Source: Thiomonas intermedia (GTDB lineage Bacteria; Pseudomonadota; Gammaproteobacteria; Burkholderiales; Burkholderiaceae_C). From it: a stretch of DNA of 57,411 bases. The stretch is from assembly GCA_022730375.1 (NCBI GenBank), contig DZDA01000003.1:2197-59607 (forward strand), written 5' to 3'. Under the pieces are notes generated by a model. It saw only the letters and a list, made by a program, of their open reading frames with translations. It did not search any database and was not told the origin of the DNA. A program made the translations under genes and the position numbers. Below, one piece after another: positions 1 to 57,411 of the stretch; within the stretch, counting starts at the first letter, position 1, and each line of letters begins with the position of its first letter.

Positions 1-2
1 TC

Positions 3-1064
3 GATGCGCTGGTGCAGGCCGAAGGAGTGCGGGTGGTGTTGCAGGGCGCCCAGCCTCCTGAGAAACACGCCGGGCCGCCCCAAGTGTTTCTCACCCCCTC
101 GGGGGGGCTGACGCGCAGCGGCAGGTCTGGGGGCTCTCTGCAGCAAGCCGGCGAAGACTGGCAGGCCGTCGAGCCGCGTTTCGAGGATGCCTTCGTCAGT
201 TTGTTGTACACAGGCCTGCCTTCACCGCAGACGCAGGCAGCGCCCAAGGTTGAGGCGGCTGTCGCTACTGCCGCCATTGCTGCCAAGCCCGATGAAGCGG
301 CGTCAACCGTGATTGAAGTGAAAGAGTTGCGCCGCTTTTTTGGGGCGTTTCAGGCGGTTAAAGGCATCAGCTTCAACGTGGGAAAGGGCGAGATTTTCGG
401 CTTGCTCGGCGCCAATGGCGCGGGCAAGAGCACGACTTTTCGCATGCTCTGCGGCCTGCTGCCGGCGTCTTCAGGCACGCTGCGCGTTGCAGGGGCCGAC
501 CTGCGCACGGCTCGCGCAGACGCGCGCGAGCGCATCGGCTATGTGTCGCAGAAGTTTGCGCTCTACGGCAATCTCAGTGCGCGGCAGAACCTGAATTTCT
601 TCGCCTCGGCCTATGGCCTCGGCGGCGCACGGCGCAAACAGCGGCTGGCCTGGGCCTTTGATGAGTTCGACCTGAGCGAGTATGCCGATGCCGAGGCCAT
701 GGACCTGCCGCTGGGCTACAAGCAGCGGCTGGCGCTGGCTTGCGCGCTGATGCATGAGCCGTCCATTCTGTTTCTCGATGAGCCGACCTCCGGTGTCGAT
801 CCGCTGGCCCGGCGCGAGTTCTGGCAGCGCATCAACCACCTGGCCGAATCGGGGGTGACCGTCATGATCACCACCCACTTCATGGACGAGGCCGAGTATT
901 GCGATCATCTGGTGCTGATGTCGCTGGGCGAGATCCTGGCTTTCGGTACACCCCGCGAGATTCGCGGGCGCGTTCGCACCGACGCGCTGCCCGATCCGAC
1001 GATGGAAGACGCCTTCATCGCCCTGATTCAGTCGCACGAGGCGCAGATCCGCCGCGCCGCATGA
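3..1064 (+). CDS. ABC-2 exporter ATP-binding subunit (YbhF/RbbA type), 5' partial
   Basis: This is the ATPase of a multidrug-type ABC-2 exporter. The frame stays open through the left window edge, so the gene begins outside the window. Family members of this type carry two ATPase domains in tandem, and the first residues here look like the linker after a first domain. Counting from the GTG at position 12, Walker A (GANGAGKST) is near residues 133-141, the signature is the variant PLGYKQRL near 235, and Walker B plus D-loop is LFLDEPTSGVDP near 253-265, followed by the switch His in ITTHFMDEAEYC. The partner permeases follow at 1078 and 2198. An odd Pro/Gly/Ser-rich stretch near residues 17-50 coincides with a hairpin repeat and looks like an in-frame insertion. 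Substrate is unknown. Confidence 0.88.
   Translation, partial: DALVQAEGVRVVLQGAQPPEKHAGPPQVFLTPSGGLTRSGRSGGSLQQAGEDWQAVEPRFEDAFVSLLYTGLPSPQTQAAPKVEAAVATAAIAAKPDEAASTVIEVKELRRFFGAFQAVKGISFNVGKGEIFGLLGANGAGKSTTFRMLCGLLPASSGTLRVAGADLRTARADARERIGYVSQKFALYGNLSARQNLNFFASAYGLGGARRKQRLAWAFDEFDLSEYADAEAMDLPLGYKQRLALACALMHEPSILFLDEPTSGVDPLARREFWQRINHLAESGVTVMITTHFMDEAEYCDHLVLMSLGEILAFGTPREIRGRVRTDALPDPTMEDAFIALIQSHEAQIRRAA
60..109. repeat. GC-rich hairpin repeat inside the ABC ATPase gene
   Basis: Perfect 9-bp arms GAGAAACAC (60-68) and GTGTTTCTC (84-92) flank a GC-rich loop. A run containing CGGGGGGGCT (100-109) follows. The same 10-mer recurs at 28930-28939 inside glgX. The element sits in frame within the linker before the ATPase domain. 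Similar GC-rich palindromes are common between genes in Burkholderiales; that statement is from memory. Confidence 0.6.
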
Positions 1065-1077
1065 GGAGACCCGGCCG

Positions 1078-2193
1078 ATGAACCGACAACGCCTGCGCGG
1101 CCTGGTCCGCAAGGAATCTCTGCAGATCATCCGCGACCCCTCCGCCATCGCCATTGCCTTTGTCTTGCCGGTGCTGCTGCTGTTGTTGTTTGGCTATGGC
1201 GTGTCGCTCAATGCCCGCGACGTGCCGTTGGCGGTAGTGGTCGATCAGCCCAGCGCGCAGACCAGCAGTTTTGTCGGCGGGTTGCAGCAGTCGGCATTTT
1301 TCGCGCCCAAGGCCTATCCCGACATTGCCGCCGCCCGCCATGCGCTGATGACCCGTCAGGTGGACGGCATTGTCTGGCTGCGGGGCGATTTCACCCGGTT
1401 GGCGCTCACTGGACGTTCCGCCCCCGTGGCGGTGTGGATGAATGGCGTCGATGCCAACAACGCCCGCATCATGGAGGGCTATCTGCAAGGCGTCTGGCAA
1501 AACTGGTTGCAGCTTGAAGCGGAGCAGCAGGGCAAGCCCTTGCTCATGCCCGTCAGTGTGCAGGCCCGCATCTGGTTCAACCCCGCGGTGCGCAGCCGCG
1601 ACTTTCTGGTGCCGGGGCTGATTGCCGTCATCATGACCCTGATCGGCGCCTTGCTCACTGCGCTGGTCATCGCGCGCGAACGCGAGCGCGGCACCATGGA
1701 AGCGCTCATGGCCAGCCCGGTGACCATGGCGGAAATCCTGCTGGGCAAGCTGATTCCCTATTTCGTGCTCGGCATGGGCGGCATGGCGCTGTCGGTGGCC
1801 ATGGCGGTGTGGCTGTTCGCCGTGCCGCTGGTTGGCAGCCTGTGGCTGCTGGTGCTGTGTTCGGCGCTGTTCCTGCTGGTGGCGCTGGCGATGGGGCTGC
1901 TGATTTCCACTCTGTCGAGCAGTCAGTTCGTCGCCGCGCTGGTGGCGGTCATCGTCACCTTCCTGCCGGCCTTCATTCTGTCGGGGTTCATTTTCGATAT
2001 CGAGTCCATGCCGACGGTGGTGCAGTTCCTCACGCATCTGGTGGCTGCCCGCTATTTCGTGGCCATCCTGCAGACGGTTTTTCTGGCCGGCAATGTCTGG
2101 CCGGTGATTTTGACCAACAGCGCCGCGCTGGCCCTGATGGGCGTGATTTTCATGGGCATCGCCTGGCGCAAATCGCACAAGAGGCTGGACTGA
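1078..2193 (+). CDS. ABC-2 type transporter permease (YbhS/YbhR family)
   Basis: This 371-aa inner-membrane permease has the ABC-2 membrane layout. There is one N-terminal membrane helix near residues 24-45 (VLPVLLLLLFGYGVSL), a periplasmic domain of about 130 residues, then five or six helices from about residue 175 to the end. The conserved ARERERGTMEALMASPV segment follows the second helix and is typical of this family. The ATG at 1078 has AGGAGA eight bases upstream and lies 13 bp after the ATPase gene. A homologous permease follows after 4 bp, so the two probably form a heterodimer driven by the ATPase. No substrate can be inferred from sequence. Confidence 0.9.
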   Translation: MNRQRLRGLVRKESLQIIRDPSAIAIAFVLPVLLLLLFGYGVSLNARDVPLAVVVDQPSAQTSSFVGGLQQSAFFAPKAYPDIAAARHALMTRQVDGIVWLRGDFTRLALTGRSAPVAVWMNGVDANNARIMEGYLQGVWQNWLQLEAEQQGKPLLMPVSVQARIWFNPAVRSRDFLVPGLIAVIMTLIGALLTALVIARERERGTMEALMASPVTMAEILLGKLIPYFVLGMGGMALSVAMAVWLFAVPLVGSLWLLVLCSALFLLVALAMGLLISTLSSSQFVAALVAVIVTFLPAFILSGFIFDIESMPTVVQFLTHLVAARYFVAILQTVFLAGNVWPVILTNSAALALMGVIFMGIAWRKSHKRLD

Positions 2194-2197
2194 AAAC

Positions 2198-3307
2198 ATG
2201 TTCGCCAGAGTTGTTGCACTCGTCATCAAGGAACTGCTCATGCTGCTGCGCGACAAGGCCAGCCGCGCGGTTCTGATCGGCCCGCCCCTCATCCAGCTGC
2301 TGGTGTTCGGCTATGCCGCCAGCTTCGACCTCAACCACATTCCTTATGCGGTCTACAACGAAGACTCGGGCTACGCCTCGCGGGAACTGATCGCGCGCTT
2401 TTCCGGCACGGCCACCTTCCGGCAGGTGGCCACCATCACCCACAATGCGCAGATCGCCCCGCTGATCGACAACAAGGATGCGCTTCTGGTGCTGCACATC
2501 GGCCCGCACTTCACCCGCGATCTGCTGCGTCATCAGCCGGCCGCGGTGCAACTGCTGGTCGACGGCCGAGACTCCAACACCGCATCGCTGGCGCTGAACG
2601 ACGCCAACAGCGTGCTGTTCGCTTTCAATGAGCAATGGGCTGCACAACACGGCTGGCGCGGCCCGCCGGCGAGGCTGGAAATTCGCTCCTGGTTCAACCC
2701 CAATCTGTTGTCGCGTTGGTTCATTCTTCCGGGCATCGTCGCCTTGCTTACCCTGGTGGTCACCTTGCTGGTTACGGGTCTGTCGGTGGCGCGCGAACGC
2801 GAGATGGGCACCTTCGACCAGCTGCTGGTCACCCCTTTGCGACCGGTGGAAATCCTGCTGGGCAAGGCTTTGCCGGGATTCATCATCGGCGGTCTGGAGG
2901 CTGCCTTCATCGCCGTCGTCGCCATTCTCTGGTTCGGAGTGCCGTTTGTGGGCAGCGTGCTGGCATTGGGAGTCGGTCTGTTTTTCTTCCTGCTCGCCGC
3001 CACCGGCATCGGGCTGATGATTTCGTCCATCGCCGTGACCCAGCAGCAGGGTTTGCTGGGCGTGTTCATGTTCCTGGTGCCGTCCATCATTCTTTCCGGC
3101 TTTGCCACGCCGATTGCCAATATGCCCGAGGCGGTGCAGTTGCTCACCTACATCAACCCCATGCGGTATTTCCTCATCATCACCCGCGGGGTCTATCTCG
3201 AAGGCTATGGCGTGGGCGACCTGATGTCGCAGTACTGGCCGCTGGCGCTGATCGGCGTCGTCAGCATGGCGTTTGCCGCCTGGCTGTTCCGTCACCGCAT
3301 GGACTGA
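2198..3307 (+). CDS. ABC-2 type transporter permease (YbhR/YhhJ family)
   Basis: This is the second permease of the exporter, 369 aa, with the same topology as its upstream neighbour. An N-terminal helix (AVLIGPPLIQLLVFGYAAS) comes first, then a periplasmic domain to about residue 170, then a block of helices. The family segment AREREMGTFDQLLVTPLRP is present, and the late helix contains NPMRYFLIITRGVYLEG, typical of the YbhR group. The gene starts 4 bp after the first permease. Together with the ATPase it should make the membrane part of a drug or lipid-like exporter. A periplasmic adaptor would be expected upstream, outside the window. Confidence 0.9.
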   Translation: MFARVVALVIKELLMLLRDKASRAVLIGPPLIQLLVFGYAASFDLNHIPYAVYNEDSGYASRELIARFSGTATFRQVATITHNAQIAPLIDNKDALLVLHIGPHFTRDLLRHQPAAVQLLVDGRDSNTASLALNDANSVLFAFNEQWAAQHGWRGPPARLEIRSWFNPNLLSRWFILPGIVALLTLVVTLLVTGLSVAREREMGTFDQLLVTPLRPVEILLGKALPGFIIGGLEAAFIAVVAILWFGVPFVGSVLALGVGLFFFLLAATGIGLMISSIAVTQQQGLLGVFMFLVPSIILSGFATPIANMPEAVQLLTYINPMRYFLIITRGVYLEGYGVGDLMSQYWPLALIGVVSMAFAAWLFRHRMD

Positions 3308-3340
3308 TGGGGTAATGCCCACGCATAAGGAGACGTCATC

Positions 3341-3676
3341 ATGTTGCGCGTGCTGATCATCGAGTGCCTGTTGTTTGCCCTATTTGGCGCGGTGGCGTTT
3401 CGCCTGCTGTATGCCTTTATCGCCCGAACCTGGGTCGTGTGGGTCATCAGCCTGCTGCTGATTGCACTGATCAGCGCACTGACCTCAGGCGTGGTCGATC
3501 CGCATTTGGTGCAGGAGTTCGGAGGCGACACGCTGACTGGGTTTTCTCCGGGCATGCTGCTGGCCGCGCGCGCAGTGGCGTGGATCGTTGGCTGCGTGCT
3601 GGCTTGGCTGGCGTTGCGCCGACGCGCCGCATTGGGCCTGGAACAGCCTGAGAACATGCCGCCGGGCAACGATTAA
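3341..3676 (+). CDS. Small hydrophobic membrane protein, unknown function
   Basis: I do not recognise a family. The product is 111 aa with three likely membrane helices, near residues 5-27, 30-50 and 72-92, and a short charged C-terminus (RRRAALGLEQPEN). A good ribosome-binding site, AAGGAG, lies eight bases before the ATG, so translation is likely. It follows the second permease by 33 bp on the same strand and is probably the last gene of the exporter operon. It might be an accessory subunit, but nothing in the sequence proves that. Confidence 0.65.
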   Translation: MLRVLIIECLLFALFGAVAFRLLYAFIARTWVVWVISLLLIALISALTSGVVDPHLVQEFGGDTLTGFSPGMLLAARAVAWIVGCVLAWLALRRRAALGLEQPENMPPGND

Positions 3677-3798
3677 CTACGTTGCATTTTGGAGCGTGTC
3701 TGACATTCGCAGGTCTGGCGGCCTTGATGCAAATCAAACGCCATGTTGCGCTGCCGCAATCCAATGCTTTGCATTCTGCATGGAATCTGGAGAATGGA

Positions 3799-5226
3799 AT
3801 GGCACTCGAATTTCTAACCCCGCTAACCGCCCTGACCAACGACGTGGATGTGCTCGTGCTCGGCGCCGGTGGCGCTGGGTATCCAGGAGCCTTTTATCTC
3901 GCTCAGGCCGGGCCGTCGGTGCTGATGGTCGACCCGATAGGCAATCTCGGCGGCGACTGTCTGGCCGAGGGCTGCGTGCCTTCGAAGGCGGTGCGCGAGG
4001 CGGCGCTGGTGCGCGGTCTGGCTGACAAATTCGACGGCTTCGGTCTGCGCGGCAGCAAGCCCGCAGTGGACTGGGGCGCGGTGCTGGCGCACAAGGATCG
4101 GGTGCAGAACACCCGCTACGCGCAGCATGCGCGCGAGATCGCAGCGGGCGGCGCCGCCTTCGTGCAGGGGCGCGGCGTGATCGTCGCGCCGGATCGCGCG
4201 CGCATCGATGCCGGCGATGGCAGCGGTTCGCGCGAAGTACGCTTTCGCCAATTGATACTCGGCACCGGTTCAGCGCCCGCGCGCCTGCCCATACTCGGGG
4301 CCGATCTGGCACTGACTTCGCACGATCTGTTTCGCCTCGGCGCTGATCTGCCGCTGCCGCAACACCTCGTCATCATCGGCGGTGGCTACATCGGGGTCGA
4401 GACCGCTTCGATGCTGCAGGCCCTCGGCGCCGAGTGCAGCATTCTCGAATATGCGCCTCAGGTGCTGCCCGGGTTCGATGCCGAACTGGCGTTTTTTCTG
4501 CACGCCAGTCTGTCGCAGCGCGTGCGCATCGAACGCTCCGCGCAGGTGCTGAGCATCGCGCGCGAGGGTGATGGCTATCACGTGCGATACAAGCAAGACG
4601 GCGGCGAGCGCAGCATGCAGGGCGACGCCGTGCTCATGGCCACCGGCCGCGTGGCCGTGCTGCCTGAAGGCGTGGAGCACCTTGGCCTGGCGATGGAGCG
4701 CGGACATGTGCGGGTGGACGACGCCTTGCGCACGTCCAACCCGCAGGTGTGGGCGCCGGGAGATGTCAATGGACGCAGCATGTTGTTCCATTCTGCCGTG
4801 CGGCAAAGCCTGGTGGCCGCGCATTGCATCGCTGCTGGCGGGCAGGCGGTGGACCGCATGCCGTTCCACGCCGTGCCCATGACGGTGTTCACCGAGCCCG
4901 AACTGGCGCATGCAGGACAGACCGCAGCGCAGGCCGAAGCGGCGCTCGGCGCCGACGCCGTGGCCGTGATGCGCTACGACTACGCCGAAGACTCGCGGGC
5001 GCAGATCTATGCCGAGACACAAGGCTTCATCAAACTGGTGTTCAATCGCCAGGACGCCCGCCTGCTGGGGGCGCAGATCGCCGGCATGGACGCCGCGCAA
5101 CTGATCGCACCGCTGGCGCTGGCGCTTGAACAAGGGCTCGGCGCAAAGGCCCTGGCCGACACGGTGTTTCCGCACCCCATGCTCAGCGAAGGCATCAACA
5201 AAGCCGCACGCGCTTTCAAGGCTTAG
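3799..5226 (+). CDS. Dihydrolipoamide dehydrogenase-like pyridine nucleotide-disulfide oxidoreductase
   Basis: This FAD-dependent dithiol oxidoreductase is 475 aa from the chosen ATG, which has GGAGA just upstream; a longer in-frame ATG at 3682 has no such site. An N-terminal FAD motif (GAGGAGYPGA) is followed by the redox-active disulfide GGDCLAEGCVPSK, the NAD-binding motif IIGGGYIGVE near the middle and the second FAD motif ending in APGDVNG. The C-terminal interface contains HPMLSEG, carrying the catalytic His and Glu of the lipoamide dehydrogenase/mercuric reductase group. There is no 2-oxoacid dehydrogenase operon beside it and no mercury-binding N-terminal domain. Its partner protein is therefore unknown. 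It is followed after 9 bp by the proton ATPase. Confidence 0.85.
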   Translation: MALEFLTPLTALTNDVDVLVLGAGGAGYPGAFYLAQAGPSVLMVDPIGNLGGDCLAEGCVPSKAVREAALVRGLADKFDGFGLRGSKPAVDWGAVLAHKDRVQNTRYAQHAREIAAGGAAFVQGRGVIVAPDRARIDAGDGSGSREVRFRQLILGTGSAPARLPILGADLALTSHDLFRLGADLPLPQHLVIIGGGYIGVETASMLQALGAECSILEYAPQVLPGFDAELAFFLHASLSQRVRIERSAQVLSIAREGDGYHVRYKQDGGERSMQGDAVLMATGRVAVLPEGVEHLGLAMERGHVRVDDALRTSNPQVWAPGDVNGRSMLFHSAVRQSLVAAHCIAAGGQAVDRMPFHAVPMTVFTEPELAHAGQTAAQAEAALGADAVAVMRYDYAEDSRAQIYAETQGFIKLVFNRQDARLLGAQIAGMDAAQLIAPLALALEQGLGAKALADTVFPHPMLSEGINKAARAFKA

Positions 5227-5235
5227 GAGCCCACG

Positions 5236-7623
5236 ATGGCCGCGACGACCCCTGCCCAGGCTGAAGCCGAGCCCGTGCAGTCGGGCGGCTGGCCCGAGAC
5301 AGATCCAAGCAAGGGGCTGAGCGCGAGCGAAGCCGCCGCACGGCTGGCCCGTGTCGGGCCCAATGCCATCGCCGAGCAGACGGTGGCGCCGTGGCGGCAA
5401 CTGCTGGCGAAGTTCTGGGCGCCAGTGCCGTGGATGCTTGAAGCCGTCATCGTGCTGCAATGGCTGCTCGGGCGCGGGCTGGAATCGCTGGTCATCGCCG
5501 TGCTGCTGGTGTTCAACGCCGTGGTGGCGTTCGTGCAGGAACAGCGCGCCAAGGATGCGCTGACTCTGTTGCGCAAGCAGTTGCACGTCAACGCGCGCGT
5601 GCTGCGCGACGCGCAGTGGCAGCAGATTGCCGCCGAGCAGGTGGCGCCGGGCGATGTGGTGCACATCCGCGCCGGCGATATCGTGCCGGCCGATCTGCGG
5701 CTGCTCGATGGCGCCGTGTCACTGGATGAGTCGGCGCTCACCGGCGAATCGCTGCCGGTGGACGCGGGCGCCGGCAAACCGGCCTACACCGGCGCCATCG
5801 TGCGGCAGGGCGAGGCCACGGGCGTCGTCACCGCTACCGGCGCACGTACCTTCTTCGGCCACACCGCCGAACTGGTGCGTACCTCCAACGCGCCCAGCCA
5901 CATGCAAAGCACCATCTTCGCCATCGTCAAACGGCTGGTGGTATTCGACCTCGTGCTCGTGGCCATCGTCATCGGCTTCGCGCTGTGGCATCACCTGCCC
6001 TTGCTCGACACGGCGGTGTTCGCGCTCATGCTGCTGGTGGCCTCGGTGCCGGTGGCGCTGCCTGCCACCTACACCCTGGCCACGGCCGTGAGCAGCCAGT
6101 TGCTGGCGCACCAGGGCGTACTGGTCACGCGGCTGCCCGCTGTTGAGGAGGCTGCGGCGATGGACACGCTGGTGTCCGACAAGACCGGCACGCTCACGCA
6201 AAACAGTTTGCGCTATGCGGGCGCCACGGCGCTCGTGCAGGGCGCGGATGAAAACGCGGTGCTGCGCGCCGCCGCGCTGGCCAGCGACGATGCCACGCAA
6301 GACCCGCTCGATCTGGCCCTCCTTGCCCCCGCGCGTGAACGCAGGCTGCTGGCCGATGCGCCGGCGCGCAGCGCCTTTCATCCCTTCGACCCCGCGACGC
6401 GGCGCAGCGAAGGGCTCTACACCGTGGACGGCCAGCCCTGGCGCGCGATGAAGGGTGCCGCCACGGTCATTGGTCCGCTGTGTCATCTCGACGCTGCGCA
6501 GCAGGCTGCGCTGGATGCGGCGGAGAAGCAACTTGCCGCGAGTGGAGCGCGCGTACTGGCCGTGGCGGCGGGTGCGGACGAGGCCTTGCAGTTGCTGGGC
6601 GTAGTGGGCTTGTCCGATCCACCCCGACCCGACGCAGCCGAGCTGATTGCCCAGATCAAGCAGCTCGGCGTGCGCGTGTGCATGGCCACCGGAGATGCCG
6701 AAGAAACCGCGCGCGCCGTCGGCGGCGAGCTGGGCCTGGGCACGCGCGTCTGCCACATTCAGAAAGACGCGGCGCTCGACCCCTCGCAATGCGACCTCTA
6801 CGCGCGCGTGCTGCCCGAGGACAAGCACCACATCGTCGCCGCGCTGCAAAAGGCCGGGCATGTCACCGGCATGACCGGCGATGGCGTCAACGACGCGCCG
6901 GCGCTGCGCCAGGCCGAGATGGGTATCGCCGTGGCCAGCGCTACCGATGTGGCCAAGGCGGCCGCTGGGGTGGTGCTCACCGACCCGGGGCTGGGCGGTG
7001 TGCTCACCGTGGTGCGCGCCGGGCGGCAGGTGCACCGGCGCATGCTCACCTACACCCTCAACAAGGTGCTGCGCACGCTGGAAATCGTGGTGTTCCTCAC
7101 TTTCGGCCTGCTGCTGACCGGACACTTCGTCATCTCGCCGCTGCTCATCGTGCTGATGCTGTTCGCCAACGATTTCGCCACCATGAGCATCGCCACCGAC
7201 CGCGTCCACCCCTCGGCCCAGCCGCAGCACTGGCAGGTGCGCCGACTCATGGGCGCGTCCATCGTGCTCGCGGTCTTGAGCCTGCTGTTCGCCTGGGGCG
7301 TGTATGTCTGGGCACAGACGCAGGGGCTGAGCCTGGCGCAGTTGCAGACCGTGGTGTTCCTGATTCTGGTGTTCGGCAATCAGGCTGGCATCTATCTGCT
7401 GCGCAGCAACGGCCCGCTATGGTCGCTCGCTCCGTCGCGCTGGATGGCGGCGGCCAGCCTCGGCGATGTGGTTATCGTTTGCCTGCTGGCGGCTTTCGGC
7501 GTGCTGATGGCCGCTTTGCCCGGGTTCGTCGTGGGCATGGTTTTGCTGGCGACGGTCGTTTTCACCCTATTGCTGGATTTGTTGATCAAGCGGCCCCTGT
7601 TCCGCCGCTTTGCCATTGCCTGA
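5236..7623 (+). CDS. P-type proton-translocating ATPase (P3A, plasma-membrane H+-ATPase type)
   Basis: This is a 795-aa P-type ATPase resembling fungal, plant and archaeal proton pumps. ALTGES in the actuator domain lies near residue 170. The phosphorylation motif DKTGTLT has its Asp at residue 315, and TGDGVNDAP lies near residues 547-555. The segment after it (MLFANDFATMSIATD) matches the P3A helix-6 pattern with a buried Asp. No CPC or heavy-metal-binding domain is present, which argues against a copper or zinc pump. About eight to ten membrane helices are visible. The expected role is ATP-driven proton export for pH homeostasis, plausible in an acid-exposed organism. It lies 9 bp after the flavoprotein and 12 bp before the PhaC-like gene. 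Confidence 0.88.
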   Translation: MAATTPAQAEAEPVQSGGWPETDPSKGLSASEAAARLARVGPNAIAEQTVAPWRQLLAKFWAPVPWMLEAVIVLQWLLGRGLESLVIAVLLVFNAVVAFVQEQRAKDALTLLRKQLHVNARVLRDAQWQQIAAEQVAPGDVVHIRAGDIVPADLRLLDGAVSLDESALTGESLPVDAGAGKPAYTGAIVRQGEATGVVTATGARTFFGHTAELVRTSNAPSHMQSTIFAIVKRLVVFDLVLVAIVIGFALWHHLPLLDTAVFALMLLVASVPVALPATYTLATAVSSQLLAHQGVLVTRLPAVEEAAAMDTLVSDKTGTLTQNSLRYAGATALVQGADENAVLRAAALASDDATQDPLDLALLAPARERRLLADAPARSAFHPFDPATRRSEGLYTVDGQPWRAMKGAATVIGPLCHLDAAQQAALDAAEKQLAASGARVLAVAAGADEALQLLGVVGLSDPPRPDAAELIAQIKQLGVRVCMATGDAEETARAVGGELGLGTRVCHIQKDAALDPSQCDLYARVLPEDKHHIVAALQKAGHVTGMTGDGVNDAPALRQAEMGIAVASATDVAKAAAGVVLTDPGLGGVLTVVRAGRQVHRRMLTYTLNKVLRTLEIVVFLTFGLLLTGHFVISPLLIVLMLFANDFATMSIATDRVHPSAQPQHWQVRRLMGASIVLAVLSLLFAWGVYVWAQTQGLSLAQLQTVVFLILVFGNQAGIYLLRSNGPLWSLAPSRWMAAASLGDVVIVCLLAAFGVLMAALPGFVVGMVLLATVVFTLLLDLLIKRPLFRRFAIA

Positions 7624-7635
7624 AGGAGGTTCCCA

Positions 7636-8760
7636 ATGTCTGACCCCAAGCCCACGCCTACGCCCGCCAAACCCAATCTCAACGTGCCTTTCTTCTGGCC
7701 GCTGCAACTCGCGGCTGATATGGCCGAGCAGGGCATGGAGCTGGCGGCGCGTAATGTGAAGTTTCTCGATGAGGAGTTGCTTCTGCACGGGGGCATCAAG
7801 CCCGAGCTCGCCACCGAGCACACGGTGCGGCTGAAGCTGCGCACGCTTGATCTGTGCGACTACTCCGCGCCCGGCGCCAAGGGCATCCCCACCCTGGTCA
7901 ACGCGCCCTACGCCGGCCATACCTCGATGATCGCCGACTATCACGAGGGCCAGAGCCTGATGCAGACGTTGAAAAACAACGCAGTCGGCCCGCTGTTCCT
8001 CACCGACTGGCACAGCGCCACGCCGGACATGAAAGACCTCGAAGTCGATCAATACCTCGGCGACTTCCTTGCCTGCGTCGACGACCTCGGCGGCCGCGTC
8101 AACCTCGTCGGCCTATGTCAGGGCGGCTGGATGGCTGCGATGCTGGCCGCGCGCTTTCCCGACAAGGTCGCCAGCCTGGTGCTGGCGGGCTCGCCGATCG
8201 ACACCCACGCCGGCCACGGCCCTTTGCTGAAAATGGTCAAGCAAAGCCCGATGAGTTTCTACGAGGATTTGGTCGCCAGTGGCGGCGGGCTGATGCTGGG
8301 CAAATACATGCTGGCCGGCTGGAAGAACATGCACCCCGAGCAGCACTATGTGCAGGAGCACATCGACCTGTACGAACACATCGACGATCCAGTGTGGCTG
8401 AGCAAGACCGAAGCCTTCGAGCGCTGGTATGAAAACCCGCTGAACCTGCCCGGCCGCTGGTACCTGCAGGTCATCGACCAGTTGTTCAAGCGCAATCTGC
8501 TGGCCAAAGGTCAGTTCATCGGCCAGGGGCGTGCGCTGCACCTCAAAGACATCACCTGCCCGCTGTATCTGCTTGCGGGCGAGAGCGACGACATTACGCC
8601 GCACGAGCAGGTCTTCGCCGCTGAAACTCTCTGCGGCACGCCCGCCAGCCAGATCGAAAAGCGCATGGTGCCTGGCGGGCATGTGGGCCTGTTCATGGGC
8701 AAGCGCACGCTCGACGAGGCGTGGCCGGAAATCGGCGCGTGGATCAAACGTTCGCTGTGA
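7636..8760 (+). CDS. PhaC-like alpha/beta hydrolase (polyhydroxyalkanoate synthase family)
   Basis: The 374-aa product belongs to the alpha/beta-hydrolase fold group that includes polyhydroxyalkanoate synthases. The nucleophile elbow is GLCQGG with Cys at residue 161; a Cys here rather than Ser is the hallmark of PhaC. A likely catalytic Asp follows in AGESDDITP and the His in GGHVGLF near the C-terminus. The length matches the short class III PhaC subunit, yet no phaE, phaA, phaB or phasin gene is beside it. The start has GGAGG (7625-7629) six bases upstream. It is last in a plus-strand string after the proton ATPase and ends directly against the convergent mbfA gene. It could be an active synthase or a paralogue with another acyl substrate. 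Confidence 0.8.
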   Translation: MSDPKPTPTPAKPNLNVPFFWPLQLAADMAEQGMELAARNVKFLDEELLLHGGIKPELATEHTVRLKLRTLDLCDYSAPGAKGIPTLVNAPYAGHTSMIADYHEGQSLMQTLKNNAVGPLFLTDWHSATPDMKDLEVDQYLGDFLACVDDLGGRVNLVGLCQGGWMAAMLAARFPDKVASLVLAGSPIDTHAGHGPLLKMVKQSPMSFYEDLVASGGGLMLGKYMLAGWKNMHPEQHYVQEHIDLYEHIDDPVWLSKTEAFERWYENPLNLPGRWYLQVIDQLFKRNLLAKGQFIGQGRALHLKDITCPLYLLAGESDDITPHEQVFAAETLCGTPASQIEKRMVPGGHVGLFMGKRTLDEAWPEIGAWIKRSL

Positions 8761-9759
8761 TTACGCGCTGCCGATCAGGATGCCTGTGGCAAAGACCAGC
8801 AACCCGCCGACAACCACCTGCAGCACCGCCAGCCCGAAGGGCGTTTCCATGAAGCGCTTGCGTACCCAGGCAATCACGATCAACTCCACGCCGACCACGA
8901 GGAAGGCCAGCGTGGTGGCGAGGTGGAAGTTCGGGATCAGGTAGGGCAGGGTGTGGCCCAGGCCGCCCAAAGCGGTCATCAGACCGGTGATGCCGCCGCG
9001 CAGCCAAGGGCTGCCGCGTCCGGTGAGCGAGCCATCATCTGACATGGCTTCGGCGAAAGCCATGCTGATGCCGGCGCCCAGCGCCGCCGCGAGGCCCACC
9101 AGAAAGGTGGCCCAGGTGTCGTGGGTGGCGAAGGCCGCGGCGAACAGCGGCGCCAGGGTGGAGACCGAACCGTCCATCAGCCCCGCCAGGCCAGGTTGAA
9201 CGAAGCGCAGCAGAAAGACGCGGCGCTGGGTTTCGCGCTCGGAGCGTATGACCTGTGGGGTGATGAACTGGTTGCCGAGCGCTTCGGCTTTTTCCTCGTG
9301 TTTGGCCTCGGCGGCGGCGAGATCGCCGAGCAACTGGCGGATGCCCGCATCGGTCGCGTGGCGCGCGGCCTTGGCGTAGAACATGCGCGACTCGGCCTCC
9401 ATCACCTCGGCCTGGGCGCGAAACTTGTCCAGATCGATCGGCTGCACCAGCCACAGCGGCTTGCGCTCGATGAAGCCGCGCACGTCCTGGCGGCGAATGA
9501 GCGGAATGCCGTCGCCAAACCGTTTGCGGTAGAGGTCGAGCAGGCGATGGCGATGCGTGTTTTCTTCGGCCGCCATGCCGCGGAACAGCGCGGCCGTGTC
9601 GGGATAATCGGCGCTCACCGCCTGCGCGTACTGGTTGTAGATGCGCGCGTCGTCTTCTTCGAGTGAAATGGCCAGTGCGAGCAACTGCTGCTCGCTCAAG
9701 CTGGAGAAGTCCAGCGTGGCGGTGTTGCCGCGTATGGAGAACAGCGAGCTCAGGTTCAT
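8761..9759 (-). CDS. mbfA: MbfA-type fusion: ferritin-like domain plus VIT1/CCC1 iron transporter domain
   Basis: This 332-aa protein joins an N-terminal rubrerythrin/ferritin-like domain (about residues 15-165) to a C-terminal vacuolar-iron-transporter membrane domain (about 180-332). Iron-binding carboxylates are visible in EEDDARIYNQY, EENTHRHR, EAESRMFYAK and AKHEEKAE. The VIT part starts with QPGLAGLMDGSVSTLAP and contains several hydrophobic helices. In the MbfA family of Bradyrhizobium and Agrobacterium the protein exports iron and limits peroxide stress, which is the likely role here. The start was placed at MNLSSLF; a start 36 bp upstream at 9795 is possible, and neither has a strong ribosome-binding site. 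Its stop abuts the stop of the PhaC-like gene. Confidence 0.85.
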   Translation of the reverse strand: MNLSSLFSIRGNTATLDFSSLSEQQLLALAISLEEDDARIYNQYAQAVSADYPDTAALFRGMAAEENTHRHRLLDLYRKRFGDGIPLIRRQDVRGFIERKPLWLVQPIDLDKFRAQAEVMEAESRMFYAKAARHATDAGIRQLLGDLAAAEAKHEEKAEALGNQFITPQVIRSERETQRRVFLLRFVQPGLAGLMDGSVSTLAPLFAAAFATHDTWATFLVGLAAALGAGISMAFAEAMSDDGSLTGRGSPWLRGGITGLMTALGGLGHTLPYLIPNFHLATTLAFLVVGVELIVIAWVRKRFMETPFGLAVLQVVVGGLLVFATGILIGSA

Positions 9760-9867
9760 TTTTGGGAGTGTGGAAAACAGTGCGATTGCCCCCATTGTCG
9801 GCAGGCGCGTGCGGCCGTGCAATGCGCCCCTAAAATGGACTCATCGCGCCAAAGCCTGGAGAACCGT

Positions 9868-10104
9868 GTGGAGCAACCTGTGATTGATGTCGACCTGGAT
9901 ACGCGCGGACTGAACTGCCCGCTGCCCATCCTCAAGGCCAAGAAAGCACTCGCCCAGATGCAAAGCGGCCAGGTGCTGCGCATCGTCTCCACCGACATCG
10001 GTTCGGTGAAAGACTTTCAGGCCTTCGCCCGTCAGACCGGCAACGCCCTGGTTGATCAGAAGACCGAGGGCGGCGAATACCACCACCTGCTGCGGCGGCG
10101 CTGA
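9868..10104 (+). CDS. TusA-family sulfurtransferase
   Basis: This small TusA/SirA-family protein has 78 aa if read from the GTG at 9868. That start is supported by GGAGA five bases upstream and by the usual family length; an ATG at 9835 would add 11 residues. The catalytic Cys lies in the family motif NCPLP, followed by the KAKKAL helix. TusA proteins relay persulfide sulfur for tRNA thiolation, molybdenum cofactor synthesis or dissimilatory sulfur oxidation. No dsr, hdr or rhodanese genes lie beside it, so the pathway is open. It is divergent from mbfA (108 bp between starts) and ends one base from the convergent zntB-like gene. Confidence 0.85.
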   Translation: MEQPVIDVDLDTRGLNCPLPILKAKKALAQMQSGQVLRIVSTDIGSVKDFQAFARQTGNALVDQKTEGGEYHHLLRRR

Positions 10105-10105
10105 T

Positions 10106-11134
10106 TCACTCTCGGCGCCGCCCCCGAAACAGCGCCCAGCCCACCAGCGCAGAGGCGACGAGTACCAGCAGCACCATGCTCCAGAACCCGGCCTTGTCGT
10201 CGCCGAAGGGAATGCCGCCCACATTCATGCCGAACAGACCGGCAATCACATTCATCGGCAGCGCCACCACGGTGACGGCGGTCAGCATGAACAGGGTGCG
10301 GTCGGTGCGCTCGTTGAGCGCCGAGGCGATTTCTTCCTGCAGCAGTTTGATGCGTTCCTGCTGGGTGGCCACTTCCCGCAGAATCAGCGCCAGCTCCTCG
10401 GTGGCCTGTTGCAGATCGTCCCAGTCCTGACTTTGCAACTCGGCCGGCGGGCGCTTGAGAAGGCGGAACAGTGCGGCGGGCTCCGGCGCCAACAGCCTTT
10501 GCAGGCGCAGCAGGTCGCGGCGCAGGCCGCCGAGCTGCTTGCGCTGATCGCTGATGCGCTCGGCGTGCACCTGATCTTCCACCGTGTCCACCTGCGTGGC
10601 GACCTTGCGCAGCACCTCCAGCAGCACATCGCCCTGATCGCGCAGCAGATGCACCGCGAGCGCCAGCGGGGTTTGAAACCGGGCGCGGTTGCGCACGGCC
10701 AGTCGTAGGCGGTCGATGCTGCGCAGGGGTTTTGCGCGCACGCTGATCATGCGGGTGGGGGTGATCATCAGCCAGAGCGAGGCAATTTCGATGGCGTCAC
10801 TCGGGGCGAGGTCAAGCTCCACGTCGTTGAGCACGGCCACCAGCACGTCGTCGATCACCTCCAGACGGCTGGACCGGCGGCCTTGAAAGATGGCGCTCAG
10901 ACAGCGCTCGACCTGCTCGGGCTCCAGATGCGCGCGCAGCCATTGCTCGGCGCCGACGTGGGCGGCGTTGAAGTGCCACCAGTGAAATTGGTCCGCCGGG
11001 TCGGTGGCGCTGTCTTCAATCTGGCCGGGATGCAACTCCAGCGCCTGACCGACGCCGTCGGCATCGAACCGATAGCCGCAGATCAGCGCCGGGTGGTCGA
11101 GAATCTGCAGAGCAGCCGCAGCGGTACGCGACAT
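10106..11134 (-). CDS. zntB: CorA/ZntB-family divalent metal transporter
   Basis: This 342-aa CorA-superfamily membrane protein has a long cytoplasmic N-terminal domain of about 280 residues, a coiled-coil stretch (REVATQQERIKLLQEEI), then two C-terminal helices. The signature GMN is present in GLFGMNVGG, and the loop after it lacks the acidic MPEL-type sequence of magnesium CorA proteins. The first membrane helix, VVALPMNVIAGLF, fits ZntB, which moves zinc driven by a proton gradient. Assignment to ZntB rather than another CorA subgroup rests on this overall appearance. The gene ends head-on with the TusA-family gene, and its start is 12 bp beyond the stop of the MFS gene. Confidence 0.8.
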   Translation of the reverse strand: MSRTAAAALQILDHPALICGYRFDADGVGQALELHPGQIEDSATDPADQFHWWHFNAAHVGAEQWLRAHLEPEQVERCLSAIFQGRRSSRLEVIDDVLVAVLNDVELDLAPSDAIEIASLWLMITPTRMISVRAKPLRSIDRLRLAVRNRARFQTPLALAVHLLRDQGDVLLEVLRKVATQVDTVEDQVHAERISDQRKQLGGLRRDLLRLQRLLAPEPAALFRLLKRPPAELQSQDWDDLQQATEELALILREVATQQERIKLLQEEIASALNERTDRTLFMLTAVTVVALPMNVIAGLFGMNVGGIPFGDDKAGFWSMVLLVLVASALVGWALFRGRRRE

Positions 11135-11146
11135 CGCCGGACCGGC

Positions 11147-12622
11147 TCACACCTGCGGAGAAACCAGCCCTACGGTGCTGATGTCCCCGCGGGTGTCAAT
11201 GCGCAAGGCCCAGGTGACGACCGCGCCTAGCAGCGAAGTGATCACCAGCAGCCACAGCAGGGTCTGTGTGCCGATGGAGTGCATCAGAATGGGAAAGAAA
11301 AACGCCGTCATCACCGCACCGATCTTGGCGAACGAGGCGGCAAACCCTGCGCCGTAGCCCCGGATGGAAACCGGAAAGACTTCACCCGCCAGTAGGTAGG
11401 TTTGTGCGTTCGGCCCCAGATTGGTCATGAAGTTGAACAGCATGAAGCCCGCAAACAGCAGCAGGGTCTTGTTCGGTTCGCTCAGGGTCAGGCCGTAGGC
11501 AGCCAGCCCGAGGCCGACGGCGCAGCCGATGAAGCCGGCGATTTGCAACGAGATGCGCCCGGCGCGTTCCACCAGCAAAATGGCAAACAGCACACCGACA
11601 AGCAGCAGCATGTCGAGCAGAATGGTTCCCTTGGCGGCTAGCGTGGCGTTGTGCAGCACATCGGCAATGCTCTGCGATTTGCTGGCCGCGCCCAATGCGG
11701 CAGCCAGAATGACCGGGGTGAAAATGCCAATGCCGTAGGTGCCCAGATCCTGCAGGAACCAGGGCACGGAAGCCAGCAGCGTGGCCCGGAGGTTCTTGGC
11801 CTTGAACAGCACGCTGACGTGCAGCTTGTGGTGATCGGCCTCGTGCGTATGGGCCGTCAGGTTGATCTGTTTGGGGTATTGCGGTTCGCGCTTGAGCAGC
11901 TTGCGCGCCTCGGTTTCCGCTTCGACAAAACGCCCCTTGGCGGCAAGCCAGTGTGCGCTTTCGCTGATGTAGAGCCGTCCGAAAATCACCAGCAGCGCCG
12001 GGGCGATGGCGGCCGCGTACATCCAGCGCCAGGCGTCGGCCTGTGGGTGGGTTTCCATGATGACGATGCCCAGACCCGCTCCGGCAATGGCGCCGACGGC
12101 CTGAAACGCAAACGCGCCCAGAACCAGCGGCCCTCGGCCGTTGCTCGGCACGCTCTCGGAGATCACCACATGGGCGGTGGGATAGTCGCAACCCAGCGCC
12201 AGGCCGATGCCGAACAGGGCGATGGTCATGACCAGAAAGCCCGGGCTCCAAGTCAGCAGGGCGAGAAAGACGACGAAGATCACCATTTCCGCGATGAACA
12301 TGCGCTTGCGCCCGAAAACGTCGGATAAGCCGCCGAGCAGCGTGGCGCCGATCAGGATGCCGAACAAGGTGCTGGCCGAGATCACGCTGCTTTGAAACGT
12401 GGTCAGGCTGAAGTCGCGGCTGATCAGTGGCAGCGCCACGCCGGTCATGAACACCACCAGGCCTTCGAAGAATTTGCCCGCTGTAGCCAGACTCCAGATG
12501 CGCCACTGCATCGCGGTCATGGGAGCGCGTTTGAGCGCTGTGCCGTCGGGCCAGACCGGCGCCTCGTCGATGTATTGCTGCACAGATTTGGTCGGCGGAC
12601 GTTCTGCGAGTGAGACTGCCAT
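11147..12622 (-). CDS. MFS transporter (sugar-porter/metabolite:H+ symporter-like)
   Basis: The product is 491 aa with twelve predicted membrane helices. The MFS loop 2-3 motif appears as GGLSDVFGRKRM and the sugar-porter-like motif AGEVFPVSIRG follows helix 10. ISESAHWLAAKGR resembles the PESPRWL motif before the central loop. A charged loop of about 70 residues separates the two six-helix halves. The ATG at 12622 has GGAG eight bases upstream. These motifs place it in the metabolite:H+ symporter/sugar porter branch, but the substrate cannot be told. It is transcribed away from ppk2, and the 246 bp between them holds the likely promoters. Confidence 0.82.
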   Translation of the reverse strand: MAVSLAERPPTKSVQQYIDEAPVWPDGTALKRAPMTAMQWRIWSLATAGKFFEGLVVFMTGVALPLISRDFSLTTFQSSVISASTLFGILIGATLLGGLSDVFGRKRMFIAEMVIFVVFLALLTWSPGFLVMTIALFGIGLALGCDYPTAHVVISESVPSNGRGPLVLGAFAFQAVGAIAGAGLGIVIMETHPQADAWRWMYAAAIAPALLVIFGRLYISESAHWLAAKGRFVEAETEARKLLKREPQYPKQINLTAHTHEADHHKLHVSVLFKAKNLRATLLASVPWFLQDLGTYGIGIFTPVILAAALGAASKSQSIADVLHNATLAAKGTILLDMLLLVGVLFAILLVERAGRISLQIAGFIGCAVGLGLAAYGLTLSEPNKTLLLFAGFMLFNFMTNLGPNAQTYLLAGEVFPVSIRGYGAGFAASFAKIGAVMTAFFFPILMHSIGTQTLLWLLVITSLLGAVVTWALRIDTRGDISTVGLVSPQV

Positions 12623-12669
12623 GCGAAATCTCCGGGGAGGTGAAGGGTGGAATAACTCTCTGCCATTCA

Positions 12670-12705
12670 ATCGACACTTGATGAACTATTCGTGAATATG
12701 TCGAT
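12670..12705. promoter_or_regulatory. Possible operator: nested inverted repeats upstream of the MFS gene
   Basis: ATCGACA (12670-12676) pairs with TGTCGAT (12699-12705). Between them lies TATTC-GT-GAATA (12687-12698). This AT-richer block is about 50 bp upstream of the MFS start and 165 bp upstream of ppk2. It may bind a regulator, but no promoter hexamers are clear and chance is possible. Confidence 0.25.
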
Positions 12706-12868
12706 GAAAATAGCAACAGAGTGTGTCTGACCTCTCTCTTTCAATGCCGGGTATGCAGCGGCGAAGTGGCGTCATCGATTTGTCACGATGATGAAAGACC
12801 ATGCGCCTTGACCCGCGCCCAGCCCAGACTCGCGGCGCCTCTCGCACCCCACTCTGGAAGGACACCGC

Positions 12869-13798
12869 ATGACCCCGTTTGCCGATCACGCCGACCTGCT
12901 CAAGCGCATCGAGCGCGAGCTGACCGATGGCTATGACGAAGAGCTTGAGCTCGAAATCGAGGACCGTACCGATCATCTGGCCGAGGCGGACGGGGTCCCA
13001 GTGCGCAGCGACGAGGAGGAGCGGCTGGCGCGGCAGGTCTATTTCAAGGAGCTGTTTCGTCTGCAGGCTGAGCTGGTGAAGCTGCAGGACTGGGTGGCCA
13101 CCACGCGGCAGAAAGTGGTGGTGCTCTTTGAAGGGCGCGACGCTGCGGGCAAAGGCGGCGTGATCAAGCGCATCACCCAGCGGCTCAACCCCCGTGTCTG
13201 CCGCGTGGTGGCACTGCCCGCGCCCAGCGACCGCGAGCGCACGCAGTGGTATTTCCAGCGCTACGCCGCGCATCTGCCGGCGGCGGGCGAAATCGTGCTG
13301 TTCGACCGCAGTTGGTACAACCGCGCCGGGGTCGAACGGGTGATGGGGTTTTGCGGCGAGGAGGATGTGGAAGAGTTCTTCCGCTCGGTGCCCGAGTTCG
13401 AGCGCATGCTGGTGCGCTCAGGTATCAAGGTGCTGAAGTACTGGTTTTCTATAACTGATGATGAGCAGCATGTGCGCTTTCTCAGCCGCATTCACGACCC
13501 GATGAAGCAGTGGAAGCTCAGCCCGATGGACTTGGAAAGCCGCCGCCGCTGGGAGCAATACACCAAGGCCAAGGAAGACATGCTTGAGCGCACGCATATC
13601 GACGAAGCGCGCTGGTGGGTGGTGGAGGGCAACGACAAGAAGCTCGCTCGGCTGAACTGCATCCGGCACCTGCTGTCGCAGTTTGACTATGGGGAGGTGG
13701 AACATCCTCCCATCAACCTGCCCGAGCGCGAGCGCCATTCGGACTACAGCCGCCAACCCGTGCCGCAAGATTTGATGGTGCCCACGGTGTATCGATAG
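12869..13798 (+). CDS. ppk2: Polyphosphate kinase 2
   Basis: This 309-aa soluble kinase transfers phosphate between polyphosphate and nucleotides. Walker A is FEGRDAAGKGG at about residues 88-98 and the lid/Walker B region is VLFDRSWYNRAGVERVMGF. The later segment IKYWFS-type (KVLKYWFSIT) and the DPMKQWKLSPMD stretch are family features. The length matches single-domain PPK2 proteins. The start has AAGGA about seven bases upstream. PPK2 often favours using polyphosphate to make GTP or ATP, but direction and nucleotide cannot be decided from sequence. It converges on galU, with about 50 bp between the stops and no clear terminator. Confidence 0.92.
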   Translation: MTPFADHADLLKRIERELTDGYDEELELEIEDRTDHLAEADGVPVRSDEEERLARQVYFKELFRLQAELVKLQDWVATTRQKVVVLFEGRDAAGKGGVIKRITQRLNPRVCRVVALPAPSDRERTQWYFQRYAAHLPAAGEIVLFDRSWYNRAGVERVMGFCGEEDVEEFFRSVPEFERMLVRSGIKVLKYWFSITDDEQHVRFLSRIHDPMKQWKLSPMDLESRRRWEQYTKAKEDMLERTHIDEARWWVVEGNDKKLARLNCIRHLLSQFDYGEVEHPPINLPERERHSDYSRQPVPQDLMVPTVYR

Positions 13799-13849
13799 GC
13801 GAAACCGCCGGGCCGCCTTGCACGGGGCGATCCGGCACTGCCGGGAGCG

Positions 13850-14728
13850 TCAGCCTTCGGTGCGCAGGCTGTTGATATAGGCGCTGAACTCCGGCCCGGT
13901 CTCGGGGTGAGACATGCCCAGTTGCACTGTGGCCTCGAGATAGCCGAGCTTGCTGCCGCAGTCGAAACGGCGGCCGCTGTAGCGATAGGCGTACACCGCT
14001 TCTTCGTGCAGCAGGGCGGAGATGCCGTCGGTGAGCTGAATTTCGCCCCCTGCGCCGGGCTTGCCGTTGCGCAGGTGATGAAACACGCGGGGGCTGAGGA
14101 TGTAGCGGCCCACGACCGCCTGGGTGCTGGGCGCGACCTCCGGCGCGGGTTTTTCGACGATGCCCGTGAGCGAGGTCAGCCCCGACATGATCTCCTGGCC
14201 GCTGACAATGCCGTAGCGCTTGGTGTGCTCGCGCGGCACTTCTTCGGTGGCGAGGACGCTGCGGCCATGGCGGCTGTGAATATCGACCATCTGCGCCATG
14301 ACGGGCGGCTCGCCGACGAGCAAGTCATCGGCGAGGATGACAGCAAACGGCTCGTCGCCCACCAGACGCGCGGCGCACAGCACCGCAGCGCCCAGGCCGT
14401 TGGCCACAGGCTGGCGCACGAACACACATTGCACGTTGTCGGGTTTGACGCTGCGCACCACGTCGAGCATGGCTTGTTTGCCCGCTTCTTCGAGTTGATG
14501 CTCCAGTTCGTAGGCGGTGTCGAAATGGTCTTCGATGGCGCGTTTGTGGCGGCCGGTGACAAAAATCATTTCGGTGATGCCAGCCGCATACGCCTCTTCG
14601 ACCGCATACTGAATGAGCGGCTTGTCGACCACGGGCATCATCTCTTTCGGAGTGGCTTTGGTCGCGGGCAGAAAGCGCGTGCCGAGACCGGCAACGGGGA
14701 AGACGGCTTTGGTGATGGTCGGGGGCAT
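13850..14728 (-). CDS. galU: UTP--glucose-1-phosphate uridylyltransferase
   Basis: GalU makes UDP-glucose from UTP and glucose-1-phosphate for cell-surface polysaccharides. The 292-aa product starts [12 protein letters not shown] with the nucleotidyltransferase signature [17 protein letters not shown], then [15 protein letters not shown]. Further typical segments are LADDLL, GIVEKP and [11 protein letters not shown] longer frame to 14878 exists, but family length and alignment of the signature near the N-terminus favour 14728. No strong ribosome-binding site precedes it. It links to the glycogen operon through the shared substrate glucose-1-phosphate. Confidence 0.93.
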
Positions 14729-14855
14729 GGGGAGTATCACGGTAGGGTCGGGAATGACACCGATACTAACAAGGGAATGGACAATGCTGCGGCGCAGTAA
14801 TCCACCGGGAATACGGTGTTTCGCGGTGTTTGTCCGCATTCTGCGCTGGCGAAAT

Positions 14856-15077
14856 TCAATCGCGGCGCCGCGGTACATAGCCCTCGGCCAGAATGCGGGC
14901 CCAGACCGCGCGCTTTTCCGCCGGGCTCATCTCCACCCAGCGACCGACCTCCGCCGCGGTGCGCAGGCAGCCGCGGCAAACATCGTCGAACCCGGTGGAG
15001 CACACGCCGACGCAGGGGGTGTCGGGCTCGCCTGCGTCGTCGGGTTGATCGGCTGAAGCGACCGAAGCGAGGGTCAT
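14856..15077 (-). CDS. DUF1289 family small Cys-rich protein
   Basis: This 73-aa protein carries the DUF1289 pattern: [20 protein letters not shown], then a Trp and the [13 protein letters not shown] helix. Four Cys residues (spacings C-x3-C-x7-C-x2-C) suggest metal binding, though this has not been shown to my knowledge. Its start overlaps the stop of the arnD-like gene by ATGA, so the two are translationally coupled. DUF1289 genes commonly sit beside unrelated metabolic genes, so function is unknown. Confidence 0.85.
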
Positions 15078-15973
15078 ACGGCGGCGCCTTGCAGGGCGAG
15101 GGTGCCGCTGCGCCCGGCAATGCTGCCCAGACTGACCGCATGGTGCGGCAATGTGGTCAGATTCAGCGAGTCGGCATAGCCGCGCATCGAGGTGCAGTGC
15201 AGACCCGCCGCCTTCCAGCCTTGCAGCAGACGGTCGAACACAGGGGTAAGCTGTCCGCCTTCCAGCTCGGCGTGCAGGGTGTAGACGTGGTCGCGCCCGT
15301 CGGTGCTCAGGCGCAGGAGGTGATCGGCCACGTTGTGTTCGTTCAGCCCGTCCACGCCGATCAGCTCGTCAAGCGTCGGCAGGGTGGTCGGCAACTGTGG
15401 AACGGAAAGCGTGCGCCCCTGCACCACCGGCAGAAAGGGGTGCGTGCCCCGACCGTCCGAAGCCAGGGTGAAACCGAGTTCCTGCTCCAGCAGATAGGCC
15501 GCGTCGTTCATCTGCCAGCCGGCTGCGCCGTGCACTTGCGGGGGGCGGCCGAAGATGTCGCCATAGCGGTCAGCAGCGAGCTGAAGCTGACGGCGGGTCC
15601 AGTCGGCGTTTTTGCGCACCACGTAGTCTTGCCAGAGGATGTGATCCCAGGTGTGCACGCCAGTTTCATGGCCGGCGTGGTCGGCGTCGCGCATGGGACC
15701 TGCGGCGCGTCGGCCGATGTCCGGGCCGGGGAGCAGCGTGCCATACAGCAGGGTTTTCAGGCCGTAGTGGCTGGTCACCGAAGTGCGCTGAACCTTGGCG
15801 AGGAAGCCGGGGCGAAACACCCGCTTGAGCGCGCGCCCGGTGTGGTCTGGCCCGAGGCTGAACAGAAAGGTGGCTCGGAGTTGATGTTTGTCGAGCAGAC
15901 GCAGCAGGGCAGGTACGCCTTCGAGCGTGCCCCGCAGGGTATCGACATCAACTTTGAGGGCAAGAATGGGCAT
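15074..15973 (-). CDS. arnD: ArnD-like polysaccharide deacetylase/deformylase
   Basis: This 299-aa NodB-type carbohydrate esterase most resembles ArnD, which deformylates undecaprenyl-phosphate 4-formamido-arabinose for lipid A modification. The metal-binding Asp lies in KVDVDTLRGT near the N-terminus and the second site in HTWDHILWQD. AAGWQMND, PQLPTTLPTLDELIG and YTLHAELEGG match the ArnD pattern. No arnA, arnB, arnC or arnT lies in the window. It could therefore serve a partial aminoarabinose pathway encoded elsewhere or act on another lipid-linked sugar. It is coupled to the DUF1289 gene by a 4-bp overlap. Confidence 0.75.
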   Translation of the reverse strand: MPILALKVDVDTLRGTLEGVPALLRLLDKHQLRATFLFSLGPDHTGRALKRVFRPGFLAKVQRTSVTSHYGLKTLLYGTLLPGPDIGRRAAGPMRDADHAGHETGVHTWDHILWQDYVVRKNADWTRRQLQLAADRYGDIFGRPPQVHGAAGWQMNDAAYLLEQELGFTLASDGRGTHPFLPVVQGRTLSVPQLPTTLPTLDELIGVDGLNEHNVADHLLRLSTDGRDHVYTLHAELEGGQLTPVFDRLLQGWKAAGLHCTSMRGYADSLNLTTLPHHAVSLGSIAGRSGTLALQGAAV

Positions 15974-16102
15974 GGAATCAAAAAGAAATGGAGCAGGCCG
16001 CCTGGACCGACATCGTAGAGGACTTGACCTGACTCAGCCCTCTGGCAACGGGGCTCTGCTTCAATGTTTGCAGAAATTGAGAATGCATCTGGAGGAATGG
16101 AC

Positions 16103-16612
16103 ATGCACGCCTTGTTTTCAACCTGTGATCTGTGCGATGCGCACCGCGATGCCCTGCATAGCGCTGCGCTGCGGGTGCTGCCGCCGGTTTTCCGCTCCTT
16201 TGGCAAGATCAGCCGCTTTCGCGGCCAGATCGCCACGGTGCAATGTCACGACGACAACGCCTTGGTGCGCGCCACCCTGGAGTCGGCCGGCATGGCCCGG
16301 GTGCTGGTGGTGGATGGCGCCGCTTCGATGAAGCGCGCGCTGCTGGGCGGCAACCTCGCTGCGCTGGCCAGCCAGAACGGCTGGGCCGGGGTGCTGGTCA
16401 ACGGTTGCGTGCGCGATGTGCATGAAATTCTGCAGGTACCTATCGGCGTGCTGGCGCTGGCGTCCATGCCCGCTCCGCCGGAAAAACACGGCAAAGGCAT
16501 GGTCGATGCGGTGGTGAACATTCAGGACGTGATCGTGCGCCCCGGCGAATGGCTCTACGCCGATGAAGACGGCGTGATCATCAGCCGCGGGCAGCTCGGG
16601 TTGGCGCTCTGA
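16103..16612 (+). CDS. rraA: RraA family protein (ribonuclease E inhibitor / HMG aldolase-like)
   Basis: The chosen ATG at 16103 lies seven bases after GGAGG and gives 169 aa, the usual family length. An upstream ATG at 16097 is too close to the ribosome-binding site. The protein begins MHALFSTCDLCDAH and contains GGNLAALASQNGWAGVLVNGCVRD, whose Arg and Asp bind metal and substrate in the aldolase members. E. coli RraA binds and inhibits RNase E, while other members are 4-hydroxy-4-methyl-2-oxoglutarate aldolases. Sequence alone does not separate these roles. It converges on amiC with 24 bp between stops. Confidence 0.88.
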   Translation: MHALFSTCDLCDAHRDALHSAALRVLPPVFRSFGKISRFRGQIATVQCHDDNALVRATLESAGMARVLVVDGAASMKRALLGGNLAALASQNGWAGVLVNGCVRDVHEILQVPIGVLALASMPAPPEKHGKGMVDAVVNIQDVIVRPGEWLYADEDGVIISRGQLGLAL

Positions 16613-16636
16613 AATCAAGGGCGCCGTGGGCCAGAT

Positions 16637-18031
16637 TCAGGTCAGAATGCGGCGGCGGGCCAGGGGCGGATTGGTGTCGAGGTAGGCACGCAAGCCTTCA
16701 AAAATGGCGCGCGCGATTTGCTTGCGATAAGCCGGGGTTTGCAGCCGCGCCTCTTCTTCCGGGTTGCTGATGAAGGCGGTTTCCACCAACATCGAAGGAA
16801 TGCTGGGCGACTTCAGCACGGCGAATCCCGCCTGCTGCACTTGCTTGGAATGCAGATGCACCAGTTCTCCCATCTTGCCCAGAGTGGGTCGGGCCATTTT
16901 CAGGCTGGCATTGATCTTGGCGGTGGTGGACATGTCGAGCAGCACCTTCGCCACTTGATAGCTGCGCGAGTTGATGTCGATGCCGCCAATGGCGTCGGCC
17001 GCGTTCTCGCGTTGCGCCATCAGCCGCGCCTCCACGCTGGACGCGCCGCCATCGGACAGGCAATACACCGAAGCGCCGCGCGCCTCGGGCGTGAACCAGC
17101 CATCGGCATGGATGGAGGTGAACAGGTCGGCGTTGGCCGATTGCGCCTTCTCCACCCGCGTCCACAGCGGCACGAAGTAGTCGCTGTCGCGCGTCATCAT
17201 CACCCGCATGTGCGGCGTGTTCATGGCCAGATCGCGGAGGTGGCGGGCGATGAGCAGCACCACATCCTTCTCGTGCACCCCGCTGGGGCCCGTGGCGCCG
17301 GGGTCTTCGCCGCCATGACCGGGGTCGATGGCCAGCAGTACGCTGCGAAAGTTGCGGCGGTCGCGGCGCACGGGGTCGGGGCGTTGCGCCGGGGGCGGCG
17401 TATCGGCGCGGGCGAACTGCTGCGGCTGTCCGGCCTGCTGGCTGTCGAGTTCGCTGCGGTGCTGGCGTATCCAGTCGCCAAGCGAATCCGGCTGTTGCGG
17501 CTGGGCCTGGGCGAGGGTTTGCGGCGGCGTATTGGAACCGGCACCGAGCTGGTGTTCGCGGTCGAGCGCCTCTTGCTGTTGCATAAAGGTCATCAACCGG
17601 TCGCCTGAATGGGCAGGATAAAGATCGAAGACCAGCCGGTTTTGATAGGCTGCAACCGGCAGCAGGCTGAAGACCTGCGGTTTGACCGCCTGTTTCAAGT
17701 CGATGACCAGGCGCACCACGTCCGGCTTGAACTGGCCCACGCGCACGTCTTTGATGAAGGGATCGTCCGCCTTCACTTTGCCTGCCAGATCGCGCAACTG
17801 GTTGTCGAGCTGCAGGCCCTGAATGTCCACCACGAGTCGCGGCGGATCGCTCAAGACCTGATGGGTTGCGCTCAGGGCGCCGTCCGACTCCAGCGTCAGC
17901 CGGGTGTATTCGGGCGCCGGCCAGACGCGGATGGACATCAATGTGGCGCCCCGCGCAATCATGGGGGCCGTCAGCAGCAGCACGAGGCTGGACGATTGCA
18001 CGAGAAAACGCCGGCGCGGTGAGGTCATCAT
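16637..18031 (-). CDS. amiC: N-acetylmuramoyl-L-alanine amidase AmiC
   Basis: This periplasmic zinc amidase cleaves septal peptidoglycan in cell separation. The 464-aa product starts with a twin-arginine signal (SPRRRFLVQ followed by a hydrophobic stretch). An AMIN domain follows at about residues 30-135, then a Gln/Pro-rich linker and an Amidase_3 domain from about 225. Catalytic motifs are IDPGHGGEDPGA, a Glu in VHEKDVVLL, THE-type SIHADGW and SMLVETAFISNPEEE. The first of two adjacent ATGs has AGGAG seven bases upstream. It lies 49 bp downstream of tsaE, a pairing common in Betaproteobacteria. Confidence 0.92.
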   Translation of the reverse strand: MMTSPRRRFLVQSSSLVLLLTAPMIARGATLMSIRVWPAPEYTRLTLESDGALSATHQVLSDPPRLVVDIQGLQLDNQLRDLAGKVKADDPFIKDVRVGQFKPDVVRLVIDLKQAVKPQVFSLLPVAAYQNRLVFDLYPAHSGDRLMTFMQQQEALDREHQLGAGSNTPPQTLAQAQPQQPDSLGDWIRQHRSELDSQQAGQPQQFARADTPPPAQRPDPVRRDRRNFRSVLLAIDPGHGGEDPGATGPSGVHEKDVVLLIARHLRDLAMNTPHMRVMMTRDSDYFVPLWTRVEKAQSANADLFTSIHADGWFTPEARGASVYCLSDGGASSVEARLMAQRENAADAIGGIDINSRSYQVAKVLLDMSTTAKINASLKMARPTLGKMGELVHLHSKQVQQAGFAVLKSPSIPSMLVETAFISNPEEEARLQTPAYRKQIARAIFEGLRAYLDTNPPLARRRILT

Positions 18032-18080
18032 GTTCAGGCTCCTGCTCAAAAGCCGGGGGAGCAGCAGCCCACCCACGGCA

Positions 18081-18605
18081 TCAACCGGACTTCAAACCCT
18101 CCGGCAAGGCGCGAAACAAACGCTGTCCCAGTTCAGTCCCAGCCTGCAAGGTGCACTGGCGCTGTTCACCCAGCGGTTCGAGGTGCACGCTCAAGTCGGC
18201 AGCGGGCAGCAAACCCTGCGCGCGCTGCGGCCACTCGACCAGACTGACCCCCGGCCCGCCCACGACATCGCGCAGTCCAGAATCGTCCCACTCTTGCGGG
18301 TCTGAAAAGCGATAAAGATCAATGTGATAGGCCGAGGTCCGAAGAGTTCCCTTGAATTGTAGGTCCGGAATGTCAAGGGTGTACTCTTCCAGCAGGCTGA
18401 AACTGGGACTTTTGATGCGTCCCTGCACGCCCAGAGCACGCAAAAAAGCGCGTGCAAAGGTGGTTTTCCCTGCGCCGAGATCGCCGTCGAGGGTGATCAG
18501 CAGGCGGGGCGTTGGGTGTTGCGTCCACGCCAAAGCCACGGCTTGCGCCAGCGCCTCGGTGTCGTGTTCGTTGGCAAGCAGCAGGGGCATGGCGGCAGGG
18601 GGCAT
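18081..18605 (-). CDS. tsaE: tRNA threonylcarbamoyladenosine biosynthesis ATPase TsaE
   Basis: TsaE is the P-loop ATPase of the complex that makes t6A37 on ANN-decoding tRNAs. The product is 174 aa from the chosen ATG, or 169 from 18590. Walker A is GDLGAGKTTFARAF, the switch region KSPSFSLLEEY, and LVEWPQRA is the typical late motif. A longer frame to 18716 overlaps queG and is unlikely. The start is only 15 bp from the divergent queG start. It precedes amiC on the same strand. Confidence 0.9.
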   Translation of the reverse strand: MPPAAMPLLLANEHDTEALAQAVALAWTQHPTPRLLITLDGDLGAGKTTFARAFLRALGVQGRIKSPSFSLLEEYTLDIPDLQFKGTLRTSAYHIDLYRFSDPQEWDDSGLRDVVGGPGVSLVEWPQRAQGLLPAADLSVHLEPLGEQRQCTLQAGTELGQRLFRALPEGLKSG

Positions 18606-18620
18606 GGATAGATTTCTAGA

Positions 18621-19757
18621 ATGGCGCGGATGGAGCAACTCAGCACATCGCCCGAGCGTCTGCGCGCGCTGGCGCAAGACATCAAACAGCAGGGGCGTGC
18701 GCTGGGATTTTCGCAAATCGGCATCACCGGGGTCGATCTACGCTCGGCCGAGGAGCCCCTGCTCGATTGGCTGGCCGCTGGACATCACGGCAGCATGGAC
18801 TACATGCAGCGACACGGTCTCAAGCGCGCCCGCCCCGCCGAACTGGTGCCCGGCACGCTGCGCGTCATCACCGCCCGCCTGGACTATCTCCCGCGCGCAA
18901 GCCCGGCCAACTGGCGCGAGGCGGAATGGCAAAGGCTGGCGCAACCCGAAGCGGCCACGATCTCCGTCTATGCCAGAGGGCGCGACTATCACAAGGTGCT
19001 CAGGCGCAAGCTGCAGCAACTGGTCGATCACATTGCTGCCCAGATCGACCCGCGCGTGGTCCGCGTGTTCACCGACTCCGCCCCCGTGCTGGAAGTGGAG
19101 CTGGCGGCGCGTGCCGGGCTCGGCTGGCGCGGCAAACACACCCTGCTGCTGCAGCGCGAAAGCGGATCGATGTTCTTTCTGGGAGAAATATTCATCGGCC
19201 TGCCCCTCCCGGTAGATGCCCCCGCGAGTGCCCACTGCGGCACCTGCCGCAAATGCATCGACATCTGCCCAACGCAGGCCATTCTTGGCCCGGAACAACT
19301 CGATGCACGGCGCTGCATTTCCTACCTGACCATCGAACACGCAGGGCCGATTCCCCTGGAACTGCGTCCGCTGATCGGCAACCGCATCTACGGATGCGAC
19401 GACTGCCAGCTGATCTGCCCCTGGAATCGTTATGCCCAGCGCAGCCCCTTGCCCGATTTCGATCCCCGCCACGGTTTTGACCAAACCCAGCTGCTCGACC
19501 TGTGGAATTGGAACGAAGCCCAGTTCGAGCAACGCACCGAGGGCAGCCCGATTCGCCGCATCGGCTTCGAGCGCTGGCAGCGCAACCTGGCCGTTGCCTT
19601 GGGCAACGGCCTACGTGTGAATCGCGAGACAGCCTGGTGCCAGGCTGCCATCCAAGCGCTGCACAGCGCACTCCCGCTTGCCAGCCCGCTGCTGCAAGAG
19701 CATGTCCGCTGGGCATTGGCCCAGGCCGAACCCGACCCGGGAGAAATCACCCAGTAG
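18621..19757 (+). CDS. queG: Epoxyqueuosine reductase QueG
   Basis: QueG performs the last step of queuosine synthesis on tRNA, a cobalamin-dependent reduction using two 4Fe-4S clusters. The 378-aa product has the N-terminal domain with GHHGSMDYM and ARLDYLPR. The cluster motifs are CGTCRKCIDICPTQAI and CDDCQLICPWN, with a further Cys in RRCISYLTIEHAG. HEAT-like C-terminal residues follow. Length is normal. ATG 18621 and ATG 18630 are both possible starts; neither has a strong ribosome-binding site. It is divergent from tsaE and followed by two tRNA genes. Confidence 0.94.
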   Translation: MARMEQLSTSPERLRALAQDIKQQGRALGFSQIGITGVDLRSAEEPLLDWLAAGHHGSMDYMQRHGLKRARPAELVPGTLRVITARLDYLPRASPANWREAEWQRLAQPEAATISVYARGRDYHKVLRRKLQQLVDHIAAQIDPRVVRVFTDSAPVLEVELAARAGLGWRGKHTLLLQRESGSMFFLGEIFIGLPLPVDAPASAHCGTCRKCIDICPTQAILGPEQLDARRCISYLTIEHAGPIPLELRPLIGNRIYGCDDCQLICPWNRYAQRSPLPDFDPRHGFDQTQLLDLWNWNEAQFEQRTEGSPIRRIGFERWQRNLAVALGNGLRVNRETAWCQAAIQALHSALPLASPLLQEHVRWALAQAEPDPGEITQ

Positions 19758-19772
19758 AATGGCGAGCTTCGT

Positions 19773-19850
<78 letters not shown>

Positions 19851-19932
19851 CCGACAGGGTGGCACCGCCGGAGTTTGGGCGATGCCACTTCAGGAGTTTC
19901 GACCCAAGGCATCGGCACCGATCCTGAGCCAT

Positions 19933-20009
19933 CTGCCCGTAGCTCAGCTGGATAGAGCAACGGCCTTCTAAGCCGTAGGCCACTGGTTCGAATCCAGTCG
20001 GGCAGGCCA
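19933..20009 (+). tRNA. tRNA-Arg (anticodon TCT)
   Basis: A 77-nt cloverleaf with acceptor stem CTGCCCG/CGGGCAG, D arm GCTC/GAGC, anticodon stem ACGGC/GCCGT around loop CTTCTAA (anticodon TCT), T arm ACTGG-TTCGAAT-CCAGT, discriminator G and an encoded CCA. It lies 83 bp after tRNA-Pro. No integrase or duplicated tRNA end is seen nearby. Confidence 0.95.
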
Positions 20010-20060
20010 CTTTTCAGACCGGATTCTCAACTTGCTCGGGTGCAGCGCACGTGGCTGCGA

Positions 20061-21569
20061 TCAGTTGCTGTGCGTGCGCAGGTAGTCGAGCGAGGCGGCG
20101 GTTTCTGGGCTTAGGCCTTGTGCGTTTTGTGACAGTAGGGCGTTTTCGATCTTGGTGGCCAGGGTCTTGCCGAGTTCGACGCCCCATTGGTCGAAGGGGT
20201 TGATGCCGTAGAGCCAGCCTTCCACGACGGTGCGGTGTTCATACAGGGCCAGCAGGGCGCCAAGGTGGTAGGCGCTCAAGCGCTCCATCCAGATGAAGGT
20301 GGACGGGCGGCCACCGGGGCAGGCGCGGTGATGCGCGGCGCGGGCGGCGGCTTCGGGCGACATGCCTTGGGCCATGAGTTCGGTTTGCCAGCTTGAGGCA
20401 TCTTTGCCGTTCCACAGTGCGTCGGCCTGGCCCAGCGCGTTGGCCAGCAGTGCCATGTGTTCGCGCAGGTGTTTGTGCCAGGGATGGGCCACGGCGACGA
20501 TTTCGTGGAATACGGGGACGGCGGCCTGGTGCAGCAGTTGAAAATAGGTGTGCTGCACGGGGGTGCCCACGCCACTGATGACAGCGGGGCCGCTGACGTG
20601 GACGGGCTGCACGCCGTCGGCGCTGGTGGATTTGCCCAGCGATTCCATGAGCAGTTGTTGCAGGTACAGCGGCATGCGCGAGAACGCATCGCCATACAGG
20701 CCAATGGAGAGCAGGGGCAGGCCAAAGCGCACGCGGTAGGCGTGGGACAGGCCAGCCATCAGCCCCGGGGCGCTGTTTTCCAGCGGGGTGCTGAGGAAGT
20801 GCTGATCCATGTCGTGCGCCCCGGCGTGCAGCTGGGTCACGGTTTCACGGCCGAAGGCGAGCAGCAGCACCATGCCGTGGGCGCTCCACAGCGAGAAGCG
20901 CCCGCCGATTTCCGGCAGCGACCGGAAGATCTGATCAGCGGGCAAGCCGAAGCGCTGCAGCGCCAGTTCGGCATTGGCGGTGAGCGCAACCATGCGCTCG
21001 CGCGCCTTGTCGGCGCCGATGCCGTCGCCCAACCAGCGCAGGGCGATGTCGGCGTTGCGCATGACTTCCTGGGTGCGGAACGACTTGCTGTTGATGATGA
21101 TCCAACTGCGCTCGGGCTTGGCTGCTGCCAGCGCGGCGTCGATCGTGGCGCCGTCGAGGTTGGCGACCCAGTGCACGCGGCAACGCGGAGTCTGCAGCAC
21201 CGAGAGGGCGGTGTGCAGCGCGAGCATGGGGGTTTCGGAGCCGCCGGCCCCGAGGTGAATGATGTCGAGCCCTTCCGCTCCGGCTTCTTCCACCCGCTGG
21301 TCCACCCAGTCGGCCATGCGGGTGAACTCGGCTTGCAGAAAATCGGCAGCGGCCTGCGAGGGCGCGTCGAGCCCCTTGGCGCCCAGCCGGGACAGCACAT
21401 GCCAAGCGGGACGGTTTTCGCTGCCGTTGAGTACCGTCTTGCTCACCAGGTCTTCCGCCTTGTTGGGCAGGGCGGCGAGGGTTTTGAGCGCCGTGGCGAG
21501 CGCCTGCTCGCCGTGGCGGGTGAACTCCAGCCGCAGGCCGGCGGTGTCGATGGTCTTGGGTGTGGGCAT
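20061..21569 (-). CDS. pgi: Glucose-6-phosphate isomerase
   Basis: Pgi interconverts glucose-6-phosphate and fructose-6-phosphate. The product is 502 aa from MPTPKTIDTAG. Family motifs are GAGGSETP-type (LGAGGSETPMLA), the active-site region GGRFSLWSAHG and the C-terminal GINPFDQWGVELGK with the catalytic Lys. It is the last gene of the minus-strand carbon-storage operon, 67 bp after glgP. It connects glycogen-derived glucose-6-phosphate to gluconeogenic fructose-6-phosphate. The tRNA genes on the opposite strand lie just beyond its stop and no clear terminator hairpin is visible. Confidence 0.94.
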   Translation of the reverse strand: MPTPKTIDTAGLRLEFTRHGEQALATALKTLAALPNKAEDLVSKTVLNGSENRPAWHVLSRLGAKGLDAPSQAAADFLQAEFTRMADWVDQRVEEAGAEGLDIIHLGAGGSETPMLALHTALSVLQTPRCRVHWVANLDGATIDAALAAAKPERSWIIINSKSFRTQEVMRNADIALRWLGDGIGADKARERMVALTANAELALQRFGLPADQIFRSLPEIGGRFSLWSAHGMVLLLAFGRETVTQLHAGAHDMDQHFLSTPLENSAPGLMAGLSHAYRVRFGLPLLSIGLYGDAFSRMPLYLQQLLMESLGKSTSADGVQPVHVSGPAVISGVGTPVQHTYFQLLHQAAVPVFHEIVAVAHPWHKHLREHMALLANALGQADALWNGKDASSWQTELMAQGMSPEAAARAAHHRACPGGRPSTFIWMERLSAYHLGALLALYEHRTVVEGWLYGINPFDQWGVELGKTLATKIENALLSQNAQGLSPETAASLDYLRTHSN

Positions 21570-21636
21570 GAGGTTCGGCGGGCAGATTGAGTCGGACGAA
21601 AAGCAAACGATGGACACAGAGGTGAGCTGACGGGGC

Positions 21637-24116
<2,480 letters not shown>

Positions 24117-24120
<4 letters not shown>

Positions 24121-25610
24121 GTGAGAGCGCGAGAAAAATTCGGGAGGGCAACCTGGTAGACCGCTCGGTATTGCCGGGCCGCCTGCGTCCAGCTGAAGTC
24201 TTGATGCATGCCGGTTTGCCGCACCCGCGACCATGCGCGCGGCTGGCGATAGAGGGCCAGCGCACGCCGTACCGCGTGGCGGCAATCCGCCTCGGAAAAG
24301 CTAGCAAAAACAATGCCCGTGGCCGTGCCGTCGTCGAGCGTGGCGAGGTCGGCGTCGACCACGGTGTCGGCCAGACCGCCTACGGCGCGCACCAGCGGCA
24401 GGCTGCCGTAGAGCAGGCCGTACATCTGGGTGAGGCCGCAGGGCTCGAAGCGGGAAGGCACGAGGGTGATGTCGCTGCCGGCAAAAATGCGGTGGGCATA
24501 GGCTTCGTCATAGCCGACGCGCAGGGCCACGCTGCCTGCATGACGCTGTGCCGCGTGGCCGAAGGCCGTTTCCAGTTCGTGGTCGCCACTGCCCAAGACC
24601 AGCAACTGCCCGCCGCCTTCAACCAGGGTGTCGATGGCGGCGAGTACGAGGTTGAGACCCTTCTGCTCGGTCAGGCGGCTGACCACGGTGAAAAGGGGCG
24701 TGTTTTTACTGGGGTTCAGCCCGGCTTCTTCTTGCAATGCGGCCTTGCAGCGTGACTTGCCCGCGAGACTTTCGGCGCTGTAGTGCCGCGGAATGTGGGC
24801 GTCGGTCGTGGGATTCCACACGGACGCATCCACCGCGTTGAGTATGCCGCTGAGGTCGTTGCGCCGGGTGCGCAGCAGCCCGTCGAGGCCGAAGCCCTGT
24901 TCGGGCGTCTGGATTTCGCGCGCATAGCTGGGGCTGACCGTGGTGATCTTGTCGGCGTAAAACAGACCGGCCTTCATGAACGAGACCTGGCCATGAAATT
25001 CCAGACCCTCAACCTGAAACGCGCCAGCGGGCAGGCCGAGATCGCCCATCACGTCCGCCGGAAAAATGCCCTGGTAGGCCAGGTTGTGCACGGTATAGAT
25101 GCACGGCGTCGGCTTGCCCGCGCTGAATTTCAGGCAGGCTGCTGTCAGGCCGGCATGCCAGTCGTGGCCGTGCACGAGGTGCGGCTCCCAGGCGGCATCG
25201 AGGCCGCGCGCCAGTCGTGCTGCCGCCCAGCCCAGCGCGGCGAAACGACGATGATTGTCGGCATAGGGACGGCGCTGCGCGTCTTCGTAGGGGTTGCCCG
25301 GGCGGTTGTACAGGCTGGGAGCGTCGAGCACATAGGCGTGTACCGGGCGGCCCGCGGCGCCTGGTACGGCGGCTAGCGTGCCGAGCAGCACGGCGACGGT
25401 CTCGCCCCAGGGCAGGGTGAACTGGCCGACGGTTTCGCCGCTCGCCAAACCGGCGCGGATGGCGGGAAAACCGGGCAGCAGCACGCGCGTGTCGCAACCG
25501 GCCGTGGCCAGCGCCGCGGGCAGGGCGCCGGCGATGTCGGCCAGGCCGCCGGTCTTGAGCAGGGGGAAGATTTCGGCGCTGACCTGCAGTACGCGCAAGG
25601 CCTCAGTCAT
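24117..25610 (-). CDS. glgA: Glycogen synthase (ADP-glucose)
   Basis: GlgA extends alpha-1,4-glucan from ADP-glucose. The 497-aa GT5 glycosyltransferase begins with the ADP-glucose-binding [13 protein letters not shown] near residue 19, includes [10 protein letters not shown], and has the C-terminal catalytic loop [14 protein letters not shown] with AVGGLADTV. It starts inside the end of glgC (8-bp overlap) and its stop overlaps the glgP start by 4 bp. The N-terminus [13 protein letters not shown] aligns with other GlgA proteins, so the start is secure. Confidence 0.95.
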
Positions 25611-26931
25611 CGTCTTCCTCGTTCAGCTCGGTCTCGCCGAGGGCGCGCAGCATCTTTTTGGTCACCAGCACCACGCCGTTGCTCGTGCGCTCGAAGCGTT
25701 TGGCGTCGAGTATCGGGTCTTCGCCGATCACCATGCCATCGGGCAGCACGCAGCCGCGGTCGAGAATGACCTTGTTCAGGCGGCAGGCGCGGTTGACGAG
25801 CACATCGGGCAACAGCACGCACTCGTTGATGGTGCAGAACGAGTGCACCCGCACATTGGAGAACAGCACCGAGTTGCTGACCGAGGAGCCCGAGAGAATG
25901 CATCCGCCTGAGACCATCATGTTGATGGTCTTGCCGTGGCTGCCGTTGTGGTCTTGCACGAACTTGGCGGGAGGGAGCTGGCGCTGGCTGGTCCAGATCG
26001 GCCATTCGGTGTCGTAGAGGTTGAGCTCGGGGGTGACGGAGGCCAGGTCGAGGTTGGCGGCCCAGAAGGCGTCGAGCGTGCCGACGTCGCGCCAGTAGGG
26101 CTGGCTTTGCTGCCCGCCCTGCACGCACGACATCGAGAAGGGGTGCGCGTGCGCCGTGCCTTCGCGCACCGCTTTGGGGATGATGTCTTTGCCGAAGTCG
26201 TGCGAGGAGGCTGCGTCGGCCATGTCTTCGCTCAGCATGCGGTAGAGCGCGCTGGCGTTGAAGATGTAGATGCCCATGCTGGCCAGCGACACTTGCTCGT
26301 TGCCCGGGATGGCGGGGGGGGCAGCGGGTTTTTCGATGAACTCGACGATCTTGCGGCTGGCGTCGATGGCCATGACGCCGAAGGCGCTGGCCTCGTCGCG
26401 CGGCACTTCGATGCAGCCCACAGTGACCTCCGCGCCACTCATCGCATGGTCTTGCAGCATGATGGAGTAGTCCATCTTGTAAACGTGATCGCCGGCCAGA
26501 ACCACCACATATTCGGGCTTGCTCGACTGGATGATGTCGATGTTCTGGTAGACCGCGTCGCCGGTGCCGCGGTACCAGTGTTCTTCATCCACCCGTTGCT
26601 GCGCGGGGAGCAGATCGACCATTTCGTTGAGCTCGGCGCGCAAAAAGCTCCAGCCGCGCTGCAGGTGGCGCAGCAGCGAGTGCGATTTGTATTGGGTGAT
26701 CACGCCGATGCGCCGAATGCCCGAATTGACGCAGTTCGACAGCGCGAAATCGATGATGCGGAACTTGCCGCCGAAATACACCGCGGGCTTGGCGCGCTTG
26801 TCGGTGAGTTGCTTGAGCCGCGAGCCGCGTCCGCCGGCCAGCACCAGGGCGATGGAGCGGCGCACCAGCATGTGGGGTTGGGTCTGACGGTCTTGCGGGG
26901 TCATCGGCTGCACCGGACGGTTCTGATTCAT
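25603..26931 (-). CDS. glgC: Glucose-1-phosphate adenylyltransferase
   Basis: GlgC makes ADP-glucose, the committed step to glycogen, and is normally allosterically controlled. The 442-aa product has the pyrophosphorylase motif [20 protein letters not shown], the ATP site [12 protein letters not shown], and FIEKP for glucose-1-phosphate. A left-handed beta-helix makes up the C-terminal third. The ATG at 26931 has AGGAGA seven bases upstream; the frame upstream of it is antisense-like readthrough of pgm and is not used. It follows pgm by 50 bp and overlaps glgA by 8 bp. Confidence 0.95.
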
Positions 26932-26981
26932 GGCAGGTCTCCTGTGTGTTTTAGGGGTGAAGCTCGAAGGCAAACTGAGTG

Positions 26982-30862
<3,881 letters not shown>

Positions 30863-30876
30863 GATTCGCTCCTGGT

Positions 30877-33072
30877 TCAGGGCGCCGGTCGCAGGATGAC
30901 GCAGGCCAGCGGCGGCAAACTGAGTTGCAGCGAGAACGGGCGGCCGTGTGAGGGCTGGGCCTCGGCCTCGCGCAGGGCCAGCGGCAGGCCGGAGCCGTCG
31001 TACACGGCATCGTCGGTATTGATCAGCGACTCCCAGCGCCCGCCTTGCGGCACGCCGATGCGGTAGTCGTGGCGCGGGGTGGGGGTGAAGTTGCACAGCA
31101 CGACGAAGCGGCTGCCTTCACGTGCGCCGCGCTCGTAGGCCAGCACCGATTGCGTGGCGTCGTCGTAGGTGATCCAGGTGAAGCCGCCCGGGTGATGGTC
31201 GAGCTGATGCAGCGCCGGGTGGGCGCGGTAGGTGAGGTTGAGATCGCGCACCAGCCTTTGCACTCCCTGGTTGGGCGCGCTGAGCAAGGCGTCCCAGTCG
31301 AGGCTGGTGTCGGACTGCCATTCCGAAGCCTGCGCGAACTCGTCACCCATGAACAGCAGCTTCTTGCCGGGATGGCTGAACATATAGCCGAGATAGGCGC
31401 GCAGATTGGCGAACTGCTGCCAGCGGTCGCCCGGCATCTTGGCGAGCAGCGAGCCTTTGCCATGCACCACTTCGTCGTGCGAGAGCGGCAGCACGAAGTT
31501 CTCGTCATAGGCGTACATCATGCTGAAGGTCAGCTCGTTGTGGTGGTACTTGCGGTGCACCGGATCGCGGCGGATGTAGCTCAGGCTGTCGTGCATCCAG
31601 CCCATATTCCACTTGTAGTGAAAGCCCAGGCCGCCGCCTTGCAGGTCGTCACTCGGCGGGCGGCTGACGCCGGGAAAGGCGGTGGATTCTTCCGCGAGGG
31701 TGATGGCGCCCGGCCGCTGCACGCCGACGGTGTGGTTCATGCGGCGCAGGAAGTCGATGGCTTCGAGGTTTTCGCGTCCGCCGAACTTGTTGGGCACCCA
31801 CTGCCCGGCGGGGCGGCTGTAATCACGGTAGAGCATGGAGGCCACGGCATCCACGCGCAGGCCGTCGATGTTGAAGCGCTCCAGCCAGTAAAGAGCATTG
31901 GCCACCAGATAGTTGCGCACCTCGGTGCGGCCGAAGTTGTAGATCAGGGTGTTCCAGTCGTGATGGAAGCCCTCCTTCGGATCGGCGTATTCGTACAGAT
32001 GCGTGCCGTCGAAATTGGCCAGGCCGTGCGGGTCGGACGGAAAGTGCGCGGGCACCCAGTCGAGAATCACGCCCAGACCGGCGTCGTGCGCGGCATCGAC
32101 GAAATACTGAAAGTCTTCGGGCGTGCCGAAGCGCGCGGTGGGCGCATACAGGCTGATGGGCTGATAGCCCCAGGAGCCATCGAACGGGTGCTCGGTGATG
32201 GGCAGCAATTCGAGATGCGTGAAGCCCAGGTCGCGGGCGTAGGGCACCAGGGTGTCGGCCAGTTCGCGGTAGCTCAGCCAGCGCCAGCCCTCGGCCTTGC
32301 GCCACGAGCCCAGATGCACCTCGTAAATGCTGATGGGCGCCTCAAAACCATTGGCCTGCGCCATGCCGGGGCGCTGCGAATGCAGCGGCGGCAGGCCTTG
32401 CACGATGCTGGCGGTGTTGGGCCGAAGTTCGGCGCGGAAGGCCAGCGGGTCGGCCTTCTGCAGAGTCTGGCCATGCTGGGTGAGGATCTCGAACTTGTAA
32501 AGAGCGCCCTGGCCCACGCCGGGGAGGAACAGCTCCCACACGCCGCATTCGCGCCGCAGCCGCATGGGGTGGCGGCGGCCGTCCCAGCCGTTGAAATCGC
32601 CGATCACCGAAACGCGCCGCGCATTCGGCGCCCACACCGCAAAGCGCGTGCCTGCCACGCCCAGCATCTCGCCCGGATGCGCGCCCAGACATTCGTAGGG
32701 ACGCAGATGCGTGCCTTCGGCCAGCAGCCAGGCGTCGGTCTCGCCCAGCACCTGCGGAAAGTGGTAGGGGTCTTCGAGGTCGGCAATCCAGTTCGGGTCG
32801 CCCGGCTGCAAGGGCTGCCAGGTGACCCGCAGCACATAGTCGAAGGGCTTGCGGCGGCGGCCCATGCGGGCGCTGAATACCGCGGTGTCGTCCTGGCGTT
32901 CCAGCGCGGCGACCGGCTCGCCGCTGGCGCGCTCGATCACCTCCACGCCCAGCGCGCCGGGCAGTACGGCGTTCACCCACAGCGTGGCGCCGCGCAGATG
33001 CATGCCGAGCACGCCAAAAGGGTCGGCGTGGTGGCCTGCGGCGAGGTCGGCGAGGTCGTGTTCGGTCAGCAT
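30877..33072 (-). CDS. glgB: 1,4-alpha-glucan branching enzyme
   Basis: GlgB introduces alpha-1,6 branches into glycogen. The 731-aa product has two N-terminal beta domains (the second a CBM48 with [20 protein letters not shown]) and a GH13 barrel. Catalytic motifs are [22 protein letters not shown] and [14 protein letters not shown]. Length matches long-form bacterial GlgB. The start [20 protein letters not shown] is typical, although its ribosome-binding site is weak. It lies 14 bp after malQ and 14 bp before glgX. Confidence 0.95.
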
Positions 33073-33086
33073 GGCGAGGTTCCAGT

Positions 33087-34601
33087 TCAGGCGGGTAGGC
33101 GGTTGTAGAGCTGGCCGAAACGCAGCAGGCCAGCCGCATGCCCCGGTTGTACCTGATCCCAGGTGAAGCGCCAGGTCCAGTTGCCTTGCGCCGTGCCCGG
33201 CGTGTTCATGCGCTGCGTGCCACCCTGCCGCAGCACGTCCTGCAGGGCGAACAGGGCGATGTCGGCCACGCTGGCGCTGGCGGCGCGGATCAGCGTCCAG
33301 GCGATGTCGCCGCCGTCGCAGGAGAGGTAGTCGCGCAGATGGTGGCGCACGACCTCGGGCGCTGTCGCCCACCAGCCCTCCGAGGTGTCGTTGTCGTGCG
33401 TGCCGGGATAGACCACGGTGTCGTGGGCGTAGTTGTGCGGCAGGTAGGCGTTGTGGCCGCCATCGTTCTGCCCCCAGGCGAAGTGCAGGATGCGCATGCC
33501 GGGAAAGCCGAAGCGCTGCCGCAGGGCGGTGACTTCGGGTGTGATGACGCCCAGATCTTCGGCAATGATGGGCAGCGGGCCGAGGGCTTTGGACACCGCC
33601 TCGAACAGCGCGACGCCGGGCGTCTGCACCCAGCGGCCGCCGATGGCCGTGGGCTCGTCGGCGGGAATTTCCCAGCAGCTCTCGAAACCGCGGAAATGAT
33701 CGACGCGCACCCAATCGACCAGCGCGAAGGTGGCGCGCAGCCGCGCGATCCACCAGGCAAACCCTTCAGCCTCATGCGCCGCCCAGCGGTAATGCGGGTT
33801 GCCCCAGCGCTGTCCGGTGGCGGAAAAATAATCGGGCGGCACCCCGGCGACGACCGTGGGATGGCCGTTGGCGTCGAGCTGGAACAGGTCGGGCCGGGCC
33901 CACACATCGGCGCTGTTGAGCGCAATGAAAATCGGCATGTCGCCCATCAGCCGCACGCCTTTGCCGTGGGCGTAGGCGCGCAGCGCGGCCCATTGGCGGA
34001 AAAAGCACCACTGAGTAAAGGTCCAGAAGGCGATGCGCTCGGCGTGCTGCGCGCGTGCGCGGCGCAGCGCCTCGGGCTGACGCTGCGCCAGCGCGGCGTC
34101 CCAGGTATTCCACAGCCGTTCGCCGTAGTGCTCGGACAGCGCCATGAACAGCGCATAGTCGTCGAGCCAGGCGGCGTGCGCGGCCTGGAAGGCAGTCAGG
34201 TCGGCGCGCTCCTGCGGCGTGGCGCTTGTCTCGAACCGTGCTGCGGCCCGGCGCAGACGTTCCATGCGAAAGGGGATGACGCGGTCGAACTGCACGCGCT
34301 CGTCCGACAGCCCGTCTTGCGCGACGAGATCGTCGGCCTCCAGCCAGCCGCGCCGGTGCAACTCGGTGAGGTCGATCAGCAGCACATTGCCGGCGAAGGC
34401 CGAACTGCTCATATAGGGCGAGCCGCCCAGACCGATACCGCCCAGCGGCAGGAATTGCCAGACCGACTGTCCTGCGGAATGCAGCCAGTCGATGAAGTGG
34501 TAGGCCGCAGGCCCGAGATCGCCGCTGCCGTGCGGGCTGGGCAGACTGGTGAGGTGCAGCAGCACGCCGCTGGAGCGGGGAAAACGGGGGGTAGGCGTCA
34601 T
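33087..34601 (-). CDS. malQ: 4-alpha-glucanotransferase (amylomaltase)
   Basis: MalQ rearranges short malto-oligosaccharides produced during glycogen turnover. The 504-aa GH77 protein starts with [17 protein letters not shown] and has [26 protein letters not shown] (nucleophile Asp), [13 protein letters not shown] (acid/base Glu) and YPGTHDNDT. The segment before the ATG has no clear ribosome-binding site. Instead there is a four-copy 14-bp repeat full of TGA stops between pgl and malQ. Translation may depend on reinitiation or a non-canonical site. Confidence 0.94.
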
Positions 34602-34607
34602 GAGTCA

Positions 34608-34663
34608 GGGTGACAGAATCAAGGTGACGGAATCAGGCAGACGGAATCAGGCAGACGGAATCA
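34608..34663. repeat. Four tandem 14-bp repeats between pgl and malQ
   Basis: Units are GGGTGACAGAATCA (34608-34621), AGGTGACGGAATCA (34622-34635), and two identical copies of GGCAGACGGAATCA (34636-34649, 34650-34663). The pgl stop codon lies in the last unit. On the coding strand every unit begins TGATTC. Replication slippage is the simplest origin. Confidence 0.9.
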
Positions 34664-35353
34664 GGGTGCCCAATAGGCGTCGAACGGCGTTTTGGACTGC
34701 TGGATGAGGTAGCCAATGGGCAGGTGCGGACTGGGCGGCGGTTCACTGGCGCGTGCATAGACGGCGCGTTTGGTCTCCCCCGAAATCGACAGCAGCAGCC
34801 GCCCCGCGCCGAGCAGCGCGGCCAGACTGAGGCTGATGCGCGTATGCGCGGCGTGCGGCGGCGTCATGGCCAGATAGGGCAGGGGATAGTCTGGGCTAAG
34901 CCCGATGGGCAGTTCGGCCGCGCCGGGAAACAGCGAGGCGGTGTGGCCGTCATCGCCCATGCCCAGCAGCGCAGCGGTGAGGGGTTGCGCGAGAGCGCGG
35001 AATTGGGCGTTGGCACGATCCACGCATCCGGCCAGATCGGACGCATCGTCGACCAGGGGAAGTAACCGGGCCTGCGCGGCGGCGCCGGTCAGGAGATGGG
35101 TGCGCACCAGGGCGGCATTGCTGTCGGCGTGGTCGGGCGGCACCAGCCGCTCATCGACCAAGGTGAGGATGACGCGCGGCCAGTCGATCGGCGCACGCGC
35201 CAGCGCCTGAAACAAGGCAATGGGTGAGCGCCCGCCGGAGACCGCCAGCACGGCCTTCCCCCGCTGGGCGATGTCCTGTGCCAGCGCGTCGGCAAGGGTG
35301 CGCACCAATCGGTCGATCTGCTCCTGCGGGGTGGTGCAGAGGTGCAGCATCAC
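34661..35353 (-). CDS. pgl: 6-phosphogluconolactonase (DevB/SOL type)
   Basis: Pgl hydrolyses 6-phosphogluconolactone, the second step of the oxidative pentose phosphate pathway. The 230-aa product has the SOL-family motifs VSGGRSPIALFQAL, LVDERLVPPDHADSN and GMGDDGHTASLFPG. The frame can start at a GTG (35353), directly after the zwf stop, or at an ATG one codon later (35350); AGGAA in the end of zwf serves either. It follows zwf without a gap. Its stop codon falls within the 14-bp tandem repeat. Confidence 0.93.
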   Translation of the reverse strand: MMLHLCTTPQEQIDRLVRTLADALAQDIAQRGKAVLAVSGGRSPIALFQALARAPIDWPRVILTLVDERLVPPDHADSNAALVRTHLLTGAAAQARLLPLVDDASDLAGCVDRANAQFRALAQPLTAALLGMGDDGHTASLFPGAAELPIGLSPDYPLPYLAMTPPHAAHTRISLSLAALLGAGRLLLSISGETKRAVYARASEPPPSPHLPIGYLIQQSKTPFDAYWAP

Positions 35354-36844
35354 TCACAGTTCCTCATGCCATGAGGCGCCATCGCGCGAGAGCAGGGCGC
35401 TGGAGGCGGCCGGCCCCCAGGTGCCCGCGGTGTAGTTCTTGGGCGCCTCGCCGTTACGCTCCCAGCAGTCCAGGATGGGCTCCACCCAGCGCCAGGCGGC
35501 GGTGAGTTCGTCGCGGCGCATGAACAGCCCCAGCTGGCCGCGGATCACGTCGAGCAGCAGCCGCTCATAGGCATCGGCGCGGCGTTTTTGCGCGGTGGAC
35601 TCGAAATCCAGATCGAGCTGGGTGGGGTGCAGCCGCATGCCGTCGCCGGGTTCCTTGGCGAGAAAATGCAGGCTGATGCTCTCATCGGGCTGCAGCCGGA
35701 TGACCAGGCGGTTGGCCCCCTGCAGTCCGACCGGGCCGCCAAACAGCGACAGCGGCACCGCCCGGAAGTTGATGACAATTTCCGCCAGCCGTTCCTGCAG
35801 CCGCTTGCCGGTGCGCAGAAAGAAGGGCACCCCGGCCCAGCGCCAGTTGACGACCTCGGCCTTGATCGCCACGAAAGTTTCGGTGCGGCTGGCCGACTCG
35901 ATGTCGGGCTCTTGCAGATAGCCCACGACGGGTTTGCCGTCGATGGCGCCGGCGCGGTACTGTCCGCGTACCGTCCGGGTGGCCACATCGGCCTCGGCAA
36001 AGGGCTTGAGCGCCTGCAACACCTTGAGCTTCTCGTCGCGGATGGCATCGGCCTGCAAACTGGCCGGCGGCTCCATGGCCACCATGCACAGCAGTTGCAG
36101 CAGGTGGTTCTGCACCATGTCGCGCAGCGCGCCGGTTTTGTCGTAAAACTCGCCGCGCCCCTCCACGCCCAGGTCTTCGGCGATGGTGATCTGCACGTTG
36201 TCCACCCACTCGCGGCGCCACAGCGGCTCGAACAGCACGTTGCCAAAGCGCATGGCCATGAGGTTCTGCACCGACTCCTTGCCCAGATAGTGGTCGATGC
36301 GGTAGAGCTGGCTCTCGGCAAATGACTGAGCCACCGCAGCGTTGATCGCGTCGGAAGAATCCAGATCGTGGCCCAGGGGTTTCTCCAGCACCACGCGCAC
36401 GTCCGGATGATTGAGCCCCACGCGGGCGAGTTGCGCGCAGATGTCGGCAAACAGTGACGGCGCGGTGGCGAGGTAGCAGACCGTGACATGCGCGCTGCCT
36501 TTGCCCAGCAACCCGGCCAGGGCGTCGAAGTCCGCCGGGTGAGCGGCGTCGAGCTTGAGATAGGTGATGCGGGCGGCGAATGCCGCCCAGACCGGGGAGC
36601 TGAAATCCGCCTTGAGGTGCGGGCCCGATTGGGTGCGCACCTGCGCCAGATAGTCATCCAGCGTCAGCGTGCCCCGGCCGAGTGCGACGATGCGCCCGGC
36701 GGGATGCAAGGTGCCGGATTGGTGCGCCTGATACAGCGCGGGCAGCAGCTTGCGCATGGCCAGATCGCCAGTGCCGCCGAACAACACCATGTCAAAAGCG
36801 GGAGTGGCGCCCATATTGTGTTCTGTCGGTGTCGAAGTGACCAT
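35354..36844 (-). CDS. zwf: Glucose-6-phosphate 1-dehydrogenase
   Basis: Zwf oxidises glucose-6-phosphate with NADP or NAD, the entry to the oxidative pentose phosphate and Entner-Doudoroff routes. The 496-aa product has the N-terminal nucleotide fold FGGTGDLAMRKLLPALY, VLEKPLGHDL and the active-site motif RIDHYLGKESVQNL. It is the first gene of the ten-gene operon, so the promoter should lie in 36845-37150. Starting at 36844 or at the ATG at 36814 is possible. No edd/eda genes are nearby. Confidence 0.94.
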   Translation of the reverse strand: MVTSTPTEHNMGATPAFDMVLFGGTGDLAMRKLLPALYQAHQSGTLHPAGRIVALGRGTLTLDDYLAQVRTQSGPHLKADFSSPVWAAFAARITYLKLDAAHPADFDALAGLLGKGSAHVTVCYLATAPSLFADICAQLARVGLNHPDVRVVLEKPLGHDLDSSDAINAAVAQSFAESQLYRIDHYLGKESVQNLMAMRFGNVLFEPLWRREWVDNVQITIAEDLGVEGRGEFYDKTGALRDMVQNHLLQLLCMVAMEPPASLQADAIRDEKLKVLQALKPFAEADVATRTVRGQYRAGAIDGKPVVGYLQEPDIESASRTETFVAIKAEVVNWRWAGVPFFLRTGKRLQERLAEIVINFRAVPLSLFGGPVGLQGANRLVIRLQPDESISLHFLAKEPGDGMRLHPTQLDLDFESTAQKRRADAYERLLLDVIRGQLGLFMRRDELTAAWRWVEPILDCWERNGEAPKNYTAGTWGPAASSALLSRDGASWHEEL

Positions 36845-37166
36845 GAGAAAAATCCAGATTCAGTGTAGGGAGAAGCGCGGCCGACATAGGGCTGAAAAAC
36901 CCTCCTGGCCACGAAAAATTGACGCTCATCATTGAAATCGTGTGCGCCGTGTGCGGCTCGAATGGTAGGTCGCTCGTATGTCAGCAATTTGCCGAGGCCT
37001 GATCCGCATGCAATTTTCTGACCACCGTGCTTCTACGCGGCACGGCGATGCCGAGCGCACTTCTTCAGTACGTTGACAGAACGATCAGGGTTGCGCGCCA
37101 GCCTCTGCGCTCTCGATCCGAACGGCTGGCGCCAGCGGTTTTCGTCGGTCAGGATATTTTGAAACA
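36845..37166. other. Intergenic region carrying the zwf operon promoter; no gene seen
   Basis: About 320 bp between the zwf start and the efp terminator. I see no convincing gene on either strand. It contains inverted repeats near 37095-37136, and the operon promoter is expected here by position. I could not pick a sigma-70 pair with proper spacing with confidence. Confidence 0.5.
37095..37136. repeat. Inverted repeats with a 12-bp perfect palindrome
   Basis: GCGCCAGCC (37095-37103) pairs with GGCTGGCGC (37124-37132), and GCTGGCGCCAGC (37125-37136) is a perfect 12-bp palindrome. It lies between the efp terminator and the zwf promoter region. There is no T-run, so it is not a standard terminator. 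It could be an operator or chance. Confidence 0.4.
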
Positions 37167-37192
37167 ACAAAGCCGCCCTCGGGCGGCTTTGT
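37167..37192 (-). terminator. Rho-independent terminator of efp
   Basis: An 11-bp perfect stem, ACAAAGCCGCC paired with GGCGGCTTTGT, closes a 4-nt loop. In the minus direction it is followed by the T-rich GTTGTTTC. It begins 30 bp after the efp stop. Confidence 0.88.
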
Positions 37193-37221
37193 CAGTGCGA
37201 GCTGATCGGCTCGATCTGGCT

Positions 37222-37776
37222 TCAGACGCGGCTGCGGTATTCGCCCGTGCGGGTGTCGATCTCGATCTTGTCGCCGGTGGCCACGAAGATGGGCACGGGT
37301 ACTTCGAAGCCGGTGGCCAGTTTGGCGGGTTTGAGCACCTTGCCCGAGGTGTCGCCCTTGATGGCGGGCTCGGTATAGATGATCTCTCGCACCACGGTGG
37401 TGGGCATGTCGACGGAGATGGCCTTGCCGTCGTAGAACACCACTTCGACGGACATGCCGTCTTCGAGGTAGTTCAGGCTGTCGCCCAAATTGTCTTTTTC
37501 AACTTCGTACTGGTTGTAGTCCGTATCCATGAAAACATACATCGGGTCAGCGAAATAAGAGTAGGTGCACTCTTTGCGCTCCAGCGTGACCGGATCGAGC
37601 TTGTCGTCGGCCTTGTAAACCACTTCGGTGCCGCCGCTGGTGAGCAGGTTCTTCAGTTTCATTTTGACCGTGGCGGCATTGCGGCCGCCGCGGCTGTATT
37701 CGGTCTTTTGCACCACCATCGGGTTGTCGCCAACCATGATGACATTACCGGCGCGGATTTCTTGTGCGATCTTCAT
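37222..37776 (-). CDS. efp: Elongation factor P (Arg32 type)
   Basis: EF-P relieves ribosome stalling at polyproline stretches. The 184-aa protein has all three beta-barrel domains at normal length. The loop that carries the modified residue reads [12 protein letters not shown], with Arg at position 32 where E. coli has a Lys modified by EpmA/B. In the Arg32 subgroup this residue is rhamnosylated by EarP, and earP is the next gene upstream (35 bp gap). The two are probably co-transcribed from earP. A strong terminator follows efp. No ribosome-binding site is obvious. Confidence 0.97.
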
Positions 37777-37811
37777 TGAACAGTCTGTGGGGTTTCAAAT
37801 AAACGCTCATT

Positions 37812-38978
37812 CTACCGGGCGGGTGCAAGAGAGGGCCGATTGCTGGCGAGCTGCTGCACTTCATCGACCAGTTGGCTGGCCAGATCGGGTCGGGTTTGCA
37901 GGCTGCGCGACCATTTGAGCGCATGGCGCTGCAAGGCGGGCAGGCTGCTCACAAATTCCAGCCAGGCGGGCGCCAGGTCGAGGCCCCGGTTCCATGCGGT
38001 CCAGAAATGCACCACGGTGTCGCGCAGTTCGCTGTCGGCCTCTTCGAGGTAGAGATCGAGGAAGGCATCAAGCTTGCGGTCGTGGGCGCTGTCTTCCTGT
38101 GGGTAGATGTGCCAGATGAAGGGCTTGGCCGCCCATTGCGCGCGGACGAAGGAATCTTCTCCCCGCACGATGCAGACGTCGGCTGCCCAGAGCAGTTCGT
38201 CGAAACGTTGCTGCGGGATGTAGGGCAGGGCGTAGATGCTCAGGCTGCCGCGCGAGGTGATCTGGCCGGTTTGCAGCGTCATGTCCAGCCAGGTGTTGAT
38301 GGCCGTCATCACCGGGCCGGGACAGACCCAGAGCGCCACCGGGCGCTCGGAAGCGGCCATGGTGTGCAGCCAGCCATCGAGCCGCTGGCGGGCATAGCTG
38401 AACAGCAGCACGGTGAGCGCATGGTCGGGCGGAGGAGGCAGACCGAGGGCGCGCATGGCGATGCGTTTGGCCGAGGGCTGCATCTGCCAGTTGTCGCGCT
38501 GCGAGATCAGGCTGGATTCGCGCGGCAGACCGCCGGATTTGTCGGTGAAGCCGGGGTAGTAGAAATACTTCATCAGCCCGCCGCTTTGCGGCGAAGGCTT
38601 GAGGTGATGCAGATCGACCCACTTTTCTGCGCTGAGATGTTCGAGGTTCAGCCAGACGGGAGGAGGTGAGGCCTTGCCGATCTGCGCTATGTAGGCGTCG
38701 CTCAGGCGGCAGCCGAACATTTCGATGACGACATCGCCCGGCGTGGCCTGTGCCTGCCGGGCCCAAGGCACAATCTGCACCCCGGCCAGGGTCTGCTCCG
38801 CAGCACGAAGCTGGACCTGCGGCGCAATATGGGCGAACGCCTTGAAGTCGTCCAGGAATAATCGCACCTGTTGCTGGTGCTCCGCGGCGAGTTGCCGAGC
38901 AAGTCGCCAAGTCACGCCGATATCGCCGAGGTTGTCGACGACATGGCAAAACAAATCCCACCGATGTTGGACTTTCAT
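37812..38978 (-). CDS. earP: EF-P arginine rhamnosyltransferase EarP
   Basis: EarP transfers rhamnose from dTDP-rhamnose to Arg32 of EF-P. The 388-aa product begins MKVQHRWDLFCHVVDNLGDIGVTWRLARQLA, the EarP N-terminal signature with the catalytic Asp residues, and includes VWLNLEHLSAEKW, YFYYPGFTDKSGGL and RGEDSFVRAQWA near the sugar-nucleotide site. The start was placed at MKVQ by alignment; the longer frame runs into a palindromic element. The pairing with an Arg32 EF-P makes this assignment firm. The dTDP-rhamnose genes must be elsewhere. Confidence 0.95.
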   Translation of the reverse strand: MKVQHRWDLFCHVVDNLGDIGVTWRLARQLAAEHQQQVRLFLDDFKAFAHIAPQVQLRAAEQTLAGVQIVPWARQAQATPGDVVIEMFGCRLSDAYIAQIGKASPPPVWLNLEHLSAEKWVDLHHLKPSPQSGGLMKYFYYPGFTDKSGGLPRESSLISQRDNWQMQPSAKRIAMRALGLPPPPDHALTVLLFSYARQRLDGWLHTMAASERPVALWVCPGPVMTAINTWLDMTLQTGQITSRGSLSIYALPYIPQQRFDELLWAADVCIVRGEDSFVRAQWAAKPFIWHIYPQEDSAHDRKLDAFLDLYLEEADSELRDTVVHFWTAWNRGLDLAPAWLEFVSSLPALQRHALKWSRSLQTRPDLASQLVDEVQQLASNRPSLAPAR

Positions 38979-39015
38979 GAATATGCAAGGTGACAACGCA
39001 CCGCTTTCGAGCTCA

Positions 39016-39174
39016 GAGGGTGTGAATGAATCCGGCGTGGCCGAGCAGCGCGTCCAAACGCCCCCGATCAAGGCGCAAAGCACAGCCGTACCCATCGGCA
39101 CGGCGCGCATTTGCAACGCCGAGCGGGGGCGTTTGGGCGCGAAGAGCGAGCATGGCGGATTTGTTCACACCCTC
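39016..39174. mobile_element. MITE-like long imperfect palindrome
   Basis: A 159-bp element with perfect 11-bp termini, GAGGGTGTGAA (39016-39026) and TTCACACCCTC (39164-39174). The similarity continues inward as an imperfect inverted repeat of about 50 bp per arm, including CCAAACGCCCCCG paired with CGGGGGCGTTTGG. It is flanked on both sides by TCA (39013-39015, 39175-39177), which could be a 3-bp target duplication. It contains no transposase. It fills most of the gap between the divergent earP and uracil-DNA glycosylase genes. Confidence 0.6.
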
Positions 39175-39177
39175 TCA

Positions 39178-39831
39178 TTGTCTTTTTATGATCCGCATTG
39201 TCGTCTGTGCCCACGACTAGCGGCCTTTTTACACCAAGTCAAACAAGATCATCCTGATTTTTCCTGTCTGCCGGTGCCGCCTTTGGGTCCGCTGGATGCG
39301 CCGCTGCTCATCGCGGGCCTGGCGCCAGGCCTGAAGGGGGCCAATGCCTCGGGGCGTCCGTTCACGGGAGATGGCGCCGGGCCGCTGCTGTTCGGCACGC
39401 TCACCGAGCTGGGTCTGGCCTCGCGGCCTGTACCCGTGCGGATCGGCGATCACCCCTCAACGCTGCGGGCCGACGACGGGCTGCAACTGCACGGTTGTCG
39501 CATCAGCAACGCGGTGAAATGTCTGCCGCCTGAAAACAAGCCCTTGCCCGCGGAGATTCGCACCTGCAATCGCTATATCGTCGCAGAGATCGCGGCCATG
39601 CCGAATCTGCGGGTGATCGTCGCTCTGGGCAAGGTAGCGCACGATGCGGTGCTCATGGCGCTGGGGCGCAAAGCATCGTCGGCCCGCTTCGCCCATGCCG
39701 CCGAGCATCGCATGGGCGACTACATCCTGATCGACAGTTACCACTGCAGCCGCTACAACCAGAACACAGGCCGCTTGACCGCTCCGATGTTTCGCGCGGT
39801 GTTCGAGCGGGCCTTGCACCTTCTGAACTGA
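39178..39831 (+). CDS. Uracil-DNA glycosylase superfamily protein (family 5/UdgB-like)
   Basis: This enzyme removes uracil or other deaminated bases from DNA. Four Cys residues expected for a 4Fe-4S cluster are visible: [19 protein letters not shown] and RTCNRY. Motif A is [19 protein letters not shown], close to the UdgB pattern, and motif 3 is [13 protein letters not shown]. The start is uncertain: no in-frame ATG lies near the first conserved residues, and TTG at 39178 gives about 217 aa. The frame is open far upstream through the palindromic element and antisense to earP. It ends 5 bp before uvrC, so these two repair genes probably share a transcript. Confidence 0.8.
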
Positions 39832-39836
39832 GCATC

Positions 39837-41780
39837 ATGGCATCCGATCCTCCCCAACCGGAGCACAGCGCGGCGCTGCTGGCGCAGGTTGCGGCGTTGC
39901 CGCATCTGCCCGGGGTTTATCGCTACTTCGCGGCCGATGGCAGTTTGCTTTACGTGGGCAAGGCGCGCGATCTGCGCAAGCGCGTGTCGAGCTACTTCCA
40001 GAAAGATCACGGCGGCACGCGCATCGGGCTGATGGTGTCGCGCATCAATCGGCTCGACACCACGGTCACCCGCACCGAGGCCGAGGCGCTGCTGCTCGAA
40101 AACAACCTGATCAAGACGCAGCATCCGCGCTACAACATTCTGTTCCGCGACGACAAGTCTTACCCGTATTTGCAGATCACCACGGCGCACGAGTACCCGC
40201 GCGTGGCGTATTACCGCGGTGCGACCGACCGCAAGCAGCAGTACTTCGGCCCCTATCCAAACGCCTGGTCGGTGAAGGAAAGCATTGCGGTGCTGCAAAA
40301 GGTGTTTCAGTTGCGCACTTGCGAGGACACGGTGTTTTCCAACCGCAGTCGGCCCTGCCTGCTGCACCAGATCCACCGCTGCACGGCGCCCTGCGTGGGC
40401 AAGATCAGCGCTGCGGACTATGCGCGCGACGTGCAGCACGCGGTGCGCTTTCTGCGCGGCGATCATGGGGTGGTGATGGGCGATCTGCAGTTGCAGATGC
40501 AGTCGCTCTCCGACGCGCTGCGTTTCGAAGAGGCGGCTGCGCTGCGCGACCAGATCGCCGCGCTGTCGGGCGTGCTCCAGCAGCAAAGCATGGAAGTGGG
40601 CAGTGCCGAAGACGTGGACATTCTGGCCGTGGCGCTCAAGGGAGGTCGGGCCTGCGTCAACCTCGCCATGGTGCGCGGCGGCCGACATCTGGGCGACCGT
40701 GCCTATTTCCCCAGTCAGGTTCAGGCGGCGTTGGAGTTGGGCGACGATCTGGCGGATGACATCGCCCCCGAACAGGGCGCTCCCGGCCAGGCAGCGCAGC
40801 GGGTGCTGCAGGCTTTTGTTGCGCAGCATTACCTGCAGATGGCGCCGCCGCCGGTTCTGGTGTGCGACCTGCCCGTCGAGCCGGAATTGCTCGATGCCCT
40901 GGGCGAACACGCCGGGCATCGCATGCAGCAGGTCACGCAGCCGCGCGGTCAGCGGCGCGATTGGCTGGAGATGGCACAAAAAGGCGCGCAGATCGCCCTG
41001 ACGCGGTTGCTCGCAGAAGAAGGCTCGCAGCGCGAGCGCACCTTTGCCTTGGCGCAGGCGCTGGGCCTGGACGCCGAACAGGCCGAAGGCTTGCGCGCGG
41101 AATGCTTCGACATCAGCCATACCGCAGGCGAGGCCACGCAGGCGTCTTGCGTGGTGTACGCCGAACATGCCATGCAGCCGTCGCAATACCGGCGGTTTCG
41201 CATCAACGACATCACGCCGGGAGACGACTACGCCGCGATGCGCCAGGTGCTCACCCGGCGTTACAAGCGTGTTGCCGAGGCGCTGGCCCAGGGGGCGACC
41301 GCTGCCGACGGCGAAACGCCCGCCGATGCGCGCCTGCCCGATCTGGTGTTGGTTGATGGCGGTCGCGGGCAGGTAACGATGGCGCGTGAGGTGTTCACCG
41401 AATTGGGGCTGGATCTCAGCGTGATCGTTGGCGTGGAAAAAGGCGAGGGCCGCAAGGTCGGTCTGGAGGAGCTGGTGTTTGCCGACGGCCGTGCCAAGCT
41501 CACCCTGCCCGCCGATAGCGCCGCCCTCATGCTGGTGGCGCAGATTCGCGACGAGGCGCACCGCTTTGCCATCACCGGCATGCGCGCCGCACGCGCCAAG
41601 GTGCGCACGGGCGGTTCGCGGCTCGAAGATATACCCGGCATCGGCCCCAAGCGCCGCGCGAAGTTGCTGGCGCGGTTTGGCGGTATTCGCGGCGTCGAGG
41701 CCGCCAGCGAAGACGATCTGATGACGGTGGACGGCATCTCCCGCGAACTCGCCCACACGCTGTACAAGGCGCTGCACTAA
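39837..41780 (+). CDS. uvrC: Excinuclease ABC subunit C
   Basis: UvrC makes both incisions in nucleotide excision repair. The 647-aa protein has the GIY-YIG nuclease domain at the N-terminus ([21 protein letters not shown]), a UVR motif around [20 protein letters not shown], and an RNase H-like nuclease with [10 protein letters not shown] and [10 protein letters not shown]. It ends in tandem helix-hairpin-helix motifs ([18 protein letters not shown]). Length and order are normal. It starts 5 bp after the glycosylase stop. Confidence 0.96.
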
Positions 41781-41813
41781 AAAAAGTGGTCGCCTCGTTG
41801 CTTATCGGGACGC

Positions 41814-42287
41814 TTACTTGGCCGCGTGCTTTTTGTGCAGCGAGGCCTTGTACAGCGCGACCACTTCCTTGAACTGCTCGGCGTTCAGCAGAGCGCGCAT
41901 CCTGTCCACGCAGCCCGCGCGCATGGCCACCAGTGCAGCTTCCTGCTTGCCGATGTCTTCGATCAGGGCTTGGCGCTCGGGGGTGTCGCCCATGCCATCC
42001 AACAGCGCAGCTCGCAGTTGCAGGCGGGTGTTGGCCAGCTTGTCTTCAGCGGCCATGCGTTTGGCGGGAGCGGTCTTGAGCCATTGGGCAAACTGCTCTT
42101 GCTGGGCGGCATCGAGCTTGAGCGCTTTTTCGTGCTGTTTGATGATGGGAACCAGTGCGATGATCGGCTCGCCCAGGTTGTAGGCGGGGTGTTCGGCTTG
42201 GGCGAACTGCATCGGGGCAGCGAAGCCGAGTACCAGCGCGGTGATCAGGGCGCTGCGTTTGAAGTGTTGTTGGGTGGAAGTCAGCAT
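41814..42287 (-). CDS. Exported Spy/CpxP-like (LTxxQ) protein
   Basis: This 157-aa protein has a Sec signal peptide ending AQA/E at about residue 30, followed by an all-helical, Lys/Gln/Ala-rich mature part. The pattern LDAAQQEQFAQWLKT resembles the LTxxQ motif of Spy, CpxP and ZraP, periplasmic chaperones or metal-stress proteins. A second such segment is LLNAEQFKEVVALYK. The ATG at 42287 has GGAGA five bases upstream. It is divergent from the oxidase operon, across a 494-bp regulatory gap. Family assignment is by pattern only. Confidence 0.65.
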   Translation of the reverse strand: MLTSTQQHFKRSALITALVLGFAAPMQFAQAEHPAYNLGEPIIALVPIIKQHEKALKLDAAQQEQFAQWLKTAPAKRMAAEDKLANTRLQLRAALLDGMGDTPERQALIEDIGKQEAALVAMRAGCVDRMRALLNAEQFKEVVALYKASLHKKHAAK

Positions 42288-42484
42288 GGCAATCTCCAGT
42301 GGGTCTGTTCCTGCAAAAGACAGGGCTGAAGCACGAATGTAATCAGATGTATCAAATTGCCTATTGATGTGACGCAAAAGTAGAAGTTGTGCGGCAAAGC
42401 GCCGCAGGCTTCGTTGATTGGTACGGCATAAGCGGGCTGGCGCAGTCAGTTGCGGGTGAAATTCGCGCAGCTCCGATTTTCGAA

Positions 42485-42498
42485 TTGACATAGATCAA
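42485..42498. promoter_or_regulatory. FNR/Anr-like box
   Basis: TTGACATAGATCAA matches the FNR consensus TTGAT-N4-ATCAA with one mismatch. It lies about 200 bp upstream of the Spy-like start and 284 bp upstream of the oxidase start. Oxygen-responsive control would fit either, but the distance is long for direct control without a distal promoter. Confidence 0.45.
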
Positions 42499-42674
42499 AC
42501 GCCTGTTCTGTGCAGCCGCCGCTACGGCACGCAACCCGCCTAGGCTTCGTCCTGCTTGCATCGGGATGGTGCGGCGCTGAAGCCTGAACTTCGATGTGGT
42601 GAACCGTCGCGTGCGGAGTAGCGGCGGGCGCCCAGCGGGGTCATTCAGGGTTTTCCCAGCGGCGTTTTGTCATC

Positions 42675-42703
42675 TTGTTCCCTGACCTATATCAGCGAAT
42701 ACT
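42675..42703 (+). promoter_or_regulatory. Weak sigma-70 promoter candidate for the oxidase operon
   Basis: TTGTTC (42675-42680) and AATACT (42698-42703) are separated by 17 bp, about 79 bp upstream of the ATG. Each matches the consensus only partly. The region overlaps one arm of the CTATATC/GATATAG repeat. Confidence 0.25.
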
Positions 42704-42781
42704 GATGCACGGATATAGACCGGACGGGCAGCGGCAACAAGGCCGTGATCCACCGTCGACACATTGCTTGAAGGAGTTTGT

Positions 42782-44263
42782 ATGTCAGAGTTGCTCGGCA
42801 TTTACCCCTCGTGGTACGTGCCTCAGATCGGCACAGCCTGGGTGATGGGGATCATCGGCACGATACACGTGCTGGCCTCCAATACCTCGGTCGGCGCCGC
42901 CGTGCTGTTTGCCATGCTGGAGAGTCGGTCGGTTCGCGAGAACAAGCCGGAGATCATGCAGTACATCAAGAAGTACGGCATGTTCCTACTGGTGTTTTCG
43001 TATATCTGGGGCTCGGTCACCGGCCCTGGCATCTGGTATTCGGTCACTGTGGCCAGCCCGCGTGGCATCTCGGCGCTGATCCACAACTTCGTCTGGGTCT
43101 GGGCGACGGAGTGGATTTTCTTCACCGTGGAGGTGATCGGGGTGTACGCGCTGGTGTACACCATCGGCAAGATCGACCCCAAGACCCACCTGAAAATCAC
43201 CTGGACTTTCGTGGTGAGCTCCATCGCCACGCTGGTGCTGATCGTGGGCATTCTGTCGTTCATGATGTGGCCGGGCAATGACCGCTGGTATCTCTCCGGC
43301 TCGGTGTTCGATGCGTTCTACAACCTGAACTTTGCGGCCCAGTTGTTCGACCGGGGCTTCCTGATGCTGACTTCGGCAGCCGTGGTGGGCACCATCATCG
43401 TGGCGGCCATTCCCAAAGGCGATCCGCTGCGGCGCGACGTGGGGCAGACGGTGGCCAAGCTCGGCATCATCGGTCTGGTGGGCGGCGCGCTGTCGTTCAT
43501 GTGGTACGTCGCCACGCTGCCGCCGAACGCGCTGGTCATCCTCAAGGATCGCCTGCCGCACTGGTTCGGCTACATCGATTTTCGCGTCACGACTTTCGTG
43601 CCCTTGGCCATCACGTCCTTGTTGATCGGCGCCTATTTGCTCTGGGTGTATGTGAAGCCCAACGCCGTGCGGGTGCCCCTGGCTGCTGCCATGGTGGTCG
43701 TGCTGCTGGTCGCTGGCATCTGGCCTGAAGAGCGCACGCGTGAAAGCCTGCGCAAGCCTTGGGTCGTGGGGCAGTACATGTACTCCAACCAGATCATCGG
43801 CCGGGATGTTCCGGGTCTGGGCATCAAGGATGAAGTGCCCATCATCGCCAAAGAGGGGCTGCTGAAGACAGCGGCCTTCGTGCCGGCCGATCTGCGCGTG
43901 ATCACGCCGCAAAACCAGATGGAAGCCGGGCGGCTGCTGGCGGTGATGTCGTGCGCCAACTGTCACTCGATCAACAAAGACGGGCCGCTGCGCCCGTTGC
44001 CCAAGCTGCTGCACGGCACGACGGACGTGGCCATGATCCAGGGCTTCCTGGCCGGGCCGCTGGCCCATGGCACAGTGCCTTACATGCCCAAGATCGATCT
44101 GCCCGATGACGAACAAAAGGCTCTCGCCACCTTCCTGGCCGCCGTCAATGCCGGCACGGTGGACGCCGAGGGTCATCTGATCGCTCGTGCGCCCGTTGCG
44201 GCGCCGCTGCGCACCGCCGTGGCGCAAGCCGCTGATCAGCAACCCACCAAAGCAAAGGACTGA
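42782..44263 (+). CDS. Cytochrome bd-superfamily subunit I homologue with fused C-terminal cytochrome c
   Basis: This 493-aa membrane protein resembles CydA but ends in a heme c domain. About nine membrane helices are visible up to residue 320. Candidate heme ligand His29 sits in TIHVLASNTSVG, matching the CydA helix-1 pattern; the VTGPGIWYSV and TEWIFFTVEV segments place Glu110 and Glu117 near the CydA E99/E107 positions. LRKPWVVGQ parallels GRQPW of CydA. No quinol-binding Q-loop (GLKDF-type) is present. The heme c site is CANCH (Cys391, Cys394, His395) with Met435 in PYMPK as possible sixth ligand. The ATG at 42782 has AAGGAG five bases upstream. It is first of three genes; I infer a cytochrome c-linked oxygen reductase. 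Confidence 0.75.
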   Translation: MSELLGIYPSWYVPQIGTAWVMGIIGTIHVLASNTSVGAAVLFAMLESRSVRENKPEIMQYIKKYGMFLLVFSYIWGSVTGPGIWYSVTVASPRGISALIHNFVWVWATEWIFFTVEVIGVYALVYTIGKIDPKTHLKITWTFVVSSIATLVLIVGILSFMMWPGNDRWYLSGSVFDAFYNLNFAAQLFDRGFLMLTSAAVVGTIIVAAIPKGDPLRRDVGQTVAKLGIIGLVGGALSFMWYVATLPPNALVILKDRLPHWFGYIDFRVTTFVPLAITSLLIGAYLLWVYVKPNAVRVPLAAAMVVVLLVAGIWPEERTRESLRKPWVVGQYMYSNQIIGRDVPGLGIKDEVPIIAKEGLLKTAAFVPADLRVITPQNQMEAGRLLAVMSCANCHSINKDGPLRPLPKLLHGTTDVAMIQGFLAGPLAHGTVPYMPKIDLPDDEQKALATFLAAVNAGTVDAEGHLIARAPVAAPLRTAVAQAADQQPTKAKD

Positions 44264-44267
44264 CATC

Positions 44268-45512
44268 ATGGATAACGCTTCCGTTTCCGCCATGCTGCAC
44301 GCCTTGCAGGACCCGGCTGGTCTGCCCGCGCCTGCTTGGATTTTCCAGTATCTCAACGTACTGACGTGGTCGTTCCACATCGCTTTTGTCAACCTGGCGC
44401 TGGGCTCGGGCCTGCTGGCCATCATCGCCTTCATGCGCCGCCATCAACCCGCATGGGCACGGCTGTCGGTGGCGATGACCGGGGTGGCCAAGGTGGCCGT
44501 GTCGATGGCCATCGTGCTGGGCGTGGCGCCTTTGCTGTTTACCCAGACGATCTACGACCCGTCCTGGTACACCAGCAACGTGCTGTCGGCGTTCTGGGTG
44601 ATCTTTTTCATCTTCAGTCTGGGTATTGGCTACACCCTTTGGTTCGTGTTCTATTTCAAGAACCACGACGTTTCGCACATTGCCCAAGCGCCCGACACGA
44701 CCGTATGGTGGGCGACTGCGGCCTTATCGATTCTGGTGTTCGACGGCTTCATCATGCATGTGCTGTCGTATCAGGGGCTGTTTCCGCAGAAGTGGATGCA
44801 GTGGTACGCGCCGCACGGCGTGCCGGTGATGAACGGCATGGGCATTCATGCCTTCGATCTGTGGCGCTTCGGCTTTTTCATGGTCATGTCGCTGACCATG
44901 ACCGGTGTTTTTTTGCTGGGCTATGCGCGTTACTTCCGCGCTCGCGAAGACGTTCCGGTCGACTATCTCGATCTGGCGCACCGCATCGGCGTGAAGACCA
45001 CGTACTGGGGCGTGGCGCTGCAACTCCTCACTGGCGTGTTCTGGGCGCTGGGACTGCCGTCGTATATGCAGGTATTCACCCAGCCGCTGTTCTGGCTGAC
45101 CCTGGTGCTGATTGTGGGGGTGGCGTTGTATGCCCGCCAGGCGCCGGTGCGCGGCTCGGCGCTGCAGGCGTACTCGGCCATGGCGTTCTACGCTTTGATG
45201 GCGCTGATCATCTCGGTCGACCGCGAGGCGCTGCGGGTGGCTTATCTGGCGCCGTTCCACTACGACCTGAATTCCAAACCGCACTACGAGTGGGGCGCGG
45301 TGATCTGGTTCTTCGCGACCTTCATCTTTGTTGGCGGCTCGCTGGTCACGTTTTATTCCACCATGCTGTGGAAGGCGGGCAAGGTCAAGGGGCTCTACAC
45401 CGCCGATGGCACGGTCTCTCGCCTGGGCGATACCGCGGTGTGGATCAACTTCACCTGGCTTATCGTGTTCTTCGCCATTGGCGTGTGGGCCTATGTGCGC
45501 AACATCCTTTGA
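44268..45512 (+). CDS. Second cytochrome bd-superfamily membrane subunit (CydA-like paralogue, no CydB)
   Basis: This 414-aa protein has about nine to ten membrane helices and starts 4 bp after the first subunit. Helix 1 holds His37 in WSFHIAFVNLALGSG, again like CydA helix 1, so both subunits appear to be paralogues of CydA rather than a CydA-CydB pair. The segment matching the CydA glutamate helix (SAFWVIFFIFSLGIGYTLW) lacks both Glu residues. This subunit may therefore be structural or bind only one heme. No CxxCH motif is present. A ribosome-binding site AAAGGA precedes the ATG. The family assignment rests on pattern comparison from memory. Confidence 0.68.
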   Translation: MDNASVSAMLHALQDPAGLPAPAWIFQYLNVLTWSFHIAFVNLALGSGLLAIIAFMRRHQPAWARLSVAMTGVAKVAVSMAIVLGVAPLLFTQTIYDPSWYTSNVLSAFWVIFFIFSLGIGYTLWFVFYFKNHDVSHIAQAPDTTVWWATAALSILVFDGFIMHVLSYQGLFPQKWMQWYAPHGVPVMNGMGIHAFDLWRFGFFMVMSLTMTGVFLLGYARYFRAREDVPVDYLDLAHRIGVKTTYWGVALQLLTGVFWALGLPSYMQVFTQPLFWLTLVLIVGVALYARQAPVRGSALQAYSAMAFYALMALIISVDREALRVAYLAPFHYDLNSKPHYEWGAVIWFFATFIFVGGSLVTFYSTMLWKAGKVKGLYTADGTVSRLGDTAVWINFTWLIVFFAIGVWAYVRNIL

Positions 45513-45542
45513 TGCGCGCCCCTGAATCTGGAACTCTCAATC

Positions 45543-45863
45543 ATGACTCTTTTGAAATCTCTCTCTCTGACCGTCGCGGGCGTCTTGTTCACCGTCGGCA
45601 TGGCCCAGGCTGCACCGTCGGCCGCGATCAGCGCCAAATTCGGCGTGTGCTTTGCCTGCCACGGCGTTGATGGCCATGCCATCCTGCCGACCTATCCCAA
45701 TCTGGCGGGGCAGAACAAAGACTATCTGGTGCAGACCCTCAGGGAATTCCGCGACGGCAAGCGTCCCAATGACGTCATGGGGCCGATGGCCAAGCCCTTG
45801 AGCAACAACGATATCGACGAAGTGGCGATGTACTTCGCCGACATCAAACCGGGGAAGAAGTAA
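45543..45863 (+). CDS. Periplasmic c-type cytochrome (class I, c553-like)
   Basis: This 106-aa protein has a signal peptide cut near AQA/A at residue 23 and one heme site, CFACHG. DVMGPMAKPLSNNDIDEVAMYFAD supplies the likely Met ligand and the C-terminal helix of single-heme cytochrome c. It is the third gene of the oxidase cluster, 30 bp after the second membrane subunit. Its likely role is to deliver electrons to the fused heme c domain of the first subunit or to be a complex member. Its last 20 bp overlap the convergent outer-membrane factor gene. Confidence 0.88.
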   Translation: MTLLKSLSLTVAGVLFTVGMAQAAPSAAISAKFGVCFACHGVDGHAILPTYPNLAGQNKDYLVQTLREFRDGKRPNDVMGPMAKPLSNNDIDEVAMYFADIKPGKK

Positions 45864-47412
45864 GCCCTGCAGACGATGCGGCAGGCGTAGGCGCATGGGT
45901 CTGCGTCTGCTCCTGCGTCTGTGGCTGCAGCCCGCCGCCCAGCGCTTGATAGAGCAGGGCGGTGTCGTTCAGGCGCGCAGCCTGAGCAACGATCAGGCCG
46001 ATGCGGCTCTGTTGCAGCTGTTGCTGCGCGGTGAGCAGTTGCAGCGCACTGGCAGTACCCAGCGCGTATTGCTGCTCCACCAGTTGCAGCGAAGTTCGCG
46101 CCGAGGCTTCGGCTGCGCTCTGTGCCTGCAAGGCCTGGGCGTCGTGTTCAAGCGAGCGCAGCACATCAGCCACCTGCCGCAAGCCTTGCAGCACGGTTTC
46201 GCGGTAGTTGGCGGCTGCGGCATCAAAGCCGGCCTCGGCGGCGCGCGCCTCGGCCTTCAGCCCGGGTTTGAACAACGGCTGGGCCAGCTGCCCGGCCACT
46301 CCCCAGATCAATGAACCACTGCCGAACAGACTGGCCGCGGTCAGCGCCTGGCTGCCCATGTTCGCACTCAGGGTGAGCTGCGGGTACTGTTTGGACACCG
46401 TCACGCCGATCTGCGCGCTGGCGGCGTGCAGCAAGGCCTCGGCGGCGAGGATGTCGGGCCGTTGACGCACCAGATCAGACGGCAGACTCAGCGGCAAGTC
46501 GGCGGGCAGGGTGAGGTCGGCCAGGGTGAAGTGCGGATTTTTCGCCGAGCCGGGCGCCTGACCGCTGAGCACGGCCAGCAGATGGGCCGCCTGGTCGGCG
46601 CCGTTGCGCAGCGGGGCGATGCTGGCGCGGGTTTGTTCCATCTGGGTTTGCAGCGTGGCGATGTCCGAGGCTGTGGCCACGCCCAGACGTTCGCGCGCGC
46701 GAGTGATGTGAAGCTGCTCCTGCTGCGCCGCCAGAATTTGGTTCAGTGCGTCGATCTGTGCGGCCAGTAGCGCCTGCTTCACGGCCGTGGCGACCACGGC
46801 TCCAGCGAGACTGAGTTGAGCGGAATCGAGCTGGTAACGCCGCCATTCGGTCTGCGCCGCCAACGATTCGAGGGCGCGACGGTTGCCGCCGGAAAGATCA
46901 AAGGCGTAGCTCACGCCAATCCCTGCGTTGTACAAGTCATAGCGCCGCTCGCCGCCGGGCAGCCCCATGGCCGCGCTGTTGTTCTGCAAGGTTTGCGCGC
47001 CGAGCGTGGCGCTGACCTGGGGATAGAGTGTGGAGCCGCTTTGCGCGGCATAGGTTTCGCGGGACTGCCGCAGCGTGGCCTGCGCTGCGGCGAGAGTAGG
47101 GCTGTGCTGCAGGGACTGCACGACCAGTGCGTCGAGCTTGGGCGAACGGAATTGCGCCCACCAGTTTGTGGCCACAGACGGCGCGCTGTTGAAGCGTTGT
47201 GGAGTGCCGAATGCGCCCGGAGATGAGGCGGTCTGCGCCGGAAGCGGCGCTGCGGTATAGGCCGCCACAGATAATGCGGCGGGACGCTTGAAATCAGGCC
47301 CAGCGGCGCAGCCGACGAGCCCTAAAGCCAGGGCAAGGATAGAGAGTCTCCGGGCATGACCTGATCCCACGGCATGGACGAAGGGATCATGCGTTGTTTT
47401 AGCGTGGGCCAT
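45844..47412 (-). CDS. Outer-membrane efflux lipoprotein (NodT/TolC family)
   Basis: This 522-aa outer-membrane channel serves tripartite exporters. The lipoprotein signal ends in LGLVGCAAGPDF, so Cys is the acylation site. Two OEP repeats follow with long Ala/Gln-rich helices (QTQMEQTRASIAPLRNGADQ, EQQYALGTASALQLLTAQQQ) and the NodT motif DLVRQRPDILAAEALLHAA. The ATG at 47412 has AGGAG seven bases upstream and overlaps the cytochrome c' gene by 14 bp. It is the last gene of the run that starts with the TetR regulator and HlyD-type adaptor, so it may complete that exporter although several genes lie between. Confidence 0.88.
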   Translation of the reverse strand: MAHAKTTHDPFVHAVGSGHARRLSILALALGLVGCAAGPDFKRPAALSVAAYTAAPLPAQTASSPGAFGTPQRFNSAPSVATNWWAQFRSPKLDALVVQSLQHSPTLAAAQATLRQSRETYAAQSGSTLYPQVSATLGAQTLQNNSAAMGLPGGERRYDLYNAGIGVSYAFDLSGGNRRALESLAAQTEWRRYQLDSAQLSLAGAVVATAVKQALLAAQIDALNQILAAQQEQLHITRARERLGVATASDIATLQTQMEQTRASIAPLRNGADQAAHLLAVLSGQAPGSAKNPHFTLADLTLPADLPLSLPSDLVRQRPDILAAEALLHAASAQIGVTVSKQYPQLTLSANMGSQALTAASLFGSGSLIWGVAGQLAQPLFKPGLKAEARAAEAGFDAAAANYRETVLQGLRQVADVLRSLEHDAQALQAQSAAEASARTSLQLVEQQYALGTASALQLLTAQQQLQQSRIGLIVAQAARLNDTALLYQALGGGLQPQTQEQTQTHAPTPAASSAGLTSSPV

Positions 47413-47857
47413 AAAAGTGCTCCTGGAATGATTTGCGAAAGGTCTGATGGCAAGCCAGACAGCTTTGCTGCACCTGGGCAAATTCGGTGATGACCGCTGG
47501 ACCGTCGCCCCGCGTTGCGGCCTCGCCCATGGCTGCGGCCGCTTCATGAACCTGTTCGTCGAAGCCTCGGAACCTTCCGGCATCCTTGCCGAGCCAGGCC
47601 ATGATGCGCACTCTTTCCGCCACCGGTGGCTCGGGGTGATGGGCGATGATGGGCGCGAGGCGTGCCACCAGGGGCCAGTCTTCTCGGGAAATCGCTCCCG
47701 TGACGGCTTGCATGTCGCGCCCGAGCTTTTCCATCACGTTCTGTAAAGACATAGGTTTCGCAGGCTCGGCGGCTTGCGCATGAAAAGCGGCGCCGGAGGC
47801 GAGCACGGCCGCGGCCAAAGTGATGGCACGGACTGGGAAGCGTTTGGGGTTGTTCAT
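47399..47857 (-). CDS. Cytochrome c' (class II c-type cytochrome)
   Basis: This 152-aa exported protein has a signal peptide cut near AQA/A at residue 30 and a four-helix mature domain. The heme site CLACH lies close to the C-terminus, as in cytochrome c' (QQSCLACHQTFRKSFQEHF). Cytochromes c' bind NO and CO and in several bacteria protect against nitrosative stress. The start has AAGGA seven bases upstream. It sits between the LpxR-like gene (58 bp upstream) and the outer-membrane factor gene, which starts inside its 3' end. Confidence 0.88.
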   Translation of the reverse strand: MNNPKRFPVRAITLAAAVLASGAAFHAQAAEPAKPMSLQNVMEKLGRDMQAVTGAISREDWPLVARLAPIIAHHPEPPVAERVRIMAWLGKDAGRFRGFDEQVHEAAAAMGEAATRGDGPAVITEFAQVQQSCLACHQTFRKSFQEHFYGPR

Positions 47858-47915
47858 TGCATATTCCTTTTTTGTTTCATTGAGCCAAATCCAAGACAGG
47901 CATCGTCAGGATCAT

Positions 47916-49124
47916 TCAAAACTCCATGCTCAGCGCGACCGAGCCGAAGGCATGGCGACCGGCCTGTTCCTCGAACTCGCGCGTGCGCCAGACGCGCATC
48001 AGCGCCAGCCGGATACCGCGCCCGGCGAGCAGCCATTGGCTGCTGATGCCGACCGCTGCCTGGGCGACCCAGGGACGGCGCGTCACGCTGTGGCTGGATC
48101 GAAGGAGATTGCCGTCAAGGGAAAAGTCATAGGCAACTGCCTTGGCCTCCACCATGCCGAAGAAATGCATGCCAGGACGCGGGCGGCGGGCGACCGCCAT
48201 GACGCTGTTGGGCTCGCCATGAAGGGAGGCGGCCGATGGCGGGCGGTTCTCGGCGCCGGAGCGGATGGGATAGCTGCCGAAATCGTTCGGCAAGTTCCAG
48301 CCGATACGGCCTTCGACGCCCAATGTGGCCGAGGTTTCGATATTGCCCAGGCGCAAACCCATGGAGCGAATGACATCAGCGGAAAGGCCGGGAATGATGG
48401 CGCCCGTGCCGCGATAAGTCCTGTACTTGCGATCCATGGCGAGCTGAAACGCCGGCTCGTTTCTCAACTGGTTGTCCCAGCCCTGGAACCTGGGTGCGCC
48501 GATCGCGTCATGGACCAGGTTCTGCGATTGTTCCGCCAGCGACCACGGGCCGATCACGCCGAGTGTGATTTCGCGCGTGTCGAGCATTTCGCGACTCGAC
48601 TTGGGTTCGTGTTTGCGCTGGTTCCACGCCAGGCCCAGGTAGAGCAATCCCGCGTAGGGTCGATCTTTGGCGATCAAGTCCGTCCGGGCGGAGTCCTCCG
48701 GCGTGAACATGGACTGGCCGAATCTGACCACCACGTTGTGTGTCTGTGCAGAACCATCCGCATCGGCCCAAAATGCGGGGTTCATGAAGCGGATGAGCTG
48801 CGCCTGCAGCCGGATCGGCGTCGGCAGGCACTCGGGCCGTAGTCGGCCGGGAATGTCGTGCGAAACCAGGGTGAATGCCACGCCATTCGTGTAGTTCTGG
48901 TCGGTGCCGACAAACAGATCGTTTTCCAGCCTGACCGTGCCGCCACGAAGTCTGAATTTCTGTTCGGCGGTGCATTCTCCGCCATCAGCAGCGCCTTCAT
49001 TGACGGCTTGCGCCAGGGTCGGCGCGGGGAGGGGAACACTTGTCGCCAGCGCCAGTGCGATTCGTTCCAGACGATGTCGGGCGGGCGGGCGCGCGCAGGG
49101 CGGACGGGGCGTGCACTTGCTCAT
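47916..49124 (-). CDS. lpxR: LpxR-family lipid A deacylase (DUF2219)
   Basis: LpxR-type outer-membrane barrels remove the 3'-acyloxyacyl chain from lipid A. The 402-aa product has an N-terminal signal region and the conserved RLENDLFVGTDQNYTNG with the catalytic Asn-Asp pair. DRPYAGLLYLGLAWNQ and LGVIGPWSLAEQSQNLVHDAIG follow, the His probably catalytic, then GWDNQLRNEPAFQ. The last residues, SVALSMEF, end in Phe like other barrel proteins. GGAGG lies seven bases before the ATG, which overlaps the LOG gene stop by 4 bp. The substrate is inferred from family only. Confidence 0.83.
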   Translation of the reverse strand: MSKCTPRPPCARPPARHRLERIALALATSVPLPAPTLAQAVNEGAADGGECTAEQKFRLRGGTVRLENDLFVGTDQNYTNGVAFTLVSHDIPGRLRPECLPTPIRLQAQLIRFMNPAFWADADGSAQTHNVVVRFGQSMFTPEDSARTDLIAKDRPYAGLLYLGLAWNQRKHEPKSSREMLDTREITLGVIGPWSLAEQSQNLVHDAIGAPRFQGWDNQLRNEPAFQLAMDRKYRTYRGTGAIIPGLSADVIRSMGLRLGNIETSATLGVEGRIGWNLPNDFGSYPIRSGAENRPPSAASLHGEPNSVMAVARRPRPGMHFFGMVEAKAVAYDFSLDGNLLRSSHSVTRRPWVAQAAVGISSQWLLAGRGIRLALMRVWRTREFEEQAGRHAFGSVALSMEF

Positions 49125-50008
49125 CCCTGTGCCTCCTCGGGGCCCGGCGGCATGCCGTGATAGAAGGTGTCCAGGGCGGTGATGATGTCTTCCGCAGAAT
49201 CCACGCGCGTGAACAGTCCCACGTCCTCTGCACTGATGAAGCCCTCCTCCACGAGATAGTCGAAGTCGACCACGCGGCTCCAGAACTCGTTGCTGAACAG
49301 CACGATGGGGATGCGCGCCATCTTGCCGGTCTGCACCAGGGTGAGCACCTCGAACAGTTCGTCGAGCGTGCCGTATCCGCCTGGGAAGGCGACCAGCGCC
49401 CGCGCACGCAGCAGAAAGTGCATCTTGCGCAGGGCGAAATAGCGGAAGCGGAAGGCAAGCTCTGGGCTGATGAAGGGGTTGGGTTGCTGTTCGTGCGGCA
49501 GGGTGATGTTGAGACCAATGGAGTGCGCGCCCGCCTCGAACGCACCACGGTTTGCCGCTTCCATGATGCCCGGACCCCCGCCAGTGACAACGACGAAGTC
49601 ACGGCGCCCTTCCTGCTGGAAATGGGCCGACACCAATTGCGCAAAACGCCGCGCCTCTTCGTAGTAGCGCGCGTGCGCCAATTGGCGCCGCGCCGAGGCC
49701 AGTTCCTGCACCTGCAGCGGGTCGGACTGTCCGGCCGCCTTGCGCGCGTCGAGATCGGCAAGCCCCGCTTGCGCCTTCTCGCGGGAAACCACGCGCGCGC
49801 TGCCGAAAACGACGATGGTGGAGGTAATGCCCTGCTTGCGTAGTTCACGTTCCGGCTTGAGCAATTCCAGTTGCAGACGCAGCGGACGCAGATCGTCCTC
49901 GGCAAGAAGTTCGACATCCTCGTGCGCCAGCCGGTACGTCGGCCCGCGCATGATCGCCTCACGCAGCGCCTTGCGTGGGTCAGCGTCGGTTTGCTCAGGG
50001 CCGGTCAT
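49121..50008 (-). CDS. LOG-family nucleotide-binding protein (TIGR00730 type)
   Basis: This 295-aa Rossmann-fold protein belongs to the LOG/lysine-decarboxylase-like group, whose members cleave ribose-5'-phosphate from nucleotides. Both signatures are present: GGGPGIMEAANRGA and PGGYGTLDELFE. The extended N-terminus with a YYEEARRFAQ helix marks the longer subgroup common in Proteobacteria. I chose the ATG at 50008 with GAGG eight bases upstream; an ATG at 50035 would overlap the nuclease gene. The natural substrate in bacteria of this type is unclear. It is coupled to lpxR by ATGA. Confidence 0.87.
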   Translation of the reverse strand: MTGPEQTDADPRKALREAIMRGPTYRLAHEDVELLAEDDLRPLRLQLELLKPERELRKQGITSTIVVFGSARVVSREKAQAGLADLDARKAAGQSDPLQVQELASARRQLAHARYYEEARRFAQLVSAHFQQEGRRDFVVVTGGGPGIMEAANRGAFEAGAHSIGLNITLPHEQQPNPFISPELAFRFRYFALRKMHFLLRARALVAFPGGYGTLDELFEVLTLVQTGKMARIPIVLFSNEFWSRVVDFDYLVEEGFISAEDVGLFTRVDSAEDIITALDTFYHGMPPGPEEAQG

Positions 50009-50021
50009 GTCCGCCGCCGCC

Positions 50022-51428
50022 TCAGTTCCGGCCATCCCATTGCACGCGCGTGCCGGGCTCCGGCGCCGTCACTTCCCAGCCGCGTTCGGCGCGGAGCCGC
50101 TCGGCGAATGCCAGCGCTGCGGCCTCTTCGCCATGCACCACGAAGGTCCGGGCGGGCGGCTTGCGAAAGTGGGCCGACCAGCCCAGCAATGCGGGCTGGT
50201 CGGCATGTGCCGACAGGCCGCCCACGGTGTGGATCGCCGCGCGCACCGGAATGTCTTCGCCGAAGATGCGCACCTGTTTTGCGCCATCGACCAGGCGTCG
50301 GCCAAGGGTGCCCTGCGCCTGGAACCCGGTGATCAGCACGCTGCATTCGCGCCGCGGCAGATTGTGGCGCAGGTGGTGCTTGATGCGTCCGGCATTGCAC
50401 ATGCCGCTGGCGGAAATGATGATGGCGCCCGAGCGGATCTGGTTTAGGGCCATGGACTCGTCCACGCTCGCGGTGAAATGGAGATCGAGCGGGGTCTTGC
50501 CCCGGGCGTGCCAGCCCGCGAGGTCTTTCGCCTCCTCGTCGAACAGTTCCAGGTATTGCCGGGTAATGCGCGTGGCTTCGGCGGCCATGGGCGAATCGAC
50601 GAACACCTTCAGATCGTGCAGGCGGCCTTCGCGGCTGAGACGGTAAAGGTGGTACAGGATTTCCTGAGTGCGCCCGACGGCGAACGCCGGCACGATGACG
50701 TTGCCCCGTTGCAGGGTGCGGCCGACGATCTCGATCAGTTCGCTCTCGCTCGCTGCCATGTCCTTGTGGGCGCGGTCGCCATAAGTGGATTCGATGACCA
50801 GGATGTCCGCGTCATCGATAGGCGTCGGATCGCGCAGAATCGGGCGTCCCGGCTGGCCAAGGTCGCCGCTGAACACGAGCTTGGTCGTCTGCGCGGCTTC
50901 GCTGACCCAGACCTCGATGATGGCCGATCCGAGGATGTGGCCCGCGTCGCGGAAACAGCAGCGTACCCCGGCATGCGGCGCCAGTTCTTGGTCATAGGTG
51001 ACGGGCCGCACCTGGCGCAGGCAGTCCCGGGCATCTTCCATCGTGTACAGAGGGGGCAGCAGCGCGCTCTTGTCCTGTGCCGACCTGGCGTGACGCCGAG
51101 CCCGCTCGGCTTCGCCCTCCTGGATGTGCGCACTGTCGGGCAGCATCACCTGGAGCAGGTCGGCAGTCGCGGCGGTCGTGTAGATCGGCCCTTGAAAGCC
51201 CGCGCGGGTGAGCTTGGGCAGCAGGCCGCTGTGGTCGATGTGCGCATGGGTCAGCAGCACGAAATCGACGGACTTCGGGTCGAAGTCAAAGGGCTTGCGG
51301 TTGCGCGCAGGCGCGTCGCGTCCGCCTTGCACCATGCCGCAGTCCACCAGAAAACGGGCATCGCTGGTCTCCACCAGATGGCACGAGCCGGTGACTTCGC
51401 GGGCTGCGCCGAGAAAGGTGATATTCAT
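50022..51428 (-). CDS. Metallo-beta-lactamase-fold beta-CASP RNA nuclease-like protein
   Basis: This 468-aa protein belongs to the CPSF/YSH1-like group of MBL-fold nucleases. The metal-binding motif is THAHIDHSG, with further ligands in DAGHILGSA and SGDLG. The beta-CASP motifs VIESTYGDR, PAFAVGRTQEILYHL, ASGMCNAGRIKHHL and HTVGGLSAHADQ follow in order. It is probably a zinc-dependent RNA endo- or exonuclease, with cellular targets unknown. It starts 7 bp after the DUF2892 gene. Such nucleases often travel with LOG and DUF2892 genes in stress loci of Burkholderiales; that remark is from memory. Confidence 0.9.
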   Translation of the reverse strand: MNITFLGAAREVTGSCHLVETSDARFLVDCGMVQGGRDAPARNRKPFDFDPKSVDFVLLTHAHIDHSGLLPKLTRAGFQGPIYTTAATADLLQVMLPDSAHIQEGEAERARRHARSAQDKSALLPPLYTMEDARDCLRQVRPVTYDQELAPHAGVRCCFRDAGHILGSAIIEVWVSEAAQTTKLVFSGDLGQPGRPILRDPTPIDDADILVIESTYGDRAHKDMAASESELIEIVGRTLQRGNVIVPAFAVGRTQEILYHLYRLSREGRLHDLKVFVDSPMAAEATRITRQYLELFDEEAKDLAGWHARGKTPLDLHFTASVDESMALNQIRSGAIIISASGMCNAGRIKHHLRHNLPRRECSVLITGFQAQGTLGRRLVDGAKQVRIFGEDIPVRAAIHTVGGLSAHADQPALLGWSAHFRKPPARTFVVHGEEAAALAFAERLRAERGWEVTAPEPGTRVQWDGRN

Positions 51429-51435
51429 CGAGGCA

Positions 51436-51639
51436 TCACTTCTGCTTGCGCATCGGGCAGGTGCTCAAACCCAGCAGACGATAGCCCGGACAGCGGCCCG
51501 CCAGCCCCGTGAACAGGGGCATGATTCCGATGAGCCCCAGCCAGCGCCACGGCGTATCCAGCCACAGGGGCAGGCTCAGCAGCACCAGGCCGATGATGAC
51601 ACGGATGATGCGATCCATATTTCCGACGTTGATTTGCAT
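51436..51639 (-). CDS. DUF2892 small membrane protein
   Basis: This 67-aa protein has the DUF2892 (YgaP C-terminal-like) pattern NVGNMDRIIRVIIGLVLL, two membrane helices and the C-terminal CPGYRLLGLSTCPM with two Cys. The ATG at 51639 has GGAGA seven bases upstream, and the upstream in-frame extension lacks support. In YgaP this domain anchors a rhodanese, but no rhodanese domain is present here. Function is unknown. It lies between DUF1971 and the beta-CASP gene with tight spacing. Confidence 0.87.
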   Translation of the reverse strand: MQINVGNMDRIIRVIIGLVLLSLPLWLDTPWRWLGLIGIMPLFTGLAGRCPGYRLLGLSTCPMRKQK

Positions 51640-51655
51640 GGCAGTCTCTCCAGGT

Positions 51656-51964
51656 TCACGGGTGGGGATCGCCCGCCTCGGGCGAGGCGGCATGAAACTC
51701 GACGTAAAAGCGCACCGGCCCGATGGGCGCAACTTCATGCGGCACGGACGGCTCGACGATGCCGGGCTTGTCGGGCGTGAGCAGGTGTCGCTCTGGTACG
51801 GGCTTGAGGATTTGATAGTCGAGCAAGCCCTGAGTGATGTGGATCACGGCCCACACGCCGGGTTTGGTGGTGTGTTCCTTGAGCAGACCCTTCGGAATCG
51901 TGGATTCGGTGAACTCGGGGGTGCGGCGATAGGGGCGCACGTCTGCAGGCAGGCTTTTCAACAT
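51656..51964 (-). CDS. DUF1971 cupin-like protein (TehB N-terminal-like)
   Basis: This 102-aa protein has the DUF1971 pattern: RRTPEFTESTIPKGLLKEH, KPGVWAVIHITQG, then GIVEPSVPHEV and GPVRFYVEFH. The fold is expected to be a small cupin, similar to the region fused to some TehB tellurite-resistance methyltransferases. No methyltransferase is attached. AGGAGA lies about six bases before the ATG. It follows the ABC ATPase gene by 23 bp and is the first of the small stress-type genes. Confidence 0.87.
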   Translation of the reverse strand: MLKSLPADVRPYRRTPEFTESTIPKGLLKEHTTKPGVWAVIHITQGLLDYQILKPVPERHLLTPDKPGIVEPSVPHEVAPIGPVRFYVEFHAASPEAGDPHP

Positions 51965-51987
51965 GAGGCTTCTCCTCTCTTTGCGGT

Positions 51988-52698
51988 TCAGTCGAAGCCG
52001 CGTCCTTCGCCGGCTTCCTCGTGAGTCACGCCATCGCGGATGTGATAGATGCGCTTGAAGGTGGGGATGATTTTTTCGTCGTGAGTGACGACGATGACGG
52101 CGGTCTGGTAGCGCTGCGCCATGTCGTTGAGGATGCGGATGACGGCCAGCGCGCGGACGCTGTCAAGTGGCGCGGTGGGTTCGTCGGCGAGGATGACAGG
52201 CGGATGATTGACCAGCCCGCGGGCGATGGACACGCGCTGCTGTTCGCCGCCTGAGAGCTGCACTGGCATGGCTTTGGCGCGGTGCTGCACGTCGAGCGCG
52301 GTGAGCAGCTCCAGCGCGCGGGCGCGGGCCTCGGCGTTGGGCCGCCCGGCGAGCATGGGCAGCAGGGCGACGTTGTCGGTGACGTCGAGAAACGGAATGA
52401 GGTAAGGCGCCTGGAACACGAAGCCGATCTTGTCGCGGCGCAGGGCGCGCAGGTCGCGCGCCTTCCAGCCGTCGTCGTAGATGACTTCTTCGCCCAGGGT
52501 CATGCGCCCGGCGGTGGGTTCGATCACCGCGCCCAGACATTTGAGCAAGGTGCTCTTGCCCGAGCCGGACGGCCCGACCAGGCCGACCACTTCGCCCGGC
52601 GCGACCTGCATGGTCACGCCCTTGAGCGCGTCCACCGCAGTGTCGCCGCTGCCGTAGCGTTTTTTCAGGCCGTCGATGCGGATGCCTTTTTCAGCCAT
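51988..52698 (-). CDS. ABC transporter ATPase (MacB/LolD/DevA type)
   Basis: This 236-aa cytoplasmic ATPase has Walker A GPSGSGKST near residues 43-51, the signature LSGGEQQRV, Walker B VILADEPTAPLD and the switch His in VVTHDEK. FVFQAPYLIPFLDVTDNV is the Q-loop of the LolD/MacB/DevA family. The ATG at 52698 has GGAGG five bases upstream and lies one base from the permease stop. With the FtsX-like permease and HlyD-like adaptor it forms a DevBCA-like exporter. The substrate is unknown. Confidence 0.92.
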   Translation of the reverse strand: MAEKGIRIDGLKKRYGSGDTAVDALKGVTMQVAPGEVVGLVGPSGSGKSTLLKCLGAVIEPTAGRMTLGEEVIYDDGWKARDLRALRRDKIGFVFQAPYLIPFLDVTDNVALLPMLAGRPNAEARARALELLTALDVQHRAKAMPVQLSGGEQQRVSIARGLVNHPPVILADEPTAPLDSVRALAVIRILNDMAQRYQTAVIVVTHDEKIIPTFKRIYHIRDGVTHEEAGEGRGFD

Positions 52699-52699
52699 C

Positions 52700-53914
52700 T
52701 CAGCCTCCAATCGCTTCGGCCGGATCGACCTTGAGCGCGGCGCGGATCGCCAGCACGCTGGCCAGCGCGCAGATCACGATCACGGCAACCAACCCCTTGA
52801 CCGAATCGCTCGGCAGGAGCAGCACATATTTCGGAAAGATCGGCGCCCAGAACGTGGCGGCGATCTTGCCCACCGCGAAGCCGATCAGCCCGAGGCCAAT
52901 GGCCTGCTGCAGAATCATCGCGGCGATGGTGCGGTTGCGCGTGCCGATCAGCTTGAGCACGGCGATTTCGCGGATTTTGCCCAGCGTCAGGGTATAGATG
53001 ATGAAGGCCACGATGGCCGCGCTGACGATGGCCAGAATGACCATGAACATGCCGATCTGCCTGGATGCGGTGGCGATGAGCTTGTTGACCAGAATGTCTT
53101 CCATCTGCGCGCGGGTGAACACGGTCAGACGCTTCCAGCGACGGATGGGCGCGGCCACTTCGTCGGCGGTGTAGCCGGGCTTGATCCGCACCAGAACCGC
53201 GTTGACATAGTTGTTGGTGCTCTGCGAGGCGATCACCGCATCAAGCAGGCCGGGCACGCTGGGGCGGTTGAACGCCGGGTTCTCGGCGGTACGGCGGCGC
53301 TGCTGCAGGATGGCCTCGTTGTCCTTCAGGAATTGCGCCTGCTGCGCATCTTTCAGGGGGATAAACACCATCGGGTCGCCGCTGGAAGACACCATGCGCC
53401 GCGTCAGCCCGACCACGGTGTAGCGGTTGCGGCGGATCTGCAAGGTGTCGCCGAGCTTGAAGCCGCTGGCGATGTCGGCCACCGCCTCGTAATGGCTGCG
53501 GGTGATCTGCCGCCCGGCCACCAGATAGGGCGGCCAGCCCGCGCTGCCGGGGCCGTCGGGCGCGATGCCCACCACCATGGCCCGCACGTCGCGCGGCGTG
53601 TCCAGGTTCGTGGCGCGCACCTGCATGGTGAGGTAGGTGACGTTGGTGGCGCTGGCCACGCCGGGCATGGCGGCAATGCCGCGCCAGGTGTCGTCATACA
53701 GGCTGGACGACTCGGCGTAAGGCCCCTGCGTGTCTTTCTGCACCACCCACATATCGGCGCCGCTGTTGTCCAGCAGCGCTTTGGCGTCATCGATCATGCC
53801 GCGATAGATGCCAGCCATGCTCAGGGTCACGCCGATCAGCAGGCCCAGGCCGACGCCGGTGAACACGAACTTGCCCCAGGCGTGCAGGATGTCGCGCCCG
53901 GCCAGGCTGATCAT
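52700..53914 (-). CDS. FtsX/MacB-like ABC transporter permease (DevC type)
   Basis: This 404-aa inner-membrane permease has an N-terminal helix near residues 16-38, a periplasmic domain of about 230 residues, then three C-terminal helices with GKIREIAVLKLIGTRNRTI, a hallmark of the FtsX fold. This four-helix type works as a mechanotransmission permease, with a periplasmic adaptor and an outer-membrane channel. It overlaps the adaptor gene by 4 bp (ATGA). DevC-like calls rest on topology and neighbours. Confidence 0.88.
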   Translation of the reverse strand: MISLAGRDILHAWGKFVFTGVGLGLLIGVTLSMAGIYRGMIDDAKALLDNSGADMWVVQKDTQGPYAESSSLYDDTWRGIAAMPGVASATNVTYLTMQVRATNLDTPRDVRAMVVGIAPDGPGSAGWPPYLVAGRQITRSHYEAVADIASGFKLGDTLQIRRNRYTVVGLTRRMVSSSGDPMVFIPLKDAQQAQFLKDNEAILQQRRRTAENPAFNRPSVPGLLDAVIASQSTNNYVNAVLVRIKPGYTADEVAAPIRRWKRLTVFTRAQMEDILVNKLIATASRQIGMFMVILAIVSAAIVAFIIYTLTLGKIREIAVLKLIGTRNRTIAAMILQQAIGLGLIGFAVGKIAATFWAPIFPKYVLLLPSDSVKGLVAVIVICALASVLAIRAALKVDPAEAIGG

Positions 53915-55059
53915 GGCGACACTCCGGGGATGCGGTCAACGATGCTGATGTTGCTGCGCGCGCCCAGGCTGCGCTGGCTGTACACCACCACGCGCTCGCC
54001 GGCCTTCAGGCCCTCGACCTGAACCTGCCCGTCGAGATCGCTGCCCAGCACCTTGACTGGGACGAACTCCAGCTTGCCCGCAGCCACGCGCCACACGCCG
54101 AGCTTGCCGTCCACGCGTTGCAGACTGGCGTTGGGCACGGTCGGTCGCGCCGGCAACGCGGGCAGGGCGACAGTGACATCGGCCAGTTCACCGATCGGCG
54201 GCAGGGGTTGCGGGATGTGCTTGAAGCGGATCTTGGCCAGGGTTTCCTCAGTCACGGAGTCCGCCAGCGGATCGACGCGCAGCACCTCGCCCGCGAGGGG
54301 CTGGTTGGCGCGCGAGCGCAGCACGATGGATGCGGGCTGCCCCGAGGCGAGGCCGGTGGCGGAAAGCTGGTCGAAGCGGGTATCGATCCACAGGCTGCCG
54401 GGGTCGATCATCTCGATCACCGGTGCGCCGGCGACGACCGTGGTGCCGGGATCGGCGTCGCGCGCGGTGATCAGGCCATCCGCCGGCGCGATGAGCTTGA
54501 GGTTGCCGCGCTGTGCGCCCACCCCCGCCGCATCGGCGCGGGCGCGATTGACGGCGTCGCGCGCGGCGGTGAGTGCTGTTTCGGCCACCTTCAACTCCTG
54601 CCGCTTCACATCCACCACTTCCTGGCTGGTGCCGCGTGCACTCAGCAATTGCGCATAGCGCGTCGCCTGGCTGGCGGCAAAGTCGCGCTGGGCCTGAGCC
54701 TGCAGCAACTGCGACTGCGCCCCGCGCAAGGCGGCGTCCAGCGCGCTCTGGCGCTGGCCCAGATCCACCGGGTCCATCTCGCCCAGCAACTGCCCGGCTT
54801 TCACCTTGTCGCCCACATGCACATGCAGCCGCAGCACCCGGCCGGCCACCGTAGGGCCGATGCTGTAGGTGTAACGCGCCTGCACTGTGCCGATGCCGAA
54901 CAGCGCCGGGTTGATCGCACGGCTTTCCACTGTGGTCACGGTGACGGGCACCGCGGCTAACGGCCCGGTGCGCAGCGCCACATAGCCCAGCAACAAGATG
55001 AGAGGAATCAGCACCGCCAGCAACAGCAGGGTGCGGCGATTGAGGGCGGAAAAATTCAT
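53911..55059 (-). CDS. HlyD-family periplasmic adaptor (membrane fusion protein)
   Basis: This 382-aa adaptor has an N-terminal membrane anchor near residues 9-29, a lipoyl half-motif GPTVAGRVLRLHVHVGDKVKAGQ, a long helical hairpin (about residues 100-190), and the returning lipoyl half LIAPADGLITARDADPGTTV. C-terminal beta domains follow. It links the FtsX-like permease to an outer-membrane channel, probably the NodT protein at 45844. The start overlaps the TetR stop by 4 bp, so the regulator and the exporter are translated from one message. Confidence 0.9.
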   Translation of the reverse strand: MNFSALNRRTLLLLAVLIPLILLLGYVALRTGPLAAVPVTVTTVESRAINPALFGIGTVQARYTYSIGPTVAGRVLRLHVHVGDKVKAGQLLGEMDPVDLGQRQSALDAALRGAQSQLLQAQAQRDFAASQATRYAQLLSARGTSQEVVDVKRQELKVAETALTAARDAVNRARADAAGVGAQRGNLKLIAPADGLITARDADPGTTVVAGAPVIEMIDPGSLWIDTRFDQLSATGLASGQPASIVLRSRANQPLAGEVLRVDPLADSVTEETLAKIRFKHIPQPLPPIGELADVTVALPALPARPTVPNASLQRVDGKLGVWRVAAGKLEFVPVKVLGSDLDGQVQVEGLKAGERVVVYSQRSLGARSNISIVDRIPGVSP

Positions 55060-55664
55060 TTTGTGCTCCCGATACAGCGGCGATACAGCGCGAACGCACC
55101 GGGCGCCGCGCTGCGAATGTGTTGCGGCTCGCCAGACAGCAGGGTCTGCATCACCAAGCCTTGTATGGCCCCGACGAACATGGCGGCGGCCGCGTCGGGC
55201 TCGATGTTCTGGCTCAGTTCGCCGCGCTGTTGTCCTTTGACGATGAGTTGGCGCACGCGCTTGCCATAGGCGGCCAGCAGCGTGCGTGCCGCGCGTTTTG
55301 CCGCCGTGTCTTCGGCGCGCTGGAGTTCGCCGAACAACATGCGCGGCACGCCGGGGTGTTCGGCCACGAAGGCGGTATGCGTGAGGAATACCGCCTCCAG
55401 CGCATCGAGCGCGCTGTCGTGGCTGGCGATGGCGCGATCAACCCGGGCCATCAGCCGCGTGGCGACCCATTGCATCACCGCTTCCCAGAGGGCGCCTTTG
55501 GTGGGGAAGTGACGAAACAGCGCGCCCTGCGTCAGCCCCATGTGCTGGGCGATGGCACTGGTCGTGATGTCGCTTGGATTGCGTTGCGCGGCCAGTTCGA
55601 TGACGGATTCGACCGTGGCCTCGCGGCGTTCTTCGGCGGGTAGATGCGGGGGGCGAGTATTCAA
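55056..55664 (-). CDS. TetR-family transcriptional regulator
   Basis: This TetR repressor-like protein has about 202 aa. The helix-turn-helix is DITTSAIAQHMGLTQGALFRHFPTKGALWEAVM, and the ligand domain includes PRMLFGELQRAED. The chosen start is TTG at 55664, which matches the usual N-terminus (NTRPPHLPAEERR); a longer TTG start at 55730 is possible. No good ribosome-binding site is visible for either. It is first in the exporter operon, so autoregulation is likely. An inverted repeat AGTATTC/GAATACT overlaps the start region. Confidence 0.86.
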   Translation of the reverse strand: MNTRPPHLPAEERREATVESVIELAAQRNPSDITTSAIAQHMGLTQGALFRHFPTKGALWEAVMQWVATRLMARVDRAIASHDSALDALEAVFLTHTAFVAEHPGVPRMLFGELQRAEDTAAKRAARTLLAAYGKRVRQLIVKGQQRGELSQNIEPDAAAAMFVGAIQGLVMQTLLSGEPQHIRSAAPGAFALYRRCIGSTK

Positions 55665-55700
55665 TTTGAGCGCAGGTCTAAAAGTAAGTAAGTGAATACT
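55656..55700. promoter_or_regulatory. Possible TetR operator
   Basis: AGTATTC (55656-55662) and GAATACT (55694-55700) form an inverted repeat across the start region of the TetR gene, in an AT-rich patch with GTAAGTAAGTG. The 31-bp spacer is long for one TetR dimer site, so two half-sites or chance are alternatives. Confidence 0.3.
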
Positions 55701-55718
55701 AACATTGTTTGACGCAGA

Positions 55719-55760
55719 AAAGCACACCAAGGTCGATGCGGATGACGCCCGGTGTGCTTT
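55719..55760 (-). terminator. Probable terminator hairpin after the first DUF2202 gene
   Basis: AAAGCACACC (55719-55728) pairs with GGTGTGCTTT (55751-55760) around a 22-nt loop, about 20 bp past the DUF2202 stop. It ends in TTTTC in the minus direction, a short T-run, so termination strength is uncertain. Confidence 0.5.
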
Positions 55761-55780
55761 GTAAGCGATGGCGACGCGGA

Positions 55781-56410
55781 TCAGACGCGGCCGGTCTCCT
55801 TCGGGCTGTTGACGATGGCGTCAAACTCGGCCTGCGTGATGTACTGCGGCGTGTAGCTGATGCCTGCAGCAGTCAATTGCGAGACGAATGAGCGCAGATG
55901 ATTGCGTGATCCCTTCAGCAGATTCATGTAAACCAGCTTCACATCCGGGTTGTCGATCTGCGCGATGCGCACGTTGAGGTCTTTGATGTCCAGATCCTCG
56001 ATGGCGGCGCCGACCTGCAGCGCCGCATTCAGCGAGGTCTGTCCCTGGCTCATCAGGGCGTTGAACATCGTCTGCAGCTCGGGATCGACGAACACCCCCG
56101 TGCCGGTATGCGAGGCGGGGTCGGGCAATTTGTAGCGGGTGATCAAGGTGCCGACCGCGTCCATATGCTGCTGCTCGCTGGCCGCGATGTTGCTGAAAAT
56201 GGGCTGTCCCCACTGGGTGTAGAGCAGTTGGTACACGTCGCGCGCGAGTTTTTCTTCTTCACGCATGAACACGATGCTGGCGGCTTCAGTGTTGTCGAGC
56301 GTGCGGGTGCTGTCGCCGCCGCTGCGGCCGTTGCCGGCAAAGGCCGCGGTGACCATCAGCGCGCCGCCCAGGGCGAGAATGGCTTTGGAAAAGTAGGTGG
56401 AGGTTTTCAT
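55781..56410 (-). CDS. Exported DUF2202 ferritin-like protein
   Basis: This 209-aa protein has a Sec signal peptide ending AFA/G at about residue 25, then a ferritin-like four-helix domain of the DUF2202 family. Candidate metal ligands are FMREEEKLARDVY, EQQHMDAV, AAIEDLDI and SRNHLRSF, matching the Glu and ExxH pattern of diiron proteins. The C-terminal ITQAEFDAIVNSP is nearly identical in the next gene. Function is unknown; iron or peroxide handling in the periplasm is plausible from the fold. It lies 27 bp after its tandem paralogue. Confidence 0.86.
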   Translation of the reverse strand: MKTSTYFSKAILALGGALMVTAAFAGNGRSGGDSTRTLDNTEAASIVFMREEEKLARDVYQLLYTQWGQPIFSNIAASEQQHMDAVGTLITRYKLPDPASHTGTGVFVDPELQTMFNALMSQGQTSLNAALQVGAAIEDLDIKDLNVRIAQIDNPDVKLVYMNLLKGSRNHLRSFVSQLTAAGISYTPQYITQAEFDAIVNSPKETGRV

Positions 56411-56437
56411 CGGTTCGAAGTCTCTGATGGGTGGCGC

Positions 56438-57127
56438 TCAAACCGCGCCGGTTTCGGTCGGGCTGTTGACGATGGCGTCAAACTCGGCCTGCGTGATGTA
56501 CTGCGGCGTGTAGGTCACGCCTTGCTTGGTCAGTTGCGAGATGAAGGCGCGCATGTGGTTGCGCGAACCCTTCATCAATTCGTTGAACACCAGGGCGATG
56601 TCGGCGTTGTCGGTCGCGGCAATGCGCACCTGCAGATCCTGGATGTCGAGGTCTTCAATCGTCGCCCCGACGGTGAGTGCGGCAATCAGCGACGTCTGGC
56701 CCTGTGCCATCAGGGTGTTGAACATCTGTTGCAGCGCAGGGTCCTTGAACACGCCCGTCGCCGCGCCAGCAGCCGGATCGGGCAGGCTGTAGCGGGTCAG
56801 CAGTAGAGCGACTGCGTCCATATGCTGCTGCTCGCTGGCCGCAATATTGTTGAATACCTTCTGTCCCCACTGCGTGTAGAGCAGTTGATAGACGTCGCGC
56901 GCGAGTTTTTCTTCTTCGCGCATGAACACCAGTGCACTGGCTTCGGTGGTTGAAAGATCAGATGGGGGGAGGGTGTCGAGCTGGGTGCTGAGCGCGGTGA
57001 TGGCCGTGGCGGATGTCGCGTCGGTGCTCGCTGGTGATGCTGCGACGGTGGAATCGCCACCGCCGCAGCCAGTGAGAGCCAGCACCGCAGCGCCGAGGGT
57101 GGTGTTGAGAAAAGTTCGGCGTTGCAT
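56438..57127 (-). CDS. Exported DUF2202 ferritin-like lipoprotein
   Basis: This 229-aa paralogue of the next gene has a lipoprotein signal ending LALTGCGGGD instead of a Sec-I signal, plus a Ser/Thr/Ala linker before the ferritin-like domain. The ligands FMREEEKLARDVY, EQQHMDAV, TIEDLDI and SRNHMRAF are all retained. The basic RR near the start (MQRRTFLNTTLG) could also act as a Tat signal. The ATG has GGAGA eight bases upstream. The two genes are a tandem duplication; the copy here should be membrane-anchored and the other soluble. Confidence 0.86.
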   Translation of the reverse strand: MQRRTFLNTTLGAAVLALTGCGGGDSTVAASPASTDATSATAITALSTQLDTLPPSDLSTTEASALVFMREEEKLARDVYQLLYTQWGQKVFNNIAASEQQHMDAVALLLTRYSLPDPAAGAATGVFKDPALQQMFNTLMAQGQTSLIAALTVGATIEDLDIQDLQVRIAATDNADIALVFNELMKGSRNHMRAFISQLTKQGVTYTPQYITQAEFDAIVNSPTETGAV

Positions 57128-57145
57128 GTTTGGGTTCTCCGAGGG

Positions 57146-57411
57146 TCAGTTCGTCGTGGTGACAGGGGCGGCAGGGGCCGGTTGCAGGGACGGATCCTGG
57201 ATGCGCTGCTGGTCACGCTGCTGCAGCTTCTGGCCTTGACCAGCGCCCTGTGCCGTGCCGCTGTTCTGGTTCATGTTGCGATGCTGGTACTGGTGTTGTT
57301 GCATCTGGCCGGTTCCGGCGCCCGCTGCGGCTCCGGCGCCCATGCCCCCGCCAACACCGCCACCCATGCCGCCACCCATGCCGCCACCCATGCCGGCGGC
57401 AAAAACGGAAC
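57146..57411 (-). CDS. Gly/Met/Gln-rich exported protein, 5' partial
   Basis: The frame is open at the right window edge; the residues before the first visible Met read SVFAAG, like the end of a signal peptide, so the gene starts outside. The visible part is 88 aa. It has five GMGG-type repeats (one GVGG), then a Gln/His/Asn-rich stretch (QMQQHQYQHRNMNQ) and a C-terminal Pro/Ala/Thr tail. There are no recognisable domains. Its spacing of 18 bp to the DUF2202 genes suggests co-transcription. His, Met and Gln could bind metal, but this is speculation. Confidence 0.65.
   Translation of the reverse strand, partial: SVFAAGMGGGMGGGMGGGVGGGMGAGAAAGAGTGQMQQHQYQHRNMNQNSGTAQGAGQGQKLQQRDQQRIQDPSLQPAPAAPVTTTN
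57341..57391 (-). repeat. 12-bp coding tandem repeat (GMGG units)
   Basis: ATG codons recur every 12 bp on the minus strand at 57391, 57379 and 57367, then a GTT variant, then ATG at 57343. The unit is ATGGGTGGCGGC with small changes, giving about five GMGG-like repeats. Confidence 0.8.

Follow-up and report, generated by a model that had tools for sequence, protein, structure and literature searches.

The question raised by this locus is whether three adjacent genes encode a respiratory enzyme of the cytochrome bd superfamily that is fed by cytochrome c instead of quinol. The window, i.e. the whole analysed stretch of 57,411 nucleotides of Thiomonas intermedia DNA, lies on contig C18 of draft genome G000, which is 83% complete. 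A preliminary description had named three plus-strand open reading frames, and all three were recovered at the same positions (Table 1). From the sequences we regard it as rather probable that this cassette encodes a copper-free O2 reductase of the bd superfamily which is supplied by cytochrome c and in which the b558 heme and the quinol loop are gone.

Table 1. Features of the cassette and its surroundings (positions within the window).
Feature	Position	Strand	Description
Divergent small protein, candidate member only	41817..42287	-	weak Metal_resist match (PF13801, Spy/CpxP-like), 19.9 vs. cut-off 29.2 bits
FNR-type box TTGACATAGATCAA	42485..42498	+	intergenic, upstream of cassette; TTGAY-N4-RTCAA
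Conserved block, predicted promoter region of cassette	42640..42725	+	long runs kept in 10/10 aligned Thiomonas-type loci
P0001 (subunit A)	42782..44263	+	CydA-like membrane protein, 8 hydrophobic membrane segments (hydropathy scan), C-terminal cytochrome c domain
P0001 CXXCH heme c attachment motif	43952..43966	+	residues 391-395; from sequence, invariant in 21/21 rows
P0002 (subunit B)	44268..45512	+	second predicted CydA-fold membrane protein, ~10 helices, without acidic active-site residues
P0003, small c-type cytochrome	45543..45863	+	signal-peptide-like start, one CXXCH; Cytochrom_C (PF00034) 29.6 vs. cut-off 21.3 bits (Pfam); downstream in relatives
Cytochrome c′ gene	47402..47857	-	PF01322, 31.8 bits
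LpxR-like outer-membrane protein	47919..49124	-	PF09982, 292 bits
Second exact FNR-type site	3724..3737		palindromic

By its sequence, P0001 is a member of the cytochrome bd superfamily, since it scored above the Pfam cut-off for PF01654 (Cyt_bd_oxida_I; 32 vs. 26.2 bits, residues 20-232) and its active-site residues are conserved. Also, canonical CydA matched the P0001 family in a profile comparison (96.3%, E 2e-9); of 20 subunit-A relatives, PF01654 detects no more than 8 at E ≤ 0.001. His29, Glu110, Arg191, Glu317, Arg320, Glu321, Arg324, Lys325, and Pro326 are invariant in 21/21 aligned rows, and Glu117 is present in 20 of the 21, with Asp in Thermus. We take His29, Glu110/Glu117, and Glu321 to correspond to His19, Glu99/Glu107, and Glu445 of CydA (E. 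coli numbering). For comparison with canonical CydA, 19 sequences were recovered from 28 loci tried, with both motifs found in 16. Glu321 is located three residues ahead of an R-x-P motif, as is the glutamate before GRQPW in 19/19 canonical CydAs. The b558-ligating histidine of CydA, presumably His186 in E. coli numbering, aligns with residue 190 of P0001, a non-conserved position adjoining the invariant Arg191; the alignment gave no counterpart for the Met393 position. From residue 190 to R-x-P there are 134 residues in P0001 vs. 196-267 in the 16 canonical CydAs, making the span that bears the Q-loop at least 62 residues shorter; the quinol loop therefore appears to be gone, as the preliminary description had proposed. 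An AlphaFold model of P0001 was poor (pTM 0.39) and its best match, a CydA chain with Z 9.8, was given no weight because unrelated proteins score 7-9.

The C-terminal part of P0001 gave two cytochrome c matches under the Pfam cut-offs (residues 379-453; 17.7 vs. 21.3 and 14.7 vs. 27 bits). Together with Met435, the motif C391-x-x-C394-H395 is invariant in 21/21 aligned relatives, so the earlier view of P0001 as a CydA-like protein with a C-terminal CxxCH holds. The fused domain would follow helix 8, at the position of the last helix of CydA. With eight segments in subunit A and the known orientation of CydA, it would be located outside the cell membrane.

For P0002, which had been called a second CydA-like protein, the profile search with PF01654 and the structural comparison gave different answers. 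While P0001 exceeded the PF01654 cut-off, P0002 matched no Pfam family at E ≤ 1, and a bd-related NCBIfam match was found in none of 20 P0002 relatives. Its predicted model (pTM 0.63, pLDDT 58) best matches E. coli CydA-type chains (VIA Z 23.2, rmsd 3.8-3.9 over 288-297 residues). The P0002 family matched the membrane part of the P0001 family with 97.0% (E 1e-10), compared to 0.7% (E 0.09) for a column-reversed control. Compared directly with canonical CydA, the P0002 profile gave a weak match (7.6%, E 0.005), the reversed control giving E 0.26. Because these direct Pfam, NCBIfam, and profile links are absent or weak, the kinship of P0002 with CydA rests on its fold and on its relation to subunit A. 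On these sequence and model data both proteins are placed inside the bd superfamily, P0001 by Pfam and profile, P0002 through its fold and its kinship with P0001. In subunit B, His37, Arg200, Arg319, and Arg323 are invariant in 22/22 rows, and no Glu or Asp was found among the columns conserved in at least 90% of these rows. Since subunit B thus has no conserved acidic residue, subunit A is probably the catalytic one.

Subunit B varies among the relatives. At three loci it ends in a fused cytochrome c domain of its own (L048 7364-9184, L050 2117-3457, and L051 173-1543, each on the minus strand). Also, subunit B of the distant relatives L049, L050, L051, and L052 has a histidine three residues past an invariant arginine, which occurs in none of the window's group and may serve as a heme ligand.

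P0003 scored above the cytochrome c cut-off and has an N-terminus that, judged by eye, resembles a signal peptide, in agreement with the single-heme cytochrome c described before. The same gene order P0001-P0002-P0003 is found in Thiomonas-type and in more distant loci; Thiomonas are the closest named relatives of the cassette. As had been noted, no cydB is present directly 3′ of the cassette, where a minus-strand gene for an outer-membrane efflux protein comes next. In the whole genome, the sole match to PF02322 is on contig C38, adjoining canonical cydA, and canonical cydAB and cbb3 (ccoNOP) are also encoded elsewhere. Further downstream, the cytochrome c′ gene is located about 1.5 kb past the cassette on the opposite strand, and a gene for an LpxR-like outer-membrane protein was also found (Table 1).

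Combining these features, a soluble cytochrome c, either P0003 or a different one, would deliver electrons to the fused heme c of subunit A, and from there they would reach two active-site hemes in subunit A (His29, Glu110/Glu117, Glu321), where O2 would be reduced. Subunit B would act as a CydA-derived partner substituting for CydB. The enzyme would have lost the quinol loop and the b558 heme that CydAB has, and it would require no copper. The electrons are likely to come from cytochrome c.

With bd homology, no Q-loop, and a fused heme c, the locus fits published non-quinol bd families, as the preliminary description had supposed. One of these is the OR-C family, which Murali, Gennis, and Hemp reportedly described in 2021 as a family of the superfamily without the quinol site. 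OR-C is defined by a CydA homologue that bears a fused heme c motif, and CXXCH was found in 21/21 subunit-A rows. The cassette shares with OR-C the CydA-related catalytic subunit, the absent quinol site, and the fused heme c domain, and by sequence it may simply be an OR-C member. Archaeal CydAA′ likewise consists of two CydA paralogues, but uses quinol and is not known to contain heme c. With canonical CydAB the cassette has in common the active-site His and Glu residues and the fold of the membrane part, whereas CydAB has CydB, the Q-loop, and the b558 histidine but no heme c, and the cassette is the reverse in each respect. The OR-C and OR-N families are treated in several papers (PMC10839748, PMC13189123, PMC11707229, PMC12342949, PMC10579370, PMC8509429), and OR-N is described there as putatively cytochrome c-oxidising. 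The OR-N enzyme CydAA′ of Nitrospinota and Nitrospirales resembles the cassette in its two CydA-like subunits and a putative, unproven cytochrome c oxidation; by its description, it is set apart by other lineages and settings (nitrite oxidisers). According to a 2021 review, no bd enzyme that takes its electrons from a source other than quinol had yet been obtained or characterised. Families of the superfamily that lack the quinol site are already in the literature, to which the contexts of the relatives, with metal genes or the gene for flavocytochrome c sulfide dehydrogenase (FCSD), may add.

At the family level, 4 of 150 genomes have relatives of P0002, and at the class level 10 of 369 (both counts including G000); they were also found in 42 of 62 genomes of the order of G340 and in 2 of 48 genomes of another class. 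Plasmid records contained 3 among 72,556, where the annotation reads "hypothetical protein" or "cytochrome c". In a survey of 398 genomes of the phylum with P0001, seven genomes matched, of which G530, G820, G764, and G797 were dropped because their match was in the cytochrome c part only. The order of G340 consists of sulfur oxidisers and is presumably the order of Thiomicrorhabdus.

In this order, an FCSD flavoprotein domain is located 1.5-2.0 kb from 43 of 50 subunit-B genes (44 of 51 rows) compared to 0.73 expected by chance; these 43 cases are not independent because the order's genomes (7 genera) are related. The count included 133 PF09242 rows and omitted the five weakest (G902, G929:C188, G913:2187005, G935:C5:90002, and G910:C13:60475), none of which is near a cassette and whose inclusion changes the expectation to about 0.76. 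Seven rows are without FCSD: two are contig-end fragments, and the five complete ones (L112-L116) stand nearer to the window's cassette than any others outside Thiomonas, at about 57% for subunit A and 46% for subunit B. In broader surveys, FCSD adjoins 9 of 16 cassettes, together with c-type cytochrome genes, and no FCSD was found nearby in the other seven, of which two are on short contigs (L051 3.8 kb, L050 10.9 kb). Two scanned flavoproteins scored 124 and 128 bits for FCSD_central (cut-off 27), their diheme-type partners have two cytochrome c stretches each, and all five inspected flavoproteins start with a twin-arginine motif. On contig C3 of G910 (L117, 3592-14507), the FCSD-linked cassette occurs twice in tandem with identical subunit match scores. 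No FCSD was found beside the window's cassette, whose group as a whole is without this linkage; the two FCSD matches of its genome are on contigs C80 and C64.

In a tree of the subunit-A membrane part, for which long branches call for caution, notably Thermus L028 and L048, the 12 FCSD-linked rows were set apart from the rest by a branch with support 87 (bootstrap) and 96 (SH-aLRT), or 100/98 with L047 added. The window's group, comprising Thiomonas, the Thiomicrorhabdus-type exceptions, and Methylosinus, was joined more weakly (88/72).

Of the indirect evidence on the donor, the linkage to FCSD, an enzyme that passes its electrons on to cytochrome c, weighs most; it was obtained in the related group and not at the window's locus. 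In that related group, a chain from sulfide via flavocytochrome c, cytochrome c, and the bd enzyme to O2 would probably operate. In line with this linkage, a published comparison reports FCC and a bd-type oxidase in Hydrogenovibrio thermophilus S5 and neither in H. crunogenus XCL-2, unlinked by the authors (PMC5733100). Among titles and abstract openings searched, which did not cover Murali 2021 and Sousa 2018, no paper linked FCSD to a cytochrome c-fed bd oxidase, and we make no claim that the linkage is unpublished.

The main alternative is that the enzyme is still a quinol oxidase using another quinol site, with heme c as an extra branch. Oxidation of quinol by archaeal CydAA′ counts in its favour. 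So does the 2021 review, according to which all bd enzymes characterised until then were quinol oxidases. However, P0001 lacks the Q-loop span and the conserved b558 histidine, and its relatives are strongly linked to an enzyme that reduces cytochrome c, which makes this alternative unlikely and leaves cytochrome c as the preferred donor.

Members of the window's group adjoin genes for metals and redox regulation; the metal-uptake neighbours are few and come partly from near relatives (L012, L113). L012 and L113 have ZigA (688 and 691 bits vs. NCBIfam cut-off 600), ZrgA, and a Fur-family gene closest to Zur, which in L012, the sole one scanned in NCBIfam, was under the cut-off. L114 has ZigA (682 bits) together with a TonB receptor, for which the top-scoring name, copper receptor, was under the cut-off. 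Next to L115, L116, and Methylosinus L027, a histidine kinase and a Fis-type response regulator were found that are nearest to RegB/RegA, under the cut-offs; L027 also adjoins methanobactin genes and feoB. Outside this group, a RegB/RegA-like pair is present in the distant Agrobacterium L052, too, and ZnuA and CobW-type genes are found at Thermus L028.

These neighbours bear on the substrate. The preliminary description had mentioned NO reduction, and it could be imagined that NO, or peroxide, is reduced instead of O2 with electrons from cytochrome c. The cytochrome c′ family is tied to NO binding, and the window has such a gene (Table 1). Furthermore, bd oxidases interact with NO and peroxide according to a review. 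The neighbours identified so far among the relatives, a part of all, are nevertheless related to sulfide, metals, and redox regulation, and none of them speaks for NO; we consider this reading quite improbable and prefer O2. Least probable of all, hardly to be expected, is that the complex is mainly a redox sensor reporting electron flow to a RegB/RegA-type regulator, as such genes adjoin four relatives (L027, L052, L115, L116) but their matches are under curated cut-offs, most other cassettes examined are without such a regulator, and subunit A has retained its active-site residues.

Upstream of the cassette, the FNR-type box is kept in 10/10 aligned Thiomonas-type loci; in the window it is 283 bases from the P0001 start codon, and it could serve the divergent gene instead. 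Exact FNR-type sites number nine distinct ones in the 2.53-Mb genome, one of them upstream of ccoNOP. The conserved block closer to P0001 is the probable cassette promoter region. Upstream of other relatives, no convincing Zur-, Fur-, or FNR-like sites were found, and no Zur-like site was found upstream of the metal-uptake-linked cassettes.

Because the genome keeps cbb3 and canonical CydAB, a role under special conditions is likelier than a main one for the window's enzyme, and in its group the enzyme would probably serve when oxygen or metals are scarce. Only tentatively, and with more doubt than confidence, we propose that the roles are split: in one group the enzyme would be the dedicated, sulfide-tolerant O2 outlet of periplasmic FCSD, forming a sulfide oxidase chain within one operon, while in the window's group it would stand in for copper-dependent cytochrome c oxidases under a shortage of copper, other metals, or oxygen. 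If the reading as a cytochrome c-fed bd enzyme is right, the oxidation of cytochrome c would not be exclusive to copper enzymes, and annotations such as "hypothetical protein" or "cytochrome c" would conceal a respiratory branch. For testing a non-quinol bd enzyme, the FCSD-linked operons offer a donor chain that occurs in nature, in sulfur oxidisers that are available in culture.
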